DNA of 46,340 bases from Acidobacteriota bacterium (lineage in GTDB: Bacteria > Acidobacteriota > UBA4820 > DSQY01): assembly GCA_021778515.1 (NCBI GenBank), contig JAJYCJ010000016.1, forward strand, positions 1-46,340. Reading direction: 5' to 3'. Under the pieces are notes generated by a model. It was not told the origin of the DNA. It worked only from the letters and a program-made list of their open reading frames with translations, and searched no databases. The translations under genes were made by a program, and so were the position numbers. Position 1 is the stretch's first letter, and every line of letters starts with the position of its first letter. Shown piece after piece: positions 1-46,340 of this stretch.

Positions 1-287
1 CCGTTCGTCTCGAGGCGCTCATCGACCAGTGGGATGCGGAGCTGCCACCCCTGACCCAGTTCATTCTCCCCGGCGGGTGCCCAGCGGCCTCGGCGCTGCA
101 AATCTGCCGGGCCGTCTGCCGGCGGGCGGAGCGGGCCGTCGTGCTCCTGGAGAGGAGTTCGCCCGTGAATCCGGAGGTCGTGGTCTACCTGAACCGCCTG
201 TCCGACCTCCTCTTCGTGCTGGCCCGGTGGGTGAACGCGAAGAGGGGAGTCTCGGAGCCGGTGTGGAGCCCGCCTAGGGAGCCCTGA
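1..287 (+). CDS. PduO-type cob(I)alamin adenosyltransferase, C-terminal end (partial)
   Basis: The frame is open from base 3 to a TGA at 285-287, giving 94 codons; the start lies left of the window. The visible residues read RLEALIDQWDAELPPLTQFI, then a stretch with GG, ICRAVCRRAERAVV and YLNRLSDLLFVLARWVN. This is the conserved C-terminal half of the PduO/MMAB family, which transfers the adenosyl group of ATP to cob(I)alamin to make coenzyme B12. The arginine-rich helix (RAVCRRAER) and the LNRLSDLLF segment are family hallmarks. Nearby BMC genes at 12.7-15.2 kb could use B12 chemistry, but no B12-dependent enzyme is visible. The family assignment is firm; the upstream context is unknown. Confidence 0.88.
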   Translation, partial: VRLEALIDQWDAELPPLTQFILPGGCPAASALQICRAVCRRAERAVVLLERSSPVNPEVVVYLNRLSDLLFVLARWVNAKRGVSEPVWSPPREP

Positions 288-303
288 CCCGGCTTGCGCT
301 CTT

Positions 304-321
304 CCGCCGGAGAGTCGGCGG
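304..321. terminator. GC-rich hairpin after the adenosyltransferase gene
   Basis: CCGCCG, a six-base loop and CGGCGG form a perfect 6-bp stem 17 bases after the stop codon, between convergent genes. There is no T-run, so termination is only inferred. Confidence 0.3.
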
Positions 322-491
322 CCGCGGCCCGGCGGGAGGCTCGGCCTTCGGACATTTCACGGTGAGTCTGCCGCGTTGGCCATGGGGCGAGCGGTGCCGT
401 CTTCGAGCTCACGCCGACCCCAGAGTCCTTCGTGGTGACGGCTCTCTTGGTGCCTGCGTGCCTCTGCGGCTATCTGCCCTGGAATCCGGCC

Positions 492-1460
492 TCAGCCGCG
501 CGAGCGGCGACGGTAGTGCGGGAGCCGCCCCTCGGCGGTGGTCTGGAGCCAGGAGCGGATGCGGGCGGCGTCCCCGAGGCGGGAGTACTTGCCCTGCGAG
601 TCGAGCAGAATCATGAAAACGGGTCTGTCCAGGATGGAGGTCTCCATCACGAGGCAGAAGCCCGACTCGTTGATGAAGCCCGTCTTGCTCAGACCGATGG
701 ACCAGTGGTCGTTGTACATCAGGCGGTTGGAGTTCCCGAAGAGGCGGGGACGCCCGGAGATGCTGGAGCGAACCTCATACCGTTCGGTCGTCGTCATCTG
801 GCGGATGAGGGGATAGGTATAGGCCTCGCGCACCATAAGGGCCAGGTCGCTGGCGGTGGAGACGTTTTCGCTGTGAAGGCCCGTGGGGTCGAGGAAGTAG
901 GTGCGCTGCATCCCCAGGGCATGGGCCTTGGCGTTCATCTGTGCCACGAAGGCCGTCGTTCCTCCGGGGTAGGTCCGGGCCAGGGCGTTGGCGGCGCGGT
1001 TCTCGGAGGCCATGAGCGCGAGCTGAAGCAACTCCTCCCGGCTGAGGGTCCAGCCGACGGGCAGGCGGGAGAGGGAATTGCGCAGGGTGTCCACGTCGTC
1101 TTCGGTGACGGTCACGGGAGTATTCATGGGGAGGTGGGAGTCCAGAAGCACCATGGCCGTCATCAGCTTGGAGATGGAGGCGATGGGGGTCACGGCCTCG
1201 GCGTTCTTCGCGTAGAGGTCCCGTCCGCTCTTCCCATCCACCACCAGAGCCGCTGCGGATCGAAGGCGGAGCCTTCCGGCGTCGAGGTGAGGCCAGGGGC
1301 TGTCGGTGAGACGCACGAAGCCCGCCCTCCGCACCACGTGAGCCTCCTCGGGTGCGGATCCCGCCCGCGCGGGGGCAGACGATTCGGCCAGGGAGCTGAA
1401 TCCTAGAAGGACCGGGAAGAGAAAGAACAGAAACCCCACGGTCAGCGGCTTACTCTGCAT
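492..1460 (-). CDS. pbpG: D-alanyl-D-alanine endopeptidase/carboxypeptidase (PBP7-like, peptidase S11)
   Basis: This is a 322-residue low-molecular-weight penicillin-binding protein. A signal peptide covers about residues 1-28. The three active-site motifs of serine DD-peptidases are present: SISK with Ser95 and Lys98, SEN at 152-154 and KTG at 259-261. The segments PIASISKLMTAMV, ALMASENRAANALA and SKTGFINESGFCLVM closely match E. coli PbpG, which cleaves DD-cross-links in periplasmic peptidoglycan. Length is also close to PbpG (about 310). The ATG at 1460 follows GAGG at good spacing; a GTG one codon earlier is possible. It is divergent from pepE. Closely related DacF/DacA carboxypeptidases are the alternative. 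Confidence 0.9.
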   Translation of the reverse strand: MQSKPLTVGFLFFLFPVLLGFSSLAESSAPARAGSAPEEAHVVRRAGFVRLTDSPWPHLDAGRLRLRSAAALVVDGKSGRDLYAKNAEAVTPIASISKLMTAMVLLDSHLPMNTPVTVTEDDVDTLRNSLSRLPVGWTLSREELLQLALMASENRAANALARTYPGGTTAFVAQMNAKAHALGMQRTYFLDPTGLHSENVSTASDLALMVREAYTYPLIRQMTTTERYEVRSSISGRPRLFGNSNRLMYNDHWSIGLSKTGFINESGFCLVMETSILDRPVFMILLDSQGKYSRLGDAARIRSWLQTTAEGRLPHYRRRSRG

Positions 1461-1494
1461 CACGAACCTCGCTCAAGTAGGCCTTCACGAGGAA

Positions 1495-1512
1495 GGCTGA
1501 CTTCAATCAGCC
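1495..1512. promoter_or_regulatory. Inverted repeat upstream of pbpG
   Basis: GGCTGA-CTTCAA-TCAGCC is a perfect 6-bp dyad 35 bases upstream of the pbpG start, in the divergent pbpG/pepE spacer. It could be an operator or a leader hairpin; nothing else identifies it. Confidence 0.3.
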
Positions 1513-1729
1513 GTTTACGTTAGCATCACCGAGGTATGGAGGCAAGAGGCTGGTGATGGTGCGGACACGTGCCCGAAGATAATGGAAGAGAGATCTCTGG
1601 GCTTTCTTGGTGGGCGGCTGTGTACCGCGTTATCGGAGGCCTCCGACGCCCCGCCGAGATCGGGTGTACCCTGAGCACGGGAGGCTGAAAGGGTCGCGGC
1701 CCGTCCACGGGAGCCCGGAGGTGAGATCC

Positions 1730-2440
1730 ATGCGCCTGCTACTGCTGAGCAATTCCACCAATGCCGGGGAGGGTTATCTGGCCTGGCCCGAACCGCACAT
1801 CCGCGCCTTCCTCGGGGAAGGCCCCAAGCGCATCTTTTTCGTCCCCTTCGCCGGCTTGCGCGCCTCTTGGGACGAATACGCGCAGCGCGTTCGGGAGCGG
1901 TTCTCCGCCATGGGGCACGCCCTGCAAGCGGCCCAGGAGACGCGGACCCCTCTCACCCTCGCGGCGGAAGCCGAAGTCCTGGTGGTGGGAGGAGGGAACT
2001 CCTTCCAGCTGATGAAGGAACTTCACGAGACGGGCCTCGCGCCCCTCATTCGGGAACGCGTGCGCGCGGGCATCCCGTACGTCGGTTGGAGCGCGGGGTC
2101 CAACGTGGCCTGCCCCACGATCCGCACGACCAACGACATGCCCGTGGTGGAGACACCGAGCCTCTCGGCCATGGGGCTCGTCCCCTTCCAGATCAATCCC
2201 CACTTCACCGATGCCCATCCCCCGGGCCACGCCGGGGAGACCCGGACGGAGCGGCTCCTCGAGTTCCTGGAGGCCAACCCGGCCGCTACCGTTGTCGGGT
2301 TGCCCGAGGGGACGGCGCTGCGGCGGGAGGAGGAGCGTCTCTCCCTCATCGGGAGTAAGCCGGCCCGTCTCTTCCGAAAGGGCCTGGCGCCCCGCGACCT
2401 ATGGCCCGACGAGGATCTCAGCTTCCTGCTGGACTCCTGA
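1730..2440 (+). CDS. pepE: Dipeptidase E (alpha-aspartyl dipeptidase, peptidase S51)
   Basis: This 236-residue cytoplasmic enzyme hydrolyses dipeptides with N-terminal aspartate. Family residues are visible: VVGGGNSFQL at 85-94, the nucleophile elbow GWSAGSN with Ser121, Asp136 in RTTNDMPVV, and His158 in INPHFTD. These match the Ser-Asp-His positions known for Salmonella PepE, shifted by one. Length is close to the family norm of about 230. The start was chosen at ATG 1730 because GGAGGTGAGATCC precedes it; the open frame extends further upstream but without similarity to the family. It stands alone between a divergent and a convergent gene. Confidence 0.93.
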   Translation: MRLLLLSNSTNAGEGYLAWPEPHIRAFLGEGPKRIFFVPFAGLRASWDEYAQRVRERFSAMGHALQAAQETRTPLTLAAEAEVLVVGGGNSFQLMKELHETGLAPLIRERVRAGIPYVGWSAGSNVACPTIRTTNDMPVVETPSLSAMGLVPFQINPHFTDAHPPGHAGETRTERLLEFLEANPAATVVGLPEGTALRREEERLSLIGSKPARLFRKGLAPRDLWPDEDLSFLLDS

Positions 2441-2537
2441 TCGGCGCCGGCAAGGGGGCAGACGCAAGGTCAACGCCGGGCCGCCTGGGGAGTGTGCACC
2501 GAAATCGGCGGGAGTGTGTCACCTGCGCCCGTTGTGC

Positions 2538-2786
2538 CTACAGCCCCTGGCGGACGGCCAGCCAGAGGCCCGCGATGATCGCCACGGCGATGGCCACCGA
2601 CCAGGCGGTGCTCCGGACGAAGTAGGGGTAGATCATCAGGGCCAGGCCGCTGATGAGCTGGGGGAGGCGCCCCTGCTTCTTTCCGTAGATGAACAGCGCC
2701 GTGCCGACGCCGCCTACGATGAGGGAGAGAAAGAGCCAGCCGGGGCTGAGGTTCATGGAGCCGCCCAGGAGCTGCTTTGGGTTCAT
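2538..2786 (-). CDS. Small membrane protein of unknown function
   Basis: This is an 82-residue hydrophobic protein with two to three likely membrane helices, around 13-32, 42-56 and 60-80, and a short basic loop (YGKKQGR). It is not a family I recognise. Its ATG overlaps the thyX stop by four bases (ATGA) and GAGGAA sits at ribosome-binding distance, so it is probably translationally coupled to thyX. A role in thymidylate synthesis is not implied by the sequence. Confidence 0.7.
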   Translation of the reverse strand: MNPKQLLGGSMNLSPGWLFLSLIVGGVGTALFIYGKKQGRLPQLISGLALMIYPYFVRSTAWSVAIAVAIIAGLWLAVRQGL

Positions 2787-3637
2787 GACGGATTCCTCGG
2801 CTCGGGGAGGGGCGGCGCCGAGAGGCGGCTCCTGGCCAGGGCCTCCTGAAGATCCTTGGGCATTTTCTCCCCCCGGGAGGCGTGCTCACGAATCCACTCC
2901 ATGCTCTCCAAGGAGAGGCAGGCGGCGTTCAGTCGGTACTGCTCGAAAGCCTCGTAGGCCATGGGGGCCACCGCCCGTGCCATGGCCGCCATGACCTGCG
3001 CGTACTGACGGATCTCCCACTGCGCGTGGGCGTCCATGCGGAGGGCGAGGAAGTGGAAGAGGTTGTGCAGGTCGATCTGCCAGTACCATTCGGTGTAGAG
3101 GCTGAGCGGGAGGGCGATCCGCGCCACCTCCCGGGCCAAATCCTTGCCGAGCATGGCCTCGTAGCGGGTGTAGGCCTCGCGCTGCCCGGCCTCCATCTCC
3201 CGCACCATAGCCTCGGCCTCCTGCGCGGGCACGGGCGTTTGGGCCCTCCCCTGCTTGTTCGTGGTGCTCTGGGTCCGGAGCGTGTCCGCGGTGGGGAGGT
3301 AAAACTCGTCCTTCATGACGGAGTAGCGGCCCGAGATCTCGTTGAGCCGGGCCGTCCGGTGACGGATCCACTGCCGGGCCACGAAGATGGGCATCTTGCA
3401 GTGGAAGGTCAGCACCACCTGTTCGAAGGGGGATGTGTGCTGGTGGCGCATGAGGTAGTGGATCAGCCCCCGGTCCTCGCGCGAGGTCTTGGTGCCCCTG
3501 CCGTAGGAGACCCTGGCCGCCGCCACGATGCGCTCGTCCGATCCCAGGTAGTCCACCAGGCGCACGAAGCCCTTGTCGAGAACGGCAAACTCCTTGTCCA
3601 GGATGGCTTCGGCTTCAGGTACGAGGACGTGGGCCAC
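2783..3637 (-). CDS. thyX: Flavin-dependent thymidylate synthase ThyX
   Basis: This makes dTMP from dUMP using methylene-tetrahydrofolate and FAD/NADPH, replacing ThyA. The diagnostic RHRX7S motif is intact: RHRTARLNEIS at residues 92-102, followed by GRYS. The upstream HTSPFEQ and downstream IDLHNLFHFLALR segments also fit the family. The start is placed at GTG 3637 because AAGGAGG lies five bases upstream; an in-frame TTG at 3658 lacks such a site. The resulting 284 residues are slightly longer than many ThyX proteins (about 220-260). It is likely co-transcribed with the small membrane genes on either side. No ThyA is seen in the window. Confidence 0.95.
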   Translation of the reverse strand: MAHVLVPEAEAILDKEFAVLDKGFVRLVDYLGSDERIVAAARVSYGRGTKTSREDRGLIHYLMRHQHTSPFEQVVLTFHCKMPIFVARQWIRHRTARLNEISGRYSVMKDEFYLPTADTLRTQSTTNKQGRAQTPVPAQEAEAMVREMEAGQREAYTRYEAMLGKDLAREVARIALPLSLYTEWYWQIDLHNLFHFLALRMDAHAQWEIRQYAQVMAAMARAVAPMAYEAFEQYRLNAACLSLESMEWIREHASRGEKMPKDLQEALARSRLSAPPLPEPRNPS

Positions 3638-3708
3638 GACTGCCTCCTTGGAGCCCAAGCTTAGCGGCGGGGAACCGCCTCGTCAACGGCCGCGCTCCGG
3701 CCGATGAT

Positions 3709-4089
3709 TCATCGCCGCGGTCTCCGGACGGGCGCATGTGCTTCCTTGCGCCGGGCGTGAAGCATGAGCAGGCTGGCGGCGAGGGCCTGCGGAAAGACGG
3801 TGAGCGCGGCGGAGAGAAAATACTGGCCCGCGTGGGCCCCGCTGGCCATGGAGAATCCCGCGGAGACCAGGGCGCTGGCCAGCCAGAGAACGGCTCCGGC
3901 CTCGCGGCTGCGTTTGAGCCCCCACGCCATGAGCAGAGGAAGGGCCACCGGTCCGCCGGTGATTACCATGGCCCCCGGCAGACTGGCGGGAGAGAGGCTG
4001 CCGAAGAGACCGAAGCCGGCCACCCAGGCGCCGATGTAGATCGCCTCCACGAGAACGCCGACAGCCAGGGCCCAGGAGCGCAGGCTCAT
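3709..4089 (-). CDS. Four-helix integral membrane protein, unknown
   Basis: This is a 126-residue protein with four probable membrane helices (about 7-27, 40-57, 65-84 and 88-111) and a basic C-terminus (HARRKEAHAPVRRPRR), suggesting a cytoplasmic C-terminal tail. No family is recognised. The ATG at 4089 follows only a weak AGGG. It ends about 70 bases before thyX on the same strand and may head that transcript. Confidence 0.65.
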   Translation of the reverse strand: MSLRSWALAVGVLVEAIYIGAWVAGFGLFGSLSPASLPGAMVITGGPVALPLLMAWGLKRSREAGAVLWLASALVSAGFSMASGAHAGQYFLSAALTVFPQALAASLLMLHARRKEAHAPVRRPRR

Positions 4090-4159
4090 GGGCCCTGCTC
4101 TGCGCCACGTGCGAGGGTGTGATCGTCACCGGCCATGGGGACCTCCCCAGAAGGACGCG

Positions 4160-4168
4160 GGCAGTGTA
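4160..4168 (-). promoter_or_regulatory. Possible extended -10 promoter for the 126-residue membrane protein
   Basis: Read on the minus strand, TTTGCTACACT contains a TGN-type extended -10 (TGC then TACACT) about 75 bases upstream of the start at 4089. No good -35 was seen. Confidence 0.35.
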
Positions 4169-4195
4169 GCAAAGGCGAATCGTGAATTGCGAGCG

Positions 4196-4214
4196 AAAAA
4201 AACGCCCCAGAGGC
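4196..4214 (-). terminator. Weak intrinsic terminator downstream of pyk
   Basis: On the minus strand GCCTCTGGGGC can form a short stem, directly followed by G and seven T. The stem is only about four pairs, so the call rests mainly on the T-run and its place after pyk. Confidence 0.4.
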
Positions 4215-4242
4215 AATGACGGGATTGGGGATCTTTGCGTCT

Positions 4243-4298
4243 CGCCTAATCGCTCAATCGCCCAATCGCTCAATCGCCCAATCGCTTAATCGCGTCAT
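4243..4298. repeat. Seven-unit octamer tandem repeat
   Basis: Seven consecutive 8-bp units of the form CGCYYAAT lie between pyk and the next gene: CGCCTAAT, CGCTCAAT, CGCCCAAT, CGCTCAAT, CGCCCAAT, CGCTTAAT, CGCGTCAT. Units alternate TC and CC at the variable positions, so a 16-bp higher period is also visible. No coding role is supported. Confidence 0.9.
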
Positions 4299-4330
4299 CA
4301 CCTCCCGGGGCGGGCGGATCGCCGATGGCT

Positions 4331-5737
4331 CTAAAGCTTGTGCAGCTTGATGACGTTCGTCACCTCCGAGTTGCCGGAGAGCATGGAGAGCGTGACGAGG
4401 ACCGTCTGGCCCGGGCGGACCAGGCGGGCCCGCAGGGCGGCGTCCAGCGCCATGGTCACCGCGCGTTCGGTGTCGGCGGCGTGCTCGACGGCCAGGGGTG
4501 TCACTCCCCACACCACGGCCACGCGCCGCAGGACCTCTTCTCTCGCGCTGCACGCGATGATCGGAGCCGCCATGTGAAACTTGGAGAGCAGGCGCGGCAT
4601 GCGCCCCGTCGGGGTGATAGAGAGCACCGCCGAGGCGTCGAGGTCGCGGGCCGCCGAGGCCGCGGCGTGGCTGGCGGCCTGGTGGAAGTCGGTGACCCCG
4701 GTGAAGGGCTCTCGGACGGGGTGGTAGAAGCGGCTCGTTTCGGCCTGATCGGCGATGGTCTTGAGCATGGCCGTGGCCTCCACGGGATAGCGTCCCGCCG
4801 CCGACTCGGCCGAGAGCATGACGGCGTCGGTGCCGTCGTAGATGGCGTTGGCCACGTCGGAGACCTCGGCCCGTGTGGGCCGGGCGTGATCCACCATGGA
4901 CTCGAGCATCTGGGTCGCCGTGATCACGAACTTCCCCCGGCGGTTGGCTTCTGCGATGATGGTCTTCTGGGCCTGCGGGACGTGCTCCAGGCCCATCTCC
5001 ACGCCCAGATCGCCGCGGGCCACCATGACGCCGTCCACCTCGGCCAGGATCGCATCGAGATGGTCCAGGGCCTCGGGCTTCTCGATCTTCGCCACGATCC
5101 AGGGGGGATCGGGGCTCTCGGCGAGCCTCCGTCGCAGCGAGCGGACGTCCGCGGCGCGCCGGACGAAGGAGAGCGCCACGAGGTCCACCCCCGCCGCCAG
5201 GCCGAAGGCCAGGTCCTGCTTGTCTTTGGCCGTGAGCGAGGGAGTGCTCAGCCGCACGCCCGGCAGGTTGATCCCCTGGTGGTCGCGGATGGTGCCGCCT
5301 CGCACCACGGTGGTGCGCACCTCGCCCCCGGCCACCCGCTCCACCAGCAGCTCCAGGGTCCCGTCGGCCAGGAAGATCCTATCGCCCCGCCGCACGTCCT
5401 TGGGCAGACGCTCGTAGCTGCAGTGGGCCCTGGCGGCAGACCCGGGAACGGGCCGCGTGGAGAGGACGAAGGGACTGCCCTCGTCGAGCTGGGCGCTGCC
5501 TCCCCGGAAGGTGCCGAGCCGGATCTTGGGCCCCTGGAGGTCCTGCAGAACGGCCAGGTGGCGGCCACTCTGGCGACCCACCTCCCTCACCGCCCGGATC
5601 CTCTCCCCGTGCTGGCGGTGATCGCCGTGGGAGAAGTTCAGGCGAGCCACGTCCATCCCGGCTTCGGCCAAAGCCCGAATGCATTTGCGGGTGTCGCTGG
5701 AGGGCCCCAGCGTGCAGACGATCTTGGTGTGAGGCAT
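4331..5737 (-). CDS. pyk: Pyruvate kinase
   Basis: This 468-residue glycolytic enzyme converts phosphoenolpyruvate and ADP to pyruvate and ATP in the cytoplasm. The N-terminus reads TKIVCTLGPSSDT and LNFSHGDHRQHGERI as in E. coli PykF. The active-site segment IVAKIEKPEALDHLDAI, the MVARGDLGVEMG loop and ITATQMLESM are all intact, and length matches the 470-residue norm. It ends at a compact C-terminal domain without the extra PEP-utiliser domain of some Gram-positive enzymes. The ATG at 5737 follows GAGAGGGA. The frame stays open far upstream, but that part overlaps the permease gene in another frame and is not coding. Intrinsic controls cannot be read from sequence. Confidence 0.96.
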   Translation of the reverse strand: MPHTKIVCTLGPSSDTRKCIRALAEAGMDVARLNFSHGDHRQHGERIRAVREVGRQSGRHLAVLQDLQGPKIRLGTFRGGSAQLDEGSPFVLSTRPVPGSAARAHCSYERLPKDVRRGDRIFLADGTLELLVERVAGGEVRTTVVRGGTIRDHQGINLPGVRLSTPSLTAKDKQDLAFGLAAGVDLVALSFVRRAADVRSLRRRLAESPDPPWIVAKIEKPEALDHLDAILAEVDGVMVARGDLGVEMGLEHVPQAQKTIIAEANRRGKFVITATQMLESMVDHARPTRAEVSDVANAIYDGTDAVMLSAESAAGRYPVEATAMLKTIADQAETSRFYHPVREPFTGVTDFHQAASHAAASAARDLDASAVLSITPTGRMPRLLSKFHMAAPIIACSAREEVLRRVAVVWGVTPLAVEHAADTERAVTMALDAALRARLVRPGQTVLVTLSMLSGNSEVTNVIKLHKL

Positions 5738-5805
5738 GCGCGTCCCTCTCGTCCATTCTACCACCGCGAGATGGCGGGACCGTGTGACTCTCACGGGGCG
5801 AAGCT

Positions 5806-7773
5806 TCAGTTCATGGTGATCCGGATGGGCAGGACCATGCTCTGCATGCCGCCGAACTGAAGGCGGCGCTGAATGGCGTAGGCCGTGTCGTTGTGAAGCA
5901 ACCGGTAGAAGAACTTCTCCTTGGCGAAGATGAGCTTGCCGAGGAAGAAGACGGTGTGGGGATACTCCTTTTGAATCTCCCGGGAGAGTCGCTCCGCCTC
6001 TTCGACCACATCGGTACCGATGGCGTAACGAAACTCGGCGTTCAGTCCGAGGCCGTTGGCGAAGGCCACGTACCGGCGGAGGTGCTCCTCGGTCTCGCTG
6101 CGCAGGGCCTCCACGGCATCCGCTCCCTTGAAGTGGCCCGAGTCCACCACTCCCAAGGAGATGAAGAGGACGTTCTTGTAGTAGCCGGGGAAGAGCCGCT
6201 GGATGGAGAGCACGGAATGGATGCCCAAGCCTCCGTACCCGGAGACCATCAGGGCGGCCACTGGCTGGCTGGGGTCCAGGGCCCCGCCGGTCGCGACCTG
6301 TGTGCCCGAGGGCAACTGGCCCAAAATGCCGTCCAGCTCTCCGATCTGCCGGCGCACGCGCCCGTAGTGCGCCCGTACGAGGAAACACAAGACGATGAAG
6401 GAGCTGGTGATGACGAGCGTGAGCCAGCCGCCCTCCCGGAATTTCTCGAGGGTGGTGATCACGAGGATGGTGAGGCAGAGCGTGAGTCCCGTCCCATGCA
6501 CCAGGAGGTTCCTCAGCCAGTGGGGGTGCTTGTGCCGCTCGCTGACCCAGAAGCGGCTCATCCCCATCTCGGTCAGGCTGAAGGTGAGAAAGACGTTGAT
6601 CGAGTAGAGGACCACGAGGTAGAACACCTCGCCTTTCGTATAGAGGATCAGGAGGCCCGAGGCGATTCCCATGATCACAATGCCGTTCTTGGTGACCAAC
6701 CGGTCGGAGAGCTGGGCAAATCGGTGGGGAAGCCAGGAGTCCACCGCCATGTTGGCGAGCACCCGCGGGCCGTCGATGAAGCCGGCCTGGGCCGCCACAA
6801 ACAGGAGCGCCCCCTCCGAAGCGAGCGCCACGATGACCAGCCAGTGTCCCGCGGGGAAGCCGAGGAGGCTCCAGCTCCCGAACACGCGGTCCAGCAAGAC
6901 TGCATTCATGGTCTTGCCCGCGGTGGGCATGGCGTGCCACAAAAGGTAGAGGAAGAGGATGCCCCCGGCCGTGAAGGCGAGCGAGACGGCCATGTACAGC
7001 ATGGTGCGCTTCCCCGTGGCCACCCTGGGTTCCCGAAGGATGGACAAGCCGTTGGAGACCGCCTCGATCCCCGTGTAGGTCCCTCCCCCGAGCGAATAGG
7101 CCCGAAGAAAGATGAGAAGGAGCGCCACCCAGCCCAGGGTGCCCGCGTCGTGGGCGATCTCCGTGTGCGTCCGGTGGAGGACTTGGGGCATGGCCCAGAG
7201 ATGCACCGAGATCCCGTAGACGATCAGGAGGAGGTGGGTCAGAACGAACACCATGAAAATGGGCATCAGAATCTTGATCGACTCCTTCACGCCTCGGAGG
7301 TTCATCAGCAGGAGGATGGCGAGGATGGCCAGGTCCACGGGCACCTTGTAGGGTTGCCACGGCAGCGGAAGAAAGCTGAACAGCGCGTCGACCCCCGATG
7401 CGATGGACACCGTGATCGTCAGTACGTAGTCCACCACGAGGGCGGAGCCAGAAACGACGCCCGCCTTGGGCCCCAGAAGCTTTGTGGAGACGAGGTAGCC
7501 GCCCCCGCCGCTGGGGAAGTGCTCGATGAGAAGGCTGTAGGCGAAGGAGATGATGCCCACGGTGATGGCCGTCATCAGGGCCAGGTAAAAGGCGAGGTAC
7601 TCGTGGCCCTGAATCGCGCGGAAGGCCTCATCGGGTCCGTAGCACGACGAAGAGAGCCCGTCCGCTCCCATGCCCACCCAGGCCATGAAGGCCACCAGGG
7701 AGAGCTTGTGAAAGACCTGGGGGTCTGTGGGGTCCTTGGGATTCCCGATGAAGAACCGCTTGAGCGAGGCCAT
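5806..7773 (-). CDS. KimA-like APC-superfamily permease with C-terminal cytosolic domain (copy 1)
   Basis: This is a 655-residue protein. Residues 1 to about 480 hold about twelve membrane helices and match KimA/YdaO potassium importers: KRFFIGNPKDP at the N-terminus, GADGLSSSCYGPDEA, HFPSGGGGYLVSTKLLG and SGSALVVDYVLTITVSIASG. The last 160 residues form a soluble domain beginning VAALMVSGYGGLGIHSVLSIQR, which may be universal-stress-like. KimA takes up potassium with protons and is inhibited by c-di-AMP; the role here is inferred by family. It starts 22 bases after the stop of a closely similar paralogue and is probably in the same transcript, under the upstream riboswitch. Amino-acid transport is the alternative. 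Confidence 0.8.
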   Translation of the reverse strand: MASLKRFFIGNPKDPTDPQVFHKLSLVAFMAWVGMGADGLSSSCYGPDEAFRAIQGHEYLAFYLALMTAITVGIISFAYSLLIEHFPSGGGGYLVSTKLLGPKAGVVSGSALVVDYVLTITVSIASGVDALFSFLPLPWQPYKVPVDLAILAILLLMNLRGVKESIKILMPIFMVFVLTHLLLIVYGISVHLWAMPQVLHRTHTEIAHDAGTLGWVALLLIFLRAYSLGGGTYTGIEAVSNGLSILREPRVATGKRTMLYMAVSLAFTAGGILFLYLLWHAMPTAGKTMNAVLLDRVFGSWSLLGFPAGHWLVIVALASEGALLFVAAQAGFIDGPRVLANMAVDSWLPHRFAQLSDRLVTKNGIVIMGIASGLLILYTKGEVFYLVVLYSINVFLTFSLTEMGMSRFWVSERHKHPHWLRNLLVHGTGLTLCLTILVITTLEKFREGGWLTLVITSSFIVLCFLVRAHYGRVRRQIGELDGILGQLPSGTQVATGGALDPSQPVAALMVSGYGGLGIHSVLSIQRLFPGYYKNVLFISLGVVDSGHFKGADAVEALRSETEEHLRRYVAFANGLGLNAEFRYAIGTDVVEEAERLSREIQKEYPHTVFFLGKLIFAKEKFFYRLLHNDTAYAIQRRLQFGGMQSMVLPIRITMN

Positions 7774-7795
7774 GGTTTCGTTGCTTTCCTTTAGG

Positions 7796-9769
7796 TTAGT
7801 TCATGATCATGCGGATGGGCAGCACGACCGTCTGGAGTCCGCCGAACTGCAGGCGGCGCTGGACCGCGTAGGCGGTGTCGTTGTGCAGGATGCGGTAGTA
7901 GAGCTTCTCCTTGGCGAAGATGAGCTTGCCGAGGAAGAAGACGGCGCGCGGGTACTCCCTCTGGATCTCCTGGCAGAGCCTCTCCGTCTCCTCCAGCACA
8001 TCGGTCCCGATGGCAAATCGGTAGCCGGCGGTCAGCCCGAGGCCGTTGGCGAAGGCCACGTACCGGCGCAGGCTTTCCTCGGTCTCCCGATGCAGGGTGA
8101 CCACCTCGTCGGCCCCCTTGAAGTGGCCCGAATCCACGACGCCCACGGAGATGAAGAGGATGTTCTTGTAGTAGCCGGGGAAGAGCCGCTGGATGGAGAG
8201 GACCGAGTGGATCCCCAGCCCTCCGTATCCGGACACCAGAAGGGCGGCCACGGGCTGGGCGGGATCCAGCTCGGAGGCGGCCTTCGGGGTTGACGACGAG
8301 GCCGGAACCTCGGCCAGGATCGAATCGAGCTTGCCGATCTCCCGCCGGATTTCGGCGTAATGCCGCTGGACCAGCAGGCAGAGGGAAATGAGCGAGGTGG
8401 TGATGACGACCGTGAGCCAGGCCCCCTCGTGGAACTTCTCGAAGATCGTGATGGTGAGGATCGCGACGCAGAAGAGGAGCGCCACGCCGTGTACCACCAG
8501 GTGCCAGACCCACCGCCCGGACTTGTGGCGCCCCTCCCCCAGCCAGAAGCGGGACATGCCGAGCTGGCTGAGGCTGAAGGTGACGAAGACGTTGATCGCG
8601 TAAAGCACCACCAGGAATCGCACGCTCCCTCGGGTATACAGCATGAGGATCGCCGCGGAGGCGCCCATGATGAGGATGCCGTTCTTGATGACCAGCCGGT
8701 CGGAGAGCTGGGCGAAGCGGTGCGGGACCCAGGAGTCCACGGCCATGTTGGCGAGGACCCTCGGGCCGTCGATGAAGCCGGCCTGCGCCCCCACGAACAG
8801 CAGGGCGCCCTCCGAGAGGAGGGTGAGCACCACGAGCCAGGTGCCCACCGGATGGCCGCTCCACTGCCATGCGCCGAAAACCTTCTCCAGGAGGACGGCG
8901 TTCATGGTCTTGCCCGCCGCGGGCTTGGCCTGCCACAGAAGGTAGCTGAACAGAATGCCGCCGGCCGTGAAGGCTAAGGAGACGGCCATGTAGAGCATGG
9001 TGCGCTTGGCCGTGGGCACGCGCGGCTCCTTGAGGATCGTGACGCCGTTGGAGACCGCCTCGATGCCCGTGTAGGTTCCTCCGCCCAGCGAGTAGGCCCT
9101 CAGGAAGAGCATGAGCAGAACGAGCCATCCAAGCGAGGCGCTGTCCCTGGCCATCTCGGTGTGGGCCTGGCGGACCACGGCGGGCAGGGCCCAGAGGTGG
9201 CTCGTCAGGCCGTACAGGATCAACCCTACGTGGGTGGCCAGAAAGAGCAGGAAGATGGGAAGCAGGACCTTGACCGATTCTTTGACGCCCCTGAGATTCA
9301 GCAGGATCAGGACGAGGAGGATCGTCAAGTCTGCTGGGACCTTGTAGATGTCCCAAGACAGGGGCAGGAAACTGAAGAGGGCGTCCACACCGGAGGCCAC
9401 GGAGACCGTGATGGTGAGCATGTAGTCCACCACCAGGGCGGAGCCGGAGACCACCCCGGCCTTGGCGCCGAGGAGCTTGGTGGAGACCAGGTAGCCGCCG
9501 CCGCCGCTCGGGAAGTGTTCGATGAGCAGGCTGTAGGCGTAGGCGATGACGGCCACCGTCAGGGCCATGAGCAGCGCCAGGTAGAAGGCCAGGTACTCGT
9601 GGCCCTGGAGCGCGCGGTAGGCTTCGTCGGGGCCGTAGCACGAGGAGGAGAGGCCGTCGGCGCCCATGCCGACCCAGGCCAGAAAAGCCGCCAGCGACAG
9701 CTTGTGGAAAACCTCCGGGTCCGAAGGATCTTTCGGGCGCCCGAAGAGCAGGCGTTTGAGGGAGGGCAT
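7796..9769 (-). CDS. KimA-like APC-superfamily permease with C-terminal cytosolic domain (copy 2)
   Basis: This 657-residue paralogue is collinear with the gene at 5806-7773 over its full length and almost the same in the SSSCYGPDEA, PSGGGGYLVSTKLLG and SGYGGLGIHSVLSIQR segments. This indicates a tandem duplication. About twelve membrane helices are followed by the same 160-residue soluble domain, with a diverged linker at about 480-505. It is first in the transcript: 80 bases separate its ATG from a ydaO-type c-di-AMP riboswitch, the class that controls KimA in Bacillus. That context supports potassium uptake over amino-acid transport. No strong ribosome-binding site stands directly before the ATG; a GGAGGGG about 20 bases upstream is in a hairpin stem. 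Confidence 0.82.
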   Translation of the reverse strand: MPSLKRLLFGRPKDPSDPEVFHKLSLAAFLAWVGMGADGLSSSCYGPDEAYRALQGHEYLAFYLALLMALTVAVIAYAYSLLIEHFPSGGGGYLVSTKLLGAKAGVVSGSALVVDYMLTITVSVASGVDALFSFLPLSWDIYKVPADLTILLVLILLNLRGVKESVKVLLPIFLLFLATHVGLILYGLTSHLWALPAVVRQAHTEMARDSASLGWLVLLMLFLRAYSLGGGTYTGIEAVSNGVTILKEPRVPTAKRTMLYMAVSLAFTAGGILFSYLLWQAKPAAGKTMNAVLLEKVFGAWQWSGHPVGTWLVVLTLLSEGALLFVGAQAGFIDGPRVLANMAVDSWVPHRFAQLSDRLVIKNGILIMGASAAILMLYTRGSVRFLVVLYAINVFVTFSLSQLGMSRFWLGEGRHKSGRWVWHLVVHGVALLFCVAILTITIFEKFHEGAWLTVVITTSLISLCLLVQRHYAEIRREIGKLDSILAEVPASSSTPKAASELDPAQPVAALLVSGYGGLGIHSVLSIQRLFPGYYKNILFISVGVVDSGHFKGADEVVTLHRETEESLRRYVAFANGLGLTAGYRFAIGTDVLEETERLCQEIQREYPRAVFFLGKLIFAKEKLYYRILHNDTAYAVQRRLQFGGLQTVVLPIRMIMN

Positions 9770-9788
9770 CAGGCGTCCGAAACCGTGC

Positions 9789-9816
9789 CCCCTCCGCCGG
9801 CTGGGCGTCGGAGGGG
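9789..9816 (-). promoter_or_regulatory. Hairpin between the riboswitch and the permease start (candidate expression platform)
   Basis: CCCCTCCG at 9789-9796 pairs perfectly with CGGAGGGG at 9809-9816 around a 12-base loop. In the minus-strand transcript it lies 20 bases before the ATG and hides the only strong purine-rich (SD-like) sequence. There is no T-run, so translational control is more likely than termination. This is inference. Confidence 0.4.
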
Positions 9817-9847
9817 ACGGGAAAAGACGGGCATGAAGTACCTCTCT

Positions 9848-9962
9848 CCGCCTAACGGGTTAGCTGACGGGCTCAGGCTGAGGCGGCCTTACGCTGGTGC
9901 GATTCGCCCCGATGGATCGGGTCCCCGTCGCCCCGCACGCGCGGGGCCTTCGGCGGGAACCT
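9848..9962 (-). ncRNA. ydaO-yuaA type cyclic-di-AMP riboswitch
   Basis: Read on the minus strand, the leader of the KimA-like pair holds, in order, the blocks typical of the ydaO aptamer: GACGGGGACCC, GGGGCGAATC and GAGCCCGTCAGCTAACC. A closing P1 stem pairs CCGCC near the 5' end with GGCGG at the 3' end. The CCGTCAGCTAACC block is the most diagnostic part of this class. In Bacillus and others ydaO RNAs bind c-di-AMP and shut off potassium-importer genes when ligand is high. The downstream genes here are KimA-like, which is the expected target. Boundaries are approximate. Confidence 0.88.
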
Positions 9963-10038
9963 TTGTACTCCTTCGGGGCAGGGAGGTCAAGGGCCCGGAG
10001 GGCCGGCTGGAACTCGGAGGTCGAATTCGGATAGCAAG

Positions 10039-10068
10039 CACCACCACCAAGGCGCCACGACACGAAAG
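10039..10068. repeat. Dispersed simple repeat, CACCAAGGCGCCACGACACGA type
   Basis: A degenerate copy of the CACCAAG-(N)-CACGA style repeat seen between genes of many bacteria, with period near eight bases. It resembles the CACAGAGGCACAGAG repeats at 12.5 and 23.2 kb in style. Confidence 0.5.
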
Positions 10069-10177
10069 AGCGCCGATTCCAGGGGGGAGCGCCCTCATTC
10101 GCGTGTAGGATCGCTCTCCAGAGCGCGACGGGTGAACAAGGCACGTCGGATCGATTTCTGGAGGAGCCTCCTGCCAA

Positions 10178-10837
10178 ATGACCGGCGCCGCCGGATGGAT
10201 CTATCATGGCCCCATGCGAGCCATCCTCTGGACCTCGGCGGCGTGGACTCTCTGGTGCGCCCTCCACAGCGGGCTGATCGCACGCCCCGTGACGGAAGCG
10301 CTGCGGAGGCGGCTGGGGGCGCGATTCGGATACTACCGCCTCCTGTACAACGCCTTCAGCGCGGCGAGCCTGCTGCCCCTGGCCGCGCTCCACTGGTGGC
10401 TGATGGGGCCTCTCCTCCTGCGGTACCGAGGCGCCTGGATGCTGCTGGCGATTGTCCTGAACGCCGTGGCGGCCCTGCTCTTCGTCCTGGGAGCCAAGGC
10501 CTACGGGATGGCCGACTTTCTGGGGCTGCGCTCTGCCCGCGCCGCCTGGCGCGGGGAGGACGCGGAGGAGAAGGCGCCCTTCGCTTCCGCCGGAGTCCTG
10601 CGCTGGGTCCGTCACCCCTGGTACCTGGCTGGGATCCTCGTTCTCTGGGGCCACGACCTGGACGCCCCCGGTCTGGCGGCCGCCATCGTCCTCACCCTCT
10701 ACCTCCTGCTCGGCGCCTGGCTGGAGGAGCGCAAGCTGGTGGCCACCTACGGGGAAGCCTACCGGGCTTACCAGCGGGAGGTGCCCATGCTCATTCCAAG
10801 GAGACCGGGCGGCGGAGGAAGGGCCGATGAAGGATGA
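10178..10837 (+). CDS. NnrU/isoprenylcysteine-methyltransferase-like membrane protein
   Basis: This is a 219-residue integral membrane protein with about five helices. The C-terminal half has the ICMT/PEMT-like signature: LRWVRHPWYLAG, then EERKLVATYGEAYRAYQREVP. In this superfamily the RHPxY and ER..YG..Y..Y elements bind S-adenosylmethionine, and substrates include prenylcysteine, phospholipids and thiols. The N-terminal part (WCALHSGLIARP) resembles NnrU/MddA-type members. The substrate cannot be told. The start could instead be ATG 10214 (MRAILWTS). Its last codons and stop fall inside the GGATGA simple repeat at 10826-10857. Confidence 0.75.
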   Translation: MTGAAGWIYHGPMRAILWTSAAWTLWCALHSGLIARPVTEALRRRLGARFGYYRLLYNAFSAASLLPLAALHWWLMGPLLLRYRGAWMLLAIVLNAVAALLFVLGAKAYGMADFLGLRSARAAWRGEDAEEKAPFASAGVLRWVRHPWYLAGILVLWGHDLDAPGLAAAIVLTLYLLLGAWLEERKLVATYGEAYRAYQREVPMLIPRRPGGGGRADEG

Positions 10838-10857
10838 GGGATGATGGATGAGGGAGG
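10826..10857. repeat. GATGAGG-type simple repeat at the methyltransferase 3' end
   Basis: An imperfect run of GGATGA/GGATGAGGG units begins within the last codons of the upstream gene and supplies its TGA stop at 10835-10837. It lies between convergent genes. Confidence 0.75.
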
Positions 10858-10930
10858 AAAGGCCGCGAGGACGGGTGACCACTGACCACCGATACCCGGC
10901 AACGGTCGCCGCTCTCCACCCTCCGCCGCA

Positions 10931-12514
10931 TTATCGCGACGCCGCGGGGATCCGGCTCATGGCGTACTCGGCGAGGGCCGTGATGGTGAGGCTGGGGTTC
11001 ACGCCGAGGTTGGCGCCGATGACGGAGCCGTCTATCACCCGCAGGTTCTCGTAGCCGAAGAGCCGGCACTCCTTGTCCACGACGCTGTCCTCGGGTCCTG
11101 CCCCCATGGGGCAGCCGCCCAGGATGTGCGCCGTGGTGGGCACGTTGAGAAGCACCTCGTTCAGGGAGCTGAAGGGGAACCCCCCCAGGCGCCGCGCCAC
11201 CCGCCGCGTCACCTCGTTGGCCACGGGGATGTAGGCCGGCACCTTGGGCTGGTCGGGCGGCTGCCAGGAGGTCACCGCTTTGCTGAAGGGCCAGAACCAC
11301 CGCCGCTTGAGCACCAGCTTCATCCGGTTGTCGAGGGTCTGCATCACGAGGATCACGATGCTCTTGCGCGCCTTCCCCAGGGGCCAGAGGGTCCGTAGGA
11401 ACTGGCGGGGGTGCCGCAGGCAGTTGCCCATCCACTTGAGCGGCCTAGTGAGCTTGGTGCCGCCGTCTGTGAGCGGCGTCCCGAGCTCTAGTATGACGTC
11501 GGAGCCCCGGATGAAGCGTACCGGCTCCACGCGGGTGTCGTCGTCCATGTGGACGTGAGAGGTGATCGCGATGCCCTCGCAGAGGTCGGGGCCCTTCCTC
11601 GGAACGGTCACCCCGAGGAGGGCCTCGCTGTTGGTGCGCGTGTAGGTGCCGAGCTGGTCGGAGAGCTGGGGGAGGGCCCCCTCGGCCTTGCACCGCAGAA
11701 GCAGGGGAACTGTGCCGAGCACCCCCGCTGCCAGGACCACCCCTGAGGCCTCGAGGGCCCCCCTGTTCTTGAAGAGGGCAGACGTGGAGCGCTCGGTCCG
11801 GAGGCGATAGCCGCCCTCCGGCAGAGGCTCGATGCGGGTAACGCGGGTCTCCGGCAGGATCGTGGCGCCGAGCTTCTCCGCCAGGTAGAGGTAGTTCTTG
11901 TCGAGGGTGTTCTTGGCATCCACCCTGCAGCCGGTCATGCACCCGCCGCAGAAGGTGCACCCCCGGCGGGCCGGCCCGCGGCCGCCGAAGTACGGGTCGG
12001 GCGCCTCCTTGTCGGGCTCGCCGAAGAAGACCGCTACGTCCGTGGGGGCGAAGGTCTTGACGTGGCCGATCTCCTCGGCCACCTGCCGCAGGACCTCGTC
12101 CGCCAGGGTCAGCTTGGGGTTCACCGTGACGCCGAGCATCCGCCGGGCGGTCTCGTAGTGGGGAGCCAGAACGCTCTCCCAGTCCGCCAGGTCCCGCCAC
12201 TTCGGGTCTCGGAAGACCTCCGGGTTCGGCTTCATGAGGGTGTTGGCGTAGACAAGGCTCCCACCGCCCACGCCCGCGCCGTGAAGGACGAGCACGTCGT
12301 GGAGGAGCGTGAGATGCCAGATGCCGTAGCAGAGGAGCTTGGGTATCCAGAAGGCCTTCCTCAGGCGCCAGTTGGTCTTGGAAAAGTCCTGCGGCCGCCA
12401 GCGCTTGCCCTGCTCCACCACGAGGACCCTGTAGCCCTTTTCCGCGAGGCGCAAGGCGCTCACCGAACCGCCGAAGCCCGACCCCACCACGATGTAGTCC
12501 CACCGCTCGCCCAT
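10931..12514 (-). CDS. GMC-family FAD oxidoreductase (cholesterol-oxidase-like)
   Basis: This 527-residue flavoprotein oxidises an alcohol of unknown identity. The FAD-binding Rossmann motif reads DYIVVGSGFGGSVSALRLAE at 6-25, followed by an acidic VVEQGKRW strand end. The C-terminal active-site region has HILGGCPMG and DGSVIGANLGVNPSLTITA, typical of the cholesterol-oxidase-like GMC subgroup. A cysteine cluster, GCTFCGGCMTGC at about 185-196, is a feature of this bacterial subgroup. The start at 12514 follows GGAGGGCTTCCC. It lies downstream of the aldehyde dehydrogenase on the same strand, so an alcohol-to-aldehyde-to-acyl-CoA link is possible but unproven. Confidence 0.85.
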   Translation of the reverse strand: MGERWDYIVVGSGFGGSVSALRLAEKGYRVLVVEQGKRWRPQDFSKTNWRLRKAFWIPKLLCYGIWHLTLLHDVLVLHGAGVGGGSLVYANTLMKPNPEVFRDPKWRDLADWESVLAPHYETARRMLGVTVNPKLTLADEVLRQVAEEIGHVKTFAPTDVAVFFGEPDKEAPDPYFGGRGPARRGCTFCGGCMTGCRVDAKNTLDKNYLYLAEKLGATILPETRVTRIEPLPEGGYRLRTERSTSALFKNRGALEASGVVLAAGVLGTVPLLLRCKAEGALPQLSDQLGTYTRTNSEALLGVTVPRKGPDLCEGIAITSHVHMDDDTRVEPVRFIRGSDVILELGTPLTDGGTKLTRPLKWMGNCLRHPRQFLRTLWPLGKARKSIVILVMQTLDNRMKLVLKRRWFWPFSKAVTSWQPPDQPKVPAYIPVANEVTRRVARRLGGFPFSSLNEVLLNVPTTAHILGGCPMGAGPEDSVVDKECRLFGYENLRVIDGSVIGANLGVNPSLTITALAEYAMSRIPAASR

Positions 12515-12537
12515 TGGGAAGCCCTCCGGGACCAAAA

Positions 12538-12694
12538 TACCACAGAGGCACAGAGACGCAGAGGAGACAGGGAGTCCGATCAAGGGCAGGGCCCACGCCG
12601 GGGAGGTGGAGGCCACGTCCCCGCACCCCATTCGCCCTTCACGCCTCGTGCGCTGAGCCGAAGCCTCCCCCATGCATCGCTGTGTCTTTGCGGT
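12538..12694. repeat. Pair of CACAGAGGCACAGAG-type repeats in opposite orientation
   Basis: ACCACAGAGGCACAGAGAC-like sequence at 12538-12570 and a diverged inverted copy (GCTGTGTCTTTGCGGTT) at 12671-12694 flank about 100 bp of unannotated sequence between the GMC and aldehyde dehydrogenase genes. A further copy lies at 23182-23200. Confidence 0.6.
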
Positions 12695-12699
12695 TGAAT

Positions 12700-14337
12700 T
12701 CAGCTTCGCTCGAAGATCCGGTGGGCCTCGCCGAGCTCGCGGGCGAGGGGGGTGACGAGGGTCCTGGCGTGGATGCGGAGGCGCGTTCCCGCGCGAATGG
12801 CTGCCCTGACGTCGGCCTCGCTGACGAAATCCAGAGCGGGCGAGGGCTGGGGAGCCGGGGCCGAGTTGGCGTTGGCGCCCGGCCGGGGGGCCACGCCGCC
12901 TGAACCGCCCGCACCAAACTTCTGGGCTACGAAGCGTCGGGCCTCCTCCTCCAGGACGTCTCCCGGCTTGACCAGGGGCGGCAGCGGAACGGCCTTCTCG
13001 TCGGTGACGGGGCGGGCCTCGAAGGCCACCCGCTTGCGGTCCAGAAGGTGGAGCGGGGTGATGTTGTCGCTCGTGATGTTGTTCCCCAGGGCGCCGCAGC
13101 CCAGGGTCATGGAGGGCGGGAGGTTGGTGGAAAACCCGATGGCGCCGTGGGTGCCCGGCGAGTTGACGATGATGCGGAAGACGGGTTTCTTCAGGGCGAA
13201 CTGCCGGACCACCTCGAGGTCCTGCGTGTGCAGGCAGAGGGTGTGGCCCAGGCCGCCGTAGCGGAGCACCTCGATGCAGCGCAGGCAGCCCGCCTCCCAG
13301 CCGTCGGCCTCAAAGTAGGAGAGGACGGGCGAGAGTTTCTCAAGGGAGAGAGGGTAGTCTCGGCCCACGCCCCCCTCGGGAACAAGGAGAACGCGCACGC
13401 CGTCGGGCACGCCGAAGCCGGCCATGGCGGCGATGGCCTGGGGGGACTTTCCCACCACCTTGGGATTCAGGCGCGCCTCCCTGTCCACCATGAGCCCCTC
13501 CAGGAGCGCCTTCTCCCGGGGGTTCACGAAATAGCCTCCGGCCGAGGCAAACTCCTCCTTGGCCTTCTCGGCGATGGGGGCGTCCACGATGACCGATTGC
13601 TCGCTCGCGCAGATGGTCCCCCAGTCGAAGGACTTGCCGGCGATCACGTCCTTCACGGCCTTGCGCAGGACGGCCGTGCGCTCGATGAAGGCCGGCACGT
13701 TGCCCGGCCCCACGCCGTAGGAGGGCTTCCCGGAGGAGTAGGCGGCGTTCACGAGGCCCGTGCCGCCCGTGGCGAGGATCACGTTGGTGAGGGGGTGCCT
13801 CATCAGGGCCTGAGTGTCCTCGATGGTGGGAGCCGGCAGGCAGCCTATGATCCCCCGCGGAGCACCCGCCGCCACCGCGGCGTCGTGCATGGCATCGGCC
13901 ACGGCCCGGATGCAGCCCTTGGCCGAGGGGTGCGGCGAGAGGACGATGCCGTTTCTGGCCTTGAGCGAGATCAGGATCTTGTAGATGGCCGTGGAGGTGG
14001 GATTGGTCGAGGGGATCACCGCCGCCACGACGCCCATGGGGGAGGCCACCTCGTAGACGCCCTGGCCCGGATCCGCCGACAGGAAGCCCACGGTCCTCAT
14101 GGGGCGGATGTACCGGTAGACGTCGTCGGCGCCGAAGCGGTTCTTGATGGTCTTGTCGGCCACCGTGCCGAAGCCCGTCTCCTCGTGGGCCATGCGGGCC
14201 CACTTCTCGAGGTTGGGCATGCACGCCGCGTGCATCGCGTCCAGCACCTTGTCCACCTGTTCCTGGGAGAAGGTGGAGAAGGCCTGCTGGGCCTGCTTCA
14301 CGGTCGTGACGATGCGGTCCACGTCAGAGGCGGTCAT
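12700..14337 (-). CDS. CoA-acylating aldehyde dehydrogenase of the EutE/PduP type, with C-terminal tail
   Basis: This 545-residue enzyme converts an aldehyde, CoA and NAD to acyl-CoA and NADH. VIPSTNPTSTAIYK at 108-121, the catalytic Cys243 in WGTICASEQSVIV and GATNN-like CGALGNNITSDN fit the microcompartment-associated acylating clade. After about residue 465 there is a low-complexity Ala/Pro/Asn linker, then a tail, ALDFVSEADVRAAIRAGTRL, ending VTPLARELGEAHRIF. The tail resembles the short N-terminal motif of EutT/EutQ (ITPxAREL) and could be an encapsulation or shell-contact module; that is inference. Its partner is the BMC-H gene upstream, separated by a four-helix-bundle cassette. The ribosome-binding site is poor, perhaps because of that insertion. 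Confidence 0.88.
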   Translation of the reverse strand: MTASDVDRIVTTVKQAQQAFSTFSQEQVDKVLDAMHAACMPNLEKWARMAHEETGFGTVADKTIKNRFGADDVYRYIRPMRTVGFLSADPGQGVYEVASPMGVVAAVIPSTNPTSTAIYKILISLKARNGIVLSPHPSAKGCIRAVADAMHDAAVAAGAPRGIIGCLPAPTIEDTQALMRHPLTNVILATGGTGLVNAAYSSGKPSYGVGPGNVPAFIERTAVLRKAVKDVIAGKSFDWGTICASEQSVIVDAPIAEKAKEEFASAGGYFVNPREKALLEGLMVDREARLNPKVVGKSPQAIAAMAGFGVPDGVRVLLVPEGGVGRDYPLSLEKLSPVLSYFEADGWEAGCLRCIEVLRYGGLGHTLCLHTQDLEVVRQFALKKPVFRIIVNSPGTHGAIGFSTNLPPSMTLGCGALGNNITSDNITPLHLLDRKRVAFEARPVTDEKAVPLPPLVKPGDVLEEEARRFVAQKFGAGGSGGVAPRPGANANSAPAPQPSPALDFVSEADVRAAIRAGTRLRIHARTLVTPLARELGEAHRIFERS

Positions 14338-14360
14338 GAGTGGAGGCCTTCGGGGAGTGG

Positions 14361-14390
14361 GGAGTGGGAAGTGAGGAGTGAGGAGTGAGG
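14361..14390. repeat. Left 30-bp inverted repeat flanking the four-helix-bundle gene
   Basis: A GAGTGAG-rich 30-mer matches the reverse complement of 14824-14853 at 29 of 30 positions. It lies 23 bases upstream of the aldehyde dehydrogenase start. Confidence 0.9.
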
Positions 14391-14450
14391 ATTGAAAAGA
14401 ATAACAAAAACAAGCTGAAGTGAGGGGCACGGCATGCTGGTTACCTCATG

Positions 14451-14819
14451 CTAATCGGGGGATTTGCGGGAGAGGTGCCTTTTGAGTCCGAGGAGCATGC
14501 GGTCCACTTCCGCTAAAGCAGCGTCTGCTCGTGCCCAGTCTTGCTCGGAGAGGAAGCCGAGTCGTCGACCGATCTCAAGTTGCGTGTCCAGCTCACTGGC
14601 GGAGCCCATCGCGACGTGGAGGAACTGGACCAGCTCCTTGTCGTTTCGCCTGGCGGCGCCTTCGGCGAGGTTGGAGGGAATGGAGACAGCGCTGCGTCTC
14701 ATCTGGCTAACCAAGCCGTACCGCTCATCTCGCGGAAACGTGGCAGTGAAGGAGTAGACCTGGGCAACAAGTTCCATGGACTTCTTCCACACCTCAAGTT
14801 TTCTGTGGGGTTTCTCCAC
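14451..14819 (-). CDS. Four-helix-bundle protein (S23/IVP family)
   Basis: This 122-residue protein belongs to the family first found in intervening sequences of 23S rRNA genes. LEVWKKSMELVAQVYSFTATFP, then RYGLVSQMRRSAVSIPSNLAEG, then ELDTQLEIGRRLGFLSEQ and a final helix are the four expected helices, and length is typical. Its biochemical role is unknown; family structures are ring-like oligomers. The start is GTG at 14819, five bases inside the right inverted repeat, whose AGGAGTAAGGG sequence is probably its ribosome-binding site. The gene and its repeats sit between a BMC shell gene and the aldehyde dehydrogenase, and look inserted there. Confidence 0.92.
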   Translation of the reverse strand: MEKPHRKLEVWKKSMELVAQVYSFTATFPRDERYGLVSQMRRSAVSIPSNLAEGAARRNDKELVQFLHVAMGSASELDTQLEIGRRLGFLSEQDWARADAALAEVDRMLLGLKRHLSRKSPD

Positions 14820-14823
14820 AGGC

Positions 14824-14853
14824 CCTTACTCCTCACTCCTCACTTCCCACTCC
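14824..14853. repeat. Right 30-bp inverted repeat flanking the four-helix-bundle gene
   Basis: The reverse complement of this 30-mer matches 14361-14390 at 29 of 30 bases. The repeat continues to about 14860 and there contains the last six codons of the BMC-H gene; its stop codon is at 14840-14842. Confidence 0.9.
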
Positions 14854-15166
14854 TCACTTCCTTCTTGCCCCTGCGCTCCGGCGCCGCGGGAGAATGCGGC
14901 AAGATGCCCTCCACCTGCTCGTAGGGCATGGGGATCACGTGGACGGAGACCAGGTCGCCGATCCGGCGGGCCGCCGCGGCGCCGGCGTCGGTGGCGGCCT
15001 TCACGGCCCCCACGTCGCCCCGGACCATGACGGTCACGTAGGCACTGCCGATGTACTCCTTCCCCACGAGGAGAACCCTCGCCGCCTTGACCATGGCGTC
15101 CGCCGCTTCGATGGCCGCCACCAGGCCGCGCGTCTCGATCATCCCCAGGGCTTCTTCGTAGAGCAT
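14840..15166 (-). CDS. Bacterial microcompartment hexameric shell protein (BMC-H, PduA/EutM-like)
   Basis: This 108-residue protein has a single BMC domain: [20 protein letters not shown] at about 6-25, then [20 protein letters not shown] and [19 protein letters not shown]. In this family six subunits form a hexagonal tile whose central pore is lined by the loop after EYIG (here GSA). Start is ATG 15166, after GGGGGTGCCC. The ending EVRSGK and the stop are read from the inverted repeat of the adjacent four-helix-bundle cassette, so the natural C-terminus may have been altered. No pentameric vertex protein or signature enzyme is present, so this is a partial or satellite locus. Confidence 0.95.
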
Positions 15167-15183
15167 GGGCACCCCCGCAGTCT

Positions 15184-15215
15184 GGTGGAGGGTGAAGGGT
15201 GGAGAGTGGAGGGGG
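15184..15215. repeat. GGTGGAGGGTG-type simple repeat upstream of the BMC gene
   Basis: An imperfect repeat of GGTGGAG/GGTGAAG/GAGTGGAG units lies 17 bases upstream of the BMC-H ATG. A related run is at 26556-26584, next to the second four-helix-bundle remnant. Confidence 0.7.
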
Positions 15216-15355
15216 AAAAACCCCGGCGACTCAGCCTTCACGGGCGCACCAGCCCGCACCCTCACGTCTCCGCCTCACCCGTCCGGACGCTCCGGATGCA
15301 TACCAGAGTAAAAGAGGAGACGGGGGGAGTCAACGGGCGTTACCGAAGGTAGCAA

Positions 15356-15384
15356 TTATTGGGGTGATGCGGCAGTGGTATACT
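15356..15384 (+). promoter_or_regulatory. Sigma-70-like promoter for the minor pilin/PilY1 operon
   Basis: TTATTG (-35), 17 bases, TATACT (-10), about 70 bases before the first pilin start at 15453. The region is locally A+T richer than its surroundings. The -35 match is modest. Confidence 0.5.
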
Positions 15385-15452
15385 CAATGAGCATGGAACC
15401 ACGAGGCGAACAGCCTGGCAGCCGGTTTGCTATAAGGGCGGAGGGAGTGGGC

Positions 15453-16052
15453 ATGGCAGAACCGACCGAGAAGGGAGCCGTCCCCCCAGGGGAAAGCGGC
15501 TTTTCGCTGATGGAACTGATGATCGTCGTGGCGATCCTCGGCCTCATCGCCGTCATCGCCACCATGGTTGTGAGCCAGACAATCAAGCGGCAACGACTTG
15601 CAGCAGCTGCGGGGCAGCTCCAGGCTTTCATGGAGAAGGCTTACGTTCTTTCTATTCAGGACCACTCGCCCGTCTTTGTGGTCTTATTGCCGCAGGCCAG
15701 TAATGGTAGCAGGACCGTGGAGCTGGTGCGGGACAGCAACACGGACCAAGCGCTTTCAGCCGGCGATCCGGTCATGGACAGATTGCTCCTCACCAACGAT
15801 ATCTTGGTGTCCAATGTGACTTGGCCTAGCACGACGTGGGGTGGCAACACCGTCAACGTTCTGCTGTGCGACATGATGGGGCGCACCATGGACCCGACGG
15901 TTTCCCCGCCAAAAATGGCGTCCACCCCTCTCATTTCGCTGACGCGATTTGATATGACCGGTTCGAACCCGTCTCTAAGCCCGGCTCAAAGGTATGACCT
16001 CAGCATGGATCAACTGTGGCACGTCTCCTTGGCGGGCCCCATCCAGTACTGA
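15453..16052 (+). CDS. Type IV pilin-like protein, GspH/FimT type
   Basis: This is a 199-residue minor pseudopilin. The prepilin signal is clear: a 16-residue hydrophilic leader ending GESG, cleavage before FSLMELMIVVAILGLIAV, with Glu at position +5 of the mature protein. The hydrophobic helix is followed by a short soluble domain, as in FimT/GspH. It is processed by prepilin peptidase and assembled at the inner membrane. The start at 15453 has GGAGGGAG upstream; a GTG at 15375 would add 26 residues before the leader. It heads a pilin operon ending in pilY1. Confidence 0.87.
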   Translation: MAEPTEKGAVPPGESGFSLMELMIVVAILGLIAVIATMVVSQTIKRQRLAAAAGQLQAFMEKAYVLSIQDHSPVFVVLLPQASNGSRTVELVRDSNTDQALSAGDPVMDRLLLTNDILVSNVTWPSTTWGGNTVNVLLCDMMGRTMDPTVSPPKMASTPLISLTRFDMTGSNPSLSPAQRYDLSMDQLWHVSLAGPIQY

Positions 16053-16071
16053 GGAAGGGGAGGATGCAGCC

Positions 16072-16590
16072 ATGCGGTGCCCCGGTTTGGCAAAGCCCAT
16101 GCAGACGACCGCCAAGGAGAAGGGCAGCAGCCTGATTGAGGTTCTCATTTCCCTTCTCATCTTGATGATTCTCATGATCGGAGTACTGGAGATGTTTTCG
16201 CTCGCATTTCTTCAGAACATGGGCTCGGCCGCTCGTACGGACATGACGTACCGCTCCGCACAATTTGTGGAGGACCTCCGGTACTTGAACTATCTTTATA
16301 AGACCAGAGGGGCCATCCCGTCCTCCATCGTCTCCGGGATTACTTTCCCTTTGAGCGCCACCACCTCTTCGCAGACGGTCAATCCGGCCACTGCTACCTT
16401 TTGGGGGGCGAATGGAATGAACTTGGTCACGCCCACATCGCCCTTCGTCCTCTCGTATCAAATCAATGATGCAGCGACGCTCTGGGCCGTCACGGTCACA
16501 ATTACGCCTAATACGACTACCGGCAACCGTTACATCGGAGCTGGGCTCAAGAACAAGAGCATCATGTTCCAGGCCGAAATTCCGAAGTAA
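16072..16590 (+). CDS. Minor pilin, PilV-like
   Basis: This 172-residue prepilin begins with a charged leader ending in KEKG, then SSLIEVLISLLILMILMIGV, the N-methylated helix with the conserved Glu at +5. The remaining 130 residues are a Ser/Thr-rich globular domain (SATTSSQTVNPATATFWG). AGGGGAGGATGCAGCC precedes the ATG. It follows the FimT-like gene by 19 bases and precedes the PilW-like gene. PilV-type minor pilins prime pilus assembly together with FimU/PilW/PilX and PilY1. Confidence 0.8.
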   Translation: MRCPGLAKPMQTTAKEKGSSLIEVLISLLILMILMIGVLEMFSLAFLQNMGSAARTDMTYRSAQFVEDLRYLNYLYKTRGAIPSSIVSGITFPLSATTSSQTVNPATATFWGANGMNLVTPTSPFVLSYQINDAATLWAVTVTITPNTTTGNRYIGAGLKNKSIMFQAEIPK

Positions 16591-16643
16591 GCAAAATGGC
16601 AGGCCAGAGCCCGCGGGGCTCTGTGTTCGAGAAGGGGCACGGA

Positions 16644-17903
16644 ATGAGAGGCAGATCAGACCGCTTTGGGGGAAGTTCAGGTTTCACTCTCATCGAAGCC
16701 ACTGTAGCCATGGCCATCCTCATCATCGTGCTGGTGATCTCCTTTTCACTCCTGTTCGGGATGCGGGCATTCGCACGACGTCAGCAGACCTTCGCCGACG
16801 CGAGACAGACCGCCAGGAGGGCCGTGGATTACCTCAGCTACTACCTTCGTGGCGCCTCCGACATGAATTCTGCGGGTGTGACCACGCCGAACGCCCTCGT
16901 TATGTACGTGCAAACTGGATCTGGAACCAACGTGCAGGTGAGTTACGACAACGTCGGTAGTGGGGCGACTGATCCCGCCAACGCCGCCGATACGGGGACG
17001 GATATCCTGACGCTGGGCTTCGCCCAAAACGCCGTAGCCATTCCTATCTCCTATTGGAACCCTCAGGCCCAACCGATTCCGAAGGCGGCCAACGCCTATT
17101 TCGACTTCCGTATGGGGTGCGACGGCAGCGGCAACGAGGACGTGATCAACCTCAGGCTCTTCGAGCAGGCCACGGGATGCACGGGCGGGGCCTGCGATGG
17201 CACCTCGCCCTGTTGCGAGAGCGGGATTCTCACGCTGGTAGATTCAAATGGAAACTGGACCTACTATCAGATCACCAATTACCAGGCCAGCAACTGTGCC
17301 GGCTCTGTGGGCTTGCCGCCCGGAGACCCCAGTGCCCAAACGATCCACGTCACTAACACGCCGGGCCAGTCGGACGGCATCAACCCGCCGGGAGGGCCGC
17401 AGACGCTGAGCAGGCCCATCTCCATCATGGCAGGCGTTCAGTATTTCGCCTTTCGTGTCTTGAATCACCAGCTTCAGCAAAAAACGGGCCTCTTCGACAA
17501 AACGGGCTTCTCGGGTCCCGCCGACACGCCGGGGACCGCCTTCCAGCCCCTGCTCGACAACGTCGAGGATCTCCAATTCGCCTACATATACGATGACGGA
17601 ACTATTGCCAATAGTAGTTCGGCGACCCGGTTGCCCGTGGCCGACAACTACATCCCCGAGCAGAACACGCCGGCCTTGCGCACCGCGAAGGACATCACTC
17701 ATGTGGTCGGCATGAGGGTTACAGTGGTAGCTCGAAGCTCAACACCCTTGCCAGCCTTCCAGGTGAGCGGCAATAAGTACCCGCTGCTGGGTGCCGAGGA
17801 CCACACGCCCACTCAGCCCGCATCGGGAAGCTCACTATACCGTTACTACCGCTACAGGCTCACGAACACGGTGATGCTTCGAAGCCGGATGATGGGAGAG
17901 TAG
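16644..17903 (+). CDS. Minor pilin, PilW-like
   Basis: This is a 419-residue prepilin with a 13-residue leader ending GGSSG, then FTLIEATVAMAILIIVLVIS. Its large size and the segment RTAKDITHVVGMRVTVVARS near the C-terminus fit PilW. It has several cysteines (ATGCTGGACDGTSPCCESG at about 185-205) that could form disulfides. An in-frame ATG at 16596 is possible, but only 16644 has an upstream GAAGGGG. It is placed between PilV-like and PilX-like genes, the common order. Confidence 0.8.
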   Translation: MRGRSDRFGGSSGFTLIEATVAMAILIIVLVISFSLLFGMRAFARRQQTFADARQTARRAVDYLSYYLRGASDMNSAGVTTPNALVMYVQTGSGTNVQVSYDNVGSGATDPANAADTGTDILTLGFAQNAVAIPISYWNPQAQPIPKAANAYFDFRMGCDGSGNEDVINLRLFEQATGCTGGACDGTSPCCESGILTLVDSNGNWTYYQITNYQASNCAGSVGLPPGDPSAQTIHVTNTPGQSDGINPPGGPQTLSRPISIMAGVQYFAFRVLNHQLQQKTGLFDKTGFSGPADTPGTAFQPLLDNVEDLQFAYIYDDGTIANSSSATRLPVADNYIPEQNTPALRTAKDITHVVGMRVTVVARSSTPLPAFQVSGNKYPLLGAEDHTPTQPASGSSLYRYYRYRLTNTVMLRSRMMGE

Positions 17904-17905
17904 CC

Positions 17906-18544
17906 ATGAGAGAAGAACGCGGCTCCGCGCTCATCACCGTGATCCTGGTCGTGTTGGTGCTGACGCTGGTAGGGTTGGCGGCCCTGGTCTACATGGGCAT
18001 GGAGGACCGGATCTCCGCCAACGACCGGCTCAGCAAGGAGGCGCTCTACGCCGCCGAGGTGGGGCTTCGGCAAGGCGAGCGCGCACTCGCCACTCAGTTG
18101 ACCAGCGGGAACACCATAACGATGTTGTTGAACCGCCCCAACGACTCCGTTGCCACGCCCGCCGTTACCCCGGCCGTGCCGCAGGTACCCGCGGCCCAGA
18201 CCATGGCCGCCTACGACCTGGCTCACCTTGGCACCTATCTCTACGATGCTTCGGGCACCACGCCGCTGGCTAATCAGGCCATCAGTTACGACACGCCGTC
18301 GGGGACGACAGTAGACAACAGGGCCTACTATAGCCTCTACCTACGCAACAACCCGGATGACTATACGGGAACGCCGACGCAGGACCAGGACGCGAAGGTC
18401 GTCCTCATCTCCGTGGGATACATCCAGGGAGGCGGCGGTAACATCGTGGCAGTTAAAATCGTGGCGGAGGGTTTCAATCTGGGAAGTCAATTCGCGCTGG
18501 GCGGCCAAGCCGACTGGAACGCGGGAGGAACCAATGCGCAATAA
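17906..18544 (+). CDS. PilX-like minor pilin
   Basis: This 212-residue protein starts two bases after the PilW-like stop. The N-terminus reads REERGSALITVILVVLVLTL, the PilX-type motif in which the leader is very short and the residue after Gly is Ser, and continues with DRLSKEALYAAEVGLRQGE, typical of PilX. The C-terminal half, VVLISVGYIQGGGGNIVAVK, is a predicted beta-rich pilin domain. Its stop overlaps the next gene by 11 bases. Confidence 0.8.
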   Translation: MREERGSALITVILVVLVLTLVGLAALVYMGMEDRISANDRLSKEALYAAEVGLRQGERALATQLTSGNTITMLLNRPNDSVATPAVTPAVPQVPAAQTMAAYDLAHLGTYLYDASGTTPLANQAISYDTPSGTTVDNRAYYSLYLRNNPDDYTGTPTQDQDAKVVLISVGYIQGGGGNIVAVKIVAEGFNLGSQFALGGQADWNAGGTNAQ

Positions 18545-21500
18545 ACCTCTTCTACGATGGGCAATCGAGAAGGCCGATGCGGGGCACGCGGAGGGGACGC
18601 GAAGGTTCGCCCGAGGTCAGGGGGCGCCTCCGAAAGCCGCCACCCAGCCCTATAGGGTCCTTATTCTGGCCACCGTGTTCCTGGCGCTCTTCCCCACCTC
18701 GTTCTGGGCTCAGACCGAGGGGCTGGACCCCCTCCGGCAGATCACCACCCAAATCGCCCGCTCCAACCTTTTGGTCGTCCTCGACGTGAGCGGCTCCATG
18801 GCCTGGAACGTCTACGGTGCAAGCGGGCAAGCGGGCGATTCTTCGAGTATCGGTGGAGTGCCCAGTGCAGCGTGGAGCGCAACAACCCACCAGGGGGATT
18901 GTTGCAGCTGTTGCAGTTGGCCTTGCAGCCCGCGCCAATACACCCAATGGTCCATCACCCTGACGGTTTCCCAGAAGTTGCCGGCGCGTATCAACACCCT
19001 CAAGAACGCCATGGGGAATTCCGTCTCCATCTACAGCGAGTGGAGGCCGCCGGCGAGTTTTCCTCCGGCCGCAAGCGGGGTCTGGAGCGGAGCGACGGTC
19101 ACCTATGCCGAGAGCAACAAGAGCGACGGCGTGACCCACCTCTGGCAATGGACCTATACAGTCACCACAACATGCTCCTCGAGCGCCCCTTCCGGAACAC
19201 CCTTCTCTCTCCCAAGTCCCGCCTCCGGCGCCAACCTCTTCGGCGGAACGGGCGGCTCTCTTCAGCCACCGCAGGATCTCGTGGGGAACTCTGCAGCGTC
19301 GGTCAATTGGGGCCTGGAGATCTTCTCGACCGACTATGCGGACTGCTCGACGGCCACGCTCCTCGTTCCCATCGACACCTCCGATTCAGGCAACGTGTCC
19401 GTCCTCGAAGCCTACCTGAAGCTGGTGGGACAATCAACCACCATCGGCGGGACAATCTTTGAGGGCCTCGATGTGAGCGGAGGGACGCCGACGGACGGCG
19501 CCATGGCCTTCGCCAGTACGGTCCTCAAAGCGGTGCACGACGGAGGCACGGTGACCGATTTTCAAGGCAACGAATTTACCTTTACCGCCGATCCGAAGCT
19601 CCTGTGCGGCCGCCTCTACGGCGCAGTCCTGATGACGGACGGGCTTTCCAACTACTGTAACCCTTACTGCACGACAAACCGGTGGACCCACGAGACGACG
19701 TGTTACAATGGCGGAGACATCAACAATGGCGGCAACTGGGCAGACCCGTGCACGGGCGCCACTCCGGACGGCGGGCCGTCGGGCTACACCTGCCCCGACG
19801 GGTACAGCTATTTCGCCGCGGGTCAGGCAGACAACCTTTGGAATCTTCCGGTCACGGGCGGCAGTGGTGGTGCTCTCCACGCGCACACGTTCGTGATCGG
19901 AGTCAGCAATCAGGTGGGCCCCTGCGAACTGAACACGATCGCCTACTGGGGGCGCAGCGATGCCAACAGCCCGAACGGGGATGCCGGCGTGGGGCTGGAT
20001 TCCGCGGGAGCTCCCACGGATTGTTACCTGCCTGGGGCCTCCGCGAACTGCGTACTCTCTGCCTCCCAGAGCACCAAAGGGTACGACCCGCTCGTTTGTA
20101 CGCCGACGGAACTGCCGCCGGTTCACGGGAGCTATGCCTACTTCGCGACGACGGCCAACGCGATCAAAGAGGCCCTGGGCGCCATCGTGGCCAGCATGGG
20201 AGCCGGCAATTACACGACCGCCGCACCTTCGGTGGCTTCCTCCTCCCCGAGCACCGCGGGTAACGTCGCTTTCATGGCCAGCGTGGAGTTCCCGGGGTGG
20301 AAGGGCCATCTCTACGCCTACGACCTCAGCCGCTGCGACACGTCCAAGTGCACCCTGGCCAATCCCACCTGCAATGCGTGCACCGGGACGACGGCCAATC
20401 CGGTCCCGGCACCACCCCTGAAGTTGTGGGACGCGGGGGCCGTGCTGTCGGCCCAGACGGTGGGCACGGACCAGACCAACGGCCGCTCCATCTGGACCTG
20501 GGACCCCAGTACTTCCCCGCCGACCATGGTGCAGATCGTGGGGGGGACGAAGGCCACGGACTCGACGATCCTCGCGACGGCGAGCAAACTGAACAGCATC
20601 GCCGGCATCAGCACGGTGACTCCGCAGGTGGTGGATTTCATCCGCGGTGACGACGGGAGCATCAGCGCATTGGGACCGGGCACGAGAAGGGCATGGTTGC
20701 TCGGTGGCCTCCTCAATTCCACGCCCGCCGTCATCGCCTCGCCGGGGCTGTGGCTCCAGGGAAAGCTGGCCAACCACGCCGGCTTCCAGACCACCTATGC
20801 AAACCGTCATCCCCTCGTCTGGGTGGGGTCTGACGACGGCATGCTCCACGCCTTCGACATCGTGGACGGCACTGAGGTCATTGCCCTGTTGCCTCCCGAG
20901 CTTATCGCCAATCAGGTCAAGCTCTACAACAATTACATTGCGAACCCTACCGCCAACGCCACGGGCGAACCCGCGGCCATCGGCTCCCATATGTACGGCG
21001 TGGCCAATTCGCCGCGCTTCGCGGACGTGAACGTGGGCACGGTGACAAGCCCCGATTATCGGACCGTCTTGATCCTGTCGGAGGGGCCGGGACACGACTA
21101 TTCCGATGCCAACAACGGCAACGCCATCACCGCCATCGACGTTACCCATCCCTACCCCGGACGAACGATTTCGGGGTATACGGACCCCTTCCCCGCCGAC
21201 CCCAATTACGATGCTACGAAACCCGTCCGGATCCTTTGGCGCTATGCCAGGAAGGGGGCCACAGGCACGCCGCCTTACCTCTCGTGGAGCCTGCCGGCCA
21301 TCGCCGCCAACGCGCAAAGCAATTGGCTATCCCCCATGGGCTCTGGCCAAAACCCAAACAGCACCAAGAGCAGTCAGGCGGCCCCGCAAATGTACTATTT
21401 CAACACCGCCACAGGTTCTGTGACGACAGAGACTCTGAGCAACCAGAGTTCGGGGGCCTTGGTGGGCAATCAGGCCTATGCCCATACGGTCTTCTGGCAA

Positions 21501-22268
21501 AGGGGCGGGCGTTTCGCCGAGGACAACGTGGCCACGGAGGTCCTTCAGGCAGATCTGAACGGGCAGATCTGGTTCAAGCCCTGGAATGGGACGGGTTCCG
21601 CAGGCGCTGCCTCCCCCCTCATCAGCGTCGGTGCAGGCCAGCCCATTTACTATTCACCCGCCGCTACAACCTGGTCGAGTGGAAGTGCGCAGTACTCCAT
21701 CTATGCCTTTGCCTCGGGGAGTTTCTTTGAATCCAGCAGCGCCATCAGCGGCCCGTCCATCGGCACGTCGGGCAATTTCATTCCCAAGGCCTACATTTAT
21801 GCCTGGGCCCTTGATTCCAACCAGAACCCCACAGGGAGCCCGAAGATCGGGACCATCCAGCTTGATCAGATCCCAAACCCAGACGATCCGACCAAGACAC
21901 TTGGGACCCAGACGCAAGTGACCGGCTCGCCCCTGATCTTCCTGCCAGGCCCGGGGGACCTCAGTTCCAAGCCTTTCGCGCTATTCCTCCTGTACGACCC
22001 GCAAGCCAATTACTGTGCCGGCACTTCCTACGTAGCTCAAATCAACTTCGATCCCAGCGCACTCAGCGGGAGCATTCCCACATCCAGCGTCACGGTGACG
22101 AACGTGGGGGCCGGTGCCGCCAGCGGGTTCACGGTGGCTAATAACCAGATCTACGTGGCCCACAGCGGAGTAGGAACAGGAGCGGAGCCCACGCTGGAGA
22201 AGAAAGGCCCCCAGATTAACCGGGGGAATCCCACCGTTGCGCCGGCATGGTGGCAGGAGCTTCAGTAG
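18534..22268 (+). CDS. pilY1: PilY1-like pilus-tip adhesin with von Willebrand A domain
   Basis: This is a 1244-residue secreted protein. A hydrophobic signal core lies at about 41-58, after an unusually long 40-residue N-terminal region. A VWA-like domain follows with the metal-site motif DVSGS at 84-88. The C-terminal half carries the PilY1 beta-propeller signature, VWVGSDDGMLHAFDIVDGTE, and later ATEVLQADLNGQIWFKPW. The middle is rich in Cys, Gly, Ser and Thr. PilY1 sits at the pilus tip and affects retraction, surface sensing and adhesion. The start at 18534 has GGGAGGAACC before it and overlaps the pilX-like gene. It is the last gene of the operon. Confidence 0.85.
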   Translation: MRNKPLLRWAIEKADAGHAEGTRRFARGQGAPPKAATQPYRVLILATVFLALFPTSFWAQTEGLDPLRQITTQIARSNLLVVLDVSGSMAWNVYGASGQAGDSSSIGGVPSAAWSATTHQGDCCSCCSWPCSPRQYTQWSITLTVSQKLPARINTLKNAMGNSVSIYSEWRPPASFPPAASGVWSGATVTYAESNKSDGVTHLWQWTYTVTTTCSSSAPSGTPFSLPSPASGANLFGGTGGSLQPPQDLVGNSAASVNWGLEIFSTDYADCSTATLLVPIDTSDSGNVSVLEAYLKLVGQSTTIGGTIFEGLDVSGGTPTDGAMAFASTVLKAVHDGGTVTDFQGNEFTFTADPKLLCGRLYGAVLMTDGLSNYCNPYCTTNRWTHETTCYNGGDINNGGNWADPCTGATPDGGPSGYTCPDGYSYFAAGQADNLWNLPVTGGSGGALHAHTFVIGVSNQVGPCELNTIAYWGRSDANSPNGDAGVGLDSAGAPTDCYLPGASANCVLSASQSTKGYDPLVCTPTELPPVHGSYAYFATTANAIKEALGAIVASMGAGNYTTAAPSVASSSPSTAGNVAFMASVEFPGWKGHLYAYDLSRCDTSKCTLANPTCNACTGTTANPVPAPPLKLWDAGAVLSAQTVGTDQTNGRSIWTWDPSTSPPTMVQIVGGTKATDSTILATASKLNSIAGISTVTPQVVDFIRGDDGSISALGPGTRRAWLLGGLLNSTPAVIASPGLWLQGKLANHAGFQTTYANRHPLVWVGSDDGMLHAFDIVDGTEVIALLPPELIANQVKLYNNYIANPTANATGEPAAIGSHMYGVANSPRFADVNVGTVTSPDYRTVLILSEGPGHDYSDANNGNAITAIDVTHPYPGRTISGYTDPFPADPNYDATKPVRILWRYARKGATGTPPYLSWSLPAIAANAQSNWLSPMGSGQNPNSTKSSQAAPQMYYFNTATGSVTTETLSNQSSGALVGNQAYAHTVFWQRGGRFAEDNVATEVLQADLNGQIWFKPWNGTGSAGAASPLISVGAGQPIYYSPAATTWSSGSAQYSIYAFASGSFFESSSAISGPSIGTSGNFIPKAYIYAWALDSNQNPTGSPKIGTIQLDQIPNPDDPTKTLGTQTQVTGSPLIFLPGPGDLSSKPFALFLLYDPQANYCAGTSYVAQINFDPSALSGSIPTSSVTVTNVGAGAASGFTVANNQIYVAHSGVGTGAEPTLEKKGPQINRGNPTVAPAWWQELQ

Positions 22269-22304
22269 GAGGCCTCTCCCGAGGCCGATCAGGCCAAGTT
22301 TCAG

Positions 22305-22328
22305 GGGCGGGCTTTGGCCCGCCCTTTT
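22305..22328 (+). terminator. Intrinsic terminator of the pilin/PilY1 operon
   Basis: GGGCGGGC-TTTG-GCCCGCCC is a perfect 8-bp stem followed at once by TTTT, 36 bases after the pilY1 stop. Confidence 0.9.
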
Positions 22329-22375
22329 CGTTGGAGGGGGAAAGGGCGGGGGGGGAGTTTGAAGAGGCCGGGCAG

Positions 22376-23008
22376 TCAGCTTTTCTTGAAGAGCCCGGGG
22401 ACCATCTTCCGGAGAGGCCCCTTCTTGAGCGGCTGCGCCTCCGTGCCGCACACGGCGCAGAGGTGGCGGGGAGCGCCGCCCTCGATGAGGGGCTGGTTCT
22501 TCACGCAGTCGCGGCAGAGGTAGTTCTTGCAGCGGGGGCAGCGCCAGCCGGGTTCGCGGTCCCGGTGCTCGGCGCAGTGCTCCTCGTCGCCGTGGCGCTG
22601 GCGGTGGAGCTCCACCAGTTCGGCGAAGAAGCCCATGAGAGCCGGGTAGGCCCGGACGGGCAGCCAGTCGCCGCCCTCGACCCGGGCGTAGTCTCCCTCG
22701 AAGAGCGTCTCCGTGAGGATCATCTCGCGCAGTTCGGCCAGCGTGTGCGTGGCGGTCGTGATGGCCGACTCGGGCTTCTGGGAACGGACCTCCCACTGGA
22801 ACTGCGCCGCGGGTCCCGTCAGTTCAGCGGACGGGGCGGCCGCTGGCCGCGCCGGCGCTTCGAGTAGCTGGGTGTGCCCGCCGGGGTACACCATGAGTTG
22901 GGCGCCGCACGAGGTGCAGCGTCCGCGGGCACCTTGGGCCGAAAGCGCCCCTTCAGGGAGGGCGAAACTCTTTCCGCACGATGGGCATCGAAAGGTCACA
23001 TCAGCCAT
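22376..23008 (-). CDS. Zinc-ribbon protein of unknown function
   Basis: This 210-residue protein has an N-terminal zinc ribbon of the MJ0042 type (C8PSC11 and C31TSC34). An Ala/Pro-rich linker precedes a predicted helical stretch (HTLAELREMILTETLFEGDY), and a C-terminal Cys/His cluster, EEHCAEHRDREPGWRCPRC with CRDCV and CAVCG, resembles a B-box or double-ribbon fold. It ends in a basic tail (KKGPLRKMVPGLFKKS). No enzymatic motif is seen. It stands alone, convergent with the pilin operon. Function is unknown; protein or membrane contact is a guess. Confidence 0.72.
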   Translation of the reverse strand: MADVTFRCPSCGKSFALPEGALSAQGARGRCTSCGAQLMVYPGGHTQLLEAPARPAAAPSAELTGPAAQFQWEVRSQKPESAITTATHTLAELREMILTETLFEGDYARVEGGDWLPVRAYPALMGFFAELVELHRQRHGDEEHCAEHRDREPGWRCPRCKNYLCRDCVKNQPLIEGGAPRHLCAVCGTEAQPLKKGPLRKMVPGLFKKS

Positions 23009-23181
23009 GGTTCAAATCCAAGCTGGAAAGTATAGACCAGGGAGGGCGGCGTGGAAAGCTTGGCAGCACGTGGACTGCGAGGCGAGAGAAGGCGGTCATC
23101 ATGATTCGCAAGGTGCATCCCTCGTTTCACCATTTCGTTGGATTGGGCGTAGAGAGCCGCTCCCTTCCCTCCAAGACTCTC

Positions 23182-23200
23182 CTCTGTGCCTCTGTAGTGG
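23182..23200. repeat. CTCTGTGCCTCTGTAGTGG dispersed repeat copy
   Basis: This is the reverse complement of the CACAGAGGCACAGAG element at 12538-12570, here just downstream of the MFS gene. Confidence 0.6.
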
Positions 23201-23209
23201 GGCTTTCTT

Positions 23210-24526
23210 TCACTTTCCGTTGCCGAGTTCGGCGGTCATGGCGCGCTCGTAGGGAGCGAAGGCCCGGCCGTAGAGGAGGGTGTAGGTGCCCTGGAGGAGG
23301 GCGGCGAGGTAGAAGGGCGTGGCCAGCCAGCCAGCCCCGATGAGGGCGCCGGCGACGGCGGGACCCACGGCCTGAGGCACCTGCATGGAGAGGGCGTTCA
23401 GGCTGGAGGCCAAACCCCGGCGCTCGTCCCGCACGGAGGAGATGACCAGGGCCTGGCGCGCGCCGACCGTTCCCCGGTTGAGCGCCGAGCGCAGCATGTA
23501 GAGGAGCGAGGCCAAGACGTAGAACGGACTGAGCGGAAGGAGGAGGAGCAGCAAGACCCCGCCCGCGCGGCCCCAGACCACCGTGCGGACGAGCCCGATG
23601 CGTTCGGTGAGCTTGCCGGCGGCCACCGCCGCCACGGCCGTGAGGGCGAAGGCGGCGGCGAGAACCGGGCCGATCTCCGCCGGGCCCACGCCGAAACGCT
23701 TGGCGAACCAGTAGGCCATGAGGGGGCCCGTGAGGCCCACGGCCATGCCGTTGAAGGCGTTGAGGCTGACGAGCCGCCAGAGGAAGGAGTTCTCCCGCCT
23801 CTGCTGCTTCTTGGGCTGGGGCTTCGGAGGCTCCTGCCCGCGGCTCCGGTGTACCTCGGGCGTTCCCATGAGGAGGACGAAGTTGACAGCGTTGCCCAAA
23901 AGGACCAGCCCGAAAAGGGGGCGGAAGCTCCCCGAGCGGCCAAGGGAAGTCACAAGGAAGGCGGGGATGCCGGCGCAGAGGGCGCCGATGGACATGCCGA
24001 CGAAGCCGATGGCCGTGTTCAGGCTGTAGACCATGCCGCGCCGCTGGCGAACGATGGCCTCCGCGAGCCAGGCTTGCTCGGCCGGCATGAAGGGGCCGGC
24101 GGAGCCGTTGGCGCCTTTTCCAAAGCCCGCCAGGATGATGACCGCCGATAGCCAGAAGGCGCTGGTGGTGCCCATGGCGATCAGGGCGCAACAGCAGCAC
24201 ATGGCTTCGTAGGCGAGGAGGAAGGGCTTGCGGCGCAGGCGATCGCTCGTGATGCCGATGGTGAGGTTCAGGGCGGCCCCCACCAGGCCCCCTCCGCTCA
24301 GCACCAGCCCTATGGATACGCCGTGCCAGCCGAGGGCGTGCAGGTAGAGCGCCAGATCCACCACGAGGGCGCCCTGGCCGATGCTGCGCCAGAAGCGGGC
24401 CGAGAGCAGGCGGCGCGTAGCCGGCGCCAGGCTCCGCCAGAAGGCCAGCGCCCGCGCCGGCGAGGATGGCGCGGCCCCGTTCGGGCCTTCACCGTCTTCC
24501 GGATGGTGGATCACGGATGGGCTCAT
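23210..24526 (-). CDS. Major facilitator superfamily transporter
   Basis: This is a 438-residue protein with about twelve membrane helices. Between helices 2 and 3 the MFS loop motif is recognisable as GITSDRLRRKPFLL, and a central cytoplasmic loop rich in Lys/Gln (QPKKQQRRENS) separates the halves. The second half has GKLTERIGLVRTVV, the repeat of the same motif. The substrate is unknown. It follows the secreted-protein gene by 50 bases and may be the last member of the efflux operon that begins with the ECF sigma factor. Confidence 0.85.
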   Translation of the reverse strand: MSPSVIHHPEDGEGPNGAAPSSPARALAFWRSLAPATRRLLSARFWRSIGQGALVVDLALYLHALGWHGVSIGLVLSGGGLVGAALNLTIGITSDRLRRKPFLLAYEAMCCCCALIAMGTTSAFWLSAVIILAGFGKGANGSAGPFMPAEQAWLAEAIVRQRRGMVYSLNTAIGFVGMSIGALCAGIPAFLVTSLGRSGSFRPLFGLVLLGNAVNFVLLMGTPEVHRSRGQEPPKPQPKKQQRRENSFLWRLVSLNAFNGMAVGLTGPLMAYWFAKRFGVGPAEIGPVLAAAFALTAVAAVAAGKLTERIGLVRTVVWGRAGGVLLLLLLPLSPFYVLASLLYMLRSALNRGTVGARQALVISSVRDERRGLASSLNALSMQVPQAVGPAVAGALIGAGWLATPFYLAALLQGTYTLLYGRAFAPYERAMTAELGNGK

Positions 24527-24575
24527 CGAGGCAGATCCCTCGGACTCGGCCTTGGAAGGCGGGTCAGCCGCGTCG

Positions 24576-25301
24576 TCATCGGCGCGGCGAGCCGGGGGCC
24601 GTGCTGGCTGGGGGCTGGCCCTCGGTGTTCACGAATCCGCTGTTGCCGGGCTTGGGGCCGATGGGTCCGCCGCCGAGAAGGGCCTGTCCGTGGTCTCGCC
24701 GGCGCGCTTCTCCCCGCTGTGGTATCGGCCGGCCGGAGCCTCCCTCGGTCTTGGACCGGGTCTTCGCCAGCAGCGATTCGAAGGAGCTCCCGGAATCCAT
24801 CTCCCGCCGGATGGCCATGGGACCGTCACCGGTGAGCCGTTCCAAGGTCATGACCTGGGCGAGGAGCCGGATGCGCTCTTCGGCCGCTGGGGAATGCACG
24901 GAATCGGCCGCCGCCGGGAGAGGCTCCAGACCGTACCGAGCGCCACCCTGAAAGACGAGCGCCGCGAAGGAGCCGCCGAGGCGGCGGATCAGAGCCGTCC
25001 AACTTCCCGCGGCCCTCTCTTCGGTTCGGATTTCCTGGAGAGGCTTCCCCGTCTCGTGGCGAAGTTCGGCCGCGAGGGCGAACTCGACCAGCGAGGGGTG
25101 GAATTCGGAGAAGAAGGCGCGGGCTTCCGTCTCGGGTACGAACCACGCCCTGCGAACCGCCTCGAAGGAAGGGCCGAGCGGCAACTGCACCTGCGCCGAA
25201 GAGGAAGCCGGAGGGGCGGCGGGCGGGCCGTGCTGCGGCCAGGCCGAAACCGCCGCCAGGAGGAACAGTCCCAGGGCCCAGGCGGGCGTTCGGACCGTCA
25301 T
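24576..25301 (-). CDS. Secreted protein of unknown function
   Basis: This is a 241-residue protein with a signal peptide (AWALGLFLLAAVSAWPQ, cleavage near 22). The middle is charged and helical (VEFALAAELRHETGKPLQEI), and the C-terminus is low-complexity Gly/Pro/Arg. No family is recognised. The start was moved to ATG 25301, where GAGGAG is well placed. It begins 19 bases after the permease stop, so it is likely in the same operon and may serve the export system in the periplasm. Confidence 0.65.
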   Translation of the reverse strand: MTVRTPAWALGLFLLAAVSAWPQHGPPAAPPASSSAQVQLPLGPSFEAVRRAWFVPETEARAFFSEFHPSLVEFALAAELRHETGKPLQEIRTEERAAGSWTALIRRLGGSFAALVFQGGARYGLEPLPAAADSVHSPAAEERIRLLAQVMTLERLTGDGPMAIRREMDSGSSFESLLAKTRSKTEGGSGRPIPQRGEARRRDHGQALLGGGPIGPKPGNSGFVNTEGQPPASTAPGSPRR

Positions 25302-25320
25302 CGTGTGTTCTCCTCGCACT

Positions 25321-26544
25321 TCAGCCCGCCGCGTGAAGGGCGACGGCCGGTTCGAGGCGGGCGGCCTTCATGGCGGGGTAGAGGCCGAACAGAACGCCCA
25401 TGCCCACGGAAAGGCCGGTGGCGTAAAGGGTGGCCGTCCACGGCCACACCTCGGGCCACTTCATGAAGTGGCAGGTGAGCAGCGTCCCTCCTATCCCGAC
25501 GGCCACGCCGAAGAGGCCGCCCAGCAGCGCCAGCGAGCCGGCCTCCAGGATGAACTGAGTGAGGATGTCGCGCTTGCGCCCGCCGAGGGCCCGGCGCAGT
25601 CCGATCTCGCGCGTGCGTTCGCGGATGGAGATGAGCATCACGGCGAAGATCCCCACGCCGCCCGTGAAGAGGGAGACCGCCGCCACGCTGCCTGTCAGGA
25701 GCGTGAAGGCCTGGGTCGTCTGCGTCTCCGACTGGAGGAGCTGGGATTGGGTCTGGAAGCTGAAGTCGTCGTCCTGGCTCTGCTTCAGGCGGTGGTCCTT
25801 TCGAAGGATCGGCGTGATCTCGGCGGGCAGGTCGTTCGTCGCCTGCTGGGAGATGCCCTGCACGAGGATGCTCTGGAGGTAGGTCATGTGGAAGATGCTC
25901 ACCATGGCCGTGGAGAGGGGCACGTAGATGACGTCGTCCTGGTCGTTGCCGCTCAGGTCCTGGCCCCGGGGGGAGGACACGCCGATGACCCGCACGAGGA
26001 CCTTGTTGATCTCCAGCACCTTGCCCACGGGGTCCGCGCCCCCGAAGACGTTGGTGACCACCGTGGGGCCCACCACCGCCACGCGCTGGAAGGAGCGCTC
26101 ATCCATATTCGTGAAGAGACGGCCGCTGGTGGCGGTCATGTCGCGGATGTCGAAGATGGAAGGCTCCGCCCCCGCGAGCGTGGTCTGGGTGCGGACGCCC
26201 TGGTAGCGGGCGATGACGCCTCCCTGCACGAAGCCCGATGTCCGGGCGACGTCGGGCAGTTGGCGCAGGAGTGCCTGCTCGTCGCGCGTCGTGAGCGTCG
26301 TGAAGGTGGCCACCTGGCGCTGGCGGCCGCCGAAGGCGCGGAAACGGCCCGCCTGCACCACGAGGAGGTTGGTGCCCATGCTGCGGACCTTGGCGACCAC
26401 GTCCTGCTCCGCCGCCTGCCCGGCTCCCACCATAAGCACGACGGCGGCCACGCCGATGGCGATGCCGGCGCTGGAGAGCACCGTCCGCATCTTGTGGCCC
26501 AACAGGACCTCCCAGGAGACCTTCAGGGTGCGGGCCAGGTTCAT
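25321..26544 (-). CDS. MacB/FtsX-type ABC transporter permease (second)
   Basis: This is a 407-residue permease with one N-terminal helix (TVLSSAGIAIGVAAVVLMVG, 21-40), a large periplasmic MacB core domain (about 45-270) and three C-terminal helices typical of FtsX domains, with ISIRERTREIGLRRALGGRKRDI as the cytoplasmic coupling segment. It is similar in plan to the permease at 26806-28092. The ATPase is a separate gene, so the two permeases may form a heterodimer. It is separated from its partner by a 261-bp spacer carrying a four-helix-bundle remnant. Confidence 0.9.
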   Translation of the reverse strand: MNLARTLKVSWEVLLGHKMRTVLSSAGIAIGVAAVVLMVGAGQAAEQDVVAKVRSMGTNLLVVQAGRFRAFGGRQRQVATFTTLTTRDEQALLRQLPDVARTSGFVQGGVIARYQGVRTQTTLAGAEPSIFDIRDMTATSGRLFTNMDERSFQRVAVVGPTVVTNVFGGADPVGKVLEINKVLVRVIGVSSPRGQDLSGNDQDDVIYVPLSTAMVSIFHMTYLQSILVQGISQQATNDLPAEITPILRKDHRLKQSQDDDFSFQTQSQLLQSETQTTQAFTLLTGSVAAVSLFTGGVGIFAVMLISIRERTREIGLRRALGGRKRDILTQFILEAGSLALLGGLFGVAVGIGGTLLTCHFMKWPEVWPWTATLYATGLSVGMGVLFGLYPAMKAARLEPAVALHAAG

Positions 26545-26555
26545 GGTAGCAACCC

Positions 26556-26584
26556 GGTGGAGGGTGGAGAGGGGAGGATGGAGG
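26556..26584. repeat. GGTGGAGGGTGGAG-type simple repeat between permease genes
   Basis: GGTGGAG-derived units with drift (GGGGAGGATGGAGG) lie beside the four-helix-bundle remnant. They match in style the run upstream of the BMC gene. Confidence 0.7.
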
Positions 26585-26616
26585 AGAAAGAAAAAAACGG
26601 GGACGCCGGGAGAAAT

Positions 26617-26805
26617 TCAGACACCGTGGGCCTCCAGGTGCGAGCGGCGCAAGGCGCTCAATTGCTTGGCCATCAGTTCTGCCTCTGAGCGGAATGATGC
26701 GAGTGCAGCCTCATCCAGGTAGCCAAAGTCCACGGCCACATCCAGTTGGCAGAGAACTTCCATTCGCGACCATAAGCATTTCAAGGAAGTGAGCCTTATC
26801 CTTCA
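26617..26805 (-). pseudogene. Frameshifted remnant of a four-helix-bundle (S23/IVP) gene
   Basis: Right after the first permease's stop, the minus strand reads KDKAHFLEMLMVANGS in one frame and then, in another, EVLCQLDVAVDFGYLDEAAL and a final helix ending in a TGA at 26617-26619. Together these align with the intact family member at 14451-14819: NDKELVQFLHVAMGS, ELDTQLEIGRRLGFLSEQD, then the last helix. The N-terminal half is missing and a frameshift lies between the blocks, so this is a decayed copy. It interrupts the efflux operon between its two permease genes. Confidence 0.65.
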
Positions 26806-28092
26806 CTACCTGAGCGCCTCCACGGGGTTGAGCTTGGCGGCGCGTCGGGCCGGCTGGACGCCGAAGAGCAGGCCGACGCCGGTGGAGAAGAGGGCCGCGT
26901 AGGCGAAGGTCTTCCACGACACGGCCATGGGCATCATGGGAAACAGCCGAGGGATCACCAGGACGGGGACCAGGCCGAGCAGTACGCCCAGGATCATGCC
27001 GAAGAGGCTGACCAGCACCGACTCCGACAGGAATTCCACGAGGATGTCCCTCTGGCGGGCTCCGAGGGCGCGCTTGAGGCCGATCTCCGGAACGCGCTCG
27101 GAGAGCGAGAGGAGGAGGATGTTCATGAGCACCACGCCGCCCACCAGGAGGGCCACGAGGGCTAGGGCACCCCCCACGAGTTCGGTGGTGCGGGCCATGG
27201 ACTGGACGCGCTGGGCGATGAAGTCGGGCGTGATGATGCGGAAGTCATCCTGCTCGGGCGGCACGATGCGGTGCCTCTGGCGGAGGAGTTGCGTGATCTG
27301 GTCAACGACGCTGGCGACCTGGTAGTCCGGCCGGACCTTGAGGCGGATGAACCGGATGTAGTCCTGGTGGAAGACGCGGTTCATCCCCGTGGAGAGCGGG
27401 ATCCAGATGCGGTCGTCCTGGTCGAAGCCCATGGCGCTGGTGCCCTTGGAGGTCAGCAGCCCCTTGACGACGAAGGGGACGTTGTTGATGAAGAGGTGCT
27501 TCCCGATGGGGTCCTCGGCGCCGAAGAGGTTGGTGGCCACGGTCGCGCCCAGCACGGCCACCCGGGCCATGGAACGCTCGTCGTCGCTGTCGATGGGCTC
27601 GCCCTCCTGGACGTACCAGTCGAAGGCCTCCGAGTAGTCCGGCGTGGAGGAGACGATGTGAGTCTGGGTGCCCACGCCCCCGGCCTTCACGTTGGCGTCG
27701 CCGGAGAAGATGCCGGGCGCCACCACCGCCTCGTAGCCGTACTGGCTCTGAATGGCCTGAGCGTCCTGGAGCTTGAGCGTGGTGCCGGCCTCGGCCCGTC
27801 CCCCCGCCCCGTGCAGGTGCCCGCCCCCGGCGAAAACCATGATGGAGCGGGGGCCGAAAAAGGCCGTGATCTGGTTGATGCGGTTCTGGACGCCCGCGCT
27901 GAGCCCCACGACGGCCGTCAGGAGCATGATGCCCACCGCCGTCCCGATCATCATGAGGAAGGCCTTGGCCTTCTGGCTCCAGAGGGCGCCCGCGGCGTGG
28001 CGGGCCAGGCGGAGCAGGCGCACGGGGCGGAGCCCCGCCGCGCGGTGCCGGCGCGATGTGGTCACGTCGAGGGCGATATCTGCGGCGCTCAT
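26806..28092 (-). CDS. MacB/FtsX-type ABC transporter permease (first)
   Basis: This is a 428-residue permease with an N-terminal cytoplasmic segment, a helix (AFLMMIGTAVGIMLLTAVVGL, about 44-64), a large periplasmic domain and three C-terminal helices. The coupling segment SLSERVPEIGLKRALGARQRDI is clear. It starts three bases after the ATPase stop, so the two are a unit. MacB-type exporters transmit force from the cytoplasmic ATPase to the periplasm, pushing substrates through an adaptor and TolC. Substrate is unknown. Confidence 0.91.
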   Translation of the reverse strand: MSAADIALDVTTSRRHRAAGLRPVRLLRLARHAAGALWSQKAKAFLMMIGTAVGIMLLTAVVGLSAGVQNRINQITAFFGPRSIMVFAGGGHLHGAGGRAEAGTTLKLQDAQAIQSQYGYEAVVAPGIFSGDANVKAGGVGTQTHIVSSTPDYSEAFDWYVQEGEPIDSDDERSMARVAVLGATVATNLFGAEDPIGKHLFINNVPFVVKGLLTSKGTSAMGFDQDDRIWIPLSTGMNRVFHQDYIRFIRLKVRPDYQVASVVDQITQLLRQRHRIVPPEQDDFRIITPDFIAQRVQSMARTTELVGGALALVALLVGGVVLMNILLLSLSERVPEIGLKRALGARQRDILVEFLSESVLVSLFGMILGVLLGLVPVLVIPRLFPMMPMAVSWKTFAYAALFSTGVGLLFGVQPARRAAKLNPVEALR

Positions 28093-28095
28093 GGC

Positions 28096-28773
28096 TCAGT
28101 TCCTGCGCTCGTCGGTCGCCACCGCCCCGTCCTTGAGGGTGATGACGCGCTGGGCGTGGGCGGCCACGTCGGGTTCGTGCGTGACCATGACGATGGTCCG
28201 GCCCTCCCGGTGGATGCGGTCGAAGATCTCCAGGATCTCCCCGCTGGCCACCGAGTCGAGATTACCCGTGGGCTCGTCGGCGAGGATGATGGAGGGTTCG
28301 TTGACCAGCGCCCTCGCGATGGCGACCCGCTGCTGCTGTCCTCCGGAGAGGGCATTGGGCTTGAAGCTCATGCGATCGCCCAGCCCCACGGACTGGAGGA
28401 GAGACTTGGCGCGCTCCTTGGCGTCCGGCGGGTAGGGTTCAGTGTAGAGGAAGGGGAGCAGGACGTTCTGGAGGACGCTCACCCGGGGGAGCAGGTGGAA
28501 GAGCTGGAAGACGAAGCCGATCCGCTTGTTCCGGATGGCCGAGAGGCCGTTGTCGTCCAGGGTGGTGAGGTCCTGCCCCGCCAGCCGGTAGGAGCCGCCG
28601 GTGGGGCGGTCGAGGAGCCCCAGGATGTTCATGAGGGTGCTCTTGCCCGTGCCCGAGGGTCCCATGAGGGCCACGAACTCGCCCTCCTCCACGGTGAAGT
28701 TGATGCCGTGGAGGACGGGCGTCTCCACGCCGCCGGTGAGGTAGGTTTTGACGATGTTGCTCAGTTCGATCAT
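28096..28773 (-). CDS. ABC transporter ATP-binding protein (MacB/LolD-like)
   Basis: This 225-residue ATPase powers the permeases. Walker A GPSGTGKST is at 38-46, the signature LSGGQQQR at 142-149 and Walker B IILADEPTG at 162-170, followed by D-loop NLDS and the switch His in VTHEPD. Length and sequence are typical of the LolD/MacB-N family. It lies 78 bases after the adaptor gene and 3 bases before the permease. Splitting MacB into an ATPase and two permeases differs from the single fused E. coli MacB. Confidence 0.96.
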   Translation of the reverse strand: MIELSNIVKTYLTGGVETPVLHGINFTVEEGEFVALMGPSGTGKSTLMNILGLLDRPTGGSYRLAGQDLTTLDDNGLSAIRNKRIGFVFQLFHLLPRVSVLQNVLLPFLYTEPYPPDAKERAKSLLQSVGLGDRMSFKPNALSGGQQQRVAIARALVNEPSIILADEPTGNLDSVASGEILEIFDRIHREGRTIVMVTHEPDVAAHAQRVITLKDGAVATDERRN

Positions 28774-28851
28774 GGCACATTCCTTCCGCGTTGCGGATGA
28801 TGAGAGCCGAAGAGGGGAGCGAAGCGGAGCGCCTGAGCCGCTCCCCGCCGT

Positions 28852-29928
28852 TCACATCTGCGTTTCGGGGCCGGTCCGGCCGCCCGGCACGAAGACCTTG
28901 TCGCCCACCGAGAGGCCCGCCTTGATCTGCACGTAGTCCCCGGACTCACGGCCCAGCGTCACGGGCCTCTGGGCGAGCCCCTTGCCATTTGCGCCCGGAA
29001 CCATCACGAAGGTCTTCCCGTTCTCGCGCTTGACGGCTCGCATGGGGATCGCGAGCACACCGTTGAGGGTGTTGAGGGTGATGGTCACGTTGGCGGTCAT
29101 GGTGGGCCGCAGCAGCCCCACGAAGGAGTCGCTGATACCGATGATGACGTCGTAGTTGACCACGTTGTCCTGGATCACGGCCTGCGGGTGAATGGCCTCG
29201 ACCTTCCCTCTGAAGGTCTTGTTCGGGTAGGCGTCTACGGTGAAGGAGGCCTCCTGGCCGACCTTGACGCCGCCGATGTCCACCTCGTCCACGTAGGCGT
29301 CCACCTCCAGGCGCGTGGGGTCGAGGATGGTCACGAAGGTGGGCGCGTTGAAGGTGGCCGCAACCGTGGAGCCCTCCTGGGTGGCGACCGACTCCACGAC
29401 GCCGTCGATGGGGGCCCTCACGGTCGCGTAGGAGTATTGGATCTTGGCGTAGTCCACCTGAGCCTTCGCCTTGTTGACGTTGGCCACGGCGGAATCGCGG
29501 TTCTGGCGGGCCACGTCCACCGAATCCTGCGAGACGTATCCCTTGGGAAGCAGGGCCACCTGCCGGTCGTAGTTGGCCTGGGCGTAAACCTCGGCGGCTT
29601 TGGCCGCGGCGAGGCTCGCCTGGGCGCTGGCCACGTTGGCCTCCAGGTCCTTCTCCTCCAGGACGCCCAGGACCTCGCCCTTCTTGACCACGTCGCCGAT
29701 CTGGACGTAGAGCTTCTTGAGCGTGCCGGAGACGCGGGGCCCGACGGGCACCTCGGCCCCGACGCGGGGCGTCACGGTGCCCGTGGCGATGACTTGGGCG
29801 GGCAGGTTCATCTCTTTCACGGGGACGAGGTTCCCCGGCGGGGTCGGATTACCGTGCTTGCAGGCGCCCAACAGCGCCAGGCCCAAGATCAGCGAAGGGG
29901 CCAGCAGGGATCGGCGAGAGAGGCTCAT
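28852..29928 (-). CDS. MacA/HlyD-type periplasmic adaptor lipoprotein
   Basis: This is a 358-residue membrane-fusion protein. A lipobox, LALLGAC with Cys23, predicts a lipid anchor. The order is barrel-sandwich half (VGAEVPVGPRVSGTLKKLYV), a coiled-coil hairpin (about 85-170, rich in Ala and Gln), the other lipoyl half (ATVRAPIDGVVESVAT), then a beta-barrel domain. It bridges the inner-membrane transporter and the TolC-like channel. Its ATG overlaps the previous stop (ATGA), which shows translational coupling with the outer-membrane factor. Confidence 0.93.
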   Translation of the reverse strand: MSLSRRSLLAPSLILGLALLGACKHGNPTPPGNLVPVKEMNLPAQVIATGTVTPRVGAEVPVGPRVSGTLKKLYVQIGDVVKKGEVLGVLEEKDLEANVASAQASLAAAKAAEVYAQANYDRQVALLPKGYVSQDSVDVARQNRDSAVANVNKAKAQVDYAKIQYSYATVRAPIDGVVESVATQEGSTVAATFNAPTFVTILDPTRLEVDAYVDEVDIGGVKVGQEASFTVDAYPNKTFRGKVEAIHPQAVIQDNVVNYDVIIGISDSFVGLLRPTMTANVTITLNTLNGVLAIPMRAVKRENGKTFVMVPGANGKGLAQRPVTLGRESGDYVQIKAGLSVGDKVFVPGGRTGPETQM

Positions 29929-31361
29929 GGCTTGGTTTCTCCCATGGGATTCGGTCCGGAAGAGGGGGCGGGGATGTCCCCCGCGGTGACGGAGGTGGAG
30001 GGCAGCTCGGCGCCCTGGAGCAGGTCCACGCCGGTGGTCCGGTCCCAGGCCGCCTGCGCCGTCAGGACGGAGAGGCGGGCCGAAACGAGCTGGTACTTCG
30101 CATTCTGGAGCGCCGTGGTGGCATCCACCACGTTGGTCATGGAGCCCAGGCCGTTCTTGTACTGGCCCTCAGCCACGTCGGCGTTCTCCACGGCGCTCTT
30201 CACGAGGGATTCGGCGGCCTTCACCGACTCGACGGCGGTCTCGAGCTGGGTCCGGGCGTCGTAGGCGCTCTTCTCGGAGGTGAGCTGGGTGTCCCGCAGG
30301 CTCATCTTGGAGCCCTCCCAGGACTCCTTGGCCTGAACCACCTGCCAGGTGCGCGCAAAGCCCGTGAAGAGGGGGATGTGCACCGTCAGACCGACGCTCC
30401 AGTCCTCCAGGTTCGGCCACTGGCCGTTGTCGAAGCGGCCGTAGGAGCCGTCCGCGGTGACGGTGGGCCGGTAGGCGACCTCGGCCTGCCTCAGGGCGAA
30501 CCGGAAGGACTCGCTGTTCTCGAAGGCGGCCTTGATCTCCGGGAGGGTGGCCATGGCCCGCTCCCTTCCGCTCTGCCAGTCGGGCAGCCCGGGAAGCGGG
30601 GCGTTCTGGTCAGAGGCCTGGATCTCGAAGGAGGAGTCGGCCGGGAGCCCCATGAGGACGGCCAGAGAGGCTCGCCCGCTGGTGACCGCACTCCTGGCCT
30701 GAATCACGCCGAGGGTGGCGTTGGCGTTGGCCGTGGCGGCCTGCAGGACATCGGAGCGGGGCACCAGGCCATGATCGAACTGGGCCTGGGCCATATCCAG
30801 GTGAAACTGGGTCTGCTTGGCCGTGTCCTGGGCCACCTGGAGGTTCCATTGGGCGCCCTCCAGGGCGTAGTAGGCGCTCTCCACGGAGAGCGCCAAATCC
30901 TCCACCGTCGCCTTGAACTGGTAGTCGCTTGTGGCGTATCCCGCCTGGGCCGCGGCGACGGAGGCCTTTCGCTGGCCAGAGTCCCACAATGTGTACTGGC
31001 TGGAGAGGGCGGCGCTGTCGCTCGTCGACGTGGAAGGGGCGCCGGGCAGCCTGTACGTGCCGCGCGAAGGCTCTGTGTACGAGCGGCTCAGATCGCCCGT
31101 CAAGGCGAGGGTGGGCCAGTAGGCACTTCGGGCGCTGCCGATGCGGGCCATGGCGGCCCGGCCCGAGTGCAACAGGGCTGCGGCGCTGGGACTCTGGGCC
31201 ACGGCCAGCCGGACGCACTCCTGCAGGCTCAGGGGATGACCGGGAAGGGGCGGAGACGCGTCGCCCGGCGAGGCGGCGGCCGCGCCGAGCGCCAGCATCA
31301 GGGCGGAGACGAGGACCGCCACCCGGCGGACACGGGGATGGGGATACGCAGGTCGGATCAC
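29925..31361 (-). CDS. TolC-family outer membrane efflux channel
   Basis: This is a 478-residue protein with a signal peptide (VAVLVSALMLALGAAAAS), then two repeats of the TolC helical/barrel plan: PLSLQECVRLAVAQSPSAAA and the second half from about 300. Ala/Gln-rich helices and strand segments such as SAYWPTLALTGDLS fit the family. It starts with GTG, overlapping the upstream stop as GTGA, with AGGAG in front. It forms the outer-membrane exit for the adaptor/ABC exporter encoded next to it. Confidence 0.92.
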   Translation of the reverse strand: MIRPAYPHPRVRRVAVLVSALMLALGAAAASPGDASPPLPGHPLSLQECVRLAVAQSPSAAALLHSGRAAMARIGSARSAYWPTLALTGDLSRSYTEPSRGTYRLPGAPSTSTSDSAALSSQYTLWDSGQRKASVAAAQAGYATSDYQFKATVEDLALSVESAYYALEGAQWNLQVAQDTAKQTQFHLDMAQAQFDHGLVPRSDVLQAATANANATLGVIQARSAVTSGRASLAVLMGLPADSSFEIQASDQNAPLPGLPDWQSGRERAMATLPEIKAAFENSESFRFALRQAEVAYRPTVTADGSYGRFDNGQWPNLEDWSVGLTVHIPLFTGFARTWQVVQAKESWEGSKMSLRDTQLTSEKSAYDARTQLETAVESVKAAESLVKSAVENADVAEGQYKNGLGSMTNVVDATTALQNAKYQLVSARLSVLTAQAAWDRTTGVDLLQGAELPSTSVTAGDIPAPSSGPNPMGETKP

Positions 31362-31816
31362 TTGTGCTTCTCCTCGTTGGACAGGGGGGGGCGGTGGTCG
31401 TGTTCCTGGACGCGCCGCCGGATGTGGTCAAAGAACTGGCGCTGCTGCTCAGGTGTCAGAAGGCGCTTCTGCTCCAGCAGATGACGGGTGAGCATCTGAA
31501 CGATCTGGCCCTGCACCGCCACGATCCGTGCCTGCTGGTCCGCGATCGCCTGGGGAGAGGGCTGATCGGAGGCGAGAAGGTCCAGAAGCTTGGCCCTCTG
31601 TGCTGCCAATTGGGACTCCATGGGCAGCAGTTCCCTCCGAAAGGCCTTGTAGTTCGCCTCGACTCGGGCCCGGACATCGGCCGGCAGGGCCATGTCCCTG
31701 CCGGGCTGGGGACGGTGCAAGTGGCCGTACCAATGGACCCCGTAGGCCGTCAGGAACCCGGCGTTCAGGCAGAGGGAGACGGCCAGGAGAATGCCCTTCC
31801 AGCTTCTGGGGATCAT
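31358..31816 (-). CDS. Spy/CpxP-like periplasmic protein
   Basis: This 152-residue protein has an N-terminal helix (GILLAVSLCLNAGFLTAYGV) acting as anchor or signal, and a helical periplasmic domain rich in Arg/Gln/Leu with the family's LTPEQQRQFF box near the end and a His-rich tail (EHDHRPPLSNEEKHK). Members act as chaperones or metal-responsive sensors of envelope stress (Spy, CpxP, CnrX/ZraP type). ATGA overlap with the anti-sigma gene suggests it works with that pair, maybe as a periplasmic sensor of the sigma switch. That link is inference. Confidence 0.78.
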   Translation of the reverse strand: MIPRSWKGILLAVSLCLNAGFLTAYGVHWYGHLHRPQPGRDMALPADVRARVEANYKAFRRELLPMESQLAAQRAKLLDLLASDQPSPQAIADQQARIVAVQGQIVQMLTRHLLEQKRLLTPEQQRQFFDHIRRRVQEHDHRPPLSNEEKHK

Positions 31817-32262
31817 CGGGTCTCACCAGGGTTCGATGCGGGGCTGACCATGCTGACGTAGGCGATTTCCACCGATCCAGAGGGCAGCCCGGAGAGGGCC
31901 TCCTGATAGGTGAAGGCCATGCCGCCGGGAGACGGCGCGGGGGAAATCGAGAACCAGTGTCCGCCCATCAAGTAACCGACGGAAAGCGCGCCAAGCACCA
32001 GGGCCGCGGCCACGCCCCACCGCCAGGCGTTATCCCAGGCGAACCGGCGGACCGGCAGCGCGGCGAGCACCGAGGGGGCTAGATCCCGGAAGGGCGGCAG
32101 CGGCATCCCGTCGGCGAGTCGGGCCAGCAGTGCGCGATGCCTCCGATATTCCTCCGCACAGCCGGGGCACGAGGAGAGGTGGTCCGAGAGGGCAGGCTCG
32201 AGCGCCCTATCGATCGGGCCCCCGAGCGCGGAGATCCTCTTTCTGGCCGCTCTGCACCGCAT
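31813..32262 (-). CDS. Zinc-finger anti-sigma factor
   Basis: This is a 149-residue protein. The N-terminal zf-HC2 domain has the HX3CX2C motif HLSSCPGC (His28, Cys32, Cys35) plus Cys3. A single membrane helix lies near 82-101 (WGVAAALVLGALSVGYLMGG), followed by a periplasmic tail of about 50 residues. It starts 20 bases after the ECF sigma gene and should hold that sigma factor at the membrane until a signal releases it. Confidence 0.88.
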   Translation of the reverse strand: MRCRAARKRISALGGPIDRALEPALSDHLSSCPGCAEEYRRHRALLARLADGMPLPPFRDLAPSVLAALPVRRFAWDNAWRWGVAAALVLGALSVGYLMGGHWFSISPAPSPGGMAFTYQEALSGLPSGSVEIAYVSMVSPASNPGETR

Positions 32263-32282
32263 GGCTTCCTCCTCAGATTGGC

Positions 32283-32882
32283 TTAACGAACGGGATCGGA
32301 AAATCCTTCGGTTCGCTCCGATGGCCCCTGCGGGGACAGGATGGCGCCGAGGCCCTCGCGAAGCGCAAACCTGGCGCGCGAAAGAAGGGACTCCGCGGCC
32401 TTGGGCGAGGTTTCCAGAAGGTCGGCCACCTCTCGGACGCTCAGCCCTTCCATGTGGAAGAGGACGACGGCCATGCGCTGGGCCGAGGGGAGCCTGGAGA
32501 GGGCGGAGGAGAGTGCCCGGCGGCGCTCCGCCGCGTCCAGTTCCGCTTCGGGGTTCTGCGAGCCCGCCGGCTCCAGATCGTCCATGAGGACTAAGGGACG
32601 GGCTTTGCGCCGCCGGTCGAGGCAGAGGTGGACGGTCAGGGTCCGCAGGAAGGCGGGCAGGGGCTTGTCCGGACGGTAGCGGGGCGCGGCGCCCCAGAGG
32701 CGGAGGAAGACCTCCTGGGCCACATCCTCCGCCTCGCTTCGATCGCCCAGGAACCGGTAGGCGATGGCCAGGACGGCGTGCTGATGGCGCCGGATCAGGG
32801 CCGCGAAGGCTTCGCGGCCGCCCCGGCCCGTATCGGCCATGAGCAGGGCATCATCGGAGTCCGCCAGTTCATCCGGGGCCAT
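32283..32882 (-). CDS. ECF-family RNA polymerase sigma factor
   Basis: This is a 199-residue sigma factor. Region 2 reads AFAALIRRHQHAVLAIAYRF with the DRSEAEDVAQEVFLRLW core, and region 4 reads LPSAQRMAVVLFHMEGLSVR with EVADLLETSPKAAESLLSRA, an intact helix-turn-helix. Regions 1 and 3 are absent, as expected. Start is ATG 32882, after GGGGGACGAAG. It heads an operon of anti-sigma, Spy-like and MacAB/TolC genes, so these are the likely targets; the sigma probably controls its own promoter. Confidence 0.93.
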   Translation of the reverse strand: MAPDELADSDDALLMADTGRGGREAFAALIRRHQHAVLAIAYRFLGDRSEAEDVAQEVFLRLWGAAPRYRPDKPLPAFLRTLTVHLCLDRRRKARPLVLMDDLEPAGSQNPEAELDAAERRRALSSALSRLPSAQRMAVVLFHMEGLSVREVADLLETSPKAAESLLSRARFALREGLGAILSPQGPSERTEGFSDPVR

Positions 32883-32988
32883 GAGTCTTCGTCCCCCTGT
32901 CCCAACCCCGCGCACGGAGCGCGCCTGTCTGCTGCGACCCTTGTGTGCGATGCATCGCGTCCGGGTGGTGTGCCAGCAAGAAAACACC

Positions 32989-32994
32989 ATTGTA
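32989..32994 (-). promoter_or_regulatory. Possible -10 element upstream of the ECF sigma gene
   Basis: Minus-strand TACAAT lies about 107 bases before the sigma start. No convincing -35 was seen, so this is a weak call. Confidence 0.25.
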
Positions 32995-33572
32995 GGCGTC
33001 TTTGCCGGGGAAGTCCTCCGCCTCGCGTTCGGGCGATCGCTCTCGTCATCCAGGGGCTGGCTCACGCCTCTCCAAAATCGGCCGCCTTATCGGCTCCGAA
33101 CCACGGCTGGCTCTGGGCCGCGCCTTTGGCGCGGCGCTGGGGGCCTTCGCCGGGCGCGTCCACGCCAGCGTGGCCGCGCTCCGGCCTCAGTCCCTCAGCC
33201 GCCCTTCGGGCGCCAGCCCCAGCCTTGCCTTTGCCTGGTGGTTGCGGTCCACCCTTCACGGGTGCGCCGGCGGCGACGGACCTCCTGCTTCGTCATCTTT
33301 CGGCGTCCGCATCCTCAGCGTACAGGAAGTACGCTTGCGGTGCGGCCGCCTCACCTTCCTTGCATGAGGCCCATCGGCGCCGGGACGCCGCTTTTCGCTT
33401 GCAGCGAAAAGCGAAGAGAGGGCGCCAGTCGAAGAGGTGCCGGGAAACGGGGAGGTTTCCACCCCTGCAAGGGCAGGAAACGGGTTTGACTTCTGGTGAG
33501 GGCCTTGGTCCGACGGCAGCCAGGACACGGCGCCCGGCCTCCTCGGTGGAATCCCGGCCCAGGGCATAACGA

Positions 33573-33599
33573 GGCGGCCGGCTTCGTCAGCCGGCCGCC
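33573..33599 (-). terminator. Strong hairpin downstream of cpoB
   Basis: GGCGGCCGGC and GCCGGCCGCC form a perfect 10-bp stem around a 7-base loop, 30 bases after the cpoB stop. It lacks a T-run on either strand, so it may be a factor-dependent end or a 3' stabiliser. Confidence 0.5.
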
Positions 33600-33628
33600 G
33601 GAGCCAACCGTCTGGGCGGTACCCCTCT

Positions 33629-34465
33629 CTATGGCGCCTGGAGCCTGGACAGCCGGTCCTTCGCGATGAGCGCTTCGTCGCTGTTGGGCGCGGCCTGGAT
33701 CAGCGCCTTGAGGGTGGCGATGCCCTGGGCCGTCTCGTTCAGGGAAAGGTACGTCAGGCCCAGTTTCAGGCGCGCCGCCAGCACCTTGGGACTGGTGGGG
33801 TAGCGATCGATCACCGCCTGGAAGGCCCGTTGGGCGTCGGCATACCTCTCCTGGTTGTAGGCGCACTGCCCCATCCAGAACTGGCAGTTGCCCGCCTTGG
33901 GATCATTGGGGAACGCCTCCATGAACTGCTGAAATTCCGAGGAGGCCAGGTCGTACTTGCCCTGCAGGTAGTCGCTGTAGGCTTGGTTGTACAGCTCGGG
34001 GCTCGTCCCCTGGAGAGATCCGGCAGGGGGGGCGGACTGGGCGGCGGGCGGCTGCGTTGCCGGAGGTTTCTCCGGAGGCGCGTTGGCGGTTTGCGGTTGC
34101 CGGCCCTGCGGCTCGGCGACGGGCGCGGTTGCCGTCGCGGTCGAGGGGGGCGCAGGAGCGCGCTCCTCGCCCCCGGACTTCAACTGTCCGAGCTGGGTTG
34201 ACAAGACTTCAACCTGAGCCTTGAGATCCTCCACATCCGCCCGAAGATCGGCCGTCTGGGCGGAGCGCGCGATGGCGTCCAGCCGGCCGTTCATCACCTG
34301 GAGGCTCTTTTGAATGGCGGCCACCTGACCCTGGATCTGCTGGACCTGCTGGTTCAGGGTCACCACCTGCTGGTCCAGCCGGTCGATGTCATCCCGGGTC
34401 CCCGCCAGAAGAGACAGGGGCACTACGAAAACCAGGGTACAGAAAAGAATGGAGGTTCGACGCAT
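33629..34465 (-). CDS. cpoB: CpoB/YbgF-like Tol-Pal accessory protein
   Basis: This is a 278-residue periplasmic protein: signal peptide (SILFCTLVFVVPLSLLAG), an N-terminal coiled coil (about 24-75, DRLDQQVVTLNQQVQQIQGQ), a long Ala/Pro/Gln linker, and C-terminal TPR repeats (YNQAYSDYLQGKYDLASSEF, CQFWMGQCAYNQERYADAQ, and one more). This domain order is that of CpoB, which links peptidoglycan synthesis and the Tol-Pal machine. It starts five bases after pal. TolQRAB genes are not in the window. Confidence 0.88.
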   Translation of the reverse strand: MRRTSILFCTLVFVVPLSLLAGTRDDIDRLDQQVVTLNQQVQQIQGQVAAIQKSLQVMNGRLDAIARSAQTADLRADVEDLKAQVEVLSTQLGQLKSGGEERAPAPPSTATATAPVAEPQGRQPQTANAPPEKPPATQPPAAQSAPPAGSLQGTSPELYNQAYSDYLQGKYDLASSEFQQFMEAFPNDPKAGNCQFWMGQCAYNQERYADAQRAFQAVIDRYPTSPKVLAARLKLGLTYLSLNETAQGIATLKALIQAAPNSDEALIAKDRLSRLQAP

Positions 34466-34470
34466 CGGTC

Positions 34471-35019
34471 CTACTTCATGTCCTGAAGAACGAAGTCGTC
34501 GCGGCGGTTCTCCTGCCAGCACGCCTGGTCGTGCTCGGTGCACAGGGGGTGCGACTTTCCGTAGGAGACCGTCTGGATGTGATTGGCCGCCACGCCGAGG
34601 CCGATCAGATACTCCTTGGCGGCATTGGCCCGGCGCTCGCCGAGGGCGAGGTTGTAAGCCTCCGTATTCCGCTCGTCGCAGTTCCCCTCGACGATGACCT
34701 GGAACTGGGGATGCGCCAGCAGCCAGGCCGCATTCTGCTTGAGGATCTCGCGGTCTTCGGAACGGATGGCCCACTTGTCCGTGTCGAAATGGATGCGCTT
34801 GAGAACGCCCTGCTTGTTGAATGCGTCCGCGCTGCTCTCCACGGTGAGGGAGGGCGTGGAGGGCTCGGGGGTCCAGCCAGTGGAAGGTGCGGTGGATGGG
34901 TTTTCCGCGGCGGACGGCGTGGAGGCCGGAGGGGCCTTCTTGGCGCAGGCCGCCAGAAACACCAACAGGAGAACCGTGCTCAACGCCAACGTAAGCCTCA
35001 TGACCCGGCGCACTCTCAT
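34471..35019 (-). CDS. pal: Peptidoglycan-associated lipoprotein Pal
   Basis: This is a 182-residue outer-membrane lipoprotein. A lipobox ends LVFLAAC, followed by a Ser/Pro/Thr-rich linker and an OmpA-like peptidoglycan-binding domain: IHFDTDKWAIRSEDREIL, VEGNCDERNTEAYNLALGER and TVSYGKSHPLCTEHDQACW. The Asp/Arg pair (Asn-Ala-Leu-Gly-Glu-Arg-Arg block) that grips diaminopimelate is present. Start is ATG 35019, six bases after GGAGG. It is the first gene of the pal-cpoB unit, with a good promoter just upstream. Confidence 0.95.
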   Translation of the reverse strand: MRVRRVMRLTLALSTVLLLVFLAACAKKAPPASTPSAAENPSTAPSTGWTPEPSTPSLTVESSADAFNKQGVLKRIHFDTDKWAIRSEDREILKQNAAWLLAHPQFQVIVEGNCDERNTEAYNLALGERRANAAKEYLIGLGVAANHIQTVSYGKSHPLCTEHDQACWQENRRDDFVLQDMK

Positions 35020-35040
35020 TTCAACCTCCATTCGTGCTTC

Positions 35041-35070
35041 ATTATAGATATCCCCATTGGGCCTTAGCAA
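35041..35070 (-). promoter_or_regulatory. Sigma-70 promoter of pal-cpoB
   Basis: On the minus strand, TTGCTA (-35), 18 bases, then a consensus TATAAT (-10). The -10 ends 21 bases before the pal ATG, giving a very short leader. Confidence 0.75.
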
Positions 35071-35109
35071 GCATCCGCAGCGGCTGTTGCGCCTCCTGGG
35101 CGCAGGAGT

Positions 35110-35592
35110 TTACACCTCCAATGCTCGGGTGAAGATGACGCGGTGATCGCCCGGCGCGTAGAAATCCTGTATCTCGGCGGCCACCTGGTATCCGTGGCGA
35201 AGGTAGAACCGCCTCGCCGGTTCGTACTGGGGCAGCGAGGAGGTCTCGATGATGCAGAGCCTGCCGCCGCGACGGCGCATGTCCTCCTCCGCCCGAATCA
35301 GGAGGGCGTGCCCCGCCCCTTTTCCGTGGCAGGCCGGATCGGCGGCGATCCAGTAGAGGTCGAAGGTCCCAAGCGTGCAAGGCGTGGCCCCCCAGCAGGC
35401 GTACCCCGCCACCTTGCCCTCCCACTCGGCCACCAGGAAGGCGTAGTCGGTCTGCCCCGGCTTCGCGAGTGCCACATCGATGAGCTCGAGGGCCACCTCG
35501 ATCTCCTCCGTCCGGAAAACGCCCGCCCGTTCCAGCATCTCCTTCAATTCCGGTCTGTCCTCTCGCCTGAGCTCTCTCATTCGAAGGTCCAT
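35110..35592 (-). CDS. GNAT-family N-acetyltransferase in the kamA operon
   Basis: This is a 160-residue acetyltransferase. The acetyl-CoA loop is DPACHGKGAGHALL, followed by an EDMRRRG helix, and a C-terminal QYEPARRFYLRHGYQVAAEI segment typical of GNATs. The start at 35592 overlaps the upstream ligase gene by 16 bases; ATG 35580 is an alternative. It is the last gene of kamA / ATP-grasp / ATP-grasp / GNAT. By analogy with AblB (beta-lysine acetyltransferase) or streptothricin-type acetyltransferases it may acetylate an amino group of the pathway product; the substrate is inferred from context only. Confidence 0.85.
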   Translation of the reverse strand: MDLRMRELRREDRPELKEMLERAGVFRTEEIEVALELIDVALAKPGQTDYAFLVAEWEGKVAGYACWGATPCTLGTFDLYWIAADPACHGKGAGHALLIRAEEDMRRRGGRLCIIETSSLPQYEPARRFYLRHGYQVAAEIQDFYAPGDHRVIFTRALEV

Positions 35593-36593
35593 GGCTCCCC
35601 CTTCTCGGCAGACCCGAGGATGGTTGAAACGAGGTAGGCGTAGTCCCAGCCCTCGGCTCGGGCCTGCTTGGCCAGCCCCGCGGAGGGGGCGAGGTCGGGA
35701 TTGGGATTCACCTCCAGGACGCACAGCGAACCCTCGCCGTCCTCGCGAAGGTCCACGCGAGCATAACCCCGGCAGCCCAGAGCGCGGTAGGCGAGCTGGG
35801 CGACCTGCTGCGCCCGGTTCGAGAGCGCGGGCTCCACCGGAGCCGGGCAGAGGGTGGGGGTCTGCTGGTAGACGGGGCTCTCGGGCGCCCATTTGGCCTC
35901 GAAGGTCAAGACCGGTGGGTATCCCGGAGGGAGGGCGGAGTAGTCTACCAGGGAGGGCGGCAGCGGGCGGGGGCCCTCCGCCGTCTCCACCACCGAGCAG
36001 TTCAGCTCCCGCCCGGCCAGGAAGCTCTCCACGAGGACGCCCTGTGGGAACCGGCCCAGGAGGTCGTCCAGCCTCTCGATGAGGGAGGCGCGGTCTCGCA
36101 CGACGCTCGATGGCCCGATGCCGTGGCTCGCGTCATTGGCAGCCGGCTTCAGGAAGGCGGGGAAGGGGAAGGGGAGGGACTCCGGCACCTCCTCGATCCG
36201 CCGGACGTGAAGGCCCGCGGCCGTGCGAATCCCTTCGGCCGCGAGCAGGCGCTTGGCCAATGGCTTGTGAAGTCCCATGTGCATGGCCATCGGAGGGCAT
36301 CCGGTGGCCCTCAGGCCGAGGACCTTGAGCATCAAGCCAACCTGAACTTCGCTGGAGGGATCCCCGGGAAAGCCCTCGAAAAGGTTGAAGACCACGGAGC
36401 CCCTGGGCAACCGCTCCAACACCAGCGCCACGGTGGAGAAGGGCGCCGTGAGCGGCAACCGGAGGACGTCCCGGCCCCGGTCGCGCAAGACCCTCTCGAC
36501 TGCCTTGACGGTCTCCATCACCCCCTCCTCGGCCGCGCTTTCGGGCAGGAGAGGATCGCTCGTGTTGTGGATGAGGGTGACCATTCCAGGCAT
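35577..36593 (-). CDS. ATP-grasp ligase, D-Ala-D-Ala-ligase-like (second of two)
   Basis: This is a 338-residue ATP-grasp enzyme. VVFNLFEGFPGDPSSEVQVG and GLHKPLAKRLLAAEGIRTAA match the N-domain of Ddl; FPAFLKPAANDASHGIG carries the ATP-binding lysine, and VLEVNPNPDLAPSAG the metal-binding Glu/Asn pair. The usual Ddl end (EINTLPGFT) is altered to EVNPNPDLAP, so the acceptor site differs. ATG 36593 has GGGAG upstream; GTG 36638 would overlap the previous stop by four bases. With a sister ligase and kamA adjacent, it may join beta-lysine or another amino acid to a peptide. Cell-wall D-Ala-D-Ala synthesis seems unlikely from context. Confidence 0.83.
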   Translation of the reverse strand: MPGMVTLIHNTSDPLLPESAAEEGVMETVKAVERVLRDRGRDVLRLPLTAPFSTVALVLERLPRGSVVFNLFEGFPGDPSSEVQVGLMLKVLGLRATGCPPMAMHMGLHKPLAKRLLAAEGIRTAAGLHVRRIEEVPESLPFPFPAFLKPAANDASHGIGPSSVVRDRASLIERLDDLLGRFPQGVLVESFLAGRELNCSVVETAEGPRPLPPSLVDYSALPPGYPPVLTFEAKWAPESPVYQQTPTLCPAPVEPALSNRAQQVAQLAYRALGCRGYARVDLREDGEGSLCVLEVNPNPDLAPSAGLAKQARAEGWDYAYLVSTILGSAEKGEPWTFE

Positions 36594-36634
36594 GGTGAAG
36601 CTCCCGGAGCTTCCTTTTCGAATGTCGCGCCGCC

Positions 36635-37636
36635 TCACGCCAGCCCGCAGCGGGCGAAGGCGGTCGCTAGTATGCGCGACATCAGGGTCTGGTAGTCAAG
36701 GCCCATGCCGCGCGAGAGGATGGGGAGATCGCCGTAGGCCGGAGAGAGTCCGGGCAGGGGATTGATTTCCAGGAAGACGGGCACGCCTTCGCGGATCCGG
36801 AAGTCCACCCTGGCCACGTCCCGGCAGCCGATCGCCAAGAAGGCCTTGACCGCGTCGGCGTAGAGTCGCGCCAGCAGGTCCGCCGGAAGCGGCGGAGGAA
36901 CGTCGTAGGCGACCTGGTTCTCCCAGTCGCGCTTCACTTCGATGGAATAGACGAAGTCGGGGTCCGTGCCGCTCCTGGGCCGTATCCTCATGGCGCCGAT
37001 GGCCTCGGGCGGTGTGTTCCCGATGATGCCGACGGTGTACTCGTCGCCGGCCACGAAGCCTTCCAACATGACCGGCTGGCCGTAGGAGCGCAACATTTCC
37101 CCGACCGTCTCCTTCAGCTGCCCGGTTCCCTCCAGGCGGGAGCTGCCGCGGATCCCCTTGGAGGAGCCCTCGAAGGCAGGCTTGGCGAAGAGCGGAAAGG
37201 GAGGGTCGCTCCGGAGCAGGCGGGCGAGATCCGATTCGCTCCCCACGACCCAGTCGGGCGCCACCGCCACCCCGGCGGCGGCCACGAGGCGCTTGGTGAG
37301 CGGCTTGTCCAGGCTGATGGCGAGGGTGAGCGGATCGGAGAAGCTGTAGGGGATGCCGAGCATCTCCAGCACCGAAGGCACCTGACCCTCGCGGCTCCTG
37401 AAGGTGCCTCGCCCCTCGGCGATGTTGAAGACGAAGTCCACGGGTTCGTGGAGCACCCGCTCCAGGAACTCCCGCCCGCCGCCCAGGCGCACCACCTCAT
37501 GGCCGCTTTCCGCGATGGCCGCTTCGATGGCCCCTACGGTTGAAGGTGGGTCGTACTCCTCGAAGAGATCATCGGGGAGCCCGGAGGGAACCGGGCTCCC
37601 CGCGGGCTTCATGTCAAACGTCAGGCCGATTCGCAT
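36635..37636 (-). CDS. ATP-grasp ligase, D-Ala-D-Ala-ligase-like (first of two)
   Basis: This is a 333-residue ligase with the Ddl plan: VDFVFNIAEGRGTFRSREGQ, ISLDKPLTKRLVAAAG, FPLFAKPAFEGSSKGI (ATP lysine and glycine loop), MLEGFVAGDEYTVGIIG and the metal site VFLEINPLPGLSPAYG. It is closer to true Ddl than its neighbour but lacks the classical YxxK/H-type acceptor segment; a substrate cannot be assigned. Its ATG overlaps the kamA end by 23 bases and has only a weak ribosome-binding site, implying coupled translation. The two ligases are only distantly alike, so they probably catalyse different steps. Confidence 0.85.
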   Translation of the reverse strand: MRIGLTFDMKPAGSPVPSGLPDDLFEEYDPPSTVGAIEAAIAESGHEVVRLGGGREFLERVLHEPVDFVFNIAEGRGTFRSREGQVPSVLEMLGIPYSFSDPLTLAISLDKPLTKRLVAAAGVAVAPDWVVGSESDLARLLRSDPPFPLFAKPAFEGSSKGIRGSSRLEGTGQLKETVGEMLRSYGQPVMLEGFVAGDEYTVGIIGNTPPEAIGAMRIRPRSGTDPDFVYSIEVKRDWENQVAYDVPPPLPADLLARLYADAVKAFLAIGCRDVARVDFRIREGVPVFLEINPLPGLSPAYGDLPILSRGMGLDYQTLMSRILATAFARCGLA

Positions 37637-38870
37637 CGGAGGTGGACCTGATCTGGGCGAGGTGGGGACGGGTGCCGCGGCTGGAGCGGCCCTGGGCGGG
37701 CTGGACCGCCGGGCGCCTCGGCTTGCTTCGGACCGCAGGAGCGGGATTCCTGTAGGGGAAGATCTTTCCTTCGTAGTTGCGGAGCACGAGGGTGTCCTCG
37801 GTGGCGTACATGATGTAGTTGGAGGTGATGGGGACCTTGCCTCCGCCCTCCGTATCCACCACGAAGGTGGGGATGGCGAGGCCCGACGTCCACCCGCGCA
37901 TTTTCTCTATGATCTCCACGCCCGTCCAGACGGAGGTCCGCAGGTGTTCGGCGCCATGGATCGGGTCGCACTGGAAGAGGTAGTACGGGCGGACTCCCAT
38001 TTTCAGGAGTCCGTGGCAGAGCCGGAGCATGGTCTGGGCGCTGTCGTTCACCCCCCGCATGAGCACCGACTGGTTGTTCACCGGGATGCCGGCGGAGAGG
38101 ACCTTGCGGCAGGCGGCGGCGGCCTCGGGCGTCAGCTCGTTGGGATGGTTGAAGTGGGTGTTCATCCAGACGGGGAGGTGCTTCCCGAGAATCCCGACCA
38201 GCTCATCCGTGATGCGCTGGGGAAGGACCACGGGGAATCGCGTGCCGATCCGGATGATCTCCACGTGCGGAATCTTGCGGAGCTCCGTGAGGCAGTAGTC
38301 GAGCACCGGCAGCGGAAGGGAGAGGGGGTCGCCCCCCGAGAAGATGACGTCGCGGATCTGGGGGGTGCGCCGGATGTAGTCGATCATGGCATCGAGCTGC
38401 TGGCGGTTCTTCGGCAGCTCGCCGTCCTCCCACTCCCGGCGACGGGTGCAGTGGCGGCAGTACATGGGGCACATGTTGGTGGCGATGAAGAGGCACCGGT
38501 CGGGATACCTGTGCACCAGCCCCTCCACCGGCATGTCGGCATCCTCGCCCAGGGGGTCGTCGATGCCCACGCTCCGGTAGGTGTATTCCAGGATCGAAGG
38601 GACGGCCTGCTTGCGAACGGGGTCCTCGGGATCGCTCGGATCGATGAGGCTCAGGTAGTAAGGAGGGATGCCCACGTGCAGGCTGGGCGAGAGGAGCTTG
38701 AGCTGCTGGTACTCGCTCTTGGAGTAGGGAAGGAGGCGGTGGAGTGTCTCGAGGTCCTTGATGCGGTTTCGGTACTGCCACCGCCAATCGTTCCACTGCT
38801 CATCGGTGGCCTCGGGGAAATAGGACGACCTTCCTGAAAGGGGTGATGATGGTGCTGGACTATCCAGCAT
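37614..38870 (-). CDS. kamA: Lysine 2,3-aminomutase (radical SAM, PLP)
   Basis: This is a 418-residue enzyme converting L-lysine to L-beta-lysine. The cluster motif CPMYCRHC has Cys134, Cys138 and Cys141. The PLP lysine is Lys345 in EGGGK. Asp302 (FQCDPIHG) and Asp339 (FVVDTEGG) correspond to the two aspartates that hold the substrate side-chain amine in lysine aminomutases, which argues against glutamate 2,3-aminomutase. It is longer than EpmB (about 340) and has a Pro/Arg-rich tail. The start at 38870 follows GGGAGGCCGCC; ATG 38975 is possible. It heads an overlapping four-gene operon. Confidence 0.92.
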   Translation of the reverse strand: MLDSPAPSSPLSGRSSYFPEATDEQWNDWRWQYRNRIKDLETLHRLLPYSKSEYQQLKLLSPSLHVGIPPYYLSLIDPSDPEDPVRKQAVPSILEYTYRSVGIDDPLGEDADMPVEGLVHRYPDRCLFIATNMCPMYCRHCTRRREWEDGELPKNRQQLDAMIDYIRRTPQIRDVIFSGGDPLSLPLPVLDYCLTELRKIPHVEIIRIGTRFPVVLPQRITDELVGILGKHLPVWMNTHFNHPNELTPEAAAACRKVLSAGIPVNNQSVLMRGVNDSAQTMLRLCHGLLKMGVRPYYLFQCDPIHGAEHLRTSVWTGVEIIEKMRGWTSGLAIPTFVVDTEGGGKVPITSNYIMYATEDTLVLRNYEGKIFPYRNPAPAVRSKPRRPAVQPAQGRSSRGTRPHLAQIRSTSDANRPDV

Positions 38871-39120
38871 GGCGGCCTCCCTGCGGCCCCAGCTCCATGC
38901 TGGGCGCCTCGCCGACTTGGTCTCCAGAAACGACAATGCCTCGCTGGAAATGAGCGAGGCCAAAGGATCCGACATATTGTAATGCCCTCTTCTTCTTGAG
39001 GGCGGCGGGACTTGGTGGCTGTTCTTGCTCCATCCTGTTCGCCGGGAACCGATCCCGGCCCCTCCTGCTCCTATGGTTCCAAAGCACCGCGGACCGCCCG
39101 CCTGCTTTGAACTTGTGGCA

Positions 39121-39148
39121 AATATAGACCTTTTGAAGCCGAAGTCAA
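39121..39148 (-). promoter_or_regulatory. Sigma-70 promoter of the kamA operon
   Basis: On the minus strand TTGACT (-35), 16 bases, TATATT (-10). It lies about 250 bases before the chosen start (146 before the alternative ATG at 38975), giving a long leader. This is the best promoter match in the region. Confidence 0.7.
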
Positions 39149-39234
39149 GAGCCTTCGAGCGGGCGCCGAAGACGAAGCGGAGAACGCGTGGCTTGGTCGA
39201 AAGCCGCCCGCGCCGGTGTTGTGCCCCGGCCTTG

Positions 39235-39437
39235 CGTTTACCTCGAATTCGGTGATTGAAATGCTCGGCCTTCGATGGTGGGGAGGGTTCACGGCGGAAC
39301 GGAAGCGTCTCCCAGGCGGGGAGGGCCAAGGGCTTCTCTCTCCCCAAATTCCGCGATTGAAATACAGGTGGCTTCGGCCAAGGTTCAGGTTCACGGGGGT
39401 ACGACTTTGTCTCTTGGACGGGGAGGGCCATGGGCTT
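39235..39437. repeat. Two-copy imperfect direct repeat, period about 101 bp
   Basis: GATTGAAAT at 39254 and 39355, GGTTCACGG blocks, and CGGGGAGGGCCA followed by GGGCTTC recur with a spacing of 101-102 bases. A further fragment, CAATCGCGGGATTTGGG at 39651-39667, is an inverted match to 39342-39358 (CCCAAATTCCGCGATTG). Confidence 0.7.
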
Positions 39438-39486
39438 CCTCCTCCGATTCGCAGGCAAAGCCTGACGAATCGTCGCGTTGCCCTCC

Positions 39487-39529
39487 GGGGCCCCACCCCA
39501 TGGGCAAAGCCCGCTGGGGCCCCACCCCA
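39487..39529. repeat. Direct repeat GGGGCCCCACCCCA, two copies
   Basis: The 14-mer occurs at 39487-39500 and 39516-39529, exactly 29 bases apart, with ATGGGCAAAGCCC between. Confidence 0.8.
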
Positions 39530-39786
39530 CCCTTGGGGCTTCCTCCCCCGGATCAAGTCCGGGGTCGGAGGCTACCCAAATCCCTCATGGGTGAAGACTG
39601 GCTTTCGCAAAAGCGACTTCCCATCGGCCTTTCGGAGTTACGACCATGTCCAATCGCGGGATTTGGGGTTTACCATGGTCTCTTCCCGGGACACGACACT
39701 TCCCAAGAGGCTCCGCCCCCAGGGCGCCCGCCTCCGGCGGGCCGTCACCCCCAAAAGGCGGGGAGGCTTCCTCCCCGCACCCCTCC

Positions 39787-39839
39787 GTGTGCTGTCCGTC
39801 ACCTGTTTCCATTGAAAACCGATCTCTCGGACAGCACAC
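39787..39839. promoter_or_regulatory. 12-bp inverted repeat upstream of the GT-C-like gene
   Basis: GTGTGCTGTCCG at 39787-39798 and CGGACAGCACAC at 39828-39839 are perfect inverted copies separated by 29 A+T-richer bases, 22 bases before the ATG at 39862. It may be a dyad operator or the end remnant of a small element. Confidence 0.55.
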
Positions 39840-39861
39840 TAGGCTGTGAGCGGGAGGCGGC

Positions 39862-41460
39862 ATGGTCGCGAGAGGCGGGGCGGCGGGCACGGCTGGAGCT
39901 GATGGACTGGCGCGTCGGATGGCCTCGCGCTGCCTTTGCTACCTGCCGGTGATTCTGGCCGCCCTGTCGGTGGCCATGGTTCTCGCCTCACCCCTCAGGG
40001 GGCTCGAACTGGGAGACGAGGGCGTCGTGGCGCTCGGCGGCTGGCGGATTCTGACCGGGCAGGTGCCCTACCGGGACTTCTTCGAAATCGTTCTGCCCCT
40101 CCCGCTCCTGTCGTTGGCCGGCGCCTACCGTCTGCTCGGGGTGACGGTGGCGGCCGGGCGCGCGGTGGCGGTACTGTATTCGGCCGCTCTGGCGGCCCTG
40201 CTCCTCGTTTACTCCCGGCGCCTGCTCACCCGCCCACTCTTTCAGGCAGCCGCCGTTGCCCCCCTGGTATCCTGCGGCGTCGCGGCCTGGCTGTTACCCA
40301 GTCACCACTGGCTGGCGGACGTCTTTGCCTTGGGGGCCCTCTTGGCCTTCGATCTTGCGGCGGATCGCGGGCGGGTGGCATGGGCCGCAACGGGCGGAGC
40401 TTTGGGGGCTCTGTGCGCCATGACCCTTCAGGATCAGGGAGGCCTCTTGCTCGTGGGCCTGGCGCTCTGGTGCCTCCTGGCCGCGCCCAGGGAATCCCGC
40501 GCCCGTCTGACGGCGGCCGCGGCCGCCGGCGCCGGGGCCGTCTTCGTGGCGCTCGCTTGGTGGCTCCTGCCCCTCGTGTCCGCCGCTACGCTCCTTTACG
40601 ACTGGGCCCTCTTCCCACTGTCCCGCTACCAACGTTTCGCCAACAACGTAGCCGGTTTCGCGCGGACGGCGAGGGAGACGGCCGCCCTTTGGAGGACGGG
40701 GATCTTCTGGCGGGAGCCCGTGGCCTTTGGCCTGTGGAATGCCAAGGTGCTCCTCGTGGCCGCGGAGGTGGTGGCGGCGTGGATCGTCTTTGCCGTGGGC
40801 CTGGTGCGCCGGCGCGATCTCGGCTGGCGCTTCTATCTCATGGCCTCCGGCGCGTGCGCCTTCCTCCTTCCCACCTTCAGGTGCCTGGCCCTGGTGAACC
40901 TCGAATGGGCCCTCCCGATGGCCGGGCTGGCGGCCGCGTGGGGCCTGGAACGGTGGGCCGGCCGCGGGGATGGTCAGCGCCGCGCGGCCGGGTGGATGGC
41001 CGCAGCCGTGATCCTCGTCTTCGCGGGGGCGGGCCTGGCCCGCCTGCCGGGACTCCTGAGCGAACGGGGACCCATGGTGATGACGCCGGCGGGTGCGGTG
41101 GGGCCTCTCCCGCGCTCGGAGGCCACTGATCTGCAAGGGATCGTGGACGCCGTGGCGATCCGGCTGCGCCCGGGGGAGCCCCTCTTCTCGACGGGTTTCA
41201 TGGGCATGCTGAACGTCCTCACGGGGCACCCTTCGCCCGCCCCGTTCGACGTCTTCCTTCCCCCCGACTACACGACGCCGTCCCAGGTCTCAGAGGCGAT
41301 CTCCGCATTGGATCGGAACCGGGCCGAGTGGATCGCCCAGCCCGCCGGCTTCGGCGGGGGGGAGGCGTGGCGGAGTTACCTGACGCGGTGCTTCGAGCCG
41401 ATCTACCAAAACGCTCGGTACGAGTTGTGGAAGCGAAAGGAGGGTCGGCCGATGGGGTGA
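39862..41460 (+). CDS. GT-C-like multi-pass membrane protein (putative glycosyltransferase)
   Basis: This is a 532-residue protein with about ten membrane helices. The first periplasmic loop has the Asp-Glu pair typical of GT-C enzymes (GLELGDEGVVALGGW, Asp52/Glu53), followed by ILTGQVPYRDFFEIVLPLPL, a pattern common in bacterial ArnT/PMT-like proteins. The C-terminal 130 residues are soluble and would lie outside the inner membrane. Such enzymes move a sugar from a lipid-phosphate donor. Acceptor and donor are unknown. GGGAGGCGGC precedes the start. Its end is seven bases from the convergent EamA gene. Confidence 0.7.
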   Translation: MVARGGAAGTAGADGLARRMASRCLCYLPVILAALSVAMVLASPLRGLELGDEGVVALGGWRILTGQVPYRDFFEIVLPLPLLSLAGAYRLLGVTVAAGRAVAVLYSAALAALLLVYSRRLLTRPLFQAAAVAPLVSCGVAAWLLPSHHWLADVFALGALLAFDLAADRGRVAWAATGGALGALCAMTLQDQGGLLLVGLALWCLLAAPRESRARLTAAAAAGAGAVFVALAWWLLPLVSAATLLYDWALFPLSRYQRFANNVAGFARTARETAALWRTGIFWREPVAFGLWNAKVLLVAAEVVAAWIVFAVGLVRRRDLGWRFYLMASGACAFLLPTFRCLALVNLEWALPMAGLAAAWGLERWAGRGDGQRRAAGWMAAAVILVFAGAGLARLPGLLSERGPMVMTPAGAVGPLPRSEATDLQGIVDAVAIRLRPGEPLFSTGFMGMLNVLTGHPSPAPFDVFLPPDYTTPSQVSEAISALDRNRAEWIAQPAGFGGGEAWRSYLTRCFEPIYQNARYELWKRKEGRPMG

Positions 41461-41467
41461 CGGGCCA

Positions 41468-42373
41468 TCAGTTTTCCAGCAGGAGAAGCGCCACCCCCAT
41501 GAAGGCCACCAGGGTTCCCAGAAACGCGCGCCTGGAAATGCGCTCCTTGAAGAAGATCCATACCAGGGGGAGGAGGAGGACGGGTACGGGGGCCATGAGC
41601 GCCGATGCCACTCCCACCTTGGCGTGGCTCACGGCGTACAGGGAGAGCCAGACTCCCACGAAGGGCCCCGTGGCGGCGCCGCAGGCCGTATAGAGCAGGG
41701 CCCGGCGGTCCCTCAGCTTGTCGAAGCTCTCTCGCACGCCGCCGAGGGCCACGGTCACGATGAGGATGCCGAGGGTCGCCACGACCATGCGGATGAGAGT
41801 CCCCGAGAGAGAGCTCACGCCCTCCCTCAGGCCCTCCTTGGCCGCCACCAATCCCGCGGCTTGGCAGAGCGCCCCGCCGAGTGCGAAGGCCGTGCCTCGG
41901 CCGAGCCTCCCGTTTCTGACCGGGCCGGTCGTGGGGCTCCTTTCCAGCACCACCCAGGAGATGCCGGCCAGGGTCACGAGGATGCCCAGGAACTCCAGCC
42001 AGGTGAGGGCCTCTCCCAGGAAGGCGATGCCCATGAGCGCCGAGAAGATGGGCCAGGAGGACATGATGAGCGTGGCCTTTCGCGGGCCAAGCTCGATGTA
42101 GGATTGGAAGAGGAAGCTGTCCCCCAGGGTCAGACCGATGAGCCCCGAGAGGCCCAGCCACAGCCAGCTCTCCAGAGGAGCGGAGAGGGGGAGGAGCGTT
42201 CCGTAGAAGAGAAGGTGCGTCGCCCCCAGCAGGAGCACCGCGAAGACCAGCCGGGTCCTGTTCACCGCCAATACCCCCACCCGGGTGCTGGCCAGCGTGA
42301 AGTAGAGGGCGGTGAAGGCCCACAGCACGGCCGTGAGCAGAGCGGCCAGTTCGCCGAGCCTGGATGCGATCAC
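41468..42373 (-). CDS. EamA/DMT-family transporter
   Basis: This 301-residue protein has ten predicted helices in two five-helix EamA repeats (about 5-130 and 160-300). Helix-pair signatures ALMGIAFLGEALTWLEFLG and LPLVWIFFKERISRRAFLG, each with the conserved Glu before the last helix, are clear. The family exports metabolites such as amino acids; substrate unknown. The start is GTG 42373, with GGAGG nine bases upstream, not the earlier ATG at 42412, which lacks a site. Confidence 0.87.
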   Translation of the reverse strand: MIASRLGELAALLTAVLWAFTALYFTLASTRVGVLAVNRTRLVFAVLLLGATHLLFYGTLLPLSAPLESWLWLGLSGLIGLTLGDSFLFQSYIELGPRKATLIMSSWPIFSALMGIAFLGEALTWLEFLGILVTLAGISWVVLERSPTTGPVRNGRLGRGTAFALGGALCQAAGLVAAKEGLREGVSSLSGTLIRMVVATLGILIVTVALGGVRESFDKLRDRRALLYTACGAATGPFVGVWLSLYAVSHAKVGVASALMAPVPVLLLPLVWIFFKERISRRAFLGTLVAFMGVALLLLEN

Positions 42374-42633
42374 GAGAGGGCCTCCTCCGCCCCTGCACAG
42401 GCCGGGCGGCACCCCAACTTACTCCAGCGCCAGCCCCAGCGGCAAGGGAATTCGGGAATTCGGAGCCGACCTGCCGGGAAAGAGAATGAGCACCGAGCCA
42501 CCGGGGCAACAAGGCCGGCAGGAGGGGGATGGTGAAGCCCAAACATCAGCAGGGCCCGATGGCTGGTCGCGGCTTCTTCTCCACCCTCAACCGAACACGA
42601 CGTACACTGTCGATCCGAGGAGAGGAGGCCGTC

Positions 42634-43449
42634 ATGGGCACGATGGCGAGGGCGCTGACGATCGCGGGGTCGGACTGCAGCGGCGGGGCGGGCATACAGG
42701 CGGACCTGAAGACCTTTCACCGCTTCGGAGTCTTCGGCATGTCGGCGGTGACGGCCGTGGTGGCCGAGAACACCGTGGGCGTTCAGGGGTGGGCGGCCGT
42801 GGCGCCCGATCTGGTGGCCCGGCAGATCGACTGTTGCCTGGGCGACATCGGGGCGGACGCCGTCAAGACCGGCATGCTGGTGGATGCGGACGTGATCGCG
42901 GCCGTCGCGGGCCGCCTGCGCGCGCACGGGGCCGGAAACCTCGTGGTCGACCCGGTGATGAGGGCCAAGAGCGGAGACCCGCTGATCGCGCCCGAGGCGG
43001 TGGAGGTCCTCGTCCGGGAACTCTTCCCCCTCGCCCGCCTCGTGACGCCCAACGTCCCCGAGGCGGAAGCGCTCGTCGGACATCCCCTCCGGACGGAGGC
43101 CGAGCTGAGGGCGGCAGCCGAGACCATCCGGAGCCTCGGGCCCAAAGTGGTGGTCATGAAGGGGGGGCACAGCCCGGCCAACCCTGCGGGGCTCTGTGTG
43201 GACTTCGTCTGGGACGGGAAGGAGTGGTGGCCCCTGGAGGGAGCCCGCGGTCCCGATCGCCACACCCACGGCACCGGCTGCACCTTCTCGGCCGCGTTGA
43301 CGGCCCTGTTGGCTCGCGGGCTCCCGTTGCGGGAGGCCCTGAGCGAGGCCAAAGCCTTCATCACGGAGGCGATCCGCACCGCACCGGGACTCGGTGGCGG
43401 CCACGGCCCCGTGAACCACTGGGCGTCCGCGGGGCCGTCGATCCGCTGA
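42634..43449 (+). CDS. thiD: Hydroxymethylpyrimidine/phosphomethylpyrimidine kinase
   Basis: This 271-residue enzyme phosphorylates HMP and then HMP-P in thiamine synthesis. ALTIAGSDCSGGAGIQADLK is the N-terminal signature, VVDPVMRAKSG the middle motif, and DRHTHGTGCTFSAALTALLA the ribokinase-family anion hole and catalytic Asp/Cys region. The Met-rich strand VKTGMLVDADVI is typical. ATG 42634 follows GAGGAGGCCGTC. No TPP riboswitch was found in the 260-bp spacer, and no other thiamine gene is near. Confidence 0.95.
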   Translation: MGTMARALTIAGSDCSGGAGIQADLKTFHRFGVFGMSAVTAVVAENTVGVQGWAAVAPDLVARQIDCCLGDIGADAVKTGMLVDADVIAAVAGRLRAHGAGNLVVDPVMRAKSGDPLIAPEAVEVLVRELFPLARLVTPNVPEAEALVGHPLRTEAELRAAAETIRSLGPKVVVMKGGHSPANPAGLCVDFVWDGKEWWPLEGARGPDRHTHGTGCTFSAALTALLARGLPLREALSEAKAFITEAIRTAPGLGGGHGPVNHWASAGPSIR

Positions 43450-43464
43450 TTACCGCCATTGCCG

Positions 43465-45678
43465 TCAGGGCTTGTTCTGGCCCTCCTCCAGGTGCCGGCT
43501 GAAGAAAGCGAGGATCCGCTTGAAGAGGTCGGTCCTCTCGGCCGGCCCCCGGATGGAGTGGTCCATACCCGGGTAGTAGGCCATGTCGAAAGGCTTGGCC
43601 GCGGCGTAGAGGGCGCTCACCATCTGGGCGCTGTTCCCGAAGTGAACGTTGTCGTCCACGAGCCCCTGGGCGATGAGCAGGGCGCCGTGCAGCTCCGCCG
43701 CGTCGTGGACCGGGGAGCTCTTCGTGTACCCCGCTTCGTCGTCCTTGGGCAGCTTGAGGTAGCGCTCCGTGTAGCAGGTGTCGTAGTTGAGCCAGTTGGT
43801 GACCGGCGCCACCGAGACGCCGCACCGGAAGGCATCCGTATGGGTGAGGGAGTAAAGGGTCATGAAGCCGCCGTAGCTCCAGCCCCAGACGCCGATCCGC
43901 TGGGGGTCCACGTACGGCAGTTGTTTCAATGCCCGCACTCCGGTGAGCTGGTCCTCCAGCTCGGTCTTGCCCATCCTGTCCAGCAGCACCCCCTCGAAGG
44001 CGGTCCCGCGTCGGCTGGAGCCGCGGTTGTCGAGCATGAAGTAGACGAAGCCGGCCTGGGAGAAGAGCTGGTCGATGGTGGCCCAGCGGGGCTCGAAGCG
44101 GTCCTGGACGATCTGGAAGTCCGGTCCTCCGTAGACCTCCACGACGGCCGGGTAGCGCCGGCCGGGGACGTAATCCCTGGGCTTGATGACCTCGGCGTGG
44201 AGGGGGGTTCCATCCTCGGCGCGCAGGGTCAGGAATTCGGGTTGCACGAAACCGTACTTCTGGAGGAAGGCCGTCTGGCCGGCCGCCACAAGATGCTGCC
44301 GCCCGGTGGCGGTGACCGTGAGGGTCAAGTCCGCGGGAACCCCGACCCGGGAGTACTCGTCCAGGTACTCCCTGGCCGAAGGCGAGAAGGTCGCTTCGTG
44401 CCATCCCTGGCCCTGGGAGACGGTCCTCAGGTCCCTGCCGTCCAGGCTCACCGAGCAGACCTGGCGCCCGGTGGCCTCATCCTTGTTGGCGGAGAAGAAG
44501 ACCCTCTTCTCCGAGGGGTCCACCGCGAGGATGCCATCCACCACCCACGGACCAGCGGTGAGCCGGCGGATCAGCCCCTTACGGAGGTCATATAGATAGA
44601 GGTGAGCGAAGCCGTCCCGCTCGCTCAGCCAGAGAAACCGCCTGCCGTCCTTGAGGAAGCGCGGGGCCTCCAGAACATTCACCCAGGTGGAGGAGCTCTC
44701 CTGGAGGATCTCCCTCGACGGGGAGCCGTCCAGGGAGGCGGCGTACAGGGTCAGCTTCTGCTGGCCGCGGTCCAGCAGCTCGTAGGTGAGCGTCTTCCCG
44801 CCGGGCACCCAGGCGACCCTCGGCAGGTATCCCTGGCCCGACTCGGCGCCGGGGATCGCAAGGGCCTTGCCGCCATCCGCCGGGACGATCCAGAGGCTCA
44901 CGGCCGGGTTGGGGTCGCCGGGGCGGGGGTAGAACTGCTGCCGCACGCCCGGCTGGAGTTCCCGCTGATCCACGATGGGGTAGGTGGGCACGCCCGTCTC
45001 GTCGAAGCGGAGGTAGGCGATGTGGGAGCCGTCGGGAGACCACCAGAGGGCCGTCGTCATGTCCAGCTCTTCGCCGTAGAGCCAGTCGGGAACCCCGCAG
45101 GTCACGAGGGGCGCCTTGCCCTCGGCCACCATCTTCTTGGCGCCGGTGGCGCGGTCCACCACCCAGAGGCTTCCTCCCTCGGTGTAGGCCAGACGGCTGT
45201 CGTCGGGGGACCAGGCGAGGTTCTTCGCCCCTTCCCCCGCCTGGGTCAGGCGCGTCAGGGCGTGTGCCGGCAGGTCCCAGACGAAGTCGCCCTCGTTGCT
45301 CTCGAGGAGCAGGTAGCGACCCGCGTGCGAGAGCCGGTAGCTCGTGAACTTGGCCTCGCCGAGCTTCTCCTTGGAGAGCGCGCTCTCCTGGCCGAGGGCC
45401 GCGCGAAACTGCTCCTGGGTGAGCATGGGAGAGGCCTTGCCGGATCGGATGTCGTAACTCATGAGGTCCGCCGCACCGCCGTAGGCGTGGGGGGCGACGT
45501 AGCAGAAGCGGCCCCCGTCGGGCATCCACTGGAGGTCACTCGGAAGGGGTGAGGAGGCGCCGATGGCCAGGGCCTCCTCCACGGTGAGGTCCCGCGGCAC
45601 ATTAGCCGCGAGGGCCGCGGTCCCGAACGCCAGGAGGGCGAGAAGGGCAGTGGGCAGGCAACGGCGCAGGCGGGTCAT
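43465..45678 (-). CDS. Secreted prolyl dipeptidyl peptidase IV-like (peptidase S9)
   Basis: This 737-residue protein has a signal peptide (1-24, ALLALLAFGTAALA) and an N-terminal eight-bladed propeller with the S9B glutamate pair (Glu203/Glu204 in DWLYGEELD) that holds the free N-terminus of the substrate. The hydrolase domain has Ser601 in GWSYGG, Asp675 in LVDDNVHFGNS and His707 in MDHSIRG, a complete triad. The features fit DPP-IV, which removes X-Pro dipeptides, better than oligopeptidase B or acylaminoacyl peptidase. GGAGG stands six bases before the ATG at 45678. It is divergent from a C1 peptidase, suggesting extracytoplasmic peptide use. Confidence 0.92.
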   Translation of the reverse strand: MTRLRRCLPTALLALLAFGTAALAANVPRDLTVEEALAIGASSPLPSDLQWMPDGGRFCYVAPHAYGGAADLMSYDIRSGKASPMLTQEQFRAALGQESALSKEKLGEAKFTSYRLSHAGRYLLLESNEGDFVWDLPAHALTRLTQAGEGAKNLAWSPDDSRLAYTEGGSLWVVDRATGAKKMVAEGKAPLVTCGVPDWLYGEELDMTTALWWSPDGSHIAYLRFDETGVPTYPIVDQRELQPGVRQQFYPRPGDPNPAVSLWIVPADGGKALAIPGAESGQGYLPRVAWVPGGKTLTYELLDRGQQKLTLYAASLDGSPSREILQESSSTWVNVLEAPRFLKDGRRFLWLSERDGFAHLYLYDLRKGLIRRLTAGPWVVDGILAVDPSEKRVFFSANKDEATGRQVCSVSLDGRDLRTVSQGQGWHEATFSPSAREYLDEYSRVGVPADLTLTVTATGRQHLVAAGQTAFLQKYGFVQPEFLTLRAEDGTPLHAEVIKPRDYVPGRRYPAVVEVYGGPDFQIVQDRFEPRWATIDQLFSQAGFVYFMLDNRGSSRRGTAFEGVLLDRMGKTELEDQLTGVRALKQLPYVDPQRIGVWGWSYGGFMTLYSLTHTDAFRCGVSVAPVTNWLNYDTCYTERYLKLPKDDEAGYTKSSPVHDAAELHGALLIAQGLVDDNVHFGNSAQMVSALYAAAKPFDMAYYPGMDHSIRGPAERTDLFKRILAFFSRHLEEGQNKP

Positions 45679-45847
45679 GGTGCCTCCTTCACATTGGCTT
45701 GGGCCGCAACGGGCCCGCGAGGCATTGTATGCCCGGAGGAGGGTTGGTTGCACGCCGGGGCGCGGTGTATCCTAACCAACCGAAGCGGAGCCGTTTCGGG
45801 GCCTGTCCCGGAGCGGTTCCGGCGAGCATGCGGGGAGGTGGAAGGAG

Positions 45848-46340
45848 ATGCGACTCAAGGGCACTATGATGCTGATGCTGGCTGGGGCCTTCGTTCTGGC
45901 GGGCTCCGCCGGGACCATGGCCCAGTACGTCCCGGGTCCTGGAGAGGAGCCCAGCGCCGCGGCCGGGCTGGATGCCAAGGCCCTCGGCGAAATTCAGGGT
46001 TCGCTCGTCCAGACTCCCGCCCTGCGGGCGGCCCAGAACGCGCTGGCGGCCACGGACCTTCAGGCCGTGGTGACGGATCTGCAGAAGGCGAGGCAGCAGG
46101 ATACGCTCTTCACCCACGTGATCACCGCCGGCAAGATCACCAACCAGGAGCAGACGGGGCGCTGCTGGCTCTTCGCGGGCCTGAACGTCCTGCGCCCGGC
46201 GGTGATGGCCAAATACAAGCTGGAGAACTTCGAGTTCTCCCAGGCCTACTCCCAGTTCTACGACAAGCTGGAGAGGGCCAACCGCACCCTCGAGCTGGCC
46301 ATCGCCCTCCGGAATGAGCCGCCGGACAGCCGCAAAAATG
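45848..46340 (+). CDS. Secreted C1-family peptidase, bleomycin hydrolase/PepC-like (partial)
   Basis: The first 164 codons are visible; the gene runs past the window. A signal peptide (about 1-25, MLMLAGAFVLAGSAGTMA) is followed by a spacer and the C1B active-site segment ITNQEQTGRCWLFAGLNVLR, whose Cys is the nucleophile. FEFSQAYSQFYDKLERANRTL is a bleomycin-hydrolase hallmark. Classical PepC/bleomycin hydrolase is a cytosolic hexameric aminopeptidase, so an exported version is unusual. GGAGGT lies eight bases before the ATG. It is divergent from the DPP-IV-like gene with about 170 bases between. Confidence 0.9.
   Translation, partial: MRLKGTMMLMLAGAFVLAGSAGTMAQYVPGPGEEPSAAAGLDAKALGEIQGSLVQTPALRAAQNALAATDLQAVVTDLQKARQQDTLFTHVITAGKITNQEQTGRCWLFAGLNVLRPAVMAKYKLENFEFSQAYSQFYDKLERANRTLELAIALRNEPPDSRKN

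Follow-up and report, generated by a model that had tools for sequence, protein, structure and literature searches.

Four overlapping genes in the window, the 46,340-nucleotide acidobacterial stretch analyzed here, encode a KamA protein, two ATP-grasp ligases (AG1 and AG2) and a GNAT acetyltransferase. We consider it likely that this module is a dedicated small-molecule pathway in which beta-lysine is made, ligated twice and acetylated, all of this chemistry being inferred. Computation established which genes make up the set, that they are conserved and inherited together, that the catalytic residues are intact, that substrate residues of D-Ala-D-Ala ligase (Ddl) are lost and that a deacetylase is exclusively linked to the module. 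The substrates of the ligases cannot be read from sequence, and the module has no known product, activity or mutant.

Organization and distribution of the module

The four ORFs are uninterrupted on the minus strand, and adjoining ORFs overlap by 23, 4 and 16 bp (Table 1), in agreement with a preliminary description that had left the middle overlap at about 0 to 4 bases. The start of KamA is the ATG at 38870, which is kept in relatives (ML[DE][ST]PAP); the frame is also open further upstream, and KamA residues are numbered here on the 454-aa translation of 37614-38978. AG2 starts with the GTG at 36638, with an alternative ATG at 36593 (338 aa). The family assignments of the four proteins were concordant between Pfam and NCBIfam. 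An upstream promoter had also been predicted, and a sigma-70-like candidate (TTGACT-16 bp-TATATT) was found that matches the consensus at 10 of 12 positions, a consensus match being its only support. Two promoter-type sites were observed, compared with 0.5 expected in shuffled sequences.

Table 1. Positions of the module and of other features in the window
Feature	Position	Strand	Description
KamA	37614..38870	-	Lysine 2,3-aminomutase-type radical SAM/PLP enzyme, 418 aa; PF12544 + PF04055
AG1	36635..37636	-	Ddl-fold ATP-grasp ligase, clade 1, 333 aa; PF07478
AG2	35577..36638	-	Ddl-fold ATP-grasp ligase, clade 2, 353 aa from GTG; PF07478
GNAT acetyltransferase	35110..35592	-	160 aa; PF00583/PF13508
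Sigma-70-like promoter candidate	39121..39148	-	Upstream of KamA; consensus match only
EamA/DMT permease	41468..42412	-	Candidate transporter; PF00892
Diverged direct repeats	39241-39550		Between KamA and the 532-aa ORF
532-aa ORF	39862-41460	+	No Pfam match; apparent membrane protein
c-di-AMP riboswitch	9837-9965	-	RF00379, 69.8 bits
Amino-acid-permease-like genes	9769-7796, 7773-5806		Adjoined by the c-di-AMP riboswitch, which lies upstream
1303-aa ORF	18357-22268	+	No Pfam match

Named public genomes were scanned with an AG1 alignment, and the 80 best AG1 loci were kept. At 50 of them, in several phyla, the order KamA-AG1-AG2-GNAT was found on one strand. These 50 loci were mainly from Dehalococcoidia and other Chloroflexota, and others were from delta-proteobacterial lineages, Acidobacteria, Dadabacteria and Riflebacteria. 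In planctomycetes, most loci had KamA-AG1-AG2, and the loci of Omnitrophota and Schekmanbacteria had KamA-AG1. Among 40 Acidobacteriota loci, 15 had KamA-AG1-AG2-GNAT and 16 had AG1-AG2-GNAT-KamA. Such rearrangement with all four genes retained speaks more strongly for a joint function than a fixed order alone would. The search for the four-gene order that the preliminary description had proposed thus showed that it recurs, in the same or a rotated form, across many phyla. A chance origin of the gene set is excluded because the set is conserved across phyla, and the module is both conserved and mobile. The window belongs to an acidobacterial MAG, and among named genomes its AG1 has its closest match, at 96% identity, in Acidobacteria bacterium DBS2-1.bin89. 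The module genes were present in all seven genomes of the window's family that are at least 86% complete; the two without them are 64-67% complete. A KamA-AG1 gene fusion in locus L128 was rejected as a frameshift artefact.

The co-occurrence of KamA and AG1 was examined in a sample of 396 Acidobacteriota genomes, with AG1 called at 250 bits or more and LAM-type KamA at an E value of 1e-80 or lower. AG1 was found in 64 genomes, LAM-type KamA in 78 and both in 61. LAM-type KamA was therefore present in 61/64 genomes with AG1 and in 17/332 without it (Fisher p 5e-52; the Fisher tests in this work were not corrected for shared ancestry). KamA lay within 6 kb of AG1 in 54 of the 61 genomes and elsewhere in the assembly in the other 7, so that the tie between KamA and the ligases holds even when the genes are unlinked. 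Three AG1 genomes gave no intact LAM-type KamA match, one of them owing to a frameshifted copy.

KamA and its separate history

KamA was aligned to the lysine 2,3-aminomutase of C. subterminale (PDB 2A5H; E 3e-135), which confirmed the complete active site that had been reported for KamA. The cysteines C170/C174/C177 and K381, the lysine for PLP, are present, and D338 and D375 stand where 2A5H has D293 and D330, the two Asp residues that bind the epsilon-amine of the substrate. The Cys triad, the PLP lysine and both Asp residues were invariant in 79/79 module KamA proteins, the window's included. TIGR03820 was the top-scoring equivalog for KamA, above the glutamate, arginine and EpmB equivalogs, with a score (483 bits) that does not meet its cut-off (525.4 bits). 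KamA also fell below the cut-off for EpmB of EF-P lysylation (TIGR03821, 237 bits against 369). No lysine fermentation cluster (KamDE, lysine 5,6-aminomutase and downstream genes) was found at the window locus. We infer that KamA yields beta-lysine here.

The contexts of LAM-type KamA proteins without the ligases were read from sequence, with AblB called by profile; these proteins occurred with lysine 5,6-aminomutase-type fermentation clusters, with AblB or in other contexts. At three loci from the window's taxonomic order (L183-L185, from G009, G012 and G011), a ligase-free KamA stands beside a ferritin-like protein and a 2-oxoacid oxidoreductase-like cluster, a context that remains unexplained.

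In the KamA tree, the module proteins did not form a single clade, and characterized LAM and fermentation KamA proteins nested among them. KamA of the window's family grouped with proteins of order mates that lack the ligases (support 100/98). AG1 and AG2 of this family grouped with the Dehalococcoidia locus L030 (99/92 and 99/94), and L030's own KamA grouped with Chloroflexota. We rejected the entry of KamA and the ligases into the window's lineage as one unit, since KamA groups with order mates and not with L030. On the evidence of these trees, the ligases and KamA have separate histories in the window's lineage, with a local LAM occupying the KamA slot, which favors beta-lysine itself as the common requirement.

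Two ligase clades outside Ddl

The AlphaFold models of AG1 and AG2 had a pLDDT of 95 each, and their nearest folds were Ddl (Foldseek, E 1e-24 or better). The residues of both ligases were mapped onto E. coli DdlB numbering, and the residues for ATP, Mg and the oxyanion, with the equivalents of K97, K144, E180, E187, K215, R255, D257, E270 and N272 among them, were 95-100% conserved in both. AG1 and AG2 thus meet the criterion for the ATP-grasp superfamily, namely, the fold together with conserved ATP/Mg residues. They share with the Ddl/VanA family the fold, the ATP/Mg site and the equivalents of K215, R255, D257, E270 and N272.

The two ligases could be ordinary D-Ala-D-Ala ligase paralogues serving cell-wall or D-amino-acid metabolism beside a catabolic KamA. 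Their fold and their best profile matches, which are to Ddl profiles, would agree with this, as would the label of the GNAT's relative PDB 2R7H ("Putative D-alanine N-acetyltransferase"; E 9e-34). However, they depart from Ddl/VanA on several counts. Ddl enzymes carry the PF01820 and PF07478 pair, and no PF01820 N-terminal domain was matched in AG1 or AG2 by Pfam, only PF07478. In DdlB, E15, S150 and Y216 form a triad, and S281-L282 hold the acceptor carboxylate. The Y216 equivalent is Arg in 45/49 AG1 proteins and Trp in 44/44 AG2 proteins, and the S281-L282 equivalent is G/S-D in AG1, with Asp in 49/49, and mostly A-G in AG2; the window's AG1 has R236 and D303 in place of Y216 and L282, and its AG2 has Trp for Y216 and A-G for S281-L282. 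In the ligase tree that the preliminary description had called for, AG1, AG2 and 27 Ddl proteins (DdlB of E. coli and 26 proteins from relatives of the window) formed three separate clades with 100% bootstrap each, which places both ligases outside Ddl. An ordinary Ddl with both Pfam domains is encoded elsewhere in the window's genome. The strong co-occurrence with KamA and the absence of lysine-fermentation genes at the locus also speak against paralogues beside a catabolic enzyme, and we regard that explanation as very improbable. The sequence and tree evidence thus did not refute the earlier interpretation on this point: despite their best profile matches, AG1 and AG2 are almost certainly not D-Ala-D-Ala ligases.

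Judging from their residues, AG1 and AG2 are inferred to be two working ligases, presumably with substrates other than those of Ddl. AG1 probably uses beta-lysine, because KamA-AG1 is the minimal conserved pair. As a guess based on the alignment, the Asp at the acceptor-carboxylate position of AG1 would suit an amine-bearing partner. In an Anaeromyxobacter MAG, AG1-like ATP-grasp domains occur twice in tandem within one protein of 769 aa (L106:4453-6760).

A distinct third ATP-grasp protein recurs at seven module loci. In Omnitrophota and Margulisiibacteriota (L091:7032-8021, L093, L095, L097 and L099), it follows KamA-AG1 in place of AG2 and GNAT, and L045 and L079 have it in addition to both. 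In L093, it is followed by an apparent S66 carboxypeptidase and an MFS transporter. The third ATP-grasp protein of Omnitrophota had no PDB relative by phmmer. Since AG2 and GNAT are missing in Omnitrophota, where KamA-AG1 is accompanied by a different ATP-grasp, the product is not uniform.

Acetylation, neighboring genes and the predicted product

In locus L102, AG2 and GNAT are fused into one gene, from which we infer that the two act together. Another gene associated with the module encodes a GNAT-deacetylase, whose Zn-site motifs are present and whose catalytic domain has acetylpolyamine amidohydrolase PDB 6PHR (HDAC family) as its nearest solved relative (E 5e-72). In contrast to that enzyme, the module-linked deacetylase is fused to a GNAT domain and tied to the KamA-ligase module. 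At 13 loci, from two phyla, its gene is located beside or within the module. The full-length protein was found in 12/396 Acidobacteriota genomes, and all 12 carry the module, several of them at an unlinked site (Fisher p 1e-10); it is absent from the window's own genome. The restriction of the GNAT-deacetylase to genomes with the module is the strongest hint of an acetylated amine on the product.

The pathway may run as follows. KamA would convert L-lysine to beta-lysine. AG1 and then AG2 would each activate a carboxylate as an acyl phosphate and form an amide bond, so that beta-lysine is coupled to at least one other amino acid or amine. The free amine acetylated by GNAT would most likely be that of the beta-lysine side chain. 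The GNAT-deacetylase may remove this acetyl group again in some lineages, where transport of the compound may fall to a MarC, EamA or MFS protein. Under our best reading, the product is an acetylated beta-lysine amide or small peptide, a structure that is inferred only. The beta-lysine conjugate put forward in the preliminary description is supported overall, and its further points, namely, a peptide product, acetylation as the last step and a function other than that of an osmolyte, have not been demonstrated.

The AblA/AblB pathway to N-epsilon-acetyl-beta-lysine (TIGR03820/TIGR03827) occurs in methanogens, Bacillus and others. Like the module, it has a lysine 2,3-aminomutase and a GNAT in one operon; the module differs from it by two added ATP-grasp ligases, a GNAT that had no match to the AblB profile TIGR03827 and a KamA below the TIGR03820 cut-off. 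An osmolyte-like role as a stress solute, with the deacetylase and transporters disposing of the product on downshift, is possible, and we hold it only tentatively. KamA plus an acetyltransferase follows the same scheme as the known AblA/AblB osmolyte, some families retain the module in most of their members, as that of the window does, and the NAGGN peptide osmolyte is also made with ATP-grasp and GNAT activities. Against this, several host isolates have freshwater names (Lake Baikal, fen, groundwater), and AblB is rare, being found in 3/396 Acidobacteriota genomes and coexisting with the module in one. Moreover, no osmotic, Na+, c-di-AMP or lysine riboswitch was found at the module in the window or 38 other loci, and salt control of the module is not indicated. 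The earlier claim that the product is not the simple osmolyte therefore stands in part: the AblA/AblB product is disfavored, as a profile search found no AblB in the window's genome, and an osmolyte-like role is not excluded. The NAGGN cassette (TIGR03103 GNAT/ATP-grasp fusion) resembles the module in its acetyltransferase and ATP-grasp, as in the AG2-GNAT fusion mentioned above. Unlike in that cassette, the ligases of the module are Ddl-type, and KamA stands in place of the asparagine-synthase-like enzyme. Among the NCBIfam matches listed for the four proteins, none was to TIGR03103, an asparagine-synthase-like protein or an M42 peptidase.

The module is not marked by any known RNA element; a TPP riboswitch about 1.4 kb upstream of KamA in two loci is probably unrelated to it. 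Elsewhere in the window, a c-di-AMP riboswitch adjoins two amino-acid-permease-like genes, which are plausibly KimA-type potassium importers. The window also holds a 1303-aa ORF without a Pfam match.

Several kinds of genes recur around the module. A MarC-family gene lies 20-45 bp after GNAT in 12 loci, and a divergent winged-helix regulator was found at 17 module loci. MFS (8 loci), EamA (5) and HTH-cupin (5) genes also recur. In the genus mate and in G003 and G004, the EamA gene is the same-strand neighbor upstream of KamA, at a distance of 281-579 bp. In the window, a 532-aa ORF for an apparent membrane protein is located between KamA and the EamA gene. This ORF looks like a recent insertion because the genus mate (L021) has none there. 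Diverged direct repeats lie between it and KamA. An anti-phage system was ruled out for want of a PADLOC match.

The membrane proteins MarC, MFS and EamA, together with MarR-like or HTH-cupin regulators, raise a further explanation, in which the product would be an exported bioactive or signaling beta-lysine peptide, kept inert by acetylation and reactivated after export, by analogy with streptothricin-type self-protection. In streptothricin resistance, beta-lysine moieties are acetylated. We find this explanation unlikely, since no NRPS or PKS was present among the scanned neighbors in the window, the transporters vary between lineages, and retention across families is steady, unlike that of sporadic antibiotic clusters. 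This steady retention and the lack of NRPS/PKS among the neighbors scanned favor a physiological metabolite over an antibiotic. Because the module is consistently kept within some families, its product is most likely an intracellular stress or polyamine-like metabolite.

No description of KamA with an ATP-grasp, a Ddl-like ligase or a GNAT, or of PDB 2R7H, was found in open-access full text; subscription papers were outside the scope of the search. The product family appears to be undescribed. The module represents a new form of beta-lysine metabolism, and its ligases make up two new subfamilies. The AG1 and AG2 clades are ancient. About 1 in 6 of the Acidobacteriota genomes sampled have them, as do many uncultured Chloroflexota; the latter include Dehalococcoidia, a group in which the cultivated members reportedly have no peptidoglycan. 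The module offers a way to correct annotations, a four-enzyme system to express and a definite mass to seek. As the metabolite is retained over several phyla, it likely matters to the cell. We give roughly even weight to the fuller proposal that a mobile module makes undescribed acetylated beta-lysine amides or short peptides in many phyla and that their amine is reversibly acetylated in some lineages. If this is true, reversible acetylation by a protein resembling acetylpolyamine amidohydrolase would switch the charge of the molecule and perhaps its activity.
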